This document shows positions 1 through 64,000 of a stretch of 64,000 bases of DNA, piece after piece (the first letter of the stretch is position 1; every line of letters begins with the position of its first letter). Both the position numbers and the translations under genes were made by a program. The notes under the pieces were generated by a model that saw nothing but the letters and a program-made list of their open reading frames with translations, was not told where the DNA came from and did not search any database. Source of the stretch: Methylomonas paludis (GTDB lineage: Bacteria; Pseudomonadota; Gammaproteobacteria; Methylococcales; Methylomonadaceae); the NCBI RefSeq assembly GCF_018734325.1, contig NZ_CP073754.1, positions 124,001-188,000 on the forward strand, written 5' to 3'.

Positions 1-1269
1 TATGCGCAAAGAGAATTCAAGCGTTATTATCCGGCAGGTGCCGTGTCTGCCCACTTGCTAGGCTTCACCAATGTTGACGATGTAGGACTGGAAGGTCTTG
101 AACATGGGTATGAATCAATTTTACGCGGCAAAATTGGCAGAAAGCAGGTTATCAAAGACGGTAAAAGCCAAATTATTGAAGATGTGGAAAATATAGCGGA
201 AGCAGAAGCCGGCAGAGATTTGGTCTTGACCATTGATGAACGTATTCAATATCTGGCTTACCGGGAATTGCAAAATGCCGTGATCCAAAATAAAGCCCAT
301 TCTGCATCCTTAGTGGTGCTGGATGCCAAAAATGGTGATGTGCTGGCTTCAGTCAGTCAACCGTCCTTCAATCCAAATAATCGCAAAGAATTAAATAGTT
401 CTCAGTATCACCGGAATCGGGCCATGGTAGACAGTTTCGAGCCGGGTTCTACCGTTAAACCCTTTGTGGTGGCTGCGGCATTGGATGGCGGTTATATCGA
501 TCCAAATATTCTGATAGAAACCCATGGCATTTACCATCTTGGCCGTAATGTGGTCAAAGATGTACATAACTACGGTACTCTGGATTTGACCCATGTATTG
601 CAGAAATCCAGCAATATCGCAGTGACGCAGATTGCCATGACCATGGAGCCCAAAGATTTCTGGGATATCTACAGCAAACTTGGTTTTGGTACTTCAGCCG
701 GCATTGGTTTTCCCGGCGAAGCCAGTGGTTCGCTACTGGATTATCAAAGTTGGCACGAGTTTGATCAGGCCACCTTATCGTTTGGTTACGGGGTATCCAC
801 TTCAATTTTACAGCTGGCCAGAGCCTACACCGCGCTGGCGGACGATGGCATAGTGCATTCGGTTACCTTACTTAAACGCGATGAAGATCCGGATGCCAAG
901 CGGGTTTTTAAAGCCGAAACGGCCAGAAAAGTCCGGGAAATGTTGGAGCAAGTGATAAGCAAAGAAGGTACAGCTTATCTGGCCAGAGTTGAGGGTTACC
1001 GAGTGGCCGGCAAAACCGGAACAGTTAAAAAAGCCACAAAAGGCGGATATACCGAAGACAAATATCTATCGGTATTTGTTGGCATGGCTCCAGCCAGTAA
1101 TCCGCGTTTCATCATAGCCATTGTCGTGGATGAGCCGACCTCAGGCCAGTATTACGGTGGTCAGGTTGCTGCACCAGCATTCGCCAAAGTGATGGCAGGA
1201 GCCTTACGGGTTTATGGTGTTGAGCCGGATGGTGTGGATAACATGCATGTATTATTAAGCAAACGATGA
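1..1269 (+). CDS. ftsI: Penicillin-binding protein 3 (FtsI), 5'-truncated by window edge
   Basis: Septal peptidoglycan transpeptidase of the divisome, anchored in the inner membrane and acting in the periplasm. The reading frame is open from base 1, so about 422 residues are visible and the N-terminal membrane anchor and part of the dimerisation domain lie outside the window. All three penicillin-binding motifs are present: STVK with the acylated serine at about 448-459, SSN at about 607-615, and KTG at about 1013-1021. The final codons overlap murE by four bases (ATGA). A GTG at 43 is only an internal codon. Position directly before murE is the normal dcw order, which supports FtsI over other class B PBPs. 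Confidence 0.95.
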   Translation, partial: YAQREFKRYYPAGAVSAHLLGFTNVDDVGLEGLEHGYESILRGKIGRKQVIKDGKSQIIEDVENIAEAEAGRDLVLTIDERIQYLAYRELQNAVIQNKAHSASLVVLDAKNGDVLASVSQPSFNPNNRKELNSSQYHRNRAMVDSFEPGSTVKPFVVAAALDGGYIDPNILIETHGIYHLGRNVVKDVHNYGTLDLTHVLQKSSNIAVTQIAMTMEPKDFWDIYSKLGFGTSAGIGFPGEASGSLLDYQSWHEFDQATLSFGYGVSTSILQLARAYTALADDGIVHSVTLLKRDEDPDAKRVFKAETARKVREMLEQVISKEGTAYLARVEGYRVAGKTGTVKKATKGGYTEDKYLSVFVGMAPASNPRFIIAIVVDEPTSGQYYGGQVAAPAFAKVMAGALRVYGVEPDGVDNMHVLLSKR

Positions 1270-2729
1270 AATTATCTAACTTACTCAAAGATATAGCCAA
1301 AACAGTCGTTGATGTGGATGTCAAAGGCTTGAGCCTGGATAGTCGAAACATGGCCAATGCCAATGTATTTTTTGCCCTGCATGGTGCGAAGCGGCATGGC
1401 ATTGAATATGCGGAGCTTGCCATAGCGAATGGCGCAAATGCAATTGTCTATGATCCAGCCGGTATCGAGCGACTGCCCGAGTTTGCTACAGATATAGTTG
1501 TGTTGGCCGTAGCCGGATTGAATCAGCATTTAGGCGTAATCGCGGCCAGATTTTACAACTATCCCGCCGATAAATTGGCAGTGATCGGCATTACCGGCAC
1601 CAATGGTAAAACCACTTGTAGCCAGTTAATCGCCCAGGCACTGCCGGACTGCGCTCTGATAGGCACTTTAGGCTGGGGCGATAGCGAGCATTTGGTGCCG
1701 ACTGTCAATACCACGCCAGATGCTTTAGCCATCCAGAAAATATTGCATGGTTTTGTGCTGCAGCATAAACAGGCAGTGGCGATGGAAGTGTCCTCGCATG
1801 GCCTGCAGCAAGGACGAGTCAACGGCGTTCATTTTAAAGGTGCAGTGTTTACTAATATCACTCGAGATCATCTGGACTACCATCAAAGCATGGACGAATA
1901 TTTACGGGCAAAGCTGGGCTTATTTACCAAGCCGGATCTGGAGTTTGTCGTCATCAATCTTGATGATCCCAAAAGTGATGTGGTTTTGGCGCATGTGCCG
2001 GATCAAGTCAAATGCTGGACGCATAGCCGCAGTGGCCGGGTTTGGGCTGGTGCAGAAAACATAATCGCTGACCACATCAACTATAGCCAGGCAGGTATAA
2101 GCTTTCATATTACTTGGCGTACCGAGACAGTTAAAGCGTTTACTCCCTTGGTGGGCAGTTTCAATCTGGAAAATGTGCTGGCTGTGATCGGGGTATTGCT
2201 GGCTATGGATGTACCTTTTTCGGCAGCGGTGGCGCGTGCGGCAAAATTTAAAGCCATAGCCGGGCGTATGGAAAAGTTCGGTGGAGTGAATAAACCCAGC
2301 GTATTTGTTGATTATGCTCATACACCCGATGCATTGGAAAAAGTTTTGCAAGTGGTTAAAAACCAAGGGCAACTCTGGCTGGTATTCGGCTGTGGCGGTA
2401 ATCGCGACCAAGGAAAACGCGCAGAAATGGGTCGGATAGCCGCAGCTTTAGCCGATCAAGTGATATTAACCGATGATAATCCGCGCCATGAATCACCGGC
2501 AGATATTGTCAAAGACATTCTGGCAGGTTGCCAAAGCGCTAAAACCAGAGTGATACACAATAGGGAGTCAGCGATACGTACCGCCATACTCGCCGCCGCC
2601 AAAACTGACAGTGTTGTGGTCGCCGGTAAAGGTCATGAACAATATCAGGAAATCAATGGTGAAAAATTGCCGTTCAGCGATCAGGATATTGTCAAGCAGA
2701 CATTAGCCGCATGGGAGTCTGCGGCATGA
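1266..2729 (+). CDS. murE: UDP-MurNAc-L-Ala-D-Glu:meso-diaminopimelate ligase
   Basis: Cytoplasmic ATP-dependent ligase that adds the third residue of the peptidoglycan stem peptide. 487 residues, the usual family length. The Mur ATP-binding loop GTNGKTT is at residues 111-117. The DNPR signature at residues 404-407 is the one associated with meso-diaminopimelate rather than lysine, so the wall should be of the Gram-negative DAP type. The start overlaps the ftsI stop by four bases and its stop overlaps the murF start, implying translational coupling within one long operon. Confidence 0.97.
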   Translation: MKLSNLLKDIAKTVVDVDVKGLSLDSRNMANANVFFALHGAKRHGIEYAELAIANGANAIVYDPAGIERLPEFATDIVVLAVAGLNQHLGVIAARFYNYPADKLAVIGITGTNGKTTCSQLIAQALPDCALIGTLGWGDSEHLVPTVNTTPDALAIQKILHGFVLQHKQAVAMEVSSHGLQQGRVNGVHFKGAVFTNITRDHLDYHQSMDEYLRAKLGLFTKPDLEFVVINLDDPKSDVVLAHVPDQVKCWTHSRSGRVWAGAENIIADHINYSQAGISFHITWRTETVKAFTPLVGSFNLENVLAVIGVLLAMDVPFSAAVARAAKFKAIAGRMEKFGGVNKPSVFVDYAHTPDALEKVLQVVKNQGQLWLVFGCGGNRDQGKRAEMGRIAAALADQVILTDDNPRHESPADIVKDILAGCQSAKTRVIHNRESAIRTAILAAAKTDSVVVAGKGHEQYQEINGEKLPFSDQDIVKQTLAAWESAA

Positions 2730-4087
2730 ACTTAGCTCTTAATGACATAGCTACAGCCGTTTCCGGGCAATTATTGGGAGCAAATTTCAGTGTAGCCGGA
2801 GTCAGCATAGACACCCGTAGCCTACAGCCTGGCCAACTGTATATAGCTCTGTCAGGCCAAAACTTTGATGGTCATGCCTTTATTGAACAAGCTGAACAGG
2901 CGGGTGCCGCTGCAGTGTTGGTTGAACATCAAGGCGCTACCCATTTACCGCAGATTATCGTCAACGATAGCCGACGGGCTTTGGCAGAACTGGCCGGATA
3001 TTGGCGCAATAGTCTATCGCTAAAACTGGCCGGCGTGACCGGCAGTAATGGCAAAACCACCGTCAAGGAAATGATAGCCGCCATTTTAGGCACCCAGGGA
3101 GAAACCTTATATACCCAGGGTAATTTGAACAACGAAATTGGCGTACCGTTAACCTTGTTAAGGCTAACTGAAAAGCATCGCTTTGCAGTAATTGAAATGG
3201 GTGCCAATCATCTCGGCGAAATCGCCTATACCAGTCATTACGCCCAAGCTGATGTCAGTGTCATTACCAATGTTGGTCCGGCCCATATCGAGGGGTTTGG
3301 CAGTGTGCAGGGTGTGGCGCGGGCCAAGGCCGAAATCATAGAAAACCTTCCTCAACATGGCGTAGCCGTGTTGAATCGGGACGATGAGTATTTTGAATTT
3401 TGGTTGGATTTAGCCGGTAACCGCAAGATCTGTAGTTTTGGTTTGCATGAACAGGCTGATATTCGCGCCCGGAATATTGAGACAGCTTTAACTAGCCAGG
3501 GCTTTCAAACCAGTTTTGAGTTGCAGGCCGGTAGTGACACAGTCTCCATAAATCTGCATCTGGCTGGTGAGCATAATGTCAGAAATGCACTGGCTGCTGC
3601 TGCAGTGGCGCGCCAATTTCAAGTCAGTTTGGCAGACATCAAGTCAGGATTGGAGAGTTTAAGGCCTGTTACTGGCCGGATGCAGCCGCTGATAGGCCGC
3701 AAAGGCAACATCATTATAGATGATACCTATAATGCTAATCCTGCTTCATTAAAAGCCGCATTGGCTGCCCTGGATAGCGGCGCACAAAACTGGCTGATAC
3801 TAGGTGCATTTGCAGAGTTGGGTGAAGACAGTGCACACATTCACCAGCAAATGGGTGAAATGATCAAAACCATGTCGGTGCAACGCTTATTCGCGGTAGG
3901 CGAGGCGACGAAACAAACTGTCGCGGCTTTTGGTAAGGGAGCCCGATTTTTTGAAACTCAGGCCCAACTGATTGCTGCCGTCAATCAGGAAATCAAGGGC
4001 AAGGAAATATTATTAGTGAAAGGTTCAAGGTCACAAAAAATGGAAAACGTCGTGGCATCCATGGTCGATAATTTTAGAGCAGCATAA
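2726..4087 (+). CDS. murF: UDP-MurNAc-tripeptide:D-Ala-D-Ala ligase
   Basis: Adds D-Ala-D-Ala to the UDP-MurNAc tripeptide, the last cytoplasmic step of the Park nucleotide. The Mur ligase P-loop GSNGKTT lies at residues 106-112 from the chosen start. I start it at the ATG at 2726, which overlaps the murE stop as ATGA. An upstream in-frame ATG at 2711 would add five residues that fit the family poorly. About 453 residues, normal for MurF. The stop TAA shares its last base with the mraY ATG. Confidence 0.96.
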
Positions 4088-5169
4088 TGTTACTTTTACT
4101 TGTAGATTATTTATCAAATATAGATTCTGGTTTCAGAGTCTTACATTACCTGACATTTCGTACCATTTTGGGGGTGTTAACCGCATTAGGTATTTCGCTC
4201 TTGATTGGTCCGGTGATGATCAGAAAACTGGCCAGCAACAAAATCGGTCAGAGCGTACGCCAAGATGGTCCGCAAAGTCATTATTCAAAATCCGGTACTC
4301 CTACCATGGGCGGTACCATGATCCTGTTTTCTGTAGCCATTAGTACCTTGTTGTGCGCTGATTTGGGTAATCGATATATTTGGGTGGTGTTGTTGGTGAC
4401 ATTAGCTCACGGCATTATCGGTTTTATTGATGACTACAAAAAAGTCATGCTGGGGAATAGTGATGGCCTCTCGGCAAGAAGCAAGCTGTTTTGGCAGTCT
4501 GTGGTGGCCTTGGCAGCGGCAATATATCTGTTCAACAGTGCTCAAGTACCGGCTGAAACCCGTTTTATCGTGCCGTTTTTCAAGAATATCACCTTAAATT
4601 TAGGTTGGGGCTATGTGGTAATGACCTATCTGGTCATTGTCGGATCCAGCAATGCCGTGAATCTTACCGATGGACTGGATGGCTTGGCCATTATGCCCAC
4701 AGTGATGATAGCTGCCGCTTTAGGTTTTTTTGCTTATCTGTCGGGACATATTAATTTTTCCCAATATCTGGCGATACCCCATATACCCAAGGCCGGCGAA
4801 TTGGTGGTGTTTTGCGGGGCGCTGGTGGGATCAGGTTTAGGTTTTCTCTGGTTCAACGCTTATCCGGCTATGGTATTCATGGGCGATGTTGGTGCCTTGG
4901 CTTTGGGTGCGGCGCTGGGTACAGTTGCAGTGTTGGTTAGACAGGAAGTGGTGCTGGTCATTATGGGTGGTATTTTTGTGATGGAAACCATCTCGGTCAT
5001 CATTCAGGTTGCTTCCTATAAAACGCGTAAAAAGCGGGTGTTCCTAATGGCACCTATTCATCATCATTTCGAACTCAAAGGTTGGCCGGAACCGCGCATT
5101 ATTGTCAGGTTCTGGATTATCTCGGTCATTTTGGTTCTGATCGGTCTGGCAACATTGAAGCTGAGATAA
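4087..5169 (+). CDS. mraY: Phospho-MurNAc-pentapeptide translocase
   Basis: Integral membrane enzyme that transfers phospho-MurNAc-pentapeptide to undecaprenyl phosphate, giving lipid I. 360 residues with about ten hydrophobic segments, the standard size. Diagnostic stretches are TPTMGG near residue 75, FIDDYKK near 115, [10 protein letters not shown] near 195 and [11 protein letters not shown] near 265, containing the Mg-binding aspartates, and the histidine-rich APIHHHFE loop near residue 325. Overlaps murF by one base (TAATG). Confidence 0.97.
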
Positions 5170-5171
5170 GT

Positions 5172-6545
5172 ATGAGTAGCGAGCATCTTTTAGCAGCATT
5201 AGAACAACACTTCAAACTAAGGCCGGCCGAGGCCAGATTGCTGATTGTCGGTCTGGGCGCTACCGGGTTTTCTGCTGCACAGTTTTTACAGAAAACCCCT
5301 ATTAAATTTGCCGTGATCGACAGTCGCCGTAATCCCCCGCTAATCGATACCCTGCGCGAACAAATGCCTGATGTTCCGGTATTTTTAGGAGGATTTGACC
5401 AATCCGCTTTTGAGGTGGCCACCCATATGCTGATTAGTCCGGGGGTGTCGCTCAATGAAACGGCAATTAATAAAGCCATGTTGGCTGGGGTCACGGTATT
5501 AAGCGATATCGATTTATTCGCCTGCGCAACAGATAAACCCATTATTGCCATTACCGGGTCCAACGGTAAAAGCACTGTCACCACCATGCTGGGTGATATG
5601 GCAAATGCGGCCGGAGTTAAGACCGCAATTGGCGGCAATCTAGGTACCCCGGCACTGGAGTTATTACAACAGCATGCCGATTTGTATGTTCTGGAGTTAT
5701 CCAGTTTTCAATTGGAAAGGACTACAGCGTTAAATGCAAAAGCAGCCACAGTGCTAAATCTTAGTCCCGATCATCTCGACCGGCATGAGGGTATGGTTGG
5801 TTATGCCAAGGAAAAGCAACGTATTTTTCGCGGTAACGGGGCCATGATTCTCAATGCCGATGATGAGCAGGTCTTAACTATGCGGGATGAGCAACGTAAA
5901 TGTATTACATTTTCCACCCAGCATCCGGCAGATTTTTATTTACAGTGTGGAGAAACAGATTATCTGCAATTTGGTGAGCAAACCCTGATGCGGGCAGATG
6001 AGTTAAGGCTGGAGGGTACGCATAATATTGCTAACGCTCTGGCAGCGATTGCTCTTGGCTATGCAGTTGGTCTCGATATCAAGGCCATGTGTAATGCCCT
6101 GAAACGTTTCAAAGGATTGCCGCATCGTATGCAAAAGGTGGCTGAGTCCGTTGCCGGCGTGGTCTGGGTCAACGATTCCAAGGCTACCAATATCGGCGCT
6201 TGTATCGCAGCGTTACAGGGTTATCAGCGTAAAGTCATTCTAATAGCCGGTGGCGATGGTAAAGGTGCCGATATGCGCGAACTTGCGCCTGCCGTTCAAG
6301 CCAAAACCAAGACTGTGATTCTAATGGGCAAGGATGCCGAATTAATCGCACAGGCCTTGGCTGATTGCGTACCGATATTTTTTGCCGCCAATATGAAAGA
6401 AGCGGTAAAAATTGCTCAAAATCAGGCAAAAACCGGTGATGTGGTGCTGTTATCCCCGGCATGCGCCAGCTTAGATCAATATAAAAGTTATCTGGATAGG
6501 GGCAACAAATTTGTCGAAGCTGTTATGGAGCAGGTGCCATGTTAA
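5172..6545 (+). CDS. murD: UDP-MurNAc-L-alanine:D-glutamate ligase
   Basis: Cytoplasmic Mur ligase adding D-glutamate. The chosen ATG at 5172 lies two bases after the mraY stop and gives about 457 residues. The frame is open back to 5082, but that extension overlaps mraY and is not MurD-like. Motifs: N-terminal dinucleotide-like fold VGLGATG near residue 26, ATP loop TGSNGKST near 130, the LSPDHLDRH stretch with the metal-binding histidine, and the C-terminal NDSKATN motif. The last seven bases overlap ftsW. Confidence 0.96.
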   Translation: MSSEHLLAALEQHFKLRPAEARLLIVGLGATGFSAAQFLQKTPIKFAVIDSRRNPPLIDTLREQMPDVPVFLGGFDQSAFEVATHMLISPGVSLNETAINKAMLAGVTVLSDIDLFACATDKPIIAITGSNGKSTVTTMLGDMANAAGVKTAIGGNLGTPALELLQQHADLYVLELSSFQLERTTALNAKAATVLNLSPDHLDRHEGMVGYAKEKQRIFRGNGAMILNADDEQVLTMRDEQRKCITFSTQHPADFYLQCGETDYLQFGEQTLMRADELRLEGTHNIANALAAIALGYAVGLDIKAMCNALKRFKGLPHRMQKVAESVAGVVWVNDSKATNIGACIAALQGYQRKVILIAGGDGKGADMRELAPAVQAKTKTVILMGKDAELIAQALADCVPIFFAANMKEAVKIAQNQAKTGDVVLLSPACASLDQYKSYLDRGNKFVEAVMEQVPC

Positions 6546-7705
6546 GCCCCAGTTCAAAACCGCTCAGAACCACAAAACGCCAGCATATCGATCAACCTTT
6601 AATAATAGCCTGCTTCAGTTTACTGGCTATCGGTTTTCTGATGGTGACCTCAGCATCGGTACATCTAGGTGTAAAAATGGGTAATGACATTTCCCATTAT
6701 CCGTTCAAACAGTTAATGCACATTGTGATTGGTTTGGTATTTGCTGTCGGAATCATGCAAATATCCATGCGGACCTGGGAGCAAAAGGGCCAGCAGCTGT
6801 TCATAATCGGGATACTGTTGCTGTTAATAGTGTTGATTCCGGGTATTGGCGTCAAAGTCAATGGCAGTACCCGCTGGTTGTCTCTGCTGGGTTTACGGAT
6901 TCAGGTATCGGAAGTCGTCAAATTCATCTCAGTTATCTATATCGCCGGCTATATAACCCGGCATTCCGCCTACGTAAGACAATCAGATTTTGCTTTGCTG
7001 AAGCCCCTTTCCCTGTTCTCCATTGCCTGCATATTATTGCTCAAGGAACCGGACCTGGGTTCCGTTGTGGTGATTTTGATTATAGCCATGGGCATGATGT
7101 TTTTGGGTGGCGCCAGACTACGCCAGTTTATCTGGCTGATGGTTCTTATGGCGGTTGTATTGGCCTTTCTAATCTATCTGGAACCTTATCGTTTAGCTAG
7201 GGTGAGCAGTTTCAGAAATCCCTGGGAAGATGCCAGAAACTCAGGATTTCAGCTGACTCAGGCTTTGATTGCGTTTGGGCGCGGCGAATTTTTTGGGGTG
7301 GGTTTAGGTAATGGCCTGCAGAAACTGTTTTATTTGCCCGAAGCTCATACTGATTTCCTATTCTCGGTATTGGGAGAAGAATTAGGCTTAGTTGGAGTAA
7401 TGGTTACCATCGGCCTGTTTACCACCTTATTTGCCCGGGCATTTGTGATAGGCGAGCAAGCCGAAAAAATCGGCGATCGCTTTTCTGCGCTGGTAGCTTA
7501 TGGCTTGGCAATCTGGTTTGGTTTTCAGGCCTTTGTGAACATGGGTGTCAATATGGGTTTGTTGCCCACCAAAGGCTTGACGCTGCCTTTAATGAGTTAT
7601 GGTGGCGGCAGCATGATAGTCATGTGCGGTTCTCTGGCAGTATTGTTCAGAATTCATTATGAAGTCATTGAACATTATAAAAGCCATACCAAGGAGAGGC
7701 ACTGA
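6539..7705 (+). CDS. ftsW: SEDS peptidoglycan glycosyltransferase FtsW
   Basis: Divisome SEDS polymerase that works with FtsI to build septal peptidoglycan. 388 residues, with a short basic cytoplasmic N-terminus followed by about ten membrane spans. Family marks include the NGSTRWLSLLGLRIQVSE stretch near residue 105, KEPDLGSVVV near 177, and the C-terminal LPLMSYGGGSM segment. Starts inside the end of murD and ends one base into murG, as expected for a coupled dcw operon. FtsW rather than RodA is chosen from this location. Confidence 0.95.
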   Translation: MLSPSSKPLRTTKRQHIDQPLIIACFSLLAIGFLMVTSASVHLGVKMGNDISHYPFKQLMHIVIGLVFAVGIMQISMRTWEQKGQQLFIIGILLLLIVLIPGIGVKVNGSTRWLSLLGLRIQVSEVVKFISVIYIAGYITRHSAYVRQSDFALLKPLSLFSIACILLLKEPDLGSVVVILIIAMGMMFLGGARLRQFIWLMVLMAVVLAFLIYLEPYRLARVSSFRNPWEDARNSGFQLTQALIAFGRGEFFGVGLGNGLQKLFYLPEAHTDFLFSVLGEELGLVGVMVTIGLFTTLFARAFVIGEQAEKIGDRFSALVAYGLAIWFGFQAFVNMGVNMGLLPTKGLTLPLMSYGGGSMIVMCGSLAVLFRIHYEVIEHYKSHTKERH

Positions 7706-8769
7706 TGAGTGGACGTATCATTATCATGGCCGGCGGTACCGGTGGGCATGTATTTCCGGCCTTAGCTGTTGCTGATGAAATGCGGACACAAGGCTGGCAA
7801 GTCAGCTGGTTAGGTACACGCAAAGGTTTGGAAAGCCGGGTCGTGCCGGCCCATGGCTTGGACATAGACTGGTTGACAGTAGATGGTATCCGCGGCAAAG
7901 GATTGGTTTCCAAATTATTGGCAGGCTTGCGCTTAATCCAGGCTTGCTTGCAGGCCTGGAAAATATTGCGCCGGCGTCAGCCCGATGTTGTGCTGGGTAT
8001 GGGTGGATTTGTGGCAGCTCCGGGCGGCTTGATAGCAAAATTGTTGGGCATTCCCGTGATCATACACGAACAGAACCGTGTGCCGGGCACAACTAATCGT
8101 TTGCTGGTCAAACTGGCGGCCAGTAAAGTGCTGGAGGCATTTCCAAACAGCTTTCCACTAACAGTCAAAGCCATTTGTACCGGCAATCCCCTGCGGAAAG
8201 CCTTCATGACCTTACCGCAAAAAACGGTTTGGCATCCCGAGATCGGTCGCGCCTTCAGAATATTGATCGTTGGCGGTAGTCAGGGAGCCAAGGTTTTAAA
8301 CGATAAGCTGCCGCAAGCCCTGGCCACATTGCCGAATATCGAAGTTAAGCACCAAACTGGGGCGGCAATGCAGGCTGAAGTCACTGCACACTATCAAGAG
8401 TTGGCCGTTGCCGCTGAAGTCAGCGCATTTATAGATGATATGGTTGAGGTCTATCAATGGGCGGATTTAATCATTTGTCGAGCCGGAGCCATGACGGTCA
8501 GTGAAGTAGCGGCTTGCGGACTGCCGGCCATATTTGTGCCCTTAATAAATGCCATAGACGATCATCAAACCGCCAATGCCCGCTATTTAACAGCGGCAGG
8601 CGCGGCTTTGTTGTTACCGCAACCGGAACTAAATGTCGAAAATTTGCGTAAAGCCATCAATCAAGTAATGAACTCTCTTAATACCATGAGCCAGGCCGCA
8701 AGCAATAGCGCCAGATACGATGCCACTCAGGCCGTCGTTAATTTTTGCGTAGCAGAGGCGGCCATATGA
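7705..8769 (+). CDS. murG: Lipid II synthase (GlcNAc transferase)
   Basis: Peripheral inner-membrane GT-B glycosyltransferase that adds GlcNAc to lipid I. 354 residues. Visible motifs are the glycine-rich loop [10 protein letters not shown] at residues 10-19, HEQNRVPG near 120, GGSQGAK near 190, and the C-terminal donor-binding [10 protein letters not shown] stretch near 255. Overlaps ftsW by one base and murC by four bases. Confidence 0.97.
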
Positions 8770-10205
8770 ACCGGCCCAATTTTCAAGTACCCAGCCAGGC
8801 CTTGGGCGATATAGAAAAAATTCACTTTGTCGGTATCGGCGGCAGTGGCATGAGCGGCATAGCCGAAGTATTGTCTAATCTGGGCTATAAAGTCTCCGGA
8901 TCGGATATCAAAGAGTCTGCCACGACTCAGCGATTAACTGAAATGGGGGTAAAAGTCTATTTCGATCATAGCGCCACAAATGTCTTCGATGTTGATGTCG
9001 TGGTTACTTCCAGTGCCATTGATCATAGTAACCCTGAAATAACCACAGCTTACGAAAACCGAATTCCAGTGATTCCCCGGGCGGAAATGTTGGCCGAATT
9101 AATGCGATTCAGATTTGGTATTGCGGTGGCCGGTACTCACGGCAAAACCACTACTACCAGTCTCACCACCATGATGCTGGCCGAAGGCGGTCTGGATCCA
9201 ACCTTTGTTATCGGTGGACGTCTAAATAGTGCCGGCAGCAACGCCAAGCTGGGCTTAGGTAAATATCTGGTGGCGGAAGCAGACGAAAGCGATGCATCAT
9301 TTCTGTATTTGCAGCCCATGATCGCCGTGGTTACCAATATAGACCAGGATCATATGGAAACCTATGGCGGTAGTTACAATCGCCTGAAAGACACATTTAC
9401 CAAATTTCTGCATCAGATACCATTTTATGGCCTGGCAGTCTTGTGCAGTGACGATGCCGGAGTTCGGGACATCCTGCCGGAAATGTCCAAGCCGGTAAAA
9501 ACCTATGGTGTCAATGATGATGCTGATGTGCGCGCCATTAACATCAAGCAGGATGGCTTGCGTACTCATTTCACCGTCCTGCGCTGGGCTAAGCTAACAC
9601 CCTTACAAGTAACCCTCAACTTGCCCGGTTGGCATAATATGCTCAATGCTCTGGCGGCGATTACCGTGGCCACTACTTTGGGGGTTGATGACGCTGCCAT
9701 CGTTAAAAGTTTGGCGGAATTTAGAGGCGTAGGGCGGCGCTTTCAAGTCAATGGTGACGTGAATCTAGGTAAAGGCGTGGTGACACTGGTCGACGATTAC
9801 GGCCATCATCCCCGCGAATTGGCCGCCACCTTGGAAGCATTGCGTCAAGCTTGGCCAACACGCCGTAAAGTAGTGGTGTTCCAGCCGCACCGTTACACCC
9901 GCACCCGTGATTTATTTGAAGATTTTGTCGAAGTGTTGTCCAGTATCGATGTCTTGATTTTGCTGGATGTCTATGCCGCCGGGGAAACACCCATCACAGG
10001 GGCAGATAGTAAAAGTTTGTGTCGTTCTATCCGGGTACGAGGTCAAGTGGATCCGGTCTTTGTCCAGAACCGTAATGATTTGCCGGTCATTTTGGCAGGC
10101 ATCCTCCATGAAGATGATGTCATTTTAACCATGGGGGCCGGAAATGTCGGACAGATCGCGGCTGAATTACCACAAAATCTAGCCAAGGTTTTGAGCCATG
10201 AATAA
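8766..10205 (+). CDS. murC: UDP-N-acetylmuramate:L-alanine ligase
   Basis: First Mur ligase, adding L-alanine to UDP-MurNAc in the cytoplasm. About 479 residues from the ATG at 8766, which forms an ATGA overlap with the murG stop. A longer in-frame start at 8745 would run into murG and is not preferred. The N-terminal nucleotide-binding motif [12 protein letters not shown] is near residue 22, the ATP loop GTHGKTTTT near 124, and the C-terminal domain carries FQPHRYTRT. The last bases overlap the murB start. Confidence 0.96.
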
Positions 10206-11088
10206 TTCCCCGACCTTAAAAGGCTCATTGCTGAAAAATGAACCTTTGGCCAAATATACCAGTTGGCGGGTAGGTGGGCCTGCTGAACAAATGTATATCC
10301 CTGAAGATAAGGCTGATCTTATTGAATTTATCCGACAACTGCCGGCAGATGAGCCGGTTTTCTGGATTGGTCTGGGTAGTAATCTTTTGGTGCGGGATGG
10401 TGGTTTCAAAGGCACGGTTATTAATACCCGAAATCGTCTGAAAAACATGAAATTGCAAGGTGCTGAACGGGTTTATGTCGAATCCGGCGTACCGTGTGCA
10501 CATGTTGCCAGATACTGTAGTGATTTAAGTCTGACAGGGGCGGAGTTCCTGGCCGGAATCCCCGGCACCATGGGTGGGGCTTTGAAAATGAATGCCGGCG
10601 CATTTGGTGGAGAAACCTGGAATATCGTCGAGAGTGTGGAGCTTATTAATGCCCAAGGCCAAGTTAGTGAACGCGCCAAGCAGGATTTTGCGATTGCCTA
10701 CCGCTCGGTCCAAGGTTTGGAAGATGCTTGGTTTTTATCAACCCAGCTCAAGCTTAGTAAAGGTGATAGTCAGGCCAGCTTACTCCAGATCAAAGACTTA
10801 CTCGAAAAGCGTAATACTAGCCAACCCACTAATAAACCGACCTGTGGTTCCGTGTTTAAGAATCCGCCCGGTGATTATGCTGCACGGCTGATTGAAGCCT
10901 GCGGCTTGAAAGGCTACCAAATCGGCGGGGCAATCGTCTCGGAAAAACACGCAAATTTTATTGTTAACCAAGGTAACGCCAGTGCAGTTGATATTGAAAC
11001 CCTCATTGAACATATTCAAAATCAGGTGCATAGCCAATTCGGTATTAGCCTGCAAACCGAAGTCTGTCGAGTAGGTGAAGGATTATGA
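10198..11088 (+). CDS. murB: UDP-N-acetylenolpyruvoylglucosamine reductase
   Basis: FAD-dependent reductase that converts UDP-GlcNAc-enolpyruvate to UDP-MurNAc. 296 residues, the short type. FAD-binding PCMH-like segments include TSWRVGGPA near residue 21, [12 protein letters not shown] near 58 and [16 protein letters not shown] near 121. The conserved [23 protein letters not shown] region near residue 218 supplies the catalytic serine/substrate end. Its presence between murC and ddl is common in gammaproteobacterial dcw clusters outside the enterics. Confidence 0.96.
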
Positions 11089-12020
11089 AGCCCTTACAAG
11101 TCAAACACCCGGATGCCTTTGGCAAAGTAGCCGTCTTAATGGGAGGCACAGCTGCAGAACGGGAAGTATCTCTACGTAGTGGTAACGCAGTTTTACAGGC
11201 CTTACAACAGCAAGGTATCGATGCCGTCGGTATTGATATTGTTGCCAGTCCAATAGCCGCTTTAGCCGCAGTCAAGATTGATAGAGTTTTTAACATCATT
11301 CATGGCCGGGGCGGTGAGGATGGCGTTTTACAGGCATTATTGGAAATTTTAAACCTGCCTTATACCGGGTCAGGCGTACTGGCGTCCGCATTGACTATGG
11401 ATAAACTGCGCACCAAACTGTGCTGGCAAGGTATGGGTCTCAAAACGCCGCCCTGGTATGTGCTGGAAACAGAACAAGATATCGATGCCTGTATTAACAA
11501 ATTAGGTTTTCCGGTAATCGTTAAACCGGCCCAGGAAGGTTCCAGCATAGGCATGAGCAAAGCGGAAAATCGTGCCGAACTATTGGCAGCCGTACGTTTG
11601 GCTCAGCAGTATGGTTGCGATGTCTATGCCGAACGTTGGATAACTGGTCAAGAATTTACTGTTGCAGTATTACAGGGTCAAGCATTACCGGTGATTAGGC
11701 TGGAAACACCCCATGCATTCTACGATTTTGATGCCAAATATCGGGCCAACACTACCCAATATCATTGTCCTTGCGGCTTAACGGCACAGCGTGAACACGC
11801 GTTACAGGCATTGGCCGTCACTGCCTGTCAGGGGCTTAAAGTCAGCGGCTGGGCCAGGGTTGATGTATTTATCGATGAAAATGATTGTTCGCAATTGATA
11901 GAGGTCAACACTGTGCCAGGCATGACCGATCATAGTCTGGTGCCGATGGCGGCAAAGGCAGCGGGTATCGACTTTGGCGAACTGGTTTGGCGCATATTGG
12001 AAACCAGTCTGGTAACTTGA
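11085..12020 (+). CDS. ddlB: D-alanine:D-alanine ligase B
   Basis: ATP-grasp ligase making the D-Ala-D-Ala dipeptide used by MurF. 311 residues. Early motif VLMGGTAAEREVSLRSG, HGRGGEDG near residue 70, PVIVKPAQEGSSIGMSK near 143 and the C-terminal ATP/metal motif LIEVNTVPGMTDHS near 270 are all intact. The YDFDAKY stretch near 217 holds the omega-loop tyrosine-type residues of a D-Ala-D-Ala enzyme, with no sign of D-Ala-D-Lac specificity. Overlaps murB by four bases; the ftsQ ATG follows its stop after one base. Confidence 0.96.
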   Translation: MKPLQVKHPDAFGKVAVLMGGTAAEREVSLRSGNAVLQALQQQGIDAVGIDIVASPIAALAAVKIDRVFNIIHGRGGEDGVLQALLEILNLPYTGSGVLASALTMDKLRTKLCWQGMGLKTPPWYVLETEQDIDACINKLGFPVIVKPAQEGSSIGMSKAENRAELLAAVRLAQQYGCDVYAERWITGQEFTVAVLQGQALPVIRLETPHAFYDFDAKYRANTTQYHCPCGLTAQREHALQALAVTACQGLKVSGWARVDVFIDENDCSQLIEVNTVPGMTDHSLVPMAAKAAGIDFGELVWRILETSLVT

Positions 12021-12021
12021 A

Positions 12022-12759
12022 ATGGCGAAGTTCAAATATTCAATACTGATCATCTGCATACTGGCTGAGTTCTGGTTAGGCTGGCGGCAAATCAGCGATC
12101 AGGGCGTTTATAACAAACCGATACGTTATGTCAAAGTTGAGGGCGCGTTCCAGTATATCAGCAAGGATAAGCTGCAACAGCTACTGACACCGCAAATGCA
12201 GCGCGGTTATTACCACGCCGATATGGATGAGATTCATCATGTACTGCAGACATTGCCCTTGGTGGATAAAGTTGATGTGAAACGAGTTTGGCCGGATGCG
12301 GTGTACATCAAAATCATAGAACGTAAGCCGGTAGTGCGTTGGGGCAGCAATGCTTTACTGACCAAACAAGGCGAAATTTTGTATCCGGATAATATCGAAA
12401 ACTTTAAAAATTTGCCGTTGATTACCGGGCCAGAAGGGCAGGAAGCCAAATTGCTGGAGATAATGAAAGGAGTTTATATCGCTTTAAAAGATAAATCTTT
12501 GCAATTAGCCGAGTTTCACGTGAATGAACGCAGAGCATGGCGCATTAAACTGGCAACTGGCTTGGAAATGCAGTTGGGCCGTAAGTCTCCGTTGGAGAAT
12601 ATGCAACGCTTTTTAAAGACTATGGATTTATTAGGAGAGGAACAACTAGCCATGATGGCAAGTGTTGATACTCGTTATCCAAACGGTTACGCCGTCACCT
12701 GGAAACCAGGAACGCCGGAAATAGATTGGAAAGCAATTATTGAAAAAACAAAAACCTGA
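12022..12759 (+). CDS. ftsQ: Cell division protein FtsQ
   Basis: Bitopic divisome protein linking early cytoplasmic and late periplasmic division proteins. 245 residues: a short cytoplasmic N-terminus, one membrane span near residues 6-24, a periplasmic POTRA-like region beginning IRYVKVEGAF near residue 31 and the beta domain with KRVWPDAVYIKIIERKPVVRW near 88. Low sequence conservation is normal for FtsQ. Identification rests on these segments plus the ddl-ftsQ-ftsA order. Confidence 0.93.
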   Translation: MAKFKYSILIICILAEFWLGWRQISDQGVYNKPIRYVKVEGAFQYISKDKLQQLLTPQMQRGYYHADMDEIHHVLQTLPLVDKVDVKRVWPDAVYIKIIERKPVVRWGSNALLTKQGEILYPDNIENFKNLPLITGPEGQEAKLLEIMKGVYIALKDKSLQLAEFHVNERRAWRIKLATGLEMQLGRKSPLENMQRFLKTMDLLGEEQLAMMASVDTRYPNGYAVTWKPGTPEIDWKAIIEKTKT

Positions 12760-12783
12760 TTTAAATGATTATCGAGCATAACA

Positions 12784-14010
12784 ATGGCCAAAAAAACAGA
12801 CAGAAATTTATTAGTGGGACTGGATATCGGAACCAGCAAAGTTGCTGCCATTGTCGGTGAGTACCGGGGTGGCGATGAAATTGAAGTAATCGGCATCGGT
12901 ACGGCACCGTCTAAAGGCTTGAAAAAAGGCATTGTCGTTAACCTGGAATCAACCGTCCACTCCATTCAGCGAGCTATCGAAGAAGCAGAGCTAATGGCAG
13001 GTTGCCAAATTAAATCGGTATTTGCCGGTATTGCCGGCAGCCACATTAAAAGCCTTAATTCTCACGGCATAGTGGCAATTAAGGAAAAAGAAGTTACTCA
13101 GCACGATATCGACAGAGTTATCGATTCGGCCAGAGCCGTGGCAATACCTGCGGATCAGAAAATTTTGCATATCCTGCCTCAAGAATTTGTCATCGATCAG
13201 CAGGAAGGCATCAAAGAACCGATAGGCATGTCCGGTATTCGACTGGAAGCTAAAGTGCATATGGTCACCAGCAGCGTCAGTGCCGAACAGAACATCGTTA
13301 AATGTATTCGAAAGTGCAATCTCGATGTCGATGACATTGTGCTGGAGCAATTGGCATCGTGTTCCGCGGTACTCACCGATGATGAGAAGGACCTTGGCGT
13401 ATGTTTGATCGATATTGGCGGTGGCACCACCGATCTGGCAATTTTTTCCGAAGGTGCAATCAAGCACACAGCGGTAATACCGATAGCCGGTGATCAGGTA
13501 ACCAACGACATAGCAGTAGCCTTGCGGACACCGACTAAAAATGCCGAAGACATCAAGCGTAAATACGCCTGTGCGCTCACCCAATTGGCCGATACCCAGC
13601 TAATGATCAATGTACCTAGTATTGGCGATCGGGAGCCGCGCAAAATTTCGGCACAAAATCTGGCGGAAATTGTCGAGCCGCGTTACGAAGAATTAATGCT
13701 GTTGGTACAGGCAGAACTGCGGCGCAGCGGCTACGAAGATTTAATCGCCGCCGGTATGGTCATCACTGGCGGTAGTTCTCAGGTAAAAGGATTGATAGAG
13801 CTGGCAGAAGAAATTTTCCATATGCCGGTACGGGTCGGGGTGCCGCAATATGTGTCAGGCTTGACGGATGTTGCACAGAACCCGATATATTCGACTGCGG
13901 TCGGGTTGTTGCTGTATGGCAAGGATCATCATGGTCGGTCTTTAGGGGGGGGTGATAATGGTGCAGGATTGTTTTCGAAAATCAAAAACTGGTTTCAGGG
14001 TAACTTTTAA
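12784..14010 (+). CDS. ftsA: Cell division protein FtsA
   Basis: Actin-like ATPase that tethers FtsZ filaments to the membrane. 408 residues. Actin-fold motifs are LVGLDIGTSKVAAIVGE near residue 10, LIDIGGGTTDLAIF near 210 and VITGGSSQVKG near 324. The C-terminal end, with FSKIKNWFQGNF, looks like the membrane-targeting amphipathic helix. Usual spacing before ftsZ. Confidence 0.97.
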   Translation: MAKKTDRNLLVGLDIGTSKVAAIVGEYRGGDEIEVIGIGTAPSKGLKKGIVVNLESTVHSIQRAIEEAELMAGCQIKSVFAGIAGSHIKSLNSHGIVAIKEKEVTQHDIDRVIDSARAVAIPADQKILHILPQEFVIDQQEGIKEPIGMSGIRLEAKVHMVTSSVSAEQNIVKCIRKCNLDVDDIVLEQLASCSAVLTDDEKDLGVCLIDIGGGTTDLAIFSEGAIKHTAVIPIAGDQVTNDIAVALRTPTKNAEDIKRKYACALTQLADTQLMINVPSIGDREPRKISAQNLAEIVEPRYEELMLLVQAELRRSGYEDLIAAGMVITGGSSQVKGLIELAEEIFHMPVRVGVPQYVSGLTDVAQNPIYSTAVGLLLYGKDHHGRSLGGGDNGAGLFSKIKNWFQGNF

Positions 14011-14034
14011 TTTGCGGACAGCGAGGGTGTGAAA

Positions 14035-15201
14035 ATGAAATACCAATTAATGGATAACAGTGGTAATGCAGTAATTAAGGTTATTGGCGTTGGCGGCGGC
14101 GGCGGTAATGCCGTCAATCACATGGTCAATATCGGTATTGATGGCGTACAGTTTATTAGTGCGAATACTGACGCGCAAGCATTAAAGCAAATGAATGTAG
14201 AGACTGTCGTGCAGTTGGGTGTTGACTTAACTAAAGGACTGGGAGCAGGTACCCGTCCGGATGTAGGCCGAGCGGCAGCAGAAGAAACCCGTGAACGCAT
14301 CCGAGAAGTATTGGATGGTGCGGATATGGTGTTTTTAACGGCAGGCATGGGCGGCGGTACCGGTACCGGCGCAATTACCGTTTTTGCCGAAATAGCTAAA
14401 GAATTGGGTGTATTAACCGTAGCAGTTGTGTCGAAACCTTTCGATTTTGAAGGCAGCAAGAAAAAAGCCGTTGCCGAAAATGGCTTGCGGGAATTGGAAA
14501 AACTGGTTGATTCCTTAATCATTATTCCCAACCAGAAATTATTGCCCACTTTAGGCAATAATCGCTCTTTAGTTGAATCTTTCCGGGTAGCCAATGATGT
14601 ATTATTGGATGCAGTGCAAGGTATCACCGAGCTGATTACCCATCCGGGCCTGATGAACGTGGATTTTGCCGATGTCAAAACCGTTATGTCCAATATGGGT
14701 AGCGCAATTATGGGTTCCGGAATTGCAAGTGGTGAAAATCGCGCCCGTCTGGCTGCCGAAAAAGCCATTGCCTGTCCCTTACTGGAAGATATCAATTTGC
14801 AAGGTGCGCGCGGCATTCTGGTTAATGTCACCTCAAATGGTGATCTGGGCCTGAATGAATTTGAAGAAATCGGCAGCATCATGCACGATTTCGCCTCCGA
14901 AGATGCCGACATCAAAATCGGTATGGCGGTCAATCCTAGCATGGGTAACGAAATTAAAGTGACAGTAGTCGCAACTGGCATGGGTGAAAAAATCAAAGCT
15001 AACGCGCCCATTAAATTGGTGCAAAAAGTAGCGGCCGGCGAAGTCAATTATGATCAACTGGAAAAACCCACCGTCATTCGTCAACAAAGACAGGAAGGTG
15101 GTAGAGAAACCCGGGAAACCCGGTTTGGCGCCCAGCCTAGAAATGATATGGATTTGGAATACTTGGATGTTCCGGCTTTTTTGAGACGACAAGCCGATTA
15201 A
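14035..15201 (+). CDS. ftsZ: Cell division GTPase FtsZ
   Basis: Tubulin-like GTPase forming the Z ring. About 388 residues. The tubulin signature GGGTGTGA lies near residue 105, with GVGGGGGNAVNHM near the start. The C-terminal linker ends in a conserved peptide (YLDVPAFLRRQAD) of the kind that binds FtsA and ZipA. I prefer ATG 14035 over the in-frame GTG 14029. The Shine-Dalgarno GAGGG at 14023-14027 is seven bases from the ATG but only one base from the GTG. Confidence 0.98.
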   Translation: MKYQLMDNSGNAVIKVIGVGGGGGNAVNHMVNIGIDGVQFISANTDAQALKQMNVETVVQLGVDLTKGLGAGTRPDVGRAAAEETRERIREVLDGADMVFLTAGMGGGTGTGAITVFAEIAKELGVLTVAVVSKPFDFEGSKKKAVAENGLRELEKLVDSLIIIPNQKLLPTLGNNRSLVESFRVANDVLLDAVQGITELITHPGLMNVDFADVKTVMSNMGSAIMGSGIASGENRARLAAEKAIACPLLEDINLQGARGILVNVTSNGDLGLNEFEEIGSIMHDFASEDADIKIGMAVNPSMGNEIKVTVVATGMGEKIKANAPIKLVQKVAAGEVNYDQLEKPTVIRQQRQEGGRETRETRFGAQPRNDMDLEYLDVPAFLRRQAD

Positions 15202-15289
15202 GGATACTCATACAAGCAGGGGAAGAGCTATTGCATAAACTGTGGTAGACTCACCCCCTTGCTTGCTTTTCCTATCAAGTCTATATTCC

Positions 15290-16216
15290 ATGATTAAACA
15301 GCGTACATTAAAAAACAGCATACGCGCCACAGGCGTTGGATTACATACAGGCGACAAGGTTTACTTGACCCTGCACCCTTCTGAACCCAATACCGGTATT
15401 CGGTTTCGGCGTGTTGACCTGGACGTACCAGTGATGATAGCAGCCCGTCCGGAAAATGTTGGAGAAACCAAACTCTCTACCACCTTAGTCCGTGATGGAG
15501 TCAAAGTCTCTACCGTTGAGCATTTATTGTCTGCCTTGGCTGGTTTGGGTATAGATAATGCTATTGTCGATGTCAGTGCCGCCGAAGTGCCTATCATGGA
15601 TGGCAGTGCCGGTCCTTTTGTGTTTTTATTGCAATCGGCAGGTGTGGTGGAACAGGATGAGCCCAAACAGTACATCCGCATCAAACGTGCTATCAGAGTT
15701 GAAGACGGTGACAAATGGGCCGCATTTGAACCATTTGATGGTTTTAAAGTGAGTTTTACCATTGATTTCGAACACCCGGCTTTTTCTGAGCATCTCAAAA
15801 CAGCCGTGATGGATTTTTCCTCAACCACTTTTGTTAAAGAAGTGAGTCGGGCTCGCACCTTTGGCTTTATGAAAGATATCGAATTCCTGCGGGAAAACAA
15901 TCTGGCATTGGGCGGTAGCCTGGATAACGCCATCGTTGTTGATGAAGACAAAGTATTGAATGAAGACGGCTTGCGCTATGCAGACGAATTCGTCAAACAT
16001 AAAATTCTGGATGCAATAGGTGATTTATATCTATTAGGTTATAGCCTGATCGGCGAATATCAAGGCTTCAAATCCGGCCATGCCCTTAATAATAAATTGT
16101 TATTGACCTTGTTAAACGACAAGGATGCCTGGGAAATGGTTTCGTTTGAAGAAGCCGACCAAGCCCCGATCTCCTTTATGCGCTCGGCACAAACCCCCAT
16201 CCCTGCCGCCAAATAA
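15290..16216 (+). CDS. lpxC: UDP-3-O-acyl-N-acetylglucosamine deacetylase
   Basis: Zinc amidase catalysing the committed step of lipid A synthesis, which confirms a Gram-negative outer membrane. The ATG at 15290 gives 308 residues, matching the family. The frame continues to 15242 without a good start. Metal and catalytic positions are visible as [10 protein letters not shown] near residue 74, GHALNNKLL near 262 and [14 protein letters not shown] near 236. Adjacent to ftsZ as in many gammaproteobacteria. Confidence 0.97.
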
Positions 16217-16245
16217 TAGCCCTCTGCGCAAAAAACCGATAAATA

Positions 16246-16269
16246 AGCCTGCTCCCAATTGAGCAGGCT
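16246..16269. terminator. Bidirectional hairpin between lpxC and dciA
   Basis: Perfect 9-bp inverted repeat AGCCTGCTC / GAGCAGGCT with a 6-base loop, in the 55-bp space between two convergent genes. On the plus strand it is followed by GTTT. On the minus strand it is followed by TTATTTATCGG and then a T run, so it may serve both genes. Confidence 0.7.
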
Positions 16270-16271
16270 GT

Positions 16272-16736
16272 TTAGCGTCGGGTTTTTAGGCGCTTTTCCA
16301 AAGTATCGGCCAGTCGCGACATCGCTTGCCCCAACTCATCGGGTTCGGTTTGATTCTGTAAATGCTGGTGCAACATGGCAATATTAGCCGCAGAGGGCAA
16401 ACTGGTCTGCTGAGTTCTGGGCTGTCCGGCAATGGGGGGAATAATCCTCACTTGCAGGCTGGTGATGTTTTGCTGTGCAGCTCCAATCATTTTGTTTAGA
16501 ATAGCCTCATTAAAAAAACGGATTTGCGCAGCCCAGCAAGCCGCTTCGGTATAAATCAACAGGCGTTGGCCTGAATGGACGCAATGTTGAACATGCTTGG
16601 CAAGTTCGTCCGGCAATACCTCTTTCACTGCTGAAACCAGCTGTTTTTGGATTTTGATGGTTTCCTGAGTTACCAGTAATGGCCTTATCTCAAAGTCCAG
16701 GATTGATTTGAAGACGTATTTTTTAAAGTTACCCAT
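16272..16736 (-). CDS. dciA: DUF721 protein, DciA-type replicative helicase loader
   Basis: 154-residue protein with a DUF721 N-terminal domain. It has the pattern VSAVKEVLPDELAKHVQHC, then LLIYTEAACWAAQIRFF and the ITSLQVRIIP strand near residue 90. DUF721 proteins (DciA) load DnaB helicase in bacteria lacking DnaC or DnaI. Convergent placement against lpxC is also seen in Pseudomonas, which supports the assignment. The C-terminal tail beyond residue 100 is glutamine-rich and probably disordered. The start lies only 36 bp from hoxF, so the two divergent promoters must be compact or lie inside the coding regions. Confidence 0.8.
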   Translation of the reverse strand: MGNFKKYVFKSILDFEIRPLLVTQETIKIQKQLVSAVKEVLPDELAKHVQHCVHSGQRLLIYTEAACWAAQIRFFNEAILNKMIGAAQQNITSLQVRIIPPIAGQPRTQQTSLPSAANIAMLHQHLQNQTEPDELGQAMSRLADTLEKRLKTRR

Positions 16737-16772
16737 GTAATCCCGCAGCCATTAATATTCGGTGGTGAAACC

Positions 16773-18551
16773 ATGAAAGAATTTATTCAGGCAATTATTG
16801 CAGAGTCTGGGGGGCAAGCCGAAAGGCTGCTGGACATGCTCAGAGTCATACAGAATCGTTACCGGTTCATTCCGGCTGCAGCCATAGATCAACTGGCGGA
16901 CACTTTAAATGTTTCCAGAAGCCAAATCATCGCCGTAGTGGAATTCTACAGTTTTTTTCATTTAAACGCACAAGGCCGCTACGATATCTTGTTCAGCGAT
17001 TCCATCACGGATCGTATGTTGGGTAAAACAGAGTTACTCGAATATTTGGCTAACTTATTACATGTTAAAGTTGGTGAAGTTCGCGCAGACGGTCTGGTCA
17101 GCCTAAATAACACCTCCTGCACCGGTCTCTGTGATCAAGGGCCCGCCGCGCTTATCAATGGTTTAGCGGTATCTGCACTCGACTGCGCCAAACTCACCGA
17201 AATTGCCGGCTTGATAGAGCAGCAAATACCCCTGTCAGAATGGCCTGAGTCATTGTTTGCCGTCGCTGATAATATTCGTAAACCCGGATTGTTGCTGCAA
17301 ACACCCATTACAAACGGAGCGGCACTCCAAGCTGCTTTTGCCAGAGGCTTGCCGACAACCTTGACCGAACTGGAACGGTCCGGCTTGCGTGGACGGGGTG
17401 GGGCTGGCTTTAAAACCGCATTGAAATGGCGTTTGTGTGCTGAAGCAGACAGCGATCAGCATTTTGTGGTGTGTAATGCCGACGAAGGTGAGCCAGGAAC
17501 GTTCAAGGACAGAGTCTTGCTCAATAGCCAGGCCCATCAGGTTTTTGAAGGGATGACGCTTTGTGCGGCCATCATTGGTGCCAAACAAGGGTTTTTGTAT
17601 TTGCGTGGCGAATACCAGTTTCTGTATGACAAATTGCAGCAGGTTTTGCAACAGCGCCGTCAGCAAGGCTTACTGGGCGATAATATCCTCAACCAGCATT
17701 TTGATTTTGACATTCAAATTCGATTAGGCGCCGGCGCCTATATATGTGGAGAAGAATCCGCCCTGATCGAATCTCTGGAAGGTAAGCCCGGCATACCGCG
17801 TAACCGGCCACCGTATCCAGTCATTCAAGGCTATTTAGGTAAACCAACAGTAGTGAATAATGTCGAAACCTTTCTGGCGGCAGCTGCAATTGCCGTGCAC
17901 GGTGCCGACTGGTTTACGGCAGCCGGCACCGAAAAATCGGCAGGCAGCAAGATATTAAGCATCAGTGGGGATTGCGGTTTACCCGGCATTTATGAATATC
18001 CGTTTGGCAGCACCATCCGGGAAATACTGGCAGACTGCCAGGCCCAAGATGTCCTTGGCGTGCAGGTGGGAGGGCCTTCCGGTGTATTTATCTCTGATCA
18101 GGAGCTGGATAGAAAACTGGCTTTCGAAGATTTGGCCAGCGGCGGCTCATTCATGATCTTTAACCAAAGTCGCAATATTTTTGCAATCGTCCAGAATTTC
18201 AGTCATTTCTTTGCCCATGAAAGCTGCGGATTCTGCACACCCTGCCGGGTAGGCACTGCATTGTTAAAACAGCAGTTTGACAAAATAGTCAACGGTTATG
18301 GTTCTGCCGGCGATGTCGCCGAATTAGAGGCCTTATGCCGCTTAGTAAAAAACTATAGCCATTGCGGACTTGGTCAAACTGCAGCCAACCCAATAATCAG
18401 CACTCTGGAGCGCTATCCTGAACTGTATCAGGCCCAATTAAAAAATATTAGTTATGAGCCGGGGTTTGATCTGGATGCTGCTTTGGCCGTTGCCCGGCGC
18501 ATGGCGCACCGCGATGATCCGGCAGCGCATCTGTTGCAAGTGGAGGAATGA
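16773..18551 (+). CDS. hoxF: NAD-reducing hydrogenase diaphorase subunit HoxF
   Basis: 592-residue fusion of a NuoE-like domain (about 1-165) and a NuoF-like domain (about 170-590), the diaphorase large subunit that exchanges electrons with NAD(H). The NuoE part holds [2Fe-2S] cysteines in NNTSCTGLCDQGPA. The NuoF part has the glycine-rich RGRGGAGFKTALKW loop for NADH, CNADEGEPGTFKDR for FMN, and the [4Fe-4S] set ESCGFCTPCRVG plus HCGLGQ near the C-terminus. First gene of hoxFUYHW. No hoxE precedes it, so the set resembles the Ralstonia soluble hydrogenase more than the cyanobacterial HoxEFUYH. Confidence 0.95.
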   Translation: MKEFIQAIIAESGGQAERLLDMLRVIQNRYRFIPAAAIDQLADTLNVSRSQIIAVVEFYSFFHLNAQGRYDILFSDSITDRMLGKTELLEYLANLLHVKVGEVRADGLVSLNNTSCTGLCDQGPAALINGLAVSALDCAKLTEIAGLIEQQIPLSEWPESLFAVADNIRKPGLLLQTPITNGAALQAAFARGLPTTLTELERSGLRGRGGAGFKTALKWRLCAEADSDQHFVVCNADEGEPGTFKDRVLLNSQAHQVFEGMTLCAAIIGAKQGFLYLRGEYQFLYDKLQQVLQQRRQQGLLGDNILNQHFDFDIQIRLGAGAYICGEESALIESLEGKPGIPRNRPPYPVIQGYLGKPTVVNNVETFLAAAAIAVHGADWFTAAGTEKSAGSKILSISGDCGLPGIYEYPFGSTIREILADCQAQDVLGVQVGGPSGVFISDQELDRKLAFEDLASGGSFMIFNQSRNIFAIVQNFSHFFAHESCGFCTPCRVGTALLKQQFDKIVNGYGSAGDVAELEALCRLVKNYSHCGLGQTAANPIISTLERYPELYQAQLKNISYEPGFDLDAALAVARRMAHRDDPAAHLLQVEE

Positions 18552-18552
18552 G

Positions 18553-19269
18553 ATGAGTCAAACCATCAACATTGACGGTCGGAATATACCGTTTCAACCC
18601 GGCCAAACCATAATGGAAGCAGCCTCTGCCGCCGGTGTTTACATTCCACATCTATGTCATAAGTCAGGATATAGTCCGCATGGCAGTTGCAAGCTGTGTA
18701 CGGTACAGGTTAATGGTCGTAATTGCTCGGCCTGCACTTTTCCGGCGCAGGAGGGGCAAACCGTCATCAACAACAGTCAGGAATTAAGCAATGACCGGCG
18801 CAGCATCACCCAAATGCTGTTTGTGGAAGGTAATCATTTTTGCCCGTCCTGTGAAAAGACCGGTAATTGTCAACTACAAGCCGTGGCCTATTTCTTAAAA
18901 ATGCAGGACGATCATTTCCCGCTGTTTTATCCACAGCGTCAGGTTGATGCTTCGCATGAACAAATATTGATCGATCATAACCGCTGTATTTTTTGCACCT
19001 TGTGTGTGCGAGCCAGTCAGGAAACTGATGGAAAAAACGTATTTAGTATCAGTGGCCGCGGCTTACAAAAGCACCTGATCATCAACTCGGTCAGCGGCTT
19101 ATTAAAAGACAGCGATATAGAGCTTAACGATGCCGCCGTGCATGTCTGCCCTACCGGCGCCATTCTGGTTAAACATACCGCCTATCAACTGCCTATTGGT
19201 CAACGCCAGTATGATCAGCAACCCATTAATGAAATAGCATTGCAGCAGGAGCGGGAACATGGCGGCTAA
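18553..19269 (+). CDS. hoxU: NAD-reducing hydrogenase diaphorase subunit HoxU
   Basis: Electron-transfer subunit related to the N-terminal part of NuoG, 238 residues from the ATG at 18553. That ATG sits one base after the hoxF stop behind GGAGG at 18542-18546. Cofactor motifs in order: [2Fe-2S] cysteines in CHKSGYSPHGSCKLC with a fourth at CSACTF, the His-Cys3 cluster in HFCPSCEKTGNC, then CIFCTLCVRASQ and HVCPTGAI for a [4Fe-4S] cluster. The frame is open upstream to 18454, but that part overlaps hoxF. Ends 11 bases inside hoxY. Confidence 0.95.
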   Translation: MSQTINIDGRNIPFQPGQTIMEAASAAGVYIPHLCHKSGYSPHGSCKLCTVQVNGRNCSACTFPAQEGQTVINNSQELSNDRRSITQMLFVEGNHFCPSCEKTGNCQLQAVAYFLKMQDDHFPLFYPQRQVDASHEQILIDHNRCIFCTLCVRASQETDGKNVFSISGRGLQKHLIINSVSGLLKDSDIELNDAAVHVCPTGAILVKHTAYQLPIGQRQYDQQPINEIALQQEREHGG

Positions 19270-19798
19270 AGTCAGAATTGCCACCACATCCTTGGCGGGT
19301 TGTTTTGGTTGCCACATGTCGTTTTTAGATCTGGATGAACGCTTGTTAGCCTTGGTCAATTCGGTGGAATTTGACCGATCGCCCTTAACTGATATAGAGC
19401 ATTGCGGATCGTGTGATATTGGTTTGATTGAAGGCGGCGTGTGCAATTCCGAGAATGTGCATGTATTAAGGGAATTTCGTAAAAACTGTAAAATTTTGGT
19501 GGCTGTCGGTGCTTGTGCTATCAACGGTGGACTACCGGCCATGCGTAACCATATCAATCTGGAAGATTGCTTACTGGAAGCCTATCAGAATGGTATCGGT
19601 GTTGAAAATCCACAAATTCCCAGCGATCCGGAATTGCCCTTATTGCTTGATAAAGTCTATCCACTCCACGAAATTGTCAAAATCGATTATTTTTTGCCAG
19701 GCTGCCCACCTTCAGCTGATGTATTCTGGGAGTTTTTAACCGCCCTGCTGGATGGTCGTCAACCCAGCCTGACTTATCAACAGCTACATTACGACTAA
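19259..19798 (+). CDS. hoxY: NAD-reducing hydrogenase small subunit HoxY
   Basis: 179-residue small subunit that carries the proximal [4Fe-4S] cluster next to the NiFe site. The cluster cysteines are in AGCFGCHMSFLD near residue 15, VGACAING near 84 and PGCPPSADVFWE near 147. Its short length, with no extra cluster domains and no twin-arginine leader, fits a soluble cytoplasmic bidirectional enzyme. Translationally coupled to hoxU. Confidence 0.95.
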   Translation: MAAKVRIATTSLAGCFGCHMSFLDLDERLLALVNSVEFDRSPLTDIEHCGSCDIGLIEGGVCNSENVHVLREFRKNCKILVAVGACAINGGLPAMRNHINLEDCLLEAYQNGIGVENPQIPSDPELPLLLDKVYPLHEIVKIDYFLPGCPPSADVFWEFLTALLDGRQPSLTYQQLHYD

Positions 19799-19855
19799 TA
19801 CCCGCAGTAGCGTTTTTGCGGCTACCCCACTTAATAAGACTTGCAGAGACAGCTT

Positions 19856-21352
19856 ATGTACGAACATCTTGAAACTGCCGAGAACCCGGCCAAACTGAAA
19901 CGGGTAATTGTTGATCCGGTGTCCCGGGTAGAAGGTCACGGCAAAGTCAGTTTACTGCTGGATGAAAACAATCAGGTTAAGCAGGCCAGACTCCATATCG
20001 TCGAATTTCGCGGTTTTGAAAAATTTATTCAGGGTCGACCTTACTGGGAATTGCCGGTCATGGTGCAGCGCTTATGCGGTATCTGCCCGGTCAGTCACCA
20101 TTTGGCAGCGGCTAAAGCCATTGATCAGTTAGTTGGCGTCGATCCCGAAAATCTGCCGGTTGCTGCCGATAAATTGCGGCGCTTACTGCATTTTGGTCAA
20201 GTACTGCAGTCTCATGCCCTGCATTTCTTTCATCTGTCCAGTCCAGATCTGCTGTATGGCTTTGAAAGTGAAATCGGTAAACGCAATATTATCGCCGTAT
20301 TGACCGATTATCCGGATATAGGCTTACAAGGCGTAAAATTACGCAAATATGGTCAAGAAGTAATCCGCATGGTATCCGGTAAACGCGTGCATGGCACCGC
20401 AGCAATTCCCGGCGGCATGAACAAAGCCTTAACCCGGGAAGAGCGCGATTATCTGCGCCAGGATATAGACCAAGTTATTAATTGGGCTGTGGCGGCTGTA
20501 GCCTTGGTAAAAAAAATTCACACCGCCAACCAGCCGTTTTATGATGAATTTGCCACCATACGCAGTAACTATCTGGGGCTGATCAAAACCAATGGTGCAT
20601 TAGAGCTTTATCACGGCGGATTACGCGCCAAAAATGATTTTGGCGCAACCCTGCTGGATCACTTTGATTATTGCCATTATCCCGATATTATCCATGAAGA
20701 AGTCCGATCCTGGAGTTATATGAAATTCCCGTACCTCACGGCATTGGGTACAGCGCTGGGATGGTATAGGGTAGGGCCGCTGGCGCGGGTTAATAACTGC
20801 GATTTTATCGATACCCCATTGGCAGAAACCGCCCGTTTAGAGTTTAAGCGGCAAGGTACTGAAGTAATGATACACAGTACTCTGGCTTTTCATTGGGCGC
20901 GCCTGATTGAATTGCTGCACTGTGCCGAAAGCATCAAAACCCTATTATACGACCCCGATATTACCAGTAGCGAACTGGTAGCCAAAGGCGAAAAACGCTA
21001 TGAAGGGATAGGCGTGATTGAAGCGCCGCGCGGCACCCTGTTTCATCATTACCAGATAGACGAAAACGACATAGTCACCAAAGCCAATCTGATTGTTTCT
21101 ACCACCAGCAACAATATGGCAATGAACGAATCGGTACGCCAGGTGGCGGCTCAATACCTGTCTGGCCGAGAACTAACCGAGCCCCTGCTGAATAACCTGG
21201 AAGTAGCGATACGCGCATACGATCCCTGTTTATCCTGTGCCACCCATGCTGTCGGTAAAATGCCGCTCCAGCTCGAATTACTGGATGCTCAAGGCCAACT
21301 GTTAGATCGGCTGATCCGCAACCATGATGGTGAATACATTCATCAATTATAA
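19856..21352 (+). CDS. hoxH: NAD-reducing hydrogenase large subunit HoxH
   Basis: NiFe catalytic subunit, 498 residues from the ATG at 19856. A TTG at 19841 is a less likely start. The nickel ligands are Cys74 and Cys77 in RLCGICPVSHH, and Cys458 and Cys461 in DPCLSCATH. A 34-residue tail follows His464, the usual place where the maturation protease cuts. All ligands are intact, so the enzyme should be active once matured. The hyp maturation genes are not in this window. Confidence 0.96.
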   Translation: MYEHLETAENPAKLKRVIVDPVSRVEGHGKVSLLLDENNQVKQARLHIVEFRGFEKFIQGRPYWELPVMVQRLCGICPVSHHLAAAKAIDQLVGVDPENLPVAADKLRRLLHFGQVLQSHALHFFHLSSPDLLYGFESEIGKRNIIAVLTDYPDIGLQGVKLRKYGQEVIRMVSGKRVHGTAAIPGGMNKALTREERDYLRQDIDQVINWAVAAVALVKKIHTANQPFYDEFATIRSNYLGLIKTNGALELYHGGLRAKNDFGATLLDHFDYCHYPDIIHEEVRSWSYMKFPYLTALGTALGWYRVGPLARVNNCDFIDTPLAETARLEFKRQGTEVMIHSTLAFHWARLIELLHCAESIKTLLYDPDITSSELVAKGEKRYEGIGVIEAPRGTLFHHYQIDENDIVTKANLIVSTTSNNMAMNESVRQVAAQYLSGRELTEPLLNNLEVAIRAYDPCLSCATHAVGKMPLQLELLDAQGQLLDRLIRNHDGEYIHQL

Positions 21353-21831
21353 TGAGTAAACCCATTATTTTGATAGCCTGCGGCAATCCAAGTCGGGGAG
21401 ATGATGGCCTAGGGCCATTGTTGTTGGAAGCAATAACTGACCATATTGATCAGACATGTATCGAATTACAGACTGATTTTCAATTGCAGATTGAACACGC
21501 GCTGGATCTGCAAAACCGGGAGCTGGTGTTGTTTATCGATGCATCGCTAACATGTCGAACAGCCTGTCAACTTGATGAAGTTAGCCCCAGCCAGGATAAC
21601 AGTTATACCAGTCACGCCATGAGTCCTGCCGCTGTATTACAGGTTTATCAAAATATCACCGGACTCAAACCGCCACCGGCATTTTTGTTGAGTATACAAG
21701 GTCTGGATTTTAGCCTGGGTTCTGGTTTATCCTATCAGGCCGCTAGCAATTTGGAGTTGGCGCAGCGATTTGTACTGGACTTGCTGGCACAGGCAAACAG
21801 TCAGGTTTGGCGTGGATTTATAACGATTTAA
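21352..21831 (+). CDS. hoxW: Hydrogenase maturation endopeptidase (HoxW type)
   Basis: 159-residue member of the HyaD/HycI protease family that removes the C-terminal tail of the large subunit after nickel insertion. The N-terminal GNPSRGDDGLGP motif holds the aspartate used to sense nickel, FIDAS near residue 62 supplies the second acidic position, and SHAMSPAAVL the conserved histidine region. Its ATG overlaps the hoxH stop by one base, so its target is almost certainly HoxH. Confidence 0.9.
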   Translation: MSKPIILIACGNPSRGDDGLGPLLLEAITDHIDQTCIELQTDFQLQIEHALDLQNRELVLFIDASLTCRTACQLDEVSPSQDNSYTSHAMSPAAVLQVYQNITGLKPPPAFLLSIQGLDFSLGSGLSYQAASNLELAQRFVLDLLAQANSQVWRGFITI

Positions 21832-22226
21832 TCCCGAAAAATATTGTAGCGTTAGCAAGGGCTTGCAAGTTTAGAGCATCAAAGCCGGTACTTAGGTTTT
21901 CCGACCTAACAAATGCGATGATAGAACTTAATAATATAGGCTTTTGCCGGACTTAAAATCAAATCATAAACCCAGATGACAGCCAATAATCTGGTTGAGC
22001 CGGACTAAATAAAAATGTATTGACACATCAAACTGTCGGTGTATAAGCTCTAACCAAAAGTGCTAGTAGTTAGAGATAGACGAAAGTTTGTTTAAGGTCG
22101 CGGGTTTTCCACGAATCGGCCAAAATAACGGTTTCGCTCTTGATTAGACAAACAGTATGTTATGCCGGTCCTGGCAGTGATTGGCTGGCATTACGTTTTT
22201 AAACTCAGCATTATTGAAAAATTATT
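21832..22226. other. Intergenic region between hoxW and the STAS gene
   Basis: 395 bases without a supported gene. No tRNA or clear terminator is seen after hoxW. The only motif I can support is the sigma70-like promoter listed separately at 22020-22047. The base composition is A+T-richer than the flanking genes. Confidence 0.5.
22020..22047 (+). promoter_or_regulatory. Candidate sigma70 promoter
   Basis: A perfect -35 TTGACA at 22020-22025 and TATAAG at 22042-22047 are separated by 16 bases. It points toward the STAS gene, about 180 bases upstream of its start. Sequence match only. Confidence 0.4.
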
Positions 22227-22559
22227 ATGGAAATTGACGAAAAGCAAGTAAATCAAATTTTGGTGCTGACCTTGGCCGATAAACGTTTGGATGCCAGTGT
22301 AGCGGTTGCCTTTAAAAATCAGATGACAGACTTTATTGATAAAGGCCATAAAATTGTACTGATTAATATGGCTAATATTGACTTCATAGACAGCAGTGGC
22401 TTGGGTGCAGTGGTATCCTGTCTCAAGCATATGGGTATAAAAGGTAAAATTGCGCTTAGTAACCTATCACCTGCAGTTGCCGCCATGTTTAAATTGACGC
22501 GAATGGATCAGGTGTTTGCTATCTATCCAGAAGAGAGCAAGGCGCTCGAAGAGCTTTAG
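22227..22559 (+). CDS. STAS-domain anti-sigma-factor antagonist
   Basis: 110-residue single STAS domain of the SpoIIAA/RsbV type. The conserved phosphorylation loop IDSSGLGAVVS is near residue 52. In this family the loop serine is phosphorylated by an RsbW-type kinase and dephosphorylated by a PP2C phosphatase. A kinase of that type is encoded next, and a PP2C protein faces it convergently. The ATG at 22227 has only a weak ribosome-binding site. No sigma factor is visible nearby, so the final target is unknown. Confidence 0.88.
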   Translation: MEIDEKQVNQILVLTLADKRLDASVAVAFKNQMTDFIDKGHKIVLINMANIDFIDSSGLGAVVSCLKHMGIKGKIALSNLSPAVAAMFKLTRMDQVFAIYPEESKALEEL

Positions 22560-22624
22560 CATCAAAAAAATTTAATGATAACCAAGCTGTCAGTCGTCTG
22601 AAATTGGGGTTTTGTGGTCCAGTT

Positions 22625-23050
22625 ATGAACAAAATTAATTTTTCCATCGCAAATGATCTGGCCGATGTCAGATTATTAGGCCTGTGTATTAGATCGGTTT
22701 CTTCGTTTGGTTTTATACCCGAACAGTGTGCGGAAATTGAGTTAGCGGTTGTTGAAGCAGTTAATAATGTAATTGAGCATGCTTATTCAGATCTCGAAAA
22801 AGCCATTGTCAAAGTAATCTATACCTTATTTGAAGACAAAGCCGTGATAGAGGTCATCGATTATGGTCAGGCTATGCAACCGGGAGTGCTGGTCGAGTCA
22901 GGCCAGGAGTTTAGCTTCGATATTGAAAATCTTTATGCACTTCCGGAAAGTGGTATGGGGCTTATGCTCATCAAGAACTGCATGAGCGAAGTCAGATATT
23001 CTTCGGCAGATAGTTGTAATCGCTTGATACTGACCAAGCTAAGGCAATAA
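22625..23050 (+). CDS. RsbW-like serine kinase / anti-sigma factor
   Basis: 141-residue GHKL ATPase. Bergerat-fold motifs are visible: the N-box ELAVVEAVNNVIEHAY near residue 40, the G1 box VIDYG near 78 and the G2 glycines in ESGMGLML near 112. There is no HisKA domain, so it should act as a protein serine kinase on the adjacent STAS protein. The frame opens at 22604, but the ATG at 22625 gives the family-like N-terminus. It follows the STAS gene after 65 bases and is probably co-transcribed. Could alternatively partner a non-sigma target. Confidence 0.85.
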   Translation: MNKINFSIANDLADVRLLGLCIRSVSSFGFIPEQCAEIELAVVEAVNNVIEHAYSDLEKAIVKVIYTLFEDKAVIEVIDYGQAMQPGVLVESGQEFSFDIENLYALPESGMGLMLIKNCMSEVRYSSADSCNRLILTKLRQ

Positions 23051-23140
23051 GCATTGTAAACATATGTTATGGTGCTGACTGATTCGGCAGCCAATCGTGA
23101 TCACCAAACACAGCCAGTTCGGATATATCACCCAGAGCTG

Positions 23141-24352
23141 TCACGGAAATTTAATTGCCAGTACAGAAATATCATCTTCAAATTGATCCCCACCGTTCCA
23201 TACACATATCTGAGTTTGTAATTGCTGGAGTAATTCCGGTAAATCCAAGTCTTGGGTTTCCGTGAAAAACGCCTGCAAACGTTGAGTACCAAACAACTCA
23301 CCATCTGCATTTTCACATTCAGTAATACCGTCTGAAAACATAAACAGTCTATCGCCACTCTCATAAGCAAGGCTGATGTTGTCATAAACGGCATTAGGCA
23401 GCAGACCTACCGGAAATCCACCATCGCCTAGCGTTTGCGGCGGGTTATTCGCTTTAATATAAATTGGACTGGGATGACCAGCTTGGCATAACGAAAACTT
23501 GCGGGCATTAGTGTCTATAATGCCGTAAAGCATGGTGAAATACAGACTGTCTTCGTTATCATTTTGGAATTTATCGTTCAGCTCCAGAACGGCTAAAGAA
23601 GGTGGGCTGACCAGTTCGTAAAATGGTGGCGAGAGTTTATGGTGTTTTAGTGGACAGTTTTTATTCAATTCCGGGTTTAATACCCGGTTGAGTGTGTAAG
23701 CCATCATGGCGGCTGATACGCCATGACCAGCAACATCTATGGTATAGAAGCCAATATGATGATGGTCAAGTGCGAAGAAATTCAGCAAGTCGCCGGAAAC
23801 ATGTAGTGAAGGTAAATAAATACTCTCAAAATAAACATCCTGAATAAGGCTGGCGCTCTCCGGCAATAATTTTTTTTGCATCTCGCCCGCCAACACCAAT
23901 TCGCCATGTAATTGGGAATGAGCTTTTTCCAGTTCAGCGGTTAAGCGCAGTAAATGCTGATTTTGCAGTTGTAATTTTTGTTCCAGATTAAGCACCCGTT
24001 CACCCGCCCGGATGCGTGCCAACAGTTCTTCAAAAATAATAGGCTTGCGGATAAAGTCGTCAGCTCCGGCTTCCATGCCTATCACCATGGAGCCCAGGCC
24101 TTCAAGCGCCGTAATCATGATGATGTAAACATAATTCTGTTGGTCACTGGCCCGAATTTTCTTGCACAATGAAGGGCCATCCATGCCAGGCAGCATCCAG
24201 TCGGTAATGACCAATCGGACTTCATGTTTAAGCAATATTTCCCAGGCTTCTTCACCGCTGCCGGCGCAGATGGCATCATAGCCCCAGCTTTTAACTTTGG
24301 CTTCTATGCTGCGCTGGCTAATCTTGCTGTCTTCGACTATCAATACAAGCAT
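23141..24352 (-). CDS. Response regulator with PP2C (SpoIIE/RsbU) phosphatase domain
   Basis: 403 residues: an N-terminal receiver domain (about 1-120) with the acidic pair VEDSK, the phosphoacceptor aspartate in ITDWMLPGMDG and the lysine in IRKPI. A coiled linker (about 130-165) follows, then a PP2C SpoIIE-type domain (about 190-403) with TIDVAGHGVSAAMM and MFSDGITEC metal-binding motifs. It should dephosphorylate a STAS protein in response to phosphorylation of its receiver. It lies 34 bases after the hybrid kinase gene on the same strand and is probably co-transcribed. It runs convergently toward the STAS/RsbW pair. Confidence 0.92.
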   Translation of the reverse strand: MLVLIVEDSKISQRSIEAKVKSWGYDAICAGSGEEAWEILLKHEVRLVITDWMLPGMDGPSLCKKIRASDQQNYVYIIMITALEGLGSMVIGMEAGADDFIRKPIIFEELLARIRAGERVLNLEQKLQLQNQHLLRLTAELEKAHSQLHGELVLAGEMQKKLLPESASLIQDVYFESIYLPSLHVSGDLLNFFALDHHHIGFYTIDVAGHGVSAAMMAYTLNRVLNPELNKNCPLKHHKLSPPFYELVSPPSLAVLELNDKFQNDNEDSLYFTMLYGIIDTNARKFSLCQAGHPSPIYIKANNPPQTLGDGGFPVGLLPNAVYDNISLAYESGDRLFMFSDGITECENADGELFGTQRLQAFFTETQDLDLPELLQQLQTQICVWNGGDQFEDDISVLAIKFP

Positions 24353-24386
24353 AATGAAAACTCATGAGTAAATTCAATATCTAAGT

Positions 24387-27300
24387 TTAAGTGTCAGGCG
24401 CTTGGCTAATAACCAACTGGGCTTCTGCACAGAGTTTTTCCAGCGCCATGATCAGATTTTCAGTTGCTAATGGGCTAATTATGCCTTGGCGCGCATCGGC
24501 TTCAAGTTGTGCAGCCAAACTCTGGAGTGCCTTCGCACAAAATTGGCCGGCTATGCCTTTTAAGGTATGGGCAGTCTGGCTGAGCGCACTGGCATCATTA
24601 TTAGCTAAACAAGTGTTCAAGCTGGTGATCAGTTGTGGCGCTTCGTCTTTGATTAATAACCAGATTAATTCATCCAGTAATTCTTGGTCACCGTCCAGGT
24701 TTTGCAGCATTTCATCAGGTTGCCAAATCTGCGCAACCGAGGGACGATCTACTTTAACATCTAACCATTTATTGAGCATTTCCAGTAGTTTGTTGTTGTT
24801 AAACGGTTTACTCATGTGATCATCCATGCCGGCCACTAAACAGGCTTCCATATCCGCCTGCATAGCATTCGCCGTTAAGGCAATAATCGGAGTACGCGGT
24901 AATTGGTTGGCATGCTCGTAAAGCCGCCAGAGTCGAGTTGCTTCAAAGCCGTCCATAATAGGCATTTGGCAATCCATTAAAATCAAATCAAAATGTTGGT
25001 GTTCAAGTTCAATAATAGCTTCTTGACCATCTTTAGCCAACACAGTTTCCAAATTGAGCCGGGCCAGCATATATAAAGCAACTTTTTGATTGGTGGCATT
25101 ATCCTCAACCAATAATACTTTGCGGCCATTGTAATCAGCAGGGGTTTTTTCGAGGAGAGGCTCAATTAAAATTTGTGGCTTTTCTTGGTGAATGATATTG
25201 GCAAGGATGTCATATAGATTGGATTGGCGGATAGGCTTGCTCAACACCTTGGCTATCCTGGCGCTAATACGCTCAGCTTCACTAATTATGCTGCCCGAAC
25301 TCAGTAAAATTCGGTGGGTTTTTTGCAAAGCCGGATCGGCTTCAATTATCCTGGCCAAATTAAGGCCATCCATATCCGGCATTTGCATATCAAGGATAGC
25401 CAAATCAAATGCTTGATTATCCAGTCTGGCTGTCTGGAGTTTTTCCAGGGCGATAGCCGCATTTTCCGCAGTTTCAGAACTGGCCCCCCAGTTACTTAGG
25501 AAACAGCTCAAAATTTGTCGGTTAGTGGCATTATCATCCACAATCAAAATTCGGCAACCGCTTAGCCCATTAATTTTCGGACTGGCCGACTTTGGAGAGG
25601 TTTGTATCTCAAGTTCAGCAGTAAACCAAAAATTAGAGCCTACTCCGGGCGTGCTGTCCAAACCAATCTCACCATGCATGTATTCCACCAGGTTTTTAGC
25701 GATGGATAAGCCCAGACCAGTGCCGCCAAAGCGGCGGGTGGTGGCGCTATTTGCCTGCACAAAAGGCTGGAATAAACGCGAATGTTGCTCCGGCCTGATG
25801 CCAATGCCGGTATCTTTGACGGAGAAGTGTAACTTTGCTCTGTTGGGAGATTGCTCGATACAAGTCAATTCGACGGATACTTCGCCGGCAGTGGTAAACT
25901 TAACTGCGTTACCTATCAGATTATTCAGAATTTGCCGTAGCCGATTAGGGTCGCCTATCAGTTTGGCAGGCAAGTCGGGACTGACAAAACAGTTCAGTTC
26001 CAGGTTCTTAGCATGGGCGCGTCCAGATAACAGAATACATATTTCTTCAGTTAATTGGCGCACATCGAATTCAATGTTTTCCAGCAGAAGTTTTCCGGAT
26101 TCAATCTTGGAAAAGTCCAGAATATCGTTGATCACATACAGCAATGATTCGGCAGAATTATAGGCTACTTTGGCAAATTCTGTCTGTTCTTCGGTAAGCG
26201 GTGTTAATTGCAGCAGATCCAGCATACCCAAAACCCCATTCATAGGGGTGCGGATTTCATGGCTCATATTGGCTAAAAATTCGCTTTTCTGACGCGAAGA
26301 TTCGTTGGCAATATCCCTGGCTTCCTCCAGGGCGCGACCGGCTAAATCTTGCAGAATAGCCAAACCCATCATATGACCAATTTGCACTAGAGTGTTTTTA
26401 CGAGTGTCGTCCTGAGGCGGATAGGGATCGGTATATAAAAACATCACCCCCAATACAGTGCTATTGCCCAGTAAAGGCACAATATAATGCCCGTGGTTCA
26501 CCATATTCTCAAATTGATGATCATGACGCGGATCGCAAAAACAGTCGTCAGAAATCAGCAGTTCGCCAGATTTGCCGGCTCTCCCGCATAAGCAATCGCC
26601 AAATTGTATCTGCTGTTCGCGGCGGATAAATTCTTCCGAAAAACTGCCTCTCAGCAAAAACAAGTTCATGGTTTGCGAGTTTTCCTCACGCAGGAAAACT
26701 CCACCCTTATGTTGAATAGCCAGGCTTTTTAAAGAAAATAATTCATCTAATAAAGCACCAAAACGGGTTTTTAGCGGTTCTTGGCGATCCAGGATATTGG
26801 CAATACGCAAACGAGCTTCAGTGTCCATGCGTTCCATCGATAACTGATTTTCGATATGGACTTGTTCACTTATATCGCGCTGAATCGAAACATAGCCGAG
26901 TATGCTGCCCTGATCGTCTTTAAGGGGAGTAATACTGACTTCGGCCCAATAAAGATTAGGATCAGGTGGTTCCGCTTGTCCGGCTATGGCAATGGGGAAA
27001 GTTTTGGTTTTTTTACGACGGTTTAGCAAGCGGCCGCGCCAAGGTTCGCCGCGCAACAGCGTTTCGTGTAATGCCGTGTAGAGTTCGACAGGTGTTTTAC
27101 CACTTTTTAATATGCGTGGCGTCATGCCGATCACTTCGTCAAACTGCCAACCGGTGAATGCACAAAAACTGGGATTGACATACTCAATATTGCTGTCGAT
27201 ATCCGTCAGCATAATCATATCAACACTGGCTTCAGCCGCCATGCGCAAACGTAATAACTCATTTTCATAAGACTTGGTATTGCTGATATCGATCCAGGAA

Positions 27301-27947
27301 CCGATGATCGATTCCAGCTTACCTTCAGGGCTGCGAATCAAATTGGCATGGTCACGGATCCAGCAATAATTACCATCTGCTTTATGAAAACGGTATTCGA
27401 TATTGAGTTCATTAAGGCCGCTGTTAACAGCGGCCTTAATGGCATTAATTACTCTGTCTTTATCGGCCGGATGCAAATGCTGTTGCCAAAAACCAGCGTC
27501 AGCCAATACCTGCTGAGACGTATAGCCAATCATTTTCTCAATATTGCCGGTAATAAATGTACAACGATAGGGAGAAGTGACAGCGTCCTCATGGGCATAA
27601 AGTACCGAAGGGTTAGTATCCAGCAGCAAGCGCTTGCGATCTAGTAGACGCGCATTCTGAAGCTGAAGTCCATTTGCGGTATTAAATTTTTTCAGAAATA
27701 AGCCAAACCAAACCAGCCAGGCAATCAAACAAACGGCAACAGAAATAGGCTGGGTTTGCAATAAACCGATCATCCATACCGGCAGTTCAATGCTGTTGGG
27801 GTATAGATAGGTAGTCAGCAGCGCTGTGCTTGTTTCGGCCAGATTGAGTCCGGTTAGGCCCAGCAGACCATATAAAGGGACGCTAAATTTTGGTTTATCT
27901 GAACAATAAGCAGGCTTGAAGTTGGAGAACGACTTATTGGTATTCAT
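24387..27947 (-). CDS. Membrane hybrid histidine kinase with PAS, GAF, two REC and HPt
   Basis: 1186 residues. Order: two hydrophobic segments (about 25-50 and 65-87), a PAS/PAC unit (about 110-235), a second PAS/PAC (about 240-370), a GAF-like domain (about 390-540) with cysteines in GDCLCGRAG and DDCFCDPRH, and a HisKA domain with [12 protein letters not shown]. Next come an HATPase with KDTGIGI and [12 protein letters not shown]1 with [14 protein letters not shown]2 with [11 protein letters not shown], and a C-terminal HPt with [13 protein letters not shown]. All phosphotransfer residues are present, so a full relay inside one protein is possible. The downstream receiver-phosphatase is the obvious output. 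The GAF cysteines could sense redox or bind a ligand, but this is not shown. Confidence 0.93.
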
Positions 27948-28594
27948 GCGACGTTCCTTTTATCTGACTTTAACCAAAAGTTTATAGATTAAGACCTATG
28001 TATGTCTCTGTCATTACAAAGCTTGATACCAAATTCAGCCGGGAACCGCCAAGCAAAGCAAGGGAAAAGTGGTCAAGCTCATATTTCAAATCACAGGCAT
28101 CAGGAATGCCAATTTGGTTTGGCTACGACTAATAGTGCTAAGCCTGTTTGGCTAAGCTAAAACGGGCTGGCTAAAAAACCATTAACGAGCGTGGTAATGG
28201 CTTTGTGCCTAAGGAATGCTTAATCTAACAACAGCGCAAGTGCGAATTTTAACTTCGCATGGAAGGTATCCGGCTAAAGATTTTTTATTTTCGGCTTGGC
28301 CAAACTCAAGCTTATAAGTAGTTTATACACTTGGCTGGAGGAAGGCAATTTTAATTTAGCGCTTGGCCAAGTCGGAGATCTGGTTTGTGGGCAGTCAAAT
28401 TTTAGTCAGGTACAACAGCAAAATCTGGGTAAATTAGCTGCTGGATACTCAAGTTTATAGCGTAAACTCAACAAAGGTCAGTGTCGCCGCATTTCAATAC
28501 ATTAACAAAAATTATTGAAAAGTTATCAGTAATCTCGCAATATCCCAATCTGGCTTGACAATAACATCAACAAATAAGCTCATGGAGATTTATT
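27948..28594. other. Long divergent intergenic region
   Basis: 647 bases between the hybrid kinase (leftward) and the pentapeptide gene (rightward). No recognisable gene. A frame without an ATG is open for about 55 codons around 28280-28460, but it resembles nothing I know. The word TTGGCCAA or its parts recurs several times (around 28297 and 28362), as do GGCTAAG-type words. A TTGACA at 28555 lacks a good -10 element. A GGAG before the ATG at 28595 is the likely ribosome-binding site. Confidence 0.4.
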
Positions 28595-29335
28595 ATGAAA
28601 TTTTCTTCACTCAGTAAAGTTTTACTGGTGCTATGCTGGTTCAGCACGATGATGGCAGATGCCGCCGAGTTAACCCGTGCCCAGATTAAACAAATGCTGC
28701 TGGCGGCGGATAAACAGCATCCTGCCGATCTGCGCCGTAAAGACTTAACCGAGCTGGACTTATCGGGGCTGGATTTTCGTAATGCCGACCTATGGGGAGC
28801 CGATCTGCGCCGGGCCAATCTCAGCAACTCCAATCTGCAAGGGCTGACGCTGGATCTAACCGTCATGACCAACATCAACTTAAATCATGCCAATTTGGCT
28901 AATACCAGTATTTTTGGCGTCAGTCTGATGCATGCCGATCTCAGCTACGCCGATCTTAGTGGCAGCCGGGTTATTGCGGTAATGGAAGCCGCCAATTTAA
29001 GCCATGCCAACCTTAGTCATATAGATTGGGCGGCAGATATGAAAAATCAGTCTATGGGGCTGATGCGCGCCAATCTCAAAGGTGCCGACTTAACCGCAGC
29101 CGATTTAAGCTATGCCAAGCTGGGTAGGGCCATGCTGCGCCATGCTAAATTAGCCAAAGCCAATCTGCAAAATGCCGATTTGTTTGCAGCGGACATGGAC
29201 GGAGCAGATCTAGCCGGTGCTGATTTAACAAACGCCGATTTTTCGGCGACCAAGCTGCATGATGCCAAGTTCTTGAATGCAATCACCACAGGGACCCGGT
29301 TTGATGGGGCCATCAATAAGCCCGAAATAAACTAA
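28595..29335 (+). CDS. Secreted pentapeptide-repeat protein
   Basis: 246 residues: an N-terminal signal peptide (about 1-22, ending near ADAAE), a short helical region, then from about residue 45 to 235 near-continuous A(D/N)LXX pentapeptide repeats (for example ADLRRANLSNSNL). Such repeats fold as a right-handed quadrilateral beta-helix. The domain does not define a function. The export signal argues against a DNA-gyrase-protecting role of the Qnr kind. It is followed 36 bases later by a permease gene on the same strand. Confidence 0.85.
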   Translation: MKFSSLSKVLLVLCWFSTMMADAAELTRAQIKQMLLAADKQHPADLRRKDLTELDLSGLDFRNADLWGADLRRANLSNSNLQGLTLDLTVMTNINLNHANLANTSIFGVSLMHADLSYADLSGSRVIAVMEAANLSHANLSHIDWAADMKNQSMGLMRANLKGADLTAADLSYAKLGRAMLRHAKLAKANLQNADLFAADMDGADLAGADLTNADFSATKLHDAKFLNAITTGTRFDGAINKPEIN

Positions 29336-29371
29336 ACAGTTTTGTAAACCAACCAGGAACAGGCAACAACC

Positions 29372-30760
29372 ATGCGCTTATCCCCACAATTATTTAGATG
29401 TAAATCGGTAGCAGCCTTTACCGCTGCAGAAAACCGTTTGAAGCAAACCTTAACGGCTAGAGATTTAATCGTATTAGGGGTGGGGGCTATTATTGGTGCC
29501 GGCATTTTTGTACTAACCGGTATAGCGGCGGCCAAATATGCCGGGCCGGCTATCATAGTGTCATTTATGCTGGCCGGCATCGCCTGTGCTTTGGCGGCAT
29601 TGTGCTACAGCGAATTGGCTGCCATGATCCCGGTATCCGGCAGTGCCTATAGTTACGCTTATGCCACCCTCGGCGAGCTGATGGCCTGGATTATAGGCTG
29701 GGACTTGGTTTTGGAATATGCGCTGGCCAGCAGCACTGTGGCCATAGGTTGGGCCGGCTATTTAACCAGTTTTTTAAATTCTGTCGGCATCCATCTGCCC
29801 GAATTCTTAACCACCGCCTATCTGGCTAATCCTGCCACTGGTTTCATAAACTTACCGGCAGCCTTAATCATATTACTACTTACCGGATTATTGATAGTCG
29901 GTATTCGCCAGTCGGCAAGCTTTAATTTCGTTATGGTACTGATAAAGCTAACCGTGATAATTGTGTTTATTATTGCCGGAAGCGGACATATTCACAGCGA
30001 AAATTGGGCAGACTTTGCCCCTTTTGGTTTTAGTGGGGTATTAACCGGTGCCGGAGTGATATTTTTTGCCTATATAGGTTTCGATGCCGTTTCCACGGCA
30101 GCTCAGGAAGCCATCAATCCCGAAAAAGATGTGCCGTTAGGCATCATCGCTTCGCTCTTGACTTGTACCCTATTGTATATCCTGGTGGCCGCAGTACTCA
30201 CCGGCATTGTTTCTTATACGCAATTAAATGTGCCTGCACCCATAGCCTTAGCCGTCGATTTTACCGGCATGTTTTGGTTGTCGCCGATTATCAAATTAGG
30301 CGCGATAGCCGGTTTAACCTCGGTTATGCTGGTGTTACTGATGGGGCAAAGTCGCATCTTTTATGCAATGTCTAAGGATAAATTATTGCCGCCGCTATTT
30401 GCCCAGGTTCATCCAAAATTTCAAACGCCGCATCTATCCACTTTACTGGTGGGCGTAGCCGTTGCACTATTGGCAGGATTCATGCCCATAGAAAAATTGG
30501 GCGAACTGGTTAGTATTGGTACTTTATTCGCTTTTGTGTTGGTTTGCGGCGGGGTTTGGGTGTTACGGGTCAGTCATCCGGAACTGCCCCGACATTTTAA
30601 ATGTCCGGCAGTGCCCTATGTGCCCTTGGCCGGTATCCTGGTATGTCTGGGCTTAATGGCAGGTTTACCGTTTGATACCTGGGTACGCTTGTTTGTCTGG
30701 TTATTACTGGGATTTGTGATTTACTTTGGCTATGGCATAAAACATAGTGAGCTGCACTAA
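29372..30760 (+). CDS. APC-superfamily amino acid permease
   Basis: 462 residues with about twelve membrane spans. The N-terminal LTARDLIVLGVGAIIGAGIFVLTG is the hallmark of the APC family. The GxGxxG-like stretch in the first span, and GWDLVLEYALASS and FFAYIGFDAVSTAAQEAINP further on, match the cationic amino acid transporter/YfnA subgroup. The substrate cannot be read from the sequence. A ribosome-binding site GGAACAGG precedes the ATG. Confidence 0.88.
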   Translation: MRLSPQLFRCKSVAAFTAAENRLKQTLTARDLIVLGVGAIIGAGIFVLTGIAAAKYAGPAIIVSFMLAGIACALAALCYSELAAMIPVSGSAYSYAYATLGELMAWIIGWDLVLEYALASSTVAIGWAGYLTSFLNSVGIHLPEFLTTAYLANPATGFINLPAALIILLLTGLLIVGIRQSASFNFVMVLIKLTVIIVFIIAGSGHIHSENWADFAPFGFSGVLTGAGVIFFAYIGFDAVSTAAQEAINPEKDVPLGIIASLLTCTLLYILVAAVLTGIVSYTQLNVPAPIALAVDFTGMFWLSPIIKLGAIAGLTSVMLVLLMGQSRIFYAMSKDKLLPPLFAQVHPKFQTPHLSTLLVGVAVALLAGFMPIEKLGELVSIGTLFAFVLVCGGVWVLRVSHPELPRHFKCPAVPYVPLAGILVCLGLMAGLPFDTWVRLFVWLLLGFVIYFGYGIKHSELH

Positions 30761-30790
30761 TTCGGCAATCGCTCCGCCAAGATCGGTTGT

Positions 30791-30810
30791 TTACACCGGG
30801 TGCGGTGTAA
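30791..30810. promoter_or_regulatory. Inverted repeat, possible operator or enhancer site
   Basis: TTACACC-N6-GGTGTAA, 7-bp arms, total 20 bp. Its centre is about 32 bases upstream of the centre of a second perfect palindrome. Both lie about 85-120 bases before a -24/-12 promoter, the usual place for enhancer-binding protein sites. Confidence 0.4.
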
Positions 30811-30822
30811 TACACACTATTG

Positions 30823-30842
30823 ATTGGTTTAATTAAACCAAT
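30823..30842. promoter_or_regulatory. Perfect 20-bp palindrome, possible enhancer site
   Basis: ATTGGTTTAATTAAACCAAT reads the same on both strands over all 20 bases. It is centred about 85 bases upstream of the -24 element at 30917. I do not recognise the binding protein. Confidence 0.5.
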
Positions 30843-30916
30843 GGCATCAGTGAAGTATTTTTTATCGAAAGCCAGTTATTCATTAACACTATGATTTTTA
30901 ATGGTAAAAAATGCTA

Positions 30917-30932
30917 TGGCACGCAAATGGCT
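30917..30932 (+). promoter_or_regulatory. Sigma54 (-24/-12) promoter
   Basis: TGGCACGCAAATGGCT: the -24 half TGGCACG is an exact match to the sigma54 consensus. GG at 30918-30919 and GC at 30930-30931 have the required ten-base spacing. A transcript would start near 30943, about 32 bases before the ATG of the small open frame at 30975. Confidence 0.65.
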
Positions 30933-30974
30933 TAATTTTAAGCGTGTACATCATCACTAAAAGAGGTGATAAAA

Positions 30975-31139
30975 ATGAACAAATCCAGTCATTGCTACAA
31001 AGATATTCTGGTTAGTTTCCTAGTGATATCAGGCGTGCTCAGTTTCATGTCCGGTGAGTTTATTATCTCCACGGCATTGTTCTGTGCTTCATCCTTATTC
31101 AGCACTATTAATTTAGGAGGTGATGCCATTCCCAGTTAA
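30975..31139 (+). CDS. Small hydrophobic protein behind a sigma54 promoter
   Basis: 54-residue frame, beginning MNKSSHCYKD. It has two short hydrophobic stretches (about residues 11-24 and 28-44) and a C-terminal GGDAIPS. AGAGGTGAT at 30962-30970 is a good ribosome-binding site. It is bounded by a strong promoter match upstream and a perfect terminator hairpin downstream, so it looks like an independent transcription unit. I do not recognise the family. It could be a membrane peptide or a translated leader of a regulatory RNA. Confidence 0.6.
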   Translation: MNKSSHCYKDILVSFLVISGVLSFMSGEFIISTALFCASSLFSTINLGGDAIPS

Positions 31140-31192
31140 TGTGTAATTTTTCTCGTTGTTAAGGCAGTTACTACTATACTGCTTACTCTACA

Positions 31193-31226
31193 GCCTCTAC
31201 CTACGCTCCAGGTAGAGGCTTTTTTT
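31193..31226 (+). terminator. Rho-independent terminator
   Basis: Perfect 10-bp stem GCCTCTACCT / AGGTAGAGGC with a 7-base loop, then seven T residues. It ends the unit carrying the 54-residue protein. Confidence 0.9.
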
Positions 31227-31526
31227 ATGTCTGAAAAAATCTCTTTTAGGCATATATCCATCATTCAATTGCTGTACCCGTAAGCGTTGCAGACCATGGG
31301 CAGTAATTTTACTTGTACCCTAAAACCGATAGGGTTATAGTCAGCAACGAGGCTTATGGCCTTGATAAAAAATAATAAACTATTCATTGTCATTAGTTTT
31401 TATTAAACATAGCCGCAGAAAGTGTTGAGCGCCAGTAGCGGAGCAATCACAATCAAGCGCTTATTAATGCTGGTGACATTCTGAATCGCGACAAAAATAA
31501 TAATAAGTCATTTAGAGGAGGTACCC

Positions 31527-31733
31527 ATGTCTGGAATCATCGAACTCGCAATCTTGATGGTCGTCATAGCCTGTTTTGCATTTGCACCATTGGGTTATTT
31601 TATTTACCGGTATGTCGCCAAAAACGGAGAGCCGTTTGGGAATATAGAGCCTCACGGCGATAGCGAATCCGCTTTATTAAACGTGGTTGGCAAACTCATC
31701 AATAAGGTAAAAGGGTTGGTGTTAAAGAAATAA
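31527..31733 (+). CDS. Small single-span membrane protein, unknown
   Basis: 68 residues. One clear membrane segment at about residues 5-28 (IIELAILMVVIACFAFAPLG), then a polar middle and a lysine-rich amphipathic C-terminus (VGKLINKVKGLVLKK). AGAGGAGGT just before the ATG is a near-ideal Shine-Dalgarno, and a perfect terminator follows 18 bases after the stop. That makes a real, well-translated gene likely. I do not recognise it. Confidence 0.65.
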   Translation: MSGIIELAILMVVIACFAFAPLGYFIYRYVAKNGEPFGNIEPHGDSESALLNVVGKLINKVKGLVLKK

Positions 31734-31751
31734 GCGCCCAGCTTAGTGCGA

Positions 31752-31775
31752 AAAAGCCGGGGAAACCCGGCTTTT
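31752..31775. terminator. Bidirectional terminator
   Basis: AAAAGCCGGG-GAAA-CCCGGCTTTT: perfect 10-bp stem with a stable GAAA tetraloop. A and T runs flank it on both sides, between two convergent genes. Confidence 0.9.
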
Positions 31776-31784
31776 CATACCGGT

Positions 31785-32534
31785 TTAATGGTTGGAGCCA
31801 CAGGTAGGACAAGCGGGATTACGTTTCAGCCGCATGGTTTGCCATTCCATATTCAAGCCATCCAACAATAACAAACGGCCAGTCAGATTATCACCAATAG
31901 CCATGATTAATTTCATCGCTTCCAAAGCCTGAATACTGCCGATTATCCCGGTAATCGGGGCAACCACCCCATTGTGGGCGCAGTTTTGCAATTCCTCGCC
32001 CTCATTTTGATAGAGACAATTGTAACAAGGGCTATCATTCAGTCCGGGAGTAAATACGCTGACTTGTCCTTCAAAGCGAATAGCTGCACCCGACACCAGC
32101 GCTGTTTCGTTCATCACACAAGCCCTATTCACCGCAAAGCGCGTCGTAAAATTATCACTGCAATCCAGCACCACATCGGCGTGGCTTACCTCCTGCAGCA
32201 ACTGTTCACCCTGTAAGCGCACTTTATGAGCCTGAACCTTAATCTCAGGATTAATATTTTTTAAAGTGTTAAGGGTTGAAATGGCTTTATCCAACCCTAT
32301 ATCAACAGTGTGGTGAGCAATCTGACGTTGCAAATTACTTAAATCGACCTGATCGTCATCGTAAATACAGATGTGGCCGATGCCGGCTGCCGCTAAATAC
32401 ATGGCGGCTGGTGAGCCCAAACCGCCGGCCCCGACAATTAGCACTTTGGCGGCCAGTAGTTTTTGCTGACCGGCGATATCAATCTGCGGCAGCATGATTT
32501 GACGGCTATAACGAAGTAATTGTTGATCGTTCAT
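31785..32534 (-). CDS. moeB: ThiF/MoeB-family adenylyltransferase
   Basis: 249-residue E1-like enzyme that adenylates the C-terminal glycine of a small sulfur carrier such as MoaD or ThiS. The ATP loop GAGGLGSPA is near residue 38, the catalytic DCSDNFTTRFAVN stretch near 130, and zinc-site cysteines occur as CYNCLYQ and CPTC near the C-terminus. No rhodanese domain is attached. MoeB is the best call from length and motifs. ThiF remains possible because no molybdopterin or thiamine gene is adjacent. Convergent to the 68-residue gene and divergent from groES. Confidence 0.85.
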   Translation of the reverse strand: MNDQQLLRYSRQIMLPQIDIAGQQKLLAAKVLIVGAGGLGSPAAMYLAAAGIGHICIYDDDQVDLSNLQRQIAHHTVDIGLDKAISTLNTLKNINPEIKVQAHKVRLQGEQLLQEVSHADVVLDCSDNFTTRFAVNRACVMNETALVSGAAIRFEGQVSVFTPGLNDSPCYNCLYQNEGEELQNCAHNGVVAPITGIIGSIQALEAMKLIMAIGDNLTGRLLLLDGLNMEWQTMRLKRNPACPTCGSNH

Positions 32535-32577
32535 ATTGATGTAATGGCTGGATTAAGGCTAGATGATGCCAAAGTCC

Positions 32578-32605
32578 TTGACAGAGTGCAAAACCCGGAT
32601 ATTAT
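32578..32605 (+). promoter_or_regulatory. groESL promoter
   Basis: TTGACA at 32578-32583 and TATTAT at 32600-32605 are 16 bases apart. The last base of the -10 element is the first base of the CIRCE operator, so bound HrcA would occlude the start region. Confidence 0.6.
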
Positions 32606-32631
32606 TAGCACTCATTGCAGATGAGTGCTAA
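32605..32631. promoter_or_regulatory. CIRCE operator (HrcA site)
   Basis: TTAGCACTC-N9-GAGTGCTAA, a full match to the CIRCE consensus with the canonical nine-base spacer. It lies 43 bases upstream of the groES ATG and predicts HrcA repression of groESL. Confidence 0.95.
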
Positions 32632-32674
32632 TAAATTTTATAACCTTTTTATAATCTGAACATAGGAGATATTA

Positions 32675-32962
32675 ATGAATATTCGTCCGTTACATGACCG
32701 TGTTGTCGTAAAACGTGTAGAAGAAGAAACCAAAACTGCAGGCGGTATCGTCCTGCCGGGTTCTGCTGCTGAAAAGCCTAGCGAAGGTATCGTTCTGGCA
32801 GTGGGCGCTGGTAAACCTTTGGATAATGGTCAAGTGCGTGCGTTGGAAGTCAAAGTGGGTGATAAAGTTTTGTTCGGCAAATACTCTGGTTCTGAAGTCA
32901 AAGTTGGCGGCGAACAATACATCATCATGCGCGAAGAAGACATCTTGGGCATTTTAGCTTAA
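32675..32962 (+). CDS. groES: Co-chaperonin GroES
   Basis: 95-residue heptameric lid of the GroEL chaperonin. Begins [14 protein letters not shown], with the mobile loop [14 protein letters not shown] at about residues 17-31 and the C-terminal REEDILGIL. Preceded by a CIRCE-controlled promoter and AGGAGA ribosome-binding site; groEL follows after 67 bases. Confidence 0.98.
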
Positions 32963-32969
32963 TTATTGA

Positions 32970-34670
<1,701 letters not shown>

Positions 34671-34700
34671 TCTCCGCTTAGCTGTAAAGCGTTAAAGCGA

Positions 34701-34731
34701 AGCCTCGTCGTGTTAGCGGCGGGGCTTTTTT
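34701..34731 (+). terminator. groEL terminator
   Basis: AGCCTCGTCG pairs with CGGCGGGGCT, using two G-U pairs, across a 6-base loop. A run of six T residues follows. Confidence 0.8.
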
Positions 34732-34780
34732 ATTGCTTGTTGGTTTTTGAGTAAGCATTTACTCTATTGAAAACTAGACA

Positions 34781-34922
34781 GCGTAGCCTCGATGCAACGC
34801 AGTGGAACAGAGGAACATCGCAGCAGATTGAGCCAAAAACGCGATGGTATGCATCGAAGACATTTTGTCAAATCACTAAAAAGCCGACACCTCGATTCCG
34901 CTATGCGGCATTAAGGCTACGC
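34781..34922. repeat. 142-bp REP-like element with inverted ends
   Basis: The left end GCGTAGCCTCGATGCAACG and the right end (read on the minus strand) GCGTAGCCTTAATGCCGCA are imperfect inverted copies of about 27 bp. The right end continues on that strand into GGAATCGAGG. The same words form the core of the tandem repeats near 42400. No transposase is encoded, and a 66-codon frame running through it is incidental. Best read as a paired REP/MITE-type element between groEL and the next gene. Confidence 0.7.
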
Positions 34923-35118
34923 AGAATAGTTAGATTTTTTGATAAGTCAAAAATAACAATGACATAGTCTTTATATTTGCAATTAAGGGACAAGATGGCG
35001 TAGTGTAATAAGTTACACAGCCGATGCAGGGGCTAGTTATAGTTAGCCCGGCTAAGATTTTTGGGGTTTGATCGGTAGCAAAACGGCCTATCTACCCGCT
35101 CAGACCAGTATTTGCCAC

Positions 35119-35859
35119 ATGTCCAATCAAAATTTTTCGGTACTGATAGCCGACGATAACGAACTCAACAGTTGGCTATTAACCGAGCAACTCAGCCAAT
35201 GGACAGACGACGTTACGGTTGCCAAGCACGGCAAGCAAGCTTGGCAATTGTTGCAGAACCGCAAATACAGCTTGATATTGCTTGATCTGCACATGCCATT
35301 TCTGAGCGGACTGGAGCTGATTAAAAAAGTCAGAAGCAGTGACAGCATAAATCTGCATACCATCAGTATCGCCATTAGCGCTGAAAACGCCGATGTGCGT
35401 CACGCCTTGCTCACAGCCGGTTATAACGATTGTTTGTTCAAGCCCATATTGTTAGAGAATTTACGCAGGATTTTACAACAATGGTTAGGGCTTGCCGGTG
35501 CGGATCTGCCAGCCTATTATGCCGCGCAAATTAGCCAAAAAACCCTATTTAAGCGGGAATTGGCTGAAAAGCTGCTGAACAGCCTTTTTACTGAAGTGCC
35601 GGAGAATCTGGCTGATATTCAGCAAACTTTGCAACAAAGAGATTATCTGCAAGCCTGGCAGTTTGCCCACAAATTGCAAGGCTCACTGGGTTTTTACGGA
35701 TTTCTGGATTTTTTGCCCATGCTGGAAAGTTTGCAGGAACATCTGCTGGTTCAGGAGGAAAATATGGCAAATATCACTCTGCATGCCCTGCAAACCCGAT
35801 TTGCCAGAGTAGAGCAGCACAAAGATCATATTCTCCACTTGGTCGCGAGTGAAGATTGA
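35119..35859 (+). CDS. Receiver-HPt two-domain signalling protein
   Basis: 246 residues from the ATG at 35119; the frame is open to 35068 with weaker starts. The N-terminal REC domain (about 1-125) has the acidic ADDNE, the phosphoacceptor aspartate in LLDLHMPFLSG and the lysine in FKPILLENL. The C-terminal HPt-like domain (about 150-240) has its histidine in AHKLQGSLGF. There is no output or kinase domain, so it can only relay phosphate or act as a sink. It ends base-to-base against the convergent fimV-like gene. Confidence 0.82.
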   Translation: MSNQNFSVLIADDNELNSWLLTEQLSQWTDDVTVAKHGKQAWQLLQNRKYSLILLDLHMPFLSGLELIKKVRSSDSINLHTISIAISAENADVRHALLTAGYNDCLFKPILLENLRRILQQWLGLAGADLPAYYAAQISQKTLFKRELAEKLLNSLFTEVPENLADIQQTLQQRDYLQAWQFAHKLQGSLGFYGFLDFLPMLESLQEHLLVQEENMANITLHALQTRFARVEQHKDHILHLVASED

Positions 35860-36915
35860 TTAAAGCAAGCGCTTAATCTCGTCCAGTAAGGCTAATGCCG
35901 TAGCTTGTTGGGCGAGGTTGCCTTTTGCTAAAACCTCGTTGGCAATTAATCTGGCAGCTGAGGTTTCACCCATATCCACATAAGCTTTGGCCAAATCAAT
36001 TTTGGTTTCCAATTCGTCATTATCGGTCAGATCAAAGCCATCGCTTACCGCGCCGGCATCAAAATTCTTGCTGGCCAGCAAAGCGTCCAAATCAAAATCA
36101 AAATCATCAGCATCGTCGACAGAGCTTACGGTATTGGCGGCGATATCATTGGGCTTAGCATCGCCTTGGTGCCGGTCAGGCCCAGACTCGAATTTAGCAG
36201 AGCGCGGAGAGGGGCTAGACTGCTTGCGCTGCCGCAGCAGCCAGACAGATGCCGTTAAACCAGCGGCCGCCAGTGCCCCAAACCATAGCTGTAAACTGCT
36301 TACCGCAACCGTATCCACAGTCGGCGGAGTTGGTGTCGGGCCAGGCTGCCGGGCGGCAAGTTGTTGATCTTTTTCAGACAAGGCTTGTTGTAAAACACTC
36401 AGCTGTTGTTCCAAATCCTGAATTTGGGTTTGAGCCGCTGCATCAGGTTCATGAGTTTGTGTGGCCGAGCTGCCGGGTTGAACCGCTAAATCCGGAATCT
36501 GCAAAATCACCCCAATTTGCAGCGAATTAATATCATCATGGTTAAAAGCTTGGGGATTGGCCTGATAAATCGCAGTAAATAATTGCTCAGCTGACTGGCC
36601 GCGTTCCCCGGCAATGCGCTTGGCTATCGCCGATAAGCTATCGGCCGGTCGGGTGGGGCCAAAACTATTGGTTTCAGGGTGAAAAGGATCGGCTGCCGGT
36701 TTATGGGCTATTTTTTTGACTTTAGGTCTCGATGCAGATGTTTTCAGCGGTTCATCATTTGCCTGATCAAGCGTCTCTGCTGCCAGTGCCGGCGGATTGT
36801 CAGGATTTCCAGACATATCGTCATCTGGCCCCAGTGCATATCCTGGTGCTGATACCAACAGCATCAACACCAGCACAGCGTTACGGATATTAGCCCCAGA
36901 CAACATCATGGCCAT
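35860..36915 (-). CDS. fimV: FimV-like inner-membrane/periplasmic protein
   Basis: 351 residues from the ATG at 36915, which follows the asd stop by 19 bases behind GAGAG. The TTG at 36933 is an alternative. Order: signal segment (about 8-27), a proline-rich low-complexity stretch, and a FimV/LysM-like region (about 85-150) ending LQIGVILQIPDL. A coiled coil (about 160-190), a membrane span near 212-230 and an acidic region (DDADDFDFDLD) follow. The protein ends in the conserved FimV C-terminal motif IDLAKAYVDMGETSAARLI. Much shorter than Pseudomonas FimV (around 900 residues). The asd-fimV adjacency is the same as in pseudomonads, which supports the name. Probably concerns polar localisation or type IV pili. 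Confidence 0.8.
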   Translation of the reverse strand: MAMMLSGANIRNAVLVLMLLVSAPGYALGPDDDMSGNPDNPPALAAETLDQANDEPLKTSASRPKVKKIAHKPAADPFHPETNSFGPTRPADSLSAIAKRIAGERGQSAEQLFTAIYQANPQAFNHDDINSLQIGVILQIPDLAVQPGSSATQTHEPDAAAQTQIQDLEQQLSVLQQALSEKDQQLAARQPGPTPTPPTVDTVAVSSLQLWFGALAAAGLTASVWLLRQRKQSSPSPRSAKFESGPDRHQGDAKPNDIAANTVSSVDDADDFDFDLDALLASKNFDAGAVSDGFDLTDNDELETKIDLAKAYVDMGETSAARLIANEVLAKGNLAQQATALALLDEIKRLL

Positions 36916-36934
36916 AGCAAACCCATCTCTCAAG

Positions 36935-37957
36935 TTACAGATAATCTTTGATCAGCAATTCGGCAATTTGCACACTGTTAAGAGCGGCACCTTTGCGAAC
37001 ATTATCGCCAACCACCCACAGATTAATACCGCTAGGCGCGGAAATATCTTCACGGATACGGCCCACAAATACCTCATCATGCCCGGCAGATTCAGTGACA
37101 GCCGTCGGATAGCCACCATCGACCCGCTCATCCAGTACCGTAACCCCAGGCGCTTTGCTTAATAATTCCCGCACCCGCTCGGCACTGATTTTTTGTTTGG
37201 TCTCAATATGCACCGCTTCGGAATGGCCGAAAAATACCGGCACCCGCACCGCAGTAGGGTTCACCAGAATCTCAGCATCGCCCAGAATTTTCCGGGTTTC
37301 CCAGACCATTTTCATTTCTTCCTTGGTATAGCCGTTATCCATAAACACATCAATTTGCGGCAATACATTAAAAGCAATCTGTTTAGGGTAGACATTAGCC
37401 ACAATTGGTTTAGCATTCAGCAGATTAGCGGTCTGGCTGGCCAATTCCTCAATTGCCTCCTTACCGGTGCCGGACACCGCCTGATAAGTGGCGACATTGA
37501 TGCGGCTGATGCCAACTGCATCATAAATCGGCTTTAAAGCCACCAGCATCTGGATAGTGGAGCAATTGGGATTGGCAATAATGCCGCGATTTTTATAATC
37601 GGCGACCTGGGCCGGGTTGACTTCCGGCACCACCAGCGGAATATCGTCGTCATAGCGAAATTGCGAAGTGTTATCAATGACCACACAGCCCGCTGCAGCT
37701 GCTTTAGGCGCATATTCGGCCGACACCGCCGCACCCGGCGAGAATAAGCCGATTTGAACTTTGGAAAAATCGAAATTGGCCAAATCTTCAATCACAATCG
37801 ACTCGCCGCGGAAGCCAATACGTTTACCAGCCGAGCGCTCACTGGCCAGTGCATACAATTTGCCGACCGGAAAATTGCGTTCTTCCAGAATGCTGATCAT
37901 GGTTTCACCAACAGCACCGCTGGCACCCACAACCGCAACATCATAAGTTTTTGACAT
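36935..37957 (-). CDS. asd: Aspartate-semialdehyde dehydrogenase
   Basis: NADPH-dependent reduction of aspartyl phosphate, the branch point to lysine/DAP, threonine and methionine. 340 residues. The N-terminal GASGAVGE nucleotide loop is near residue 11, the catalytic cysteine is in NPNCSTIQ near 131, and the conserved histidine region FGHSEAVHIE near 240. Closely follows leuB (four bases), suggesting one transcript. Confidence 0.96.
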   Translation of the reverse strand: MSKTYDVAVVGASGAVGETMISILEERNFPVGKLYALASERSAGKRIGFRGESIVIEDLANFDFSKVQIGLFSPGAAVSAEYAPKAAAAGCVVIDNTSQFRYDDDIPLVVPEVNPAQVADYKNRGIIANPNCSTIQMLVALKPIYDAVGISRINVATYQAVSGTGKEAIEELASQTANLLNAKPIVANVYPKQIAFNVLPQIDVFMDNGYTKEEMKMVWETRKILGDAEILVNPTAVRVPVFFGHSEAVHIETKQKISAERVRELLSKAPGVTVLDERVDGGYPTAVTESAGHDEVFVGRIREDISAPSGINLWVVGDNVRKGAALNSVQIAELLIKDYL

Positions 37958-37961
37958 AGAG

Positions 37962-39044
37962 TTAAACCCCTTTTAAAGCATTAAGCACCGCGTCACCCAT
38001 ACCGGAAGTACTGACCTTGGTCATACCCTCAGAGAAAATATCCGCGGTTCTAACTTTGGCATCCAGTGCAGCATTCACCGCTTGCTCAATTCGTTCAGCC
38101 GCCACATTCTCATTAAAGGTATAACGCAGCATCATTGCCACCGATAAAATGGTTGCCAAAGGATTGGCAATGCCTTTGCCGGCAATATCCGGAGCAGAGC
38201 CGTGGATAGGCTCGTACATACCTTTGGCATTGGCATCCAGCGACGCCGAAGGCAGCATGCCGATAGAACCGGTCAACATAGCGGCAATATCCGACAGAAT
38301 ATCGCCAAACATATTGGTGGTCACAATAACATCAAACTGTTTAGGCGCCCGCACTAATTGCATAGCGGCATTATCCACATACATATGGCTCAATTCGACA
38401 TCCGGATATTCCTTACCCACCTCAGTAACCACCTGCCGCCAAAGCTCAGTACATTCCAGGACATTGGCTTTGTCTACCGAACACAGCTTTTTATGGCGTT
38501 TTTGGGCAATTTTGAAAGCCGAATGCGCGATCCGCTTAATTTCTGAAACAGAATATATCTTGGTGTTAATCCCAACTTTTTCGCCATTTTCCAGGGTACG
38601 GATACCACGCGGCTGACCAAAATAAATACCGCCGGTCAATTCCCGGACTATCATCAAATCCAGGCCCGACACTACTTCCGGCTTTAAAGTCGAAGCATCA
38701 ACCAATTGCGGATATAAAATAGCCGGACGCAAATTGGAAAACAGGCCCAATTCCGAGCGAATGCCCAGTAAACCGCGTTCCGGACGCACAGCATGAGCCA
38801 GTGGTTCCCATTTCGGTCCGCCCACCGCACCCAGCAATACCGCATCGGCGTGTTTACACAAATTCAGGGTTTGTTGCGGTAATGGTGTGCCGAAAGCATC
38901 ATAAGCGGCGCCACCGATCAGGGCGTTATCAAACACCAGGCCCAGCTTCATATCGGTATTGACAAAACTCAACACTTTGATGGCTTCGGCAACAATTTCC
39001 GGGCCGATCCCATCACCGGCCAGTACTGCAATTTTTTTGGTCAT
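37962..39044 (-). CDS. leuB: 3-isopropylmalate dehydrogenase
   Basis: NAD-dependent oxidative decarboxylation in leucine synthesis. 360 residues. Begins with [14 protein letters not shown]. Substrate and NAD motifs include [10 protein letters not shown] near residue 135, [15 protein letters not shown] near 238, and [18 protein letters not shown] near 272. The glycine-rich C-terminal half and length fit LeuB rather than isocitrate dehydrogenase. Part of the leuC-leuD-leuB run. Confidence 0.97.
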
Positions 39045-39067
39045 TATTCTGTTCCTAATAAACGTAT

Positions 39068-39706
39068 CTATGCTTCTCTAAACAACCAGGGGGCTCGTTT
39101 AGCGCGTTCTAATTCATAAGCTTTAATCTTGTCCGCATATAACAACGACAAGGCAATGTCATCCAGGCCGTTCAATAAGCGGTAGCGGCGGTTTTCATCG
39201 ATGCTGAAAGTCAGTAAGGCTCCAGACGGTGTGGTGATAGTCTGACTTTGCAAATCAATGCTCAACTGATAACCAGAATTAATCTCGCCAAACAGCTGAT
39301 CAATTTGGGCAGCAGGCAAAATAATCGGCAAAATGCCGTTCTTAAAGCAGTTGTTATAAAAAATATCGGCAAAGCTCGGCGCAATAATGGCGCGAAACCC
39401 AAAATCTTCCAGTGCCCAGGGCGCATGTTCGCGTGACGAACCGCAACCGAAATTTTCTCGGGTCAGCAAAATCTGCGCCCCTTGATATTGCGCTTGATTC
39501 AACACAAATTCCGGGTTCAAAGGCCGATTGCTGCAATCCATTTCCGGTTCACCCCGGTCCAGATAGCGCCACTCATCAAACAAAAACGGCCCAAAACCGG
39601 CGCGGCGGATAGATTTTAAAAACTGTTTGGGAATAATGGCGTCAGTATCCACATTGGCTCTATCCAAAGGGGCTACCAGCGCGGTTAATTGGGTAAAGGC
39701 TTTCAT
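39068..39706 (-). CDS. leuD: 3-isopropylmalate dehydratase small subunit
   Basis: 212-residue swivel-domain subunit that completes the isopropylmalate isomerase active site with LeuC. The conserved [19 protein letters not shown] stretch is near residue 80, and the N-terminal [14 protein letters not shown] is typical. Overlaps leuC by four bases, which implies coupled synthesis of the two subunits. Confidence 0.97.
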
Positions 39707-41124
39707 GCTGATATTCCTGAATCAAGTTCCGCAACATTAACAAAATGGCCGGCAATTGCCGCCGCCGCTGCCATAGCCGGGCTGACCAGATGCGTGCGTC
39801 CGCCGTAACCTTGCCGTCCTTCAAAATTGCGGTTAGAAGTGGATGCACAATGCTCACCAGCTTCCAGACGGTCGGCGTTCATAGCCAGACACATAGAACA
39901 ACCAGGCTCACGCCATTCAAAACCGGCCGCCAGAAAAACTTGATCCAGTCCTTCAGCTTCAGCCTGTTTTTTTACCAGACCCGAGCCCGGCACCACCAAA
40001 ACCTGCTTCACGCCTGCCGCTTTCTGACGGCCATGAATAACCGCCGCAGCCTGGCGCAAATCCTCGATGCGGGAATTAGTGCATGAGCCGATAAACACCC
40101 GATCCAACTGAATATCAGTAATCTTCTGACCAGCTTGCAAACCCATATACTGCAAAGCCCGGCTAATACCTTCCCGCTTGACGCTGTCGGCTTCCTGGGC
40201 TGGATCCGGCACACTGGCATCCACCGCAACCACCATTTCCGGAGAAGTGCCCCAGGTTACCTGCGGCTTGATGGTGGCGGCATCCAGTTCCACAACCTTA
40301 TCAAACACCGCATCGCTGTCTGAATGCAGGGTTTGCCAATACCGCTCAGCTTGATGCCAGTCGCCATCTTTAGGTGAGTAAGGGCGATTCCGGTAATAAT
40401 CGATAGTAATGTCGTCCACGCCAATCAAACCAGCACGTGCGCCGGCCTCAATGGCCATATTACACACTGTCATCCGGCCTTCCATACTCAGTGCACTAAT
40501 CGCAGAACCGGCAAATTCTATGGTATAGCCATTGCCGCCGGCGGTGCCGATATGGCCGATAATGGCCAGCACAATATCCTTGGCCGTCACACCGGGCCGG
40601 GTTTGGCCGTTGACCTTAATCAGCAGATTTTTGGCTTTTTTCTGTACCAGGCACTGCGTAGCCAATGCATGTTCCACTTCCGAGGTACCGATGCCGAATG
40701 CCAGCGCTGCAGATGCTCCGTGCGTGGAGGTATGCGAGTCACCGCATACCACTGTCATGCCCGGCAGTGTCGCGCCCTGTTCTGGCCCCACCACATGCAC
40801 AATACCTTGCCGCACATCATGCATATCAAATTCGGTAATCGCGAATTCAGCACAGTTTTTATCCAGAGTCTCAACCTGCAGACGTGAAACCGGATCAGCA
40901 ATGCCTTGAACACGATCAGTAGTCGGTACATTGTGATCAGCGACGGCCAGATTGCGCTCGGTGCGCCAGGGTTGACGTCCGGCCAGACGCAGGCCATCAA
41001 ACGCCTGCGGCGAAGTGACTTCGTGCAATAACTGTCGGTCTATATAAATCAGACACGAGCCGTCTGCTTCGCGATGCACCACATGATCATCCCAAAGTTT
41101 GTCGTATAAGGTTTTACCTGCCAT
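39703..41124 (-). CDS. leuC: 3-isopropylmalate dehydratase large subunit
   Basis: 473-residue aconitase-family subunit with a [4Fe-4S] cluster. The cluster cysteines are in GSCTNSR near residue 345 and in CSMCLAMN near 407. [11 protein letters not shown] near 127 is the usual substrate-binding segment. First of the leu genes here, 36 bases downstream of adk. No leuA lies in the window, so isopropylmalate synthase must be elsewhere. Confidence 0.97.
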
Positions 41125-41160
41125 TGATCGGGTCCCACATAATTAATTGGCTAAAACACA

Positions 41161-42164
<1,004 letters not shown>

Positions 42165-42418
42165 ATGACAATTAAAATGACTGCCGAAGAAAACGCTATT
42201 GTTGAATATATTGAAAGTGGGGAGGCGCAAAGCGTCGATGATGTCGAAAACGAAATAAACCGTTACGCCCAAATGAACAAGCAGAAAGCCATCAGCATTC
42301 GCTTATTGGAAAGCGATATTGAACGGATCAAGGCGAAATCAGTTAGCCAAGGTTCTGATTAGCGCCCTGATACAGCAATCGTGCTATGGCCTGCATCATC
42401 GCGACCCGTAGCCTCGAT
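42165..42418 (+). pseudogene. Frameshifted CopG/BrnA-like antitoxin remnant
   Basis: The intact frame runs 42165-42362 (65 residues): EENAIVEYIESGEAQSVDD, then KAISIRLLESDIERIKAKSVSQG, then a stop. It resembles small ribbon-helix-helix antitoxins whose family ending is typically GIPYQTLISSLIH. That ending is found here in the next frame as LISALIQQ (from about 42354). This would be explained by a deletion of about 14 bases after the SQG codons. The remnant runs into the first tandem repeat at 42391. No intact toxin gene is adjacent. Confidence 0.6.
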
Positions 42419-42968
42419 GCAACGTAGTGGAATCGAGGGGTTCGCAGCGTAGCCTTAATCAAACCAAGATCAGCGGGATTCAACTAAGTCCTGTCCCGCT
42501 TCAACCCAAAATCAACTATCAACGTAGGCATGTAGGGTGGCTTCGCCGCCAGGCAAGCCGCCAAAACTTTGGTGTTAGCTATCCCCAAAACACCGGCGCA
42601 ACGAGAGCAACCTAGCCTGCATCATCGCGACCCGTAGCCTCGATGCAACGTAGTGGAATCGAGGGGTTCGCAGCGTAGCCTTAATCAAACCAAGGTCAGC
42701 GGGATTCAACTTGTCCTGTCCCGCTTCAACCCAAAATCAACTATCAACGTAGGCATGTAGGGTGGCTTTGCCGCCAGGCAAGCCGCCAAAACTTTGGTGT
42801 TAGCTATCCCCAAAACACCGGCGCAACGAGAGCAACCTAGCCTGCATCATCGCGACCCCTAGCCTCGATGCAACGTAGTGGAATCGAGGGGTTCGCAGCG
42901 TAGCCTTAATCAAACCAAGGTCAGCGGGATTCAACTATGTCCTGTCCCGCTTCAACCCAAAATGAACT
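42391..42968. repeat. Tandem repeat, about 2.5 copies of a 226-bp unit
   Basis: Unit starts CTGCATCATCGCGACCC at 42391, 42617 and 42842 (periods 226 and 225). The third copy stops after about 127 bases. Copies differ at only a few positions. Each unit holds CCTCGAT...ATCGAGG (first copy 42412-42438), GCGTAGCCTTAATC, an inverted GCGGGA...TCCCGC pair, and GTAGGGTGGCTTCGCCGCC. The first two words are shared with the element at 34781-34922. No credible coding frame. High identity between copies points to recent duplication. Confidence 0.85.
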
Positions 42969-43010
42969 ATTAAAGAGTCATCCAAGATTACGCTGAATAA
43001 TTACAAAAAA

Positions 43011-43955
43011 TTACCCTTCAACCGCGTTCCTATTATAAAACCAGGTCTCCACAATCAACTGATGCAACTGGTTAAACTCGGATTGCAAGCTGTCCAGGAT
43101 TTCGTGTAAATCCAGCGGTGCAGCGTTTTCCAGATGTATATCCAAAATTTGTTGCTCCAGTTTGGCCAAAGGCTCATGCAAAACTTCAGCATTGGGCAAT
43201 TTTTTAATACAGGCATCGATTTCCAGCAGGCAATAATGCACAGCGCCGGGAAAGTCCGGGCTTTTCAGCAAAAAGCTCAGCACATCTTCGCCGCGTATCC
43301 GTTGCCGCACGTGCTGACGATACATCAGCAAGGCGCTTAAGGACTTCAACAGATTAACCCAGAGAATAGACTCATACTCGCGCATTTTATGGCTGCGATT
43401 TTCCGCCAGCAACACGCTATTAAAATCCAGAATCCGAGTGGTCATATCGGCGCGTTCAATGTGCCGACCTATGCAGATAAACCGATAACTGTCGCTCCGA
43501 CTCATCGCCCCGGATACAAAACCGGTAAAGCGCTGACAGCCGCGTAGAATTTCCTGTAAAAACACCACCCGGCCGCGGCGGCTGTTCAACAACTCCAGAT
43601 TTTTATGGGCATACAGATACATTTCATTCACCTGCTCCCAGGCCTCATCCGGCATTAATTCCCGGCTGGTGCGGATATTTTCCCGCGCAAAGCACAGAGA
43701 GGATAACAGCGAGCTGGGGTTATCCAGGTCAGCGACCAAAAACTTGATAATATTTTGTTCACTCGAATTTTTATGGCTTTGATGAAAAGCCGCTTCCACT
43801 GCGCAGATTTGTAATAAATTTTGCCAGCCCATTTCCACGCCGAACGGCAGATCATAAATCAAATTCATGGTAGAACTGATGAGCCGCGCGGTATTTTCGG
43901 TACGTTCCAGATACCGGGCCAGCCAGTACAGACGTTCTGCAGATCGCGATAACAT
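43011..43955 (-). CDS. Alpha-E domain protein (DUF403)
   Basis: 314 residues, mostly helical. Starts MLSRSAERLYWLARYLERTENTARLI, the diagnostic N-terminus of the alpha-E family, with RSDSYRFICIGRHIERADMTTRIL near residue 160. These proteins are almost always encoded with a circularly permuted ATP-grasp protein and often a transglutaminase and an NTN-hydrolase, in a proposed peptide-synthesis system. The ATP-grasp partner precedes it by one base. No transglutaminase is nearby. The biochemical role is not established. Confidence 0.88.
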   Translation of the reverse strand: MLSRSAERLYWLARYLERTENTARLISSTMNLIYDLPFGVEMGWQNLLQICAVEAAFHQSHKNSSEQNIIKFLVADLDNPSSLLSSLCFARENIRTSRELMPDEAWEQVNEMYLYAHKNLELLNSRRGRVVFLQEILRGCQRFTGFVSGAMSRSDSYRFICIGRHIERADMTTRILDFNSVLLAENRSHKMREYESILWVNLLKSLSALLMYRQHVRQRIRGEDVLSFLLKSPDFPGAVHYCLLEIDACIKKLPNAEVLHEPLAKLEQQILDIHLENAAPLDLHEILDSLQSEFNQLHQLIVETWFYNRNAVEG

Positions 43956-43956
43956 A

Positions 43957-45411
43957 TTATTGTTCCCTATTTATAATCCAGGTGTCTTTGCTGCCGCCGC
44001 CCTGGGAAGAATTCACCACCAGTGAGCCGGCCTTCAAAGCGACGCGAGTCAAGCCACCCGCAGTCACAAAACCATTTTCGCCTTGCAGAATAAACGGTCG
44101 CAAATCAATGTGACGCGGTTCCAGTTTGTCATTGCACAGAGTAGGGCAGGTTGATAAGGCCAGTGTGGGCTGGGCTATATAATTGCGCGGGTTTTTCTTG
44201 ATCAATTTATGAAATTGCTTAATCTCCTTACCGGTGGCGTGGGGGCCCACCAGCATCCCATAGCCGCCGGATTCGTTAGCCGGTTTTACCACCAGTTCTT
44301 CCAAATGTTCCAGCACATAAGCGCATTGCTCCGGGTCGCTACATAAATAAGTGGGTACATTTGGCAATATCGGCTCTTCATTCAGATAATAACGGATCAT
44401 GGCCGGCACATAGGCATACACCACCTTATCGTCGGCTACCCCGGCTCCCGGCGCATTGGCCAGCGCCACATTGCCGGCTTTCCAGGCGCGTATCAAACCT
44501 TTTACCCCTAATATCGAATCAGAATTAAACACCTCCGGATCCAGGAATAAATCATCAATACGCCGGTAAATCACATCCACTTTTTCCAGGCCCTTAATGG
44601 TGCGCATATAAACACAATCATCATTTTTTACCAGCAAATCCCCGCCTTCTACCAGTGTGGCACCCATTTGTTGGGCCAGGAAAGCGTGTTCAAAATAAGC
44701 CGAGTTATAAATGCCTGGTGTCAGCACCGCAATTTGCGGTTGGCTAACCGGGTCAGCTGCCAGCGAAGTCAGCATCTCAAACAACTGTGCCGGATAATCA
44801 TCCACCGGCATAATATTTAAATTGTGCAGTAATTCCGGAAAAATACGTTTGGTAATCACCCGGTTTTCTATCATATACGACACCCCGGAAGGCACCCGCA
44901 AATTATCTTCCAGTACATACACCACGCCATCGCCGGCGCGCACCAGATCACTGCCGCAGATATTGGCCCAGGCACCATACTTGGGCTGGATGCCAATACA
45001 TTCCGGGCGGAAATTTCCGGAACTTTCGATCAAATCAGCCGGTACCAGACCATCCTTAATGATGGCCTGTTCGTTATACACATCATTAATAAAGCAGTTC
45101 AGTGCTTTCAGGCGTTGTTTCAGGCCGGCTTCAATAGACATCCATTCCTGAAAATCAATCAGTCTGGGGATAATGTCAAACGGCCAAGCCCTATCAATAT
45201 TACCTTTTTCGCTGTAAACCGTAAAAGTAATACCCATTTCCAGGATGGCGGCTTCGGCAGCGGAAAGTCGGCCCTTAATGGCTTCGGTGCCCAAAGATTG
45301 TAAATACTGGCTCAAATTGGCGCAGGTTTCGCGAGGTTTGCCCCCCGCATCTATCATTTCGTCGTAAGCCTTGTCGGCTCGGTAATGTGACCAAATCGAA
45401 TGTGTAGACAT
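43957..45411 (-). CDS. Circularly permuted ATP-grasp protein (DUF404/DUF407)
   Basis: 484 residues. Typical stretches are YDEMIDAGGKPR near residue 16, FINDVYNEQAIIKDGLVP near 107, RAGDGVVYVLEDNLRVPSGVSYMIENR near 155, and the C-terminal ATP-grasp motifs VVKPANESGGYGMLVGP near 370 and DLRPFILQGENGFVTAGGLTRVAL near 438. The family is predicted to form amide bonds using ATP, partnered with the alpha-E protein that follows one base later. The substrate is unknown. Confidence 0.9.
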   Translation of the reverse strand: MSTHSIWSHYRADKAYDEMIDAGGKPRETCANLSQYLQSLGTEAIKGRLSAAEAAILEMGITFTVYSEKGNIDRAWPFDIIPRLIDFQEWMSIEAGLKQRLKALNCFINDVYNEQAIIKDGLVPADLIESSGNFRPECIGIQPKYGAWANICGSDLVRAGDGVVYVLEDNLRVPSGVSYMIENRVITKRIFPELLHNLNIMPVDDYPAQLFEMLTSLAADPVSQPQIAVLTPGIYNSAYFEHAFLAQQMGATLVEGGDLLVKNDDCVYMRTIKGLEKVDVIYRRIDDLFLDPEVFNSDSILGVKGLIRAWKAGNVALANAPGAGVADDKVVYAYVPAMIRYYLNEEPILPNVPTYLCSDPEQCAYVLEHLEELVVKPANESGGYGMLVGPHATGKEIKQFHKLIKKNPRNYIAQPTLALSTCPTLCNDKLEPRHIDLRPFILQGENGFVTAGGLTRVALKAGSLVVNSSQGGGSKDTWIINREQ

Positions 45412-45729
45412 ACTGTTTACATCCTTGCTGTGTTGCTTTTATGGTGCGGCTTTGTATTATTTTGGTGCAAAAACCATCGGCTTTTTTAACAACACCCCGG
45501 TTTAAATACCTAAACAGATTTAAGCAATCGACGCGCCAGAATTTACTGGGCCGGTAAGTTGAGTTGCCGGTATTACCCTAACAGGTTCAACGCTGGCCTA
45601 ATTTATACCAATCGGATTTGAAGGATTTTGGTAAATCAATGAATAGGCGGTGTGCGACCTGAAGAGCCACAGTTGCCAAATCCAGTCAAGTCATACTAAA
45701 GTGTTTCATCATATTTTTTGGGTGCCAAA
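45412..45729. other. Intergenic region with a partial thi-box-like word
   Basis: About 318 bases between divergent genes. On the minus strand, around 45566-45592, the sequence reads GAACCTG-TTAG-GG-TAATACCGGC. This resembles the 3' half of a TPP riboswitch, but no 5' half with CTGAGA is present before it. Nothing else recognisable. Confidence 0.3.
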
Positions 45730-46212
45730 ATGCTAATCACCACAGCCTCACCTGCCGATATCCCGGCGCTTTGCGAACTGCTCAGTGTGCTGTTTAGTCA
45801 GGAAGCCGAGTTTCAGCCTGATTATCAGGCCCAAAGCCGGGGCTTGGCCCAGATTATTGCCAAACCTGAAGTCGGTTGTATTTTGCTGGCGCGTTACCAG
45901 CGGCAGGTGGTGGGTATGGTGAATCTGCTTTATACCGTGTCAACCGCCCTGGGTGAGCGGGTAGCCATACTTGAAGATATGGTGGTCAAGCCGGATCAAC
46001 GCATGGCCGGGGTAGGTTCAGCCTTATTAAAACAAGCTATTTTGACCGCTCAGCTGCAAGGCTGTAAACGCATTACCCTGCTGACCGACCAGACTAACCA
46101 AGCGGCACAGCGCTTTTACAGCCGGCATGGTTTCAGGCGCTCCAGCATGGTGCCTATGCGGCTGGATTTAAAGATTGAGCGTACGATTATTCAAAACCAG
46201 AGTGATGGCTAG
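45730..46212 (+). CDS. GNAT-family N-acetyltransferase
   Basis: 160 residues from the ATG at 45730; a TTG at 45718 is a weaker start. The acetyl-CoA loop is in VVKPDQRMAGVGSALLKQAI near residue 90, followed by the NQAAQRFYSRHGFRR motif near 130. The acceptor substrate cannot be told from sequence. Stands alone on the plus strand between two minus-strand units. Confidence 0.82.
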   Translation: MLITTASPADIPALCELLSVLFSQEAEFQPDYQAQSRGLAQIIAKPEVGCILLARYQRQVVGMVNLLYTVSTALGERVAILEDMVVKPDQRMAGVGSALLKQAILTAQLQGCKRITLLTDQTNQAAQRFYSRHGFRRSSMVPMRLDLKIERTIIQNQSDG

Positions 46213-46235
46213 TATTACGCCAATGTTATAGTGAC

Positions 46236-46258
46236 GAAAAAGGCGTAGGATGCGCCTT
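46236..46258 (-). terminator. Terminator of the bioA-rsmE-CPBP unit
   Basis: On the minus strand, AAGGCG-N7-CGCCTT is followed by TTT, in the gap after the CPBP protease gene. The 6-bp stem is short but G+C-rich. Confidence 0.55.
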
Positions 46259-46310
46259 CAGAGTCGGCACATCTATTTGGCGCTTCCGTCAAAGTAATGA
46301 TGGTCAACCA

Positions 46311-47225
46311 CTAGTGCGTTATCTCGGCGACCGCCGCCGCGCTAAAATTCATGCCGCTATAATGTTTGCTGATCAACCAGAACAGCACAATAGCCATTGC
46401 CAGCCAGCCGGCGACCAAAGGTCCCACCACCCCGTCATAATTGCTGACCAGATACAAATAGTCGGCATTGGGGTTAACATTAAACAAATCTTTGCTGAGC
46501 TTGATCTGCCAGACCCAGCCGCAATGACAGCCTATACATAAACCTATGCTGTGTGGGATACGGCTGCGCAGCACCGCCAAAAACACTCCGACCACAAACA
46601 AGGCTAGCCAGGCACTGAAAATAGCCGGATTCAACCAGTTGCCAAACGCCTCTGCCATCAATTTAAAGCCCGATGCCGGTGTCATATCGGCATAGGCAAT
46701 AGTCGAGCTGCTTTTCAAAAAATGCAGGGCCGCATAATAAAACGAACTAATGCCGATTGCTGCCACTGCCCCCATTTTTTGACGTAAACTGGTCAGCAAC
46801 ACTCCCCGGAACAAAATTTCCTCAAACAGGGCAATCAATAAGGCCAGTAATAAGCCTAAGCCGATTTTTTCTGCAAATTTAGCCGCCGTCCACAGCCGGG
46901 TATCGTCAAACACATGTACGTGCAAAATATACAACGCCATCAGCACCGGCAGCAGTGTTATTAAAGCCAGCAGCATACCCTGATAAACCTGTTTAAAAAA
47001 CACGTTGCGCTCGGCAAAGCCTAATGAGCGCCAACTCAGGCCTAACAGCTTTTTCAACGGAAAAATACTGATAATCAGCAAGAACTGGGTGGCTTTACTG
47101 ATAACCTTATCCAGGCTCACAAACTCACCACTGAGCTGCAGAATGCCGTAACTCAACACACAGGCACAAACAATCAAACCGGCCAACCATGCCAGCGGCA
47201 TGATCGCATATATTATTCTAGTCAA
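46311..47225 (-). CDS. CPBP-family intramembrane metalloprotease
   Basis: 304 residues with about eight membrane spans. The active-site set of the CAAX-protease/Abi family is visible: EEILFRG (EExxxR) near residue 138, FYYAALHF (FxxxH) near 162, and a histidine in the C-terminal span GLCIGCHCG near 231. Substrate unknown. Its start overlaps the rsmE end by four bases. Confidence 0.85.
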   Translation of the reverse strand: MTRIIYAIMPLAWLAGLIVCACVLSYGILQLSGEFVSLDKVISKATQFLLIISIFPLKKLLGLSWRSLGFAERNVFFKQVYQGMLLALITLLPVLMALYILHVHVFDDTRLWTAAKFAEKIGLGLLLALLIALFEEILFRGVLLTSLRQKMGAVAAIGISSFYYAALHFLKSSSTIAYADMTPASGFKLMAEAFGNWLNPAIFSAWLALFVVGVFLAVLRSRIPHSIGLCIGCHCGWVWQIKLSKDLFNVNPNADYLYLVSNYDGVVGPLVAGWLAMAIVLFWLISKHYSGMNFSAAAVAEITH

Positions 47226-47950
47226 TTAAAATCTCCCCATAGGGTTTGTACAGCCGCCAAAGCTGCCAGCACCGCTGTTTCGGTACGTAAAATTCTGCTG
47301 CCCATGCGTACCGGAGTAAAACCGGCGGTCAGGGCACACTGGCGTTCCAGCTGGCTAAAACCACCTTCTGGCCCGGACAATAGTGTCAATAAACCATGTT
47401 CATTCTTTAAATCAGCCAGACTGTGTTCAGCATAAGGATCCAGAAATATCTTCAAGTCCTGTTGCTTGCCTACCCAGTCAGGTAAAGCATTAATCTCGCC
47501 AAGCTCTGCCAAATGGCAGCGGCCGGATTGTTCGGCAGCATGTTGGATAATATGTTGCCAGTGCTGCCGACGCTGGTGTTTTTTGTCGTCATTGAATTTG
47601 ATCACACAGCGTTCAGTGATCAACGGTGTTATATGATTAACACCCAGTTCCACCGCTTTCTGTATTGCCCAGTCCATGCGGTCACCTCGGGAAATCCCCA
47701 TGCCCAGCCGCACCTTTAGCGGTGATTCCACATCACGCTGCACCTGCTCATCAATACTTGCACAAACCTGTTTACGGCTGACTTCGCTTAATCGGCAAAT
47801 ATATTCCCCGCCCTGGCCATTAAACAACACCAGAACCTGATCCTGTTTCAGGCGCAGCACGCTGCGTACATAATGAGCGGCAGCGTCATCCAGGGTCAGT
47901 AACTGCCCGCGATTTAAAGCGGCATTGACATAAATACGCGACACCCGCAT
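47222..47950 (-). CDS. rsmE: 16S rRNA m3U1498 methyltransferase
   Basis: 242-residue SPOUT methyltransferase acting on the 30S subunit. N-terminal PUA-like domain (YVRSVLRLKQDQVLVLFNGQGGEY), then the knotted SAM site with MDWAIQKAVELGVNHITPL near residue 92, LLSGPEGGFS near 188 and GSRILRTETAVLAAL near 218. Shares one base with the bioA stop. Confidence 0.95.
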   Translation of the reverse strand: MRVSRIYVNAALNRGQLLTLDDAAAHYVRSVLRLKQDQVLVLFNGQGGEYICRLSEVSRKQVCASIDEQVQRDVESPLKVRLGMGISRGDRMDWAIQKAVELGVNHITPLITERCVIKFNDDKKHQRRQHWQHIIQHAAEQSGRCHLAELGEINALPDWVGKQQDLKIFLDPYAEHSLADLKNEHGLLTLLSGPEGGFSQLERQCALTAGFTPVRMGSRILRTETAVLAALAAVQTLWGDFN

Positions 47951-49314
47951 CAGTCACGCACCGCTAATTGTATACCCTGCCAGGCCACTTCCGTCATCAA
48001 GGCAATCTCCTCTTCGTTAATTACATAAGGCGGCATAAAATAGATCACATTTCCCAAAGGCCGCAGCAGCACCCCGTGTTGTAAGGCATATTTATAAACC
48101 TGTAAGCCGCGCCGCTGCTGCCAGGGGTATGCCACCCGTCCGGCTTTGTCCTGTATCAGCTCTATTGCCACTATCATGCCGGTTTGTCTGACTTCGGCAA
48201 TGTGCGGATGTTCCGCAAAACCAGCCGTCGCCTGCGCCATTTGTGCCGCCAAACCTCGGTTAGCGGCAAGCACATCCTGTTGCTGAAACAGTTCGATAGT
48301 CGCCAGCGCTGCCCGGCAGCCCAAGGCATTTCCGGTATAGCTATGCGAGTGCAAAAACGCACTGAGATTTTGATAGTCATCATAAAAAGCCGCATAAATC
48401 TGGTTGCTGGTCATGACTGCCGATAAGGGCAGGTAGCCTCCAGTCAGGCCTTTGGACAAACACATAAAATCAGGGCTGATAGCGGCTTGCTCACACGCAA
48501 ACAGAGTGCCGGTGCGGCCAAATCCTACCGCAATTTCATCAGCAATCAAATGTACCTGGTATTTGTCACAGGCGGCCCGTAATAGCTTTAGATAAATCGG
48601 GTGATACATGCGCATAGATCCAGCGCATTGCACCAGCGGTTCAATAATCACCGCGCAAACCGATTCGGCATGTTGAGCCAGTACTTGCTCCATTTCGGCA
48701 AAGCGACGCAGCGAATAAGCCTCCCAGCTTTCCCCGCTTTCCCTAAAAAAACAGTCCGGCCCAGGTACCGTAATCACCTCCATTAATAAAGGCGCATAGG
48801 TATTTTTGTATAAATCCACAGCCCCTACTGCCAGTGCGCCCAGTGTCTCGCCGTGATAACTGTTTTCCAGGGTAATAAACTTGGTTTTTTGACTCTGCCC
48901 GGAATTACGCCAATAATGAAAACTCATTTTCAGTGCTACTTCCACAGCGGCTGAACCATTGTCGGCATAAAAACACTTATCCAGACCCGGCGGAGTAATC
49001 TCCACCAGCTTCTCAGCCAACAGTAGCGCCGATTCATGTGTCAGTCCGCCCAGCATCACATGCTCCAGCCGATCCAATTGAGCTTTGATAGCCTGATTGA
49101 TCCAGGGGTGGCTATGACCAAACAAATTGACCCACCAGGAACTGATCGCATCCAGATAGCGCTTACCTTCAAAATCTTCCAGCCATACTCCGGCGCCAGA
49201 TTTTATCGGTATCATAGCCAGTGATTCAGCCAGTTCCGGATCGTGATCTTTCATCTGGCTGCACGGATGCCAGAGGACAGCAAGGTCGCGTTTCACCAGC
49301 TCGGCATTCTTCAT
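47950..49314 (-). CDS. bioA: Adenosylmethionine:8-amino-7-oxononanoate transaminase
   Basis: PLP enzyme of biotin synthesis, using SAM as amino donor to make diaminopelargonate. 454 residues. SSWWVNLFGHSHPWINQAI near residue 60, YADNGSAAVEVALKM near 122, the DEIAVGFGRTG motif near 258, and the PLP lysine in CLSKGLTGGYLPLS near 287. No other bio genes lie here. First gene of a tightly packed bioA-rsmE-CPBP unit. Confidence 0.96.
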   Translation of the reverse strand: MKNAELVKRDLAVLWHPCSQMKDHDPELAESLAMIPIKSGAGVWLEDFEGKRYLDAISSWWVNLFGHSHPWINQAIKAQLDRLEHVMLGGLTHESALLLAEKLVEITPPGLDKCFYADNGSAAVEVALKMSFHYWRNSGQSQKTKFITLENSYHGETLGALAVGAVDLYKNTYAPLLMEVITVPGPDCFFRESGESWEAYSLRRFAEMEQVLAQHAESVCAVIIEPLVQCAGSMRMYHPIYLKLLRAACDKYQVHLIADEIAVGFGRTGTLFACEQAAISPDFMCLSKGLTGGYLPLSAVMTSNQIYAAFYDDYQNLSAFLHSHSYTGNALGCRAALATIELFQQQDVLAANRGLAAQMAQATAGFAEHPHIAEVRQTGMIVAIELIQDKAGRVAYPWQQRRGLQVYKYALQHGVLLRPLGNVIYFMPPYVINEEEIALMTEVAWQGIQLAVRD

Positions 49315-49418
49315 AAATAGTGAGGTTTGGGTGTTTTCGAATTAGCCGGGTATTTTAGGTCAAGCAGCCTCATCGCGCAGATAAAATCAAAGTCCTGCTC
49401 AAAGTAGCGAGAAAATGT

Positions 49419-49446
49419 ATTATGAATATCAAAATTTTCATATAAT
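49419..49446. promoter_or_regulatory. Possible NikR operator/promoter
   Basis: TATGA-N12-TCATA, an imperfect inverted repeat, with TATAAT at 49441-49446, about 55 bases before nikR. The half-sites resemble the GTATGA/TCATAC halves of the E. coli NikR site, but the spacing differs (12 instead of 16). Tentative. Confidence 0.3.
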
Positions 49447-49500
49447 TATCCGGCAGCAAATTAAAGCCGACATCAATTCCAGATAAAAACTGAGGCCGAT

Positions 49501-49962
49501 TTGGAACGTTTTACAATCTCATTAAGCGATGAGCTAGCGACTGAATTTGATCTATGGATACAGGCACGCGGCTATTCCAACCGCTCGGAAGCTGTGCGGG
49601 ATTTACTCAGAAAGGAAATCGAAACCAAGAGATTGGTGCACGATCAGGCCATCTATAGCGTGGCCACCATCTCCTATGTTTACAATCACCACGAACGCAA
49701 TCTCGCCGAACGCCTTGCCAATCTTCAACACGAGGCCCATGATTTAGTTGTCACGGCGACTCATGTGCATCTCGATCATGATGATTGCCTGGAAACCCTG
49801 TTCCTTAAAGGTTTAACCCAGCAAATCCGGCGCTTTACCGATATGCTCTCCGCAGAAACCGGGGTCAGGCATAGCGTAGTTAATTTAGTCCCGGTAAAAC
49901 TGGCTTCGGTTCAGCATAGCCATCATTCCCATGCTCACAGCCATTTTCATCCGCACAGCTAG
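49501..49962 (+). CDS. nikR: Nickel-responsive regulator NikR
   Basis: 153-residue ribbon-helix-helix repressor with an ACT-like metal domain. The DNA-binding part starts MERFTISLSDEL and includes GYSNRSEAVRDLLR. The nickel ligands His77, His88, His90 and Cys96 (THVHLDHDDC) match the family set. An extra histidine-rich tail (SHHSHAHSHFHPHS) follows. Start codon is TTG, behind GAGG at 49492-49495; no closer ATG keeps the fold. It probably controls nickel uptake, which the NiFe hydrogenase in this window would need. No nickel transporter is seen here. Confidence 0.93.
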   Translation: MERFTISLSDELATEFDLWIQARGYSNRSEAVRDLLRKEIETKRLVHDQAIYSVATISYVYNHHERNLAERLANLQHEAHDLVVTATHVHLDHDDCLETLFLKGLTQQIRRFTDMLSAETGVRHSVVNLVPVKLASVQHSHHSHAHSHFHPHS

Positions 49963-49985
49963 AGGGTGTGGCAAATAGCAGCCAT

Positions 49986-50024
49986 AAAAAAGGCCGGAGC
50001 ATTCTAAAATGCCCCAGCCTTTTT
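49986..50024. terminator. Bidirectional terminator between nikR and rpsT
   Basis: AAAAAGGCcGGaGCATT and AATGCcCCaGCCTTTTT form a long stem with two mismatches and a 4-base loop. A/T runs lie on both sides, between convergent genes. Confidence 0.85.
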
Positions 50025-50045
50025 AAATTGAGTCGGTAATGACTA

Positions 50046-50309
50046 TTAAGCCATTGCGCGCAGTCTGTTGTTCAGTCTGCTTTTGCTGCGAGCGGCTTTA
50101 TTCTTGTGAATTAAGCCCTTGTTAACAGCTGAATCAATAATTGGCACGGCGGTTTTAAACGCGACTTGAGCTTGCTCTTTATCGCCTGCTCTGACGGCAG
50201 CGATTACTTTTTTAATAAAAGTACGTAAGTTGCTGCGCTGTCCGGCATTGCGAATACGGCTTTGCTCAGCCTGGCGCGCTCTTTTTTTAGCTTGTGGTGA
50301 ATTAGCCAT
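50046..50309 (-). CDS. rpsT: 30S ribosomal protein S20
   Basis: 87 residues, very basic. Begins [18 protein letters not shown] and has [17 protein letters not shown] near the C-terminus, matching S20, a primary 16S rRNA binder. Divergent from murJ, as often seen in gammaproteobacteria. Confidence 0.98.
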
Positions 50310-50412
50310 AGTCTATCAATAGTGTTAGTGAATAATTAGACCAGCTATTATCATTTTAGATGCTATGATTGTCAACTCGCCAAGCTTAAATTTTTTGTTC
50401 TATAGGTCGTCC

Positions 50413-51960
50413 TTGAGTAAACAACTATTCAAATCAACTGCTATTGTCGGCGGCATGACGATGGTTTCCCGCATTACGGGCTTTATTCGTGACATGCTGT
50501 TCGCCAATATTTTTGGGGTCAATGCCGCTACAGATGCATTTTTCGTCGCCTTCAAAATCCCCAATTTTTTAAGACGCTTATTTGCCGAAGGGGCGTTTGC
50601 CCATGCATTCGTGCCGGCCATCACCGATTTTATTAAAACCGGCAACCGCACGGCGCTAAAAGAATTTGTCGATAAAACGGCCGGTACCCTGGCGGTAATA
50701 CAGTTGGGCGTGACCGTGGTCGGCATTATAGCCGCGCCTTTACTGATCATAGTGTTTGCCCCGGGTTTTTATTGGGAAGGCGGTCAATTTGATCTGGCGG
50801 TCAAATTATTAAAAATTACCTTTCCCTATCTGTTATTCATCTTTCTAACCGGTTTGTCCGGGGGAATTTTAAATGCTCACGGCAAATTTGCAGTACCCGC
50901 CATAACCCCGGTATTTTTAAATATTGCCATGATCATTGCCGCCGTCTGGATTTCGCCCATGATGGACGAGCCCATATTGGCACTGGCCTGGGGGGTGTTT
51001 GCCGCCGGACTCCTGCAATTATTATTTCAAATTCCGGCTTTGCTGCAACTAGGTCTTATGCCCAAGCTACGTTGGGGTTTAAACGATGTTGCCGTCAAAC
51101 GCATGTTCAGTGCCATGCTGCCGGCCATTTTCGGTGTGTCTGTGGTCCAGATAAACTTGCTGATAGACACTTTGTTTGCCTCATTTTTAAGTTCCGGCAG
51201 CGTCTCCTGGCTGTATTATTCCGATCGCTTGGTAGAATTCCCCATAGGCATATTCGGCGTGGCCGTCTCTACCGTCATTTTGCCCAGTCTGGCCAATACT
51301 CATGCTGCTGCAGATACGCTAAACTTTTCTAAGGCCCTGGATTGGGGATTAAAGCTGGTAATACTGATCGGTTTGCCCGCCACTCTGGGCTTGACCCAGA
51401 TGTCCGAGCCATTGCTGTCCACCTTCTTTCAATACAACGAATTCGATGCCCACGATGTCGAAATGACCGCCAAAAGTCTGATGGCTTTTGCCTCTGGGCT
51501 GTTGGCGTTTATTCTGATTAAAGTATTAGTCCCCGGCTTTACCTCCCGGTTGGACACCAAAACCCCGGCGCGTTTCGGCATGTATGCTATTTACAGCAAT
51601 CTGATTCTTAATGCCCTGCTGTTCATACCGCTAGCCCATGCCGGTCCGGCTTTGGCCACAACCCTGTCGGCCTATCTCAATGCCGGCTTATTGCTGCTCA
51701 CCCTGCTGAAGGACAAAATCTACCAGCCTTGCACCGGTTGGGGAGTGTTTCTGTTCAGAATTGTGCTGGCTTCTGCCGTGATGGGGATATTTTTAGGCTA
51801 TTTTGTCGATGTCAGCGCCTGGCTGAGTTGGGGAGTTTCCCAACGCAGCCTGCATCTGGGGTTGGTGGTGGTGACAGCAATCCTGATTTATATTCTGGCT
51901 TTGTTTGTATTGGGCATGCGGCCACGCCACATTATGGGCAATCCGGCAGCCAGCGAATAA
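50413..51960 (+). CDS. murJ: Lipid II flippase MurJ
   Basis: MATE/MOP-superfamily flippase moving lipid II across the inner membrane. About 515 residues with about 14 spans. The family N-terminus LSKQLFKSTAIVGGMTMVSRITGFIRD begins at a TTG at 50413, preceded by AGG at 50404-50406. An ATG at 50365 would add 16 residues not typical of MurJ. Conserved PNFLRRLFAEGAFAHAFVP lies near residue 56 from this start. Completes the peptidoglycan precursor path whose earlier steps are at 1-12020. Confidence 0.94.
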   Translation: MSKQLFKSTAIVGGMTMVSRITGFIRDMLFANIFGVNAATDAFFVAFKIPNFLRRLFAEGAFAHAFVPAITDFIKTGNRTALKEFVDKTAGTLAVIQLGVTVVGIIAAPLLIIVFAPGFYWEGGQFDLAVKLLKITFPYLLFIFLTGLSGGILNAHGKFAVPAITPVFLNIAMIIAAVWISPMMDEPILALAWGVFAAGLLQLLFQIPALLQLGLMPKLRWGLNDVAVKRMFSAMLPAIFGVSVVQINLLIDTLFASFLSSGSVSWLYYSDRLVEFPIGIFGVAVSTVILPSLANTHAAADTLNFSKALDWGLKLVILIGLPATLGLTQMSEPLLSTFFQYNEFDAHDVEMTAKSLMAFASGLLAFILIKVLVPGFTSRLDTKTPARFGMYAIYSNLILNALLFIPLAHAGPALATTLSAYLNAGLLLLTLLKDKIYQPCTGWGVFLFRIVLASAVMGIFLGYFVDVSAWLSWGVSQRSLHLGLVVVTAILIYILALFVLGMRPRHIMGNPAASE

Positions 51961-52044
51961 ATGTCACCGAAATTTGCGAGGCGATTGGTATAAAATACCC
52001 GTTCTAAACCTTTTCATCTCTATGACAATAATGTTTACCAAGCA

Positions 52045-52872
52045 ATGAAAACCAGAACAATAGGCTTTATAGGCGGCGGCAATATGGCGAGTAGCCTGAT
52101 CAGAGGTCTGATTGCCAGTGGTTACGCGCCGCAACAAATTTGGGTTTCTGACACCAATCAGGCGGTGTTGCAATCACATGCAGAACATTTGCACGTCAAT
52201 ACCAGTACCGACAATCAGGCAATTATTGCCGCCGTAGATGTGGTGGTGCTGGCCGTCAAACCGCAAATATTGCGGGAAATCAGCTTGCAACTGGCCGCCG
52301 ATATTTGCCGAAAACAACTATTGGTCGTTTCAATCGCTGCCGGCATCAACCAAACCAGTTTAGCAAAATGGCTGGGTCATCAGGTAGCCATCGTGCGTTG
52401 CATGCCCAATACCCCGGCGCTGGTGTTAACCGGCGCTACCGCCCTGCATGCCAATCCTAATGTCACTGGCCCGCAACAGGATTTGGCAGAAAATATTCTG
52501 CGTGCTGTCGGCCTGACCTTATGGGTGGCCGACGAAGCCCAGCTGGATGCAGTAACCGCTGTGTCCGGCAGTGGCCCGGCTTATTTTTTTCTACTGATGG
52601 AAGCGATGGAAAGCGCGGCCCTGGAATTAGGTCTGGACGAAAATGCCGCCCGGCTATTAATACAGCAAACCGCATTGGGGGCAGCCAAAATTGCCCTGGA
52701 ATCCGCCGAATCCCCCGCTAAACTTCGGGAAAGAGTGACTTCACCGGGCGGTACCACCCAAAAATCCATTGAAACTTTCCAGGCAAATGGATTTCATAGT
52801 CTGGTGAGCAAAGCCTTACATGCCGCCAGAGACCGTTCTATTGAAATGTCCCAACAACTCGGAGCAGACTAA
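52045..52872 (+). CDS. proC: Pyrroline-5-carboxylate reductase
   Basis: Last step of proline synthesis. 275 residues. NAD(P)-binding GFIGGGNMASSLIRGL at residues 7-22, VVLAVKPQIL near 67, and the C-terminal VSGSGPAYFFLLMEA and RERVTSPGGTTQKSIE stretches are all diagnostic. Its stop overlaps the yggT start by one base; the proC-yggT pair is common in gammaproteobacteria. Confidence 0.97.
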   Translation: MKTRTIGFIGGGNMASSLIRGLIASGYAPQQIWVSDTNQAVLQSHAEHLHVNTSTDNQAIIAAVDVVVLAVKPQILREISLQLAADICRKQLLVVSIAAGINQTSLAKWLGHQVAIVRCMPNTPALVLTGATALHANPNVTGPQQDLAENILRAVGLTLWVADEAQLDAVTAVSGSGPAYFFLLMEAMESAALELGLDENAARLLIQQTALGAAKIALESAESPAKLRERVTSPGGTTQKSIETFQANGFHSLVSKALHAARDRSIEMSQQLGAD

Positions 52873-53447
52873 TGGGTGCCAATTACATGACTGATCCGCT
52901 AGTATTCCTGATAGACACCGTTGTGTCACTGTATATACTGGCGGTTGTGCTGCGCTTTTTATTGCAATGGATACGCGCGGATTTTTACAATCCAATCTCA
53001 CAATTTTTGGTCAAGATTACGCATCCGCCATTGCGGATATTGCGGCGATTTGTGCCTGCCATCGGTCGTATCGATACCTCATCCCTGCTGCTGGCTATCC
53101 TGCTGCAGACTTTGGCCAATTATGCCATACTGGCACTTAAAGGCCTGTCTATCAGTATCTTGGCGCTGTTGGTACTGTCGTTTGCCGATTTATTAAAAAT
53201 CTTGCTGGACGTATTTGTTTACGCCATTTTTGCCGGCGCCATACTCAGCTGGTTTGCACCTGCCAGTTACAGTTCGGTGGCAGGTATAATCTATAGCCTT
53301 ACCGAACCGCTGTTAAGCATTTGCCGGCGTATTTTGCCGGATTTAGGCGCCATCGACCTATCGCCTTTAGTGGCCCTGGTATTACTGCAACTAGCTAAAA
53401 TGATGATATTGCCGCCTCTCCAGCAGTTAGCAGGGCTGTTAAGTTAA
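52872..53447 (+). CDS. yggT: YggT-family integral membrane protein
   Basis: 191 residues with four or five membrane spans and two YGGT repeats. Each has the pattern FLLQWIRADFYNPISQFLVKITHPPLRILRR (about 37-68) or its weaker copy SWFAPASYSSVAGIIYSLTEPLLSICRRILP (about 125-155). The function is not firmly established. Start at 52872 overlaps proC; an alternative ATG at 52887 would drop five residues. Confidence 0.88.
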   Translation: MGANYMTDPLVFLIDTVVSLYILAVVLRFLLQWIRADFYNPISQFLVKITHPPLRILRRFVPAIGRIDTSSLLLAILLQTLANYAILALKGLSISILALLVLSFADLLKILLDVFVYAIFAGAILSWFAPASYSSVAGIIYSLTEPLLSICRRILPDLGAIDLSPLVALVLLQLAKMMILPPLQQLAGLLS

Positions 53448-53613
53448 ACGATAGAGCGAGCCTGGCTCTGGAGGCGGTAACTGATACTTCAGCGCTCAGT
53501 ACCGCCCGGCGTTTGCCTGACCAGAGGCCTGTTGATTAACGCTAGCGGGGTAGGGCCGGCCCACCCTATACAATGGATAGTATTAACGTTGACCAGCCAA
53601 CCGAGCTTACATT

Positions 53614-54741
53614 ATGAGACATCCGGAATTTCCCTTATCTGCTGAACTGATCTATCTCAACCACGCCGCTGTCGCTCCCTGGCCGCAACGCACCAGCAAC
53701 GCCGTGATCGACTTTGCCCGGCAAAACAGCCAATACGGCTCACGTTTTTATCTGGACTGGCTCAAAAAAGAAACCGAATTACGCAAACAATTACAAATAT
53801 TACTCAATGCCGCTTCCCCGGACGACATTGCCCTGGTCAAAAACACCTCGGAAGCCTTGTCCTTTGTGGCTTACGGTTTGACCTGGCAAAGCGGCGATAA
53901 TATAGTCTCCAGTAACGAAGAATTTCCCTCCAACCGTTTGCCCTGGCAATCATTGGCCGATCAAGGTGTAGCATTGCGTCAGGCCGACCTGTATAGCGCC
54001 GCTACGCCGGAACAAGCCCTGTTCAGCCTGGTGGACAGCCATACCCGCTTAATAACCGTCAGTTCCATCCAGTTTGCCTCCGGGTTGCGTTTGGATCTGC
54101 AACAAATCGGCGCATTCTGTAAACAGCGCGGGATTCTGTTTTGCATCGATGCCATCCAAAGTCTGGGGGCTGTACAATTTGACGCCCAGGCTTACCAGGC
54201 CGATTTTGTCATGGCCGACGGCCACAAATGGTTGTTCGGCCCGGAAGGGCTGGGGGTTTTTTACACCACCCCCCAGGCCAGAGACAAACTCAAGCTCACC
54301 CAGTACGGCTGGCACATGATGAAAGATACCCACAACTACGAAAACAAAGCGTGGGAAATTCATCCCGGCTCGCGTCGCTTCGAATGCGGTAGCCCTAACA
54401 CCTTGGGTATCTATGCCTTATCGGCCAGCCTGTCGCTGCTGCTGGAAACCGGCATGGACAAAGTCGAATCCTTAATTATAGAAAAAGCCGAATACCTGCG
54501 CGACACAATCACCGCCCATCCCCATACCCGCTTAATCTCGCCGCGCCAGCACCAGTTAAAATCCGGTATCGTTACTTTTCAGAATCGCAATATCCCCAAT
54601 CAGGCATTGTTTAGTCATTTGCAAAAACAGGGAGTGATCTGCGCATTGCGCGGTGGTGGTATCCGTTATTCCCCACACTTCTACAATAGCGCAGCAGAAA
54701 TCCAACAGGCTTTGGAACTGGCGGCAGTACCATCCTTGTAA
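53614..54741 (+). CDS. Class V PLP aminotransferase (cysteine-desulfurase-like)
   Basis: 375 residues. YLNHAAVAPWPQR near the start, FCIDAIQSLGAVQFDAQ near 187 with the PLP aspartate, and the Schiff-base lysine in ADGHKWLFGPEG near 210. The pattern matches the isopenicillin-N-epimerase/CsdA-like branch. There is no adjacent sulfur acceptor gene and no clear catalytic cysteine loop, so a true desulfurase role is uncertain. Confidence 0.82.
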   Translation: MRHPEFPLSAELIYLNHAAVAPWPQRTSNAVIDFARQNSQYGSRFYLDWLKKETELRKQLQILLNAASPDDIALVKNTSEALSFVAYGLTWQSGDNIVSSNEEFPSNRLPWQSLADQGVALRQADLYSAATPEQALFSLVDSHTRLITVSSIQFASGLRLDLQQIGAFCKQRGILFCIDAIQSLGAVQFDAQAYQADFVMADGHKWLFGPEGLGVFYTTPQARDKLKLTQYGWHMMKDTHNYENKAWEIHPGSRRFECGSPNTLGIYALSASLSLLLETGMDKVESLIIEKAEYLRDTITAHPHTRLISPRQHQLKSGIVTFQNRNIPNQALFSHLQKQGVICALRGGGIRYSPHFYNSAAEIQQALELAAVPSL

Positions 54742-54774
54742 ACCCTTAGCCGGATGTTATCGAATTAAGCAGAA

Positions 54775-55116
<342 letters not shown>

Positions 55117-55200
55117 TGTAATTACCTTGATCATATTTAAGTGCAAAGCTAGTAATTACGCTGATTAAGATACCCTGTCTGTTCGTTTTCGAACATTTAT

Positions 55201-56244
55201 TCACAGCTCATCATCTACAGGCATCAACGACAACAAATTCACCTCAAATCGCTGCCAGGCGCTGCGGGCTGGTTCCCATTCATATTCAATGGCTTGGCCT
55301 GCTTCTGCTGTTCGCCACACCAGCCTGTTGGCCTGAAAAGCCAATTGATAGCAATTCCCCGGCTGCACCATCGCCGCAAAGCGGGCAGCCACTTGCTCGG
55401 CAAGTGCCGGACTATCAATAATCAAACCAATCTCGGTATTCACATGCATAGAACGTTGATCAAAATTCATTGAACCAATAAATAACTTCTGCCGGTCAAA
55501 AACAAACAATTTCGCGTGCAGTGAGTAATTGCCGTAGCGCGAAATCGCCGGCGTTTGACCACTCCCTCGGGAATTTGCCAAAAATGCTTTAATCTCATAG
55601 AGTTCCACACCTTGTTCAAGCATTTCCTGACGGTAATGCATATAAGCTGATTGTGCCAGCAGCATTTCTGAAGAGTTCAGCGAATTGGTCAAAAGTCGTA
55701 TTCGCACGGCGTGTTGGCGTAAATCAGCAAATAACGGCATACCTTCAGATCCCGGTATCAAATACGGCGTAATTATCAGCAATTCCGACTTCACTGTCTG
55801 GGCAGTACTGGCGACTGCCTGATTCATCAGCCGGCCTACGCTAACACCTTTTTCCACCTGGTTTTTGTCGGGACTGTCGGACAACAGCTGGCCGTGTGCC
55901 CAGATCAAGGTTAAACGTCCGTTAATAATATCGCGCAAAGTCTGGCTGCTTGCCACAGAGGTAAGTGCGGCGATATTCGCCAATTGCAAATCTAAACTAC
56001 GTTCGGCAGCGTTAATCATTTGCATACGCAACAAAAAACCGTCAACCCCGGCCAGAATCATCCGAAAACCGGACTTGCCCTGATGAGCTCGTGCCGTATC
56101 CGCGAACTGTTGGCCCAAACGAGTCAGCTCAGGATGAGGCAGTGCCGAAGCTACCGGTTTTACAAAATCAGCACCCGGCGGCAGCCCAGCACAGCCGTAC
56201 AGCAAGGTAAAAATCCCTACTCCGACCCAGCCTGGAACGCGCAT
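55201..56244 (-). CDS. PLD-family lipoprotein lacking its first catalytic half
   Basis: 347 residues from the ATG at 56244; the frame is open to 56331. The signal LLYGCAG gives a lipoprotein cysteine. The N-terminal block AERSLDLQ is the usual start of PLD domain 1. It is followed directly by SVASSQTLRDIINGRLTLIWAHGQLL, a segment normally found after that domain, so roughly 150 residues including HKD motif 1 seem to be missing. HKD motif 2 (HAKLFVFDRQKLFIGSMNFD, near 255) is intact. Full PLD or cardiolipin-synthase-C-like enzymes need two motifs, so it may act as a homodimer or be inactive. Confidence 0.75.
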   Translation of the reverse strand: MRVPGWVGVGIFTLLYGCAGLPPGADFVKPVASALPHPELTRLGQQFADTARAHQGKSGFRMILAGVDGFLLRMQMINAAERSLDLQLANIAALTSVASSQTLRDIINGRLTLIWAHGQLLSDSPDKNQVEKGVSVGRLMNQAVASTAQTVKSELLIITPYLIPGSEGMPLFADLRQHAVRIRLLTNSLNSSEMLLAQSAYMHYRQEMLEQGVELYEIKAFLANSRGSGQTPAISRYGNYSLHAKLFVFDRQKLFIGSMNFDQRSMHVNTEIGLIIDSPALAEQVAARFAAMVQPGNCYQLAFQANRLVWRTAEAGQAIEYEWEPARSAWQRFEVNLLSLMPVDDEL

Positions 56245-56264
56245 TCCCGCAACTGCAAACGCGT

Positions 56265-56486
56265 TTAACTTTGTTTGCTTGCTACCAGTAAAAGCCCTGC
56301 ACCCGCCACAATCACCCCGACACTGGCCCAAACCGGAATATTCACGGTTTGGGTATCTTTAACCGATAATTCTAAATCACCCAGTTTAGCCTCCTGAGTT
56401 TCCCGGGTATAGTTAAAAGAGCCATACACCGTGCCGGCGATACCGATAATTATCAACGCTATTGCCACTAGCTTAATTGTGTTCAT
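56265..56486 (-). CDS. Two-span membrane protein, unknown
   Basis: 73 residues from MNTIKLVAIALIIIGIAG. Two hydrophobic helices (about 4-22 and 50-68) flank a polar loop with LGDLELSVKDTQTVN. Similar short two-span proteins are often found near csbD-type stress genes. A ribosome-binding site GAGG lies before the ATG. Function unknown; member of a minus-strand run of small genes. Confidence 0.7.
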   Translation of the reverse strand: MNTIKLVAIALIIIGIAGTVYGSFNYTRETQEAKLGDLELSVKDTQTVNIPVWASVGVIVAGAGLLLVASKQS

Positions 56487-56584
56487 ATTCAACCTCATAT
56501 CTAGCCATCCGCCAAAAGTTAGTCACATTTTTAACTAATGACTAAGCATTACCTTGTTGACACCTGACATATTTGCTTGTGCAA

Positions 56585-56734
56585 CTAAAGAACTCTGCGG
56601 CCTTGAATAATGCGTAAAATCACCATAATCACGGCAATAACCAGCAATAAATGAATAAACCCGCCCAAAGTGTAGGAAGACACCAGGCCAAGTACCCAGA
56701 GTATGACTAACAGTGCTGCAATTGTTTCTAACAT
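56585..56734 (-). CDS. Lmo0937-family small membrane protein
   Basis: 49 residues, MLETIAALLVILWVLGLVSS with a second hydrophobic helix ending ILRIIQGRRVL. Two spans with a short GGFIH turn, the pattern of the Lmo0937 family of stress-associated peptides. GGGAGAAG just upstream of the ATG is a good ribosome-binding site. Confidence 0.75.
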   Translation of the reverse strand: MLETIAALLVILWVLGLVSSYTLGGFIHLLLVIAVIMVILRIIQGRRVL

Positions 56735-56801
56735 TGTGCTTCTCCCGTCGGCTTAACAATCAAGTTGTTAGCTAGTTTGCAAAATGAGTGGCTACGGCGA
56801 C

Positions 56802-56978
56802 TCATTGTGCATCCTTAATGGTCTGTTTAATATCACCCACGACAGACTTAACTTTGCCGACCTGTTTTTGTACATGCCCTTCCTGTTCCAGATCACTATC
56901 TTCCAGAATAATACCGGCAACTTCCTTCACCTTGCCTTTCGTGGTTTCGATATGGCCTTTAATTTGATCTTTATTCAT
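56802..56978 (-). CDS. CsbD-family stress protein
   Basis: 58 residues: MNKDQIKGHIETTKGKVKEV, then GIILEDSDLEQEGHVQKQVGK, a clear CsbD-like pattern of charged helices. These small soluble proteins are commonly induced by general or osmotic stress; the molecular role is not known. First of the minus-strand small-gene run ending in the PLD-family protein. Confidence 0.85.
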   Translation of the reverse strand: MNKDQIKGHIETTKGKVKEVAGIILEDSDLEQEGHVQKQVGKVKSVVGDIKQTIKDAQ

Positions 56979-57158
56979 AACACGCTCCAGATAAATGGCT
57001 AAGAAATAATCAGAGCGTAAACTTAGGAATATTTTCGCCCTGACATAACGATACCCAGAAATTAATGGCTTGTCGGTATGTCAGCGCACATTAGATTGTT
57101 ATCAATTGACTGTCTCACAGTCCATAAAGCAGTACCCGGCAGCCGGGCCATTCCGGCC

Positions 57159-58064
<906 letters not shown>

Positions 58065-58101
58065 CTATTAAAAATTGAAATATAAACGGCTAACCGGCAC
58101 A

Positions 58102-58563
58102 TCAATGCTGGCCAGAATGTCCCCAGCCACCCAGACCGCGGCTGGATTCGGCATTAAATTCGCTGACAATTTCCAGACTGGGTTGCAATACCGGTACAAA
58201 CAACATCTGACAAATACGTTCACCCGGCTGAATGGTATAGCTGGCTGCGCCATGATTCCACACAGCAATGCCGATTTCATTCTGATAATCGGAATCAACA
58301 ATGCCGACAAAGTTTTTTAAGCCGATACCATGTTTCAGGGATAAGCCGCTCCGCGGTGCCAACACCGCCATAATGCCCGGATCGGCAATATAAATTGCCA
58401 GCCCGGTCGGTATCATGACCGTTTCACCCACCGCCACGGTTACCGGAGCATCCAGACAAGCCCGCAAATCCATGCCTGCCGAGCCATCAGTGGCAAACGC
58501 CGGTAGCGGAAAATCAGTGCCCAGTTTCGGATTTAAAATTTTGGTTTGAATTTTCAGTTTCAT
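58102..58563 (-). CDS. dut: dUTP diphosphatase
   Basis: Hydrolyses dUTP to dUMP. 153 residues from the ATG at 58563, behind GGAGG at a five-base distance. The GTG at 58569 is less likely. Motifs of the trimeric dUTPase: GSAGMDLRA near 28, [11 protein letters not shown] near 75, [12 protein letters not shown] near 91, GERICQM near 117, and the C-terminal [13 protein letters not shown] loop. The last motif departs slightly from the usual GGFGSTG. Confidence 0.95.
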
Positions 58564-58691
58564 AATCACCTCCAGGTCTATTTTAAGCCATCAGTAGCAG
58601 ATTCAGAGGATTTCTTGGCTAAGTCCCAACTGTTCGGCGTTGAGCGGCGCTTTCGATTTGTGACAAACACCCCAAACCAGAAGCGATTGTG

Positions 58692-58707
58692 TGTGGACTT
58701 ACAAACA
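58692..58707. promoter_or_regulatory. NifA upstream activator site 1
   Basis: TGT-GGACTTACAA-ACA, an exact TGT-N10-ACA match about 98 bases upstream of the nifB -24 element. Confidence 0.75.
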
Positions 58708-58713
58708 CAAACA

Positions 58714-58729
58714 TGTGTCAATTCCGACA
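58714..58729. promoter_or_regulatory. NifA upstream activator site 2
   Basis: TGT-GTCAATTCCG-ACA, a second exact TGT-N10-ACA. It is centred 22 bp (about two helical turns) from the first, so both could face the same side of the DNA. Confidence 0.75.
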
Positions 58730-58789
58730 AATACCGGCGTTAAAAATAAAAATCATATATTTATCAGTAATATAAATAATCAAAATAAC

Positions 58790-58805
58790 TGGCACGGCCT
58801 GTGCT
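58790..58805 (+). promoter_or_regulatory. Sigma54 promoter of the nifB operon
   Basis: TGGCACGGCCTGTGCT: -24 TGGCACG is exact, with GG (58791-58792) and GC (58803-58804) ten bases apart. Transcription would start near 58816, 26 bases before the nifB ATG. With the two NifA sites upstream, this predicts induction only under nitrogen-fixing conditions. Confidence 0.9.
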
Positions 58806-58841
58806 ATCTCTGTTAACAACCACCCAATTCAGGAGAGTTTC

Positions 58842-60332
58842 ATGGAATTGCCAGTCCTAAACGAAAAACCTGCCGCATCAGGCGGCTGCTCAGCCAGCTC
58901 ATGCGGATCCACAGATGATCAATTGGATCATTTAACAGACGAAATTCGCGAAAAAGTTCAAAATCACCCCTGTTATTCGGAAGATGCGCATCATTACTTT
59001 GCGCGCATGCATGTTGCCGTCGCACCGGCCTGTAATATTCAATGCCATTATTGTAATCGTAAATATGATTGCGCCAACGAATCACGTCCCGGTGTGGTTT
59101 CCGAATTACTTACCCCCGATCAGGCCGTTAAGAAAACCAAAGCCGTTGCCGCCAATATTCCGCAAATGACAGTATTAGGTATTGCCGGTCCCGGCGATCC
59201 ACTGGCTAATCCCGAGCGTACCTTCGAAACATTCCGCAGACTCAGCGAAGAAGCCCCTGATATCAAACTGTGTGTTTCCACCAATGGACTGGCCCTGCCC
59301 GATGCCGTAGAAGAATTGTCCAAACACAATATCGATCACGTCACCATCACCATAAACTGTGTGGATCCAGAGATAGGTGCCAAGATCTATCCGTGGATAT
59401 TCTGGGAAAATCGCCGTATCAAAGGCAAAAAAGCTGCCAAAATTCTGATTGAGCAACAACAAAAAGGCCTGGAAATGCTGGTTGCCAAAGGCATCCTGGT
59501 TAAAGTCAACTCGGTGATGATCCCCGGCGTCAACGATAAACATCTGGCCGAAGTCAGCCGCATCGTCAAATCAAAAGGCGCGTTTCTGCATAACGTCATG
59601 CCGCTGATTGCCGAAGCGGAACACGGTACATTTTACGGCGTTATGGGACAGCGTGGTCCTAATGCCCAGGAACTGCAAGATTTACAGGACGAATGCTCCG
59701 GCGATATGAATATGATGCGCCATTGCCGTCAATGCCGTGCCGATGCCGTAGGTTTGCTCGGCGAAGATCGCGGTGACGAATTCACTCTCGACAAAATCGA
59801 AGACATGGAAATCGACTATCAGGCCGCCATGGAAAAACGCAAAGTTATCCACGAAGCCATCGCCGAAGAAATGAACAGCAAACGTGCCGCCAAAACTGAA
59901 GCAGCCCAAAAATTTGCGGCCGAAGAAAAACTGCAAACCCGACCAGTATTGATGGCCGTGGCGACCAGCGGCCAGGGCCTGATCAATATGCATTTTGGTC
60001 ACGCCAAAGAGTTTTTGATCTACGAAGCCTCGCCAGAAGGTGTGCGTTTTATCAGCCATCGCAAAACCGACCAGTATTGCGGCGGTGACAGCACCTGTGG
60101 TGAAGCGGAAACCGCACTGCAACGTACCATCCGCAGTCTGGAAGGTTGTGAAGCAGTGTTGTGTTCCAAAGTAGGCTACGAGCCTTGGGATATGCTGGAA
60201 CAAGCCGGCATCATGCCTAACGGTGAGCACGCCATGGAACCTATAGAAGAGGCTGTTATTGCCGTCTATAAGGAAATGGCCGCCGCCGGTAAACTGGAAC
60301 CCGTAGACGAAGCACAACGCGCCAGCGCTTAA
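58842..60332 (+). CDS. nifB: FeMo-cofactor biosynthesis protein NifB
   Basis: Radical SAM enzyme that builds NifB-co, the 8Fe core of the FeMo cofactor. 496 residues. The radical SAM cluster cysteines are Cys64, Cys68 and Cys71 (CNIQCHYC), with further cysteines at CYSEDAHHYF (about 44) and CRQCRADAVG (about 300) for the extra clusters. A NifX/NafY-like domain (about 365-480) begins PVLMAVATSGQGLINMHFGHA. It is thus the common two-domain form. AGGAGAG precedes the ATG. First gene of nifB-fdxN-nifO-like-FDP. Confidence 0.97.
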   Translation: MELPVLNEKPAASGGCSASSCGSTDDQLDHLTDEIREKVQNHPCYSEDAHHYFARMHVAVAPACNIQCHYCNRKYDCANESRPGVVSELLTPDQAVKKTKAVAANIPQMTVLGIAGPGDPLANPERTFETFRRLSEEAPDIKLCVSTNGLALPDAVEELSKHNIDHVTITINCVDPEIGAKIYPWIFWENRRIKGKKAAKILIEQQQKGLEMLVAKGILVKVNSVMIPGVNDKHLAEVSRIVKSKGAFLHNVMPLIAEAEHGTFYGVMGQRGPNAQELQDLQDECSGDMNMMRHCRQCRADAVGLLGEDRGDEFTLDKIEDMEIDYQAAMEKRKVIHEAIAEEMNSKRAAKTEAAQKFAAEEKLQTRPVLMAVATSGQGLINMHFGHAKEFLIYEASPEGVRFISHRKTDQYCGGDSTCGEAETALQRTIRSLEGCEAVLCSKVGYEPWDMLEQAGIMPNGEHAMEPIEEAVIAVYKEMAAAGKLEPVDEAQRASA

Positions 60333-60344
60333 AGGAGGCTGAAC

Positions 60345-60623
60345 ATGGCTCTAAAAATCATAGAAAGTTGTGTGAATTGTTTTGCCTGTGAGCCGGTTTG
60401 TCCCAGCAAAGCCATTTATGAAGCCAAGCCGCATTTCAAGATTAACGCCCGAAAATGTACCGAATGCGAAGATGACTTTGCCGAACCGCAATGTGCCAGC
60501 ATTTGTCCCATTGAAGGCGCGATCCTGGATGCCCTGGGCGTACCCTTGAATCCACCCGGCTCACTAACAGGTATACCACCGGAAAGAATGGCCGAAGCGA
60601 TGGCTGAGCTGCAAGCACATTGA
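60345..60623 (+). CDS. fdxN: nif-associated 4Fe-4S ferredoxin (FdxN type)
   Basis: 92-residue dicluster ferredoxin. First set CVNCFACEPVCP, second set CTECEDDFAEPQCASICP with the enlarged spacing between the second and third cysteines typical of nif ferredoxins. Follows nifB by 12 bases behind AAAGGAGG. In other diazotrophs such a gene next to nifB supports NifB-co synthesis or supplies electrons to nitrogenase. Confidence 0.92.
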   Translation: MALKIIESCVNCFACEPVCPSKAIYEAKPHFKINARKCTECEDDFAEPQCASICPIEGAILDALGVPLNPPGSLTGIPPERMAEAMAELQAH

Positions 60624-60628
60624 CGCTT

Positions 60629-61057
60629 ATGGCCACAGTAAACTTCTACGAAAAGCCGGGCTGCATCAACAACACCCGACAAAAGCAGTTGTTGATTAAG
60701 GCCGGGCATGTGCTGATCGTCCACGACTTGTTAAAACAGGCGTGGGCGCAGCGGCTGGATGAACTGCGGGCCTTTTTTGGCGACATGCCGGTAGCCGATT
60801 GGTTTAATCGTAGTGCGCCGGCTGTCAAAAATGGCGAAATCAATCCGCTGGATCTTAATGCAGAGCAGGCTTTGGCCCTGATGGCTGATTGCCCTATTCT
60901 GATCCGGCGGCCTTTGCTGGAGGCGGCAGGCCGGCGTTGTGCCGGCTTTGATACCCAAACCATTGAAGCCTGGCTGGGCTTATCTACAAACACGGTGGCG
61001 GCAGATCTGGAAACCTGTCCGAAAAACCAAACGCATCAACAGGCTTACCGGTCATGA
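60629..61057 (+). CDS. nifO: NifO-like ArsC/Spx-family nitrogenase-associated protein
   Basis: 142 residues from the ATG at 60629; the frame begins at a TTG at 60620. Thioredoxin-like ArsC/Spx fold: VNFYEKPGCINNTRQKQLL at the N-terminus keeps a single cysteine of the CX3T pattern, then WFNRSAPAVK and the C-terminal CPILIRRPLLEA, the family hallmark. In Azotobacter the homologous nifO sits beside nifB-fdxN. Its exact task is uncertain (proposed in molybdenum or nitrate balance). Overlaps the next gene by four bases. Confidence 0.82.
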   Translation: MATVNFYEKPGCINNTRQKQLLIKAGHVLIVHDLLKQAWAQRLDELRAFFGDMPVADWFNRSAPAVKNGEINPLDLNAEQALALMADCPILIRRPLLEAAGRRCAGFDTQTIEAWLGLSTNTVAADLETCPKNQTHQQAYRS

Positions 61058-62334
61058 AGCCGCTGCAACTGGAAGATGAACACGGCCGGCCCCAAGCGAT
61101 AAGGATATCCGAACGGGTACACTGGATAGGCGCGCTGGATCCTAATTTACGTACTTTTGACATTATCCTGAAAACGGCTAATGGTACCAGCTACAACGCT
61201 TACATCCTGCGCGGCAGTGATGGTGTGGCCATCATTGATACAGTGAAAGAAGGTTTTGCCGCTGACTTTTTCGCCCGGCTGGAAAGTGTAGCCGACTATG
61301 CCGAAATCAAGGTTATCGTCCTCAACCATCTGGAACCCGACCATACCGGCGCCTTGCCGGAGTTGATCAAACGCGCCCCACAAGCCCAATTGTTTATTTC
61401 CCAAAAAGCCCAGTCCATGCTCAAAGGGCTGTTGAAAAAAGAAGAATTGAGTTTTCGTCCGGTACTCACCGGTGATTCGGTTTCCTTGGGTGACCGAACC
61501 CTGCAGTTTCTGCACACCCCGTATTTACACTGGCCGGATACCCAATGCACTTATTCACCCGAAGAAGCGGTACTGTTTTCCGGCGACGTATTCGGCTGCC
61601 ATTTCTGTGATAACCGCCTGTTCAATGATCAGGTCGGTGATTTTCGATTTTCCTTCGAATATTACTACGCGCACATCATGCGTCCCTTCAAGGAATACGT
61701 ATTACGCGCCCTGGAATTGATAGAACCCTTAGCGCTGCAACTGATCGCTCCCAGTCACGGACCGGTGTTACGTGATCGTCCTCAGCACTATATTCAGCGT
61801 TATCGGCAATTATCCACCCCGGCATTGCATAGCGAGCTCAGCCTTAATCAAAAAACCTTGCTGATTTTTTATATCAGCTCATACGGCAACACCAAACGCA
61901 TGGCCGAGGCCATTTACCAAGGGGCCATTCAGATAGAGGATGTGCGGGTATCACTTTACGATCTGGAAGGAGGGGAAGTCAGTCCGTTTGTGGACTTGAT
62001 TGAAGAAGCCGACGGCATGATCCTCGGCACCCCCACCATCAACGGCGATGCCGTTAAGCCGATCTGGGATTTATTATCTTCGCTCACCGTGGTAAACCTG
62101 AAAAACAAATTGGGCGGGGTATTCGGCTCATATGGCTGGACTGGTGAAGGAGTCAGGTTGGTGGAAGATCGTTTGCGCGGCTTGAAGCTACGTGTGCCCA
62201 TTCCAGGACTAAGGGTGAAATTAATTCCCACCGACGATGAAATAGTGGAATGTCAGGCCTTCGGCTTGGAACTGGCCCAGGAGTTAATGGGGTTGCGGGC
62301 AGCAAGATCGGTAGACATGGCCGACCTGCCTTAA
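61054..62334 (+). CDS. Flavodiiron protein (A-type flavoprotein)
   Basis: 426 residues: a metallo-beta-lactamase-like diiron domain (about 1-255) and a flavodoxin domain (about 265-420). The iron ligands are complete: NHLEPDHTG (His, Glu, Asp, His) near residue 90, LHTPYLHWPDT near 153, SGDVFGCH near 175 and APSHGPVL near 230. The FMN-binding loop is YISSYGNTKRMA near 273. Such proteins reduce O2 to water or NO to N2O. Its four-base overlap with the nifO-like gene places it in the nifB operon, which argues for oxygen removal near nitrogenase. Confidence 0.9.
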   Translation: MKPLQLEDEHGRPQAIRISERVHWIGALDPNLRTFDIILKTANGTSYNAYILRGSDGVAIIDTVKEGFAADFFARLESVADYAEIKVIVLNHLEPDHTGALPELIKRAPQAQLFISQKAQSMLKGLLKKEELSFRPVLTGDSVSLGDRTLQFLHTPYLHWPDTQCTYSPEEAVLFSGDVFGCHFCDNRLFNDQVGDFRFSFEYYYAHIMRPFKEYVLRALELIEPLALQLIAPSHGPVLRDRPQHYIQRYRQLSTPALHSELSLNQKTLLIFYISSYGNTKRMAEAIYQGAIQIEDVRVSLYDLEGGEVSPFVDLIEEADGMILGTPTINGDAVKPIWDLLSSLTVVNLKNKLGGVFGSYGWTGEGVRLVEDRLRGLKLRVPIPGLRVKLIPTDDEIVECQAFGLELAQELMGLRAARSVDMADLP

Positions 62335-62587
62335 GCAAACAGCCTGGCTTAAACAGAATAACAATACGGTGATCAGTCAATAGCTTGTACACCAGACTAG
62401 GTTCGCCGTTATGCGGATTTGCCGGTTAAATTAATCGGCATTATTCCGGCAGGTCATATTCAGCTTGATGATGTCCAAACCATTGTCAGCAAATAATGCA
62501 AAAGATTGAACCGCAACACCTGTAAAAAATGGCAAACCGCTAACGTCGAACTGTGTATTTAGTCCGTACCCAAAAAGTGCAGACTAG
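62335..62587. other. Noncoding region between flavodiiron gene and ferredoxin leader
   Basis: About 250 bases with no gene or NifA site. A short inverted repeat TGCCG...CGGCA lies at 62420-62440. GG-N10-GC words occur at about 62437 and 62607, but neither fits the full -24/-12 consensus, so the ferredoxin promoter is undetermined. Confidence 0.4.
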
Positions 62588-63008
<421 letters not shown>

Positions 63009-63022
63009 GGGGGGATAAGACT

Positions 63023-63373
63023 ATGGCATTAGTAACATTTACCAATCCGGAATACCGGGACAAAACTGTTTATGCAGTAGCCGGTAGCCATACCCAAACT
63101 TTGCTGAAACTGGCTCGGGAAAACAAAATTCCCATTCAGTTTGAATGTGAAGATGGCGATTGCGGAACCTGCCTGATCAAAGTGTCCAGCATAGATAAAA
63201 AAAATCAGCGCATGGGCGGCCCGTTAACCGAAAAAGAAAAAACTATACTCAAGCAAGCCGGCAAAGTCACTGCCGCAGAACTGGAAGCCATGATAGTTGA
63301 TGACTTACCCTGCGAATGGCGACTGGCTTGTCAGATGATCGTCAGAGATGAAGACATTCGTGTAGAGTATTAA
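63023..63373 (+). CDS. Shethna protein II-like [2Fe-2S] ferredoxin
   Basis: 116 residues. Cluster cysteines in FECEDGDCGTCLIKV near residue 41 and RLACQMIVRDEDI near 102. Between them lies the extra segment PLTEKEKTILKQAGKV, with DLPCEWRLACQ after it. That segment and the near-identical ending match Azotobacter FeSII (Shethna protein II). FeSII binds nitrogenase under oxygen stress and gives reversible protection. Location beside nifQ supports the same role. AAGGGGGG precedes the ATG. Confidence 0.85.
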   Translation: MALVTFTNPEYRDKTVYAVAGSHTQTLLKLARENKIPIQFECEDGDCGTCLIKVSSIDKKNQRMGGPLTEKEKTILKQAGKVTAAELEAMIVDDLPCEWRLACQMIVRDEDIRVEY

Positions 63374-63405
63374 AAAAACCTGCCACAAATAGCCGGACAA
63401 AATCT

Positions 63406-64000
63406 ATGAGCTGCCAACCGATGATCCAAAACCAAGAGCCTCAGCAAGTCTCATGTTTAAAAAAATCACGGCAGCAGCACTACGAAGAGTTAATGGCTTG
63501 CGCCGGCCAGTCCTCTAGCAAGGTCTGGCTGGCCCAAATGATTTCCAGTTGGCTGGTCGGAGCAGGAGTACTCCCGGATTATCTGGGTTTACAGCCAGAG
63601 CAGTTTCGGCAACTGCTGCAACAATGCTTTTCAGGCTACTGTTTACCCGTTACCGCCTTGTCTGGACAGGTTTCAGATTTTAGCCGCATGCTGGAAAAGC
63701 AGGATCTGGAACAACTACTAAGCCGTTACGCCAATCCAGAAGCCGAATATAACCAATGGCTGATCAGTATTATAGTGACCGCCAGTTTAGGTAGTGATCA
63801 TCTCTGGCAAGATATGGGCTTATGGAGTCGACAGGACTTAACCGCCATGTTGGCCCGGCATTTTCCGGAACTGACTGTCAGAAACAGCAAGGATATGAAA
63901 TGGAAAAAATTTCTCTATAAACAGCTTTGCGAAGCCGAAGGCCTATACGTGTGCCGCGCCCCCAGCTGCGAGGTTTGTCTGGATTATCACAACTGCTTTG
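63406..64000 (+). CDS. nifQ: Molybdenum-donor protein NifQ, 3'-truncated by window edge
   Basis: Begins at the ATG at 63406 (MSCQPMIQNQ) and is open to the last base, giving 198 visible residues. The C-terminal cluster motif CRAPSCEVCLDYHNC (Cys-X4-Cys-X2-Cys-X5-Cys) is complete and defines NifQ, which carries an Fe-S/Mo cluster and supplies molybdenum for FeMo-co. Only a few residues are probably missing. Follows the Shethna-like gene by 32 bases. Confidence 0.93.
   Translation, partial: MSCQPMIQNQEPQQVSCLKKSRQQHYEELMACAGQSSSKVWLAQMISSWLVGAGVLPDYLGLQPEQFRQLLQQCFSGYCLPVTALSGQVSDFSRMLEKQDLEQLLSRYANPEAEYNQWLISIIVTASLGSDHLWQDMGLWSRQDLTAMLARHFPELTVRNSKDMKWKKFLYKQLCEAEGLYVCRAPSCEVCLDYHNCF

Follow-up and report, generated by a model that had tools for sequence, protein, structure and literature searches.

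A WatS-like membrane peptide gene of Methylomonas paludis with a sigma-54 promoter, probably part of the regulon of a putative cluster for inorganic-carbon transport

Small peptides have been described in the methane-oxidising genus Methylomonas: the genes watS1-watS5 of Methylomonas sp. DH-1 encode about 50 residues each and had escaped annotation (Cha et al. 2023, PMC10355033). WatS1-4 are described there as mutually homologous, with a predicted transmembrane domain, and their overexpression led to higher acetate tolerance and not to cell killing. The LysR-type regulator WatR, with the ChIP-seq motif ATTGTT-N11-AACAA, represses watS and turns activator under acetate (PMC10355033). The tolerance gained from WatS1 required the WatABO pump; a test for direct binding ended in technical failure, and the authors' analogy for WatS is pump tuning in the style of AcrZ/AcrB (PMC10355033). 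Here, we analyze a stretch of 64,000 nucleotides (the window; G000:C1:124001-188000) from the 3.67 Mb, single-contig genome of Methylomonas paludis (the source genome), which contains a peptide gene very probably of this kind. The kind of peptide family is already published; what is new is a WatS-like paralog under another sigma factor and operator.

In the window, the peptide unit follows genes for a pentapeptide-repeat protein and an amino-acid permease and is followed by a small frame (31527-31733), a ThiF/MoeB-like gene on the minus strand, groES and groEL, with neighbour names assigned by eye except for the permease (PF13520). The small frame, between the peptide unit and groES, encodes 68 residues with a hydrophobic N-terminal half behind a strong AGGAGG site and has no Pfam match at E 0.001. 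The features of the locus are as follows.

29372-30760, plus strand: amino-acid permease (PF13520), the upstream neighbour, syntenic in relative L109
30791-30810, no strand: imperfect palindrome TTACACCGGGTGCGGTGTAA with 8-bp arms and a mismatched centre of 4, 31 bases past the permease stop
30823-30842, no strand: perfect 20-bp palindrome with the core GGTT-N6-AACC at 30826-30839, candidate enhancer site for an NtrC-type regulator
30917-30932, plus strand: sigma-54 -24/-12 element TGGCACGCAAATGGCT, 58 bp before the ATG
30943, plus strand: predicted transcription start, placed from the -12 GC
30962-30970, plus strand: ribosome-binding site AGAGGTGAT, from the sequence
30975-31139, plus strand: WatS-like membrane peptide of 54 residues (ATG at 30975, stop at 31137-31139)
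31162-31184, plus strand: hairpin 1 of the 3' UTR, 7 pairs, from fold prediction and covariation
31192-31226, plus strand: intrinsic terminator, an 11-pair stem (31192-31220) followed by a T tract, from fold prediction and covariation

An earlier note on this DNA had read the unit as a sigma-54 promoter with GG-N10-GC spacing ahead of a small frame with a good ribosome-binding site and a terminator, and all of these elements are found at the positions given above. It had also named a lack of codon-level conservation as a refuting result; the frame is in fact clearly constrained at the codon level. Over 47 codons, the window copy differs from its syntenic ortholog at L109 by 15, 6 and 29 changes at codon positions 1, 2 and 3 (dN 0.26, dS not computable); against a second relative, L133, dN is 0.30 and dS 1.71. 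Hydropathy averaged over 15 residues is above 1.6 where the first residue is 8-13, 15-17 or 28-29 and reaches its maximum of 2.5 at residue 11, which describes a strong segment peaking at residues 11-25 and a weaker one at about 28-43. AlphaFold predicts one helix at residues 4-48 with weak scores (mean pLDDT 74.9, pTM 0.36), and at this modest confidence one long helix and a hairpin are both possible.

The peptide had seemed unfamiliar, which is true of the databases but incomplete: it has many paralogs, and their family is very probably the one published as WatS, so that its promoter is the unusual part. The window peptide has no Pfam match up to E 10 and, as the one family member searched against NCBIfam, no match there; for 16 relatives the best Pfam E value is 0.33. 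PHROGs gives a best E of 0.068 and PDB sequences one of 0.15, and no copy is found in phage records. A search for relatives of the peptide finds it in 37/37 Methylomonas genomes with 2-10 matches each. The same search gives 40/61 genomes overall, the three non-Methylomonas matches being marginal (E 0.16-0.58). With a profile, the family is found in 144/151 genomes and 29/29 genera of the taxonomic family, in 76/151 genomes of a sample of the order, where the sole extra-family match among the matches listed is marginal (E 0.0067), and in 2/369 genomes of a sample of the class, both within the taxonomic family. Family copies also occur on two plasmids and one IMG/VR contig (L132). The plasmid copy in Methylobacter sp. 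YRD-M1 (L125 3998-4171), annotated as a hypothetical protein (WP_268121186.1), lies directly behind umuD and a Y-family polymerase and close to lexA; the other (L126) is on a plasmid of Methylomonas sp. AM2-LC.

The link to WatS comes from the upstream regions of the other copies. The WatR motif with its N11 spacer is found with at most two mismatches in 71/78 other Methylomonas copies (5.1 in shuffles) and with at most one in 56/78 (0.37 in shuffles). For the same 78 copies, spacers of N9, N10, N12 and N13 give 4, 25, 31 and 4 at up to two mismatches and zero at up to one. In other genera, 41/63 copies have the motif at up to two mismatches against 5.4, and among 30 SulP upstream regions, used as a control, it occurs in 1 (0.9 expected). 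Since most Methylomonas copies have the motif in the exact N11 register, the family is very probably WatS, judged from the motif and the published description. The palindrome TTGTTTC-N7-GAAACAA of other copies equals TTGTT-N11-AACAA and so fits the WatR motif. As the mark of a wide regulon in the source genome it was rejected, with 8 places at up to one mismatch compared with 5 in a reversed control.

At up to two mismatches, 130/148 Methylomonas copies among the matches listed have a WatR site, a count that includes the window copy. Within one mismatch, the window copy has none; its best match, with 2 of 11 mismatches, is at -156, overlapping the GGTT-N6-AACC core, and at L133 and L109 the best match has 3 mismatches. 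On the WatR operator, the window copy is therefore classed as a paralog of the site-bearing genes and not as a watS gene of the WatR regulon. Its 2-mismatch match is taken as a probable chance overlap (0.27 of 4 expected). On another reading, the window copy is an ordinary watS gene that responds to acetate, with WatR still bound to the palindrome region (ATTGATTGGTTTAATTAAACCA) despite the two mismatches; in its favour are the shared peptide family and this best match. We consider this very unlikely, given where the match lies, the 3 mismatches at L133 and L109, and that none of the promoter elements common to the other copies is seen at the window copy. A strict pattern for these elements is found in 79/145 other genus copies, 38/63 copies in other genera and 0/4 copies of the group described below, a pattern strict enough to miss 66 of the 145 genus copies as well.

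The copies also differ past the stop codon. A CCTCC within 100 bases is present in 89/145 other genus copies (18.0 in shuffles) and in 22/64 copies from other genera (7.3 in shuffles), and is absent from all four grouped copies. It is an anti-Shine-Dalgarno-like stretch ahead of a hairpin, for example at L084, L072, L159 and L036, and could act as a regulatory RNA or pair with the peptide's own ribosome-binding site. The window copy keeps the 3' hairpins. Its region 31152-31226 is predicted to fold more stably than 200/200 shuffles (z -4.4), and among 21 relatives two-sided changes occur at 3/5 counted pairs of hairpin 1 (76% of cells paired) and at 5/6 counted pairs of the terminator, with covariation scored on a structure derived from one of the compared sequences. 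An Rfam search gives 4 matches, every one under the family threshold, and the idea that the 3' region is a known RNA was therefore rejected. This structured 3' region, together with a short hydrophobic peptide in several copies per genome, could recall a type-I toxin under structured-mRNA control. We regard such a toxin as highly improbable: the family is near-universal in a bacterial family, the overexpression of WatS1-4 described above raised acetate tolerance without killing, and a consensus scan finds 2 sigma-70-like sites (3.2 expected). Both are on the sense strand and below expectation, so there is no antisense promoter signal.

The promoter itself agrees with the sigma-54 consensus at 11/12 positions, with GG at 30918-19, ten bases and GC, its -12 half being TGGC instead of TTGC, and the source genome encodes RpoN (PF00309, E 1.1e-16). 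By itself, the match is not significant in 64 kb, where 3 matches with at most one mismatch compare with 1.16 expected and 9/100 shuffles reach 3, so conservation carries the case. We compared upstream regions of 148 Methylomonas copies among the matches listed, leaving out copies with fewer than 260 bases upstream and accepting sigma-54 elements that lie from -100 to -20, agree at 9/12 positions or more and have GG and GC intact. Only 4/148 copies pass: the window copy, L109, L133 and L355. L109 (L003) lies behind the same permease and has the element TGGCATGGATTGAGCT at -52 (9/12). L133 (L004) has TGGCATGCTTATGGCT at -54 (10/12) and lies between a pilT/pilU-like cluster and dnaN (names by eye); its similarity to the window is confined to the peptide unit, so it is without the permease. 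Both keep the GGTT-N6-AACC core within one mismatch. A chance sigma-54 match, with the gene served by a different promoter or by transcription running on from the permease, would suit the numbers for the window alone, but L109 and L133 have the element at a similar position with the operator upstream, and the sigma-70 scan gives nothing above expectation that could take its place. We give this reading very little credence; the comparison with L109 and L133 backs a sigma-54 promoter ahead of a real membrane peptide.

GGTT-N6-AACC, with at most one mismatch between -260 and -60, is present in 3/4 sigma-54 copies and in 4/144 others among the matches listed (Fisher p 0.0003, for copies that are not independent). 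A tree of 136 peptides places the window copy together with L133, L109 and L078 (support 100/96, from few columns and long branches), and outside this group the operator occurs in 3/144 genus copies, compared with 9.2 in shuffles. L078, which was first picked for its operator and then placed in the group, has a -24 element without GG and so failed the strict sigma-54 rule. This copy is fast-evolving, has two overlapping GGTT-type sites and lies behind a phosphate ABC transporter cluster named by eye (L218 3486-3623 minus; G022:C28). L355 (G022:C11) has a sigma-54 element of 10/12 at -53 and no operator at up to one mismatch, and L190 (G077:C21), from another genus, has a sigma-54-like element of 9/12 at -85 and no operator; these two are possible independent promoter changes.

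The earlier note had described two 20-bp palindromes 32 bp apart and proposed both as enhancer sites. Their starts (30791 and 30823) are indeed separated by 32 bp, but only the second is perfect; with equal base frequencies, chance would give such a 20-mer about 0.06 times in 64 kb. The second palindrome also holds up as a candidate enhancer site: both close relatives retain it, and it recurs at SulP and DabA promoters. Its operator GGTTTAATTAAACC starts 91 bp 5' of the start of the -24 element. The first has no counterpart in L133, L109, L078 or L355, where 6-7 of its 16 arm positions differ, and it probably lies outside the unit. It is central to another reading, in which the sigma-54 promoter is driven by a different activator, for example NtrC under nitrogen limitation. 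NtrC binds GCACC-N5-GGTGC, which the CACC/GGTG palindrome at 30791-30810 resembles; the sigma-54 element is conserved, and the synteny with L109 includes the permease. However, the spacing at 30791-30810 is N6 and not N5, L133 is without the permease, and it is GGTT-N6-AACC that L109 and L133 keep instead. We therefore consider NtrC or a similar activator unlikely.

The GGTT-N6-AACC operator was read from the peptide loci and later found at transporter genes, its final form being set after inspection of SulP loci. At up to two mismatches, the window palindrome matches 13 loci in the source genome; most are without a sigma-54 element of at least 10/12 nearby, and 3, the window included, have one. 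Of the two besides the window, one (L205/L214) contains an operon of a histidine kinase, a cation efflux protein and an NtrC-type regulator (L214 1234-2616 minus; Response_reg, Sigma54_activat and HTH_8 in Pfam), divergent from a DUF2490 gene. A Porin_O_P gene lies close to this operon and the DUF2490 gene (L214 6706-8376 minus). At the other locus (L213/L215), a SulP gene is divergent from genes for DabA and a Proton_antipo_M protein (Pfam).

Across relatives, the kinase is found in 29/39 genomes (22/24 in the genus) and SulP in 31/39 (24/24 in the genus). The regulator adjoins the kinase or is one gene away at 26/30 kinase loci, SulP lies beside the kinase at 7/30, three of them in other families of the order, and DUF2490 adjoins SulP at 9/30 SulP loci. 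A sigma-54 element of at least 9/12 precedes SulP at 21/24 genus loci, 49-69 bp before the match start, and at 5/6 loci outside the genus, at 60-72 bp. The operator with at most one mismatch is present at 21/24 genus SulP loci (2.2 in shuffles), exactly in 14 (0.10 in shuffles), and at 4/6 loci outside the genus (0.68 in shuffles). For DabA, counted without a shuffle control and after dropping L269 for its partial DabA match, the sigma-54 element is found at 17/17 loci and the operator at 16/17, within 330 bases. Among the kinase loci of relatives, 24/30 have no sigma-54 element of at least 9/12 in the 450 bases upstream, a few of these loci lying behind SulP. We predict from these arrangements that the linked two-component system controls SulP and DabA, for which a literature search largely outside subscription journals found no report.

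By its Pfam name, DabA is a probable subunit of an inorganic-carbon transporter, and SulP proteins may carry anions besides bicarbonate. The SulP of Methylococcus capsulatus has been proposed as a bicarbonate importer (PMC11423575). From that proposal and the DabA name together, our guess is that the signal concerns inorganic carbon.

Our preferred explanation, which we hold to be likely, is that the window copy, a WatS-like paralog, has been drawn into the sigma-54 regulon of a putative cluster for inorganic-carbon transport. The peptide gene, which stands free, would have left the WatR acetate-stress regulon; it is without a WatR-type promoter and without CCTCC after its stop, and has a sigma-54 promoter and a GGTT-N6-AACC enhancer site. 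The same site also precedes SulP, DabA and, in the source genome, the kinase/regulator operon and the DUF2490 gene. The kinase would sense an inorganic-carbon condition, or a related signal such as an ion or pH, and phosphorylate the NtrC-type regulator, which would bind GGTT-N6-AACC and activate sigma-54 RNA polymerase. Its targets would be SulP, DabA, its own operon in the source genome and the peptide, which would thus be co-produced with the transporters. In the inner membrane, the peptide would adjust a transporter, as proposed for WatS1 and WatABO and known for AcrZ and AcrB; by this analogy, it probably tunes a membrane transporter.

More tentatively, WatS-like peptides may be a methanotroph-family toolkit of interchangeable transporter tuners, of which the window copy was turned to adjusting inorganic-carbon uptake (SulP or DAB) when its promoter was replaced by one under sigma-54 two-component control; we regard this wider picture as possible and rather doubtful. 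If true, this peptide would, to our knowledge, be the first case in methanotrophs of a small protein that modulates a bicarbonate transporter. A literature search, which mostly did not cover subscription journals, found no report of the promoter change or of the regulon. The peptide family, reported from one strain, now extends across almost the whole methane-oxidiser family; one copy of it appears to switch regulons by promoter replacement, and the operator and regulator proposed here offer a testable system for the transport genes through which methanotrophs probably obtain inorganic carbon.

Compared with the described systems, the window copy is closest to WatS1-WatS4, which are likewise unannotated intergenic frames of about 50 residues with a membrane segment and several homologous copies, and its relatives bear the WatR motif with precisely the N11 spacer. 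It differs from WatS1-WatS4, known here by description, in its sigma-54 promoter and different operator. With the SulP and DabA genes (PF00916, PF10070) it has the sigma-54 element and the GGTT-N6-AACC operator in common, although those genes encode transporters and the window unit a peptide. With tuners of RND pumps of the AcrZ type, it would share being a small peptide of the inner membrane for which an effect on a transporter is proposed.
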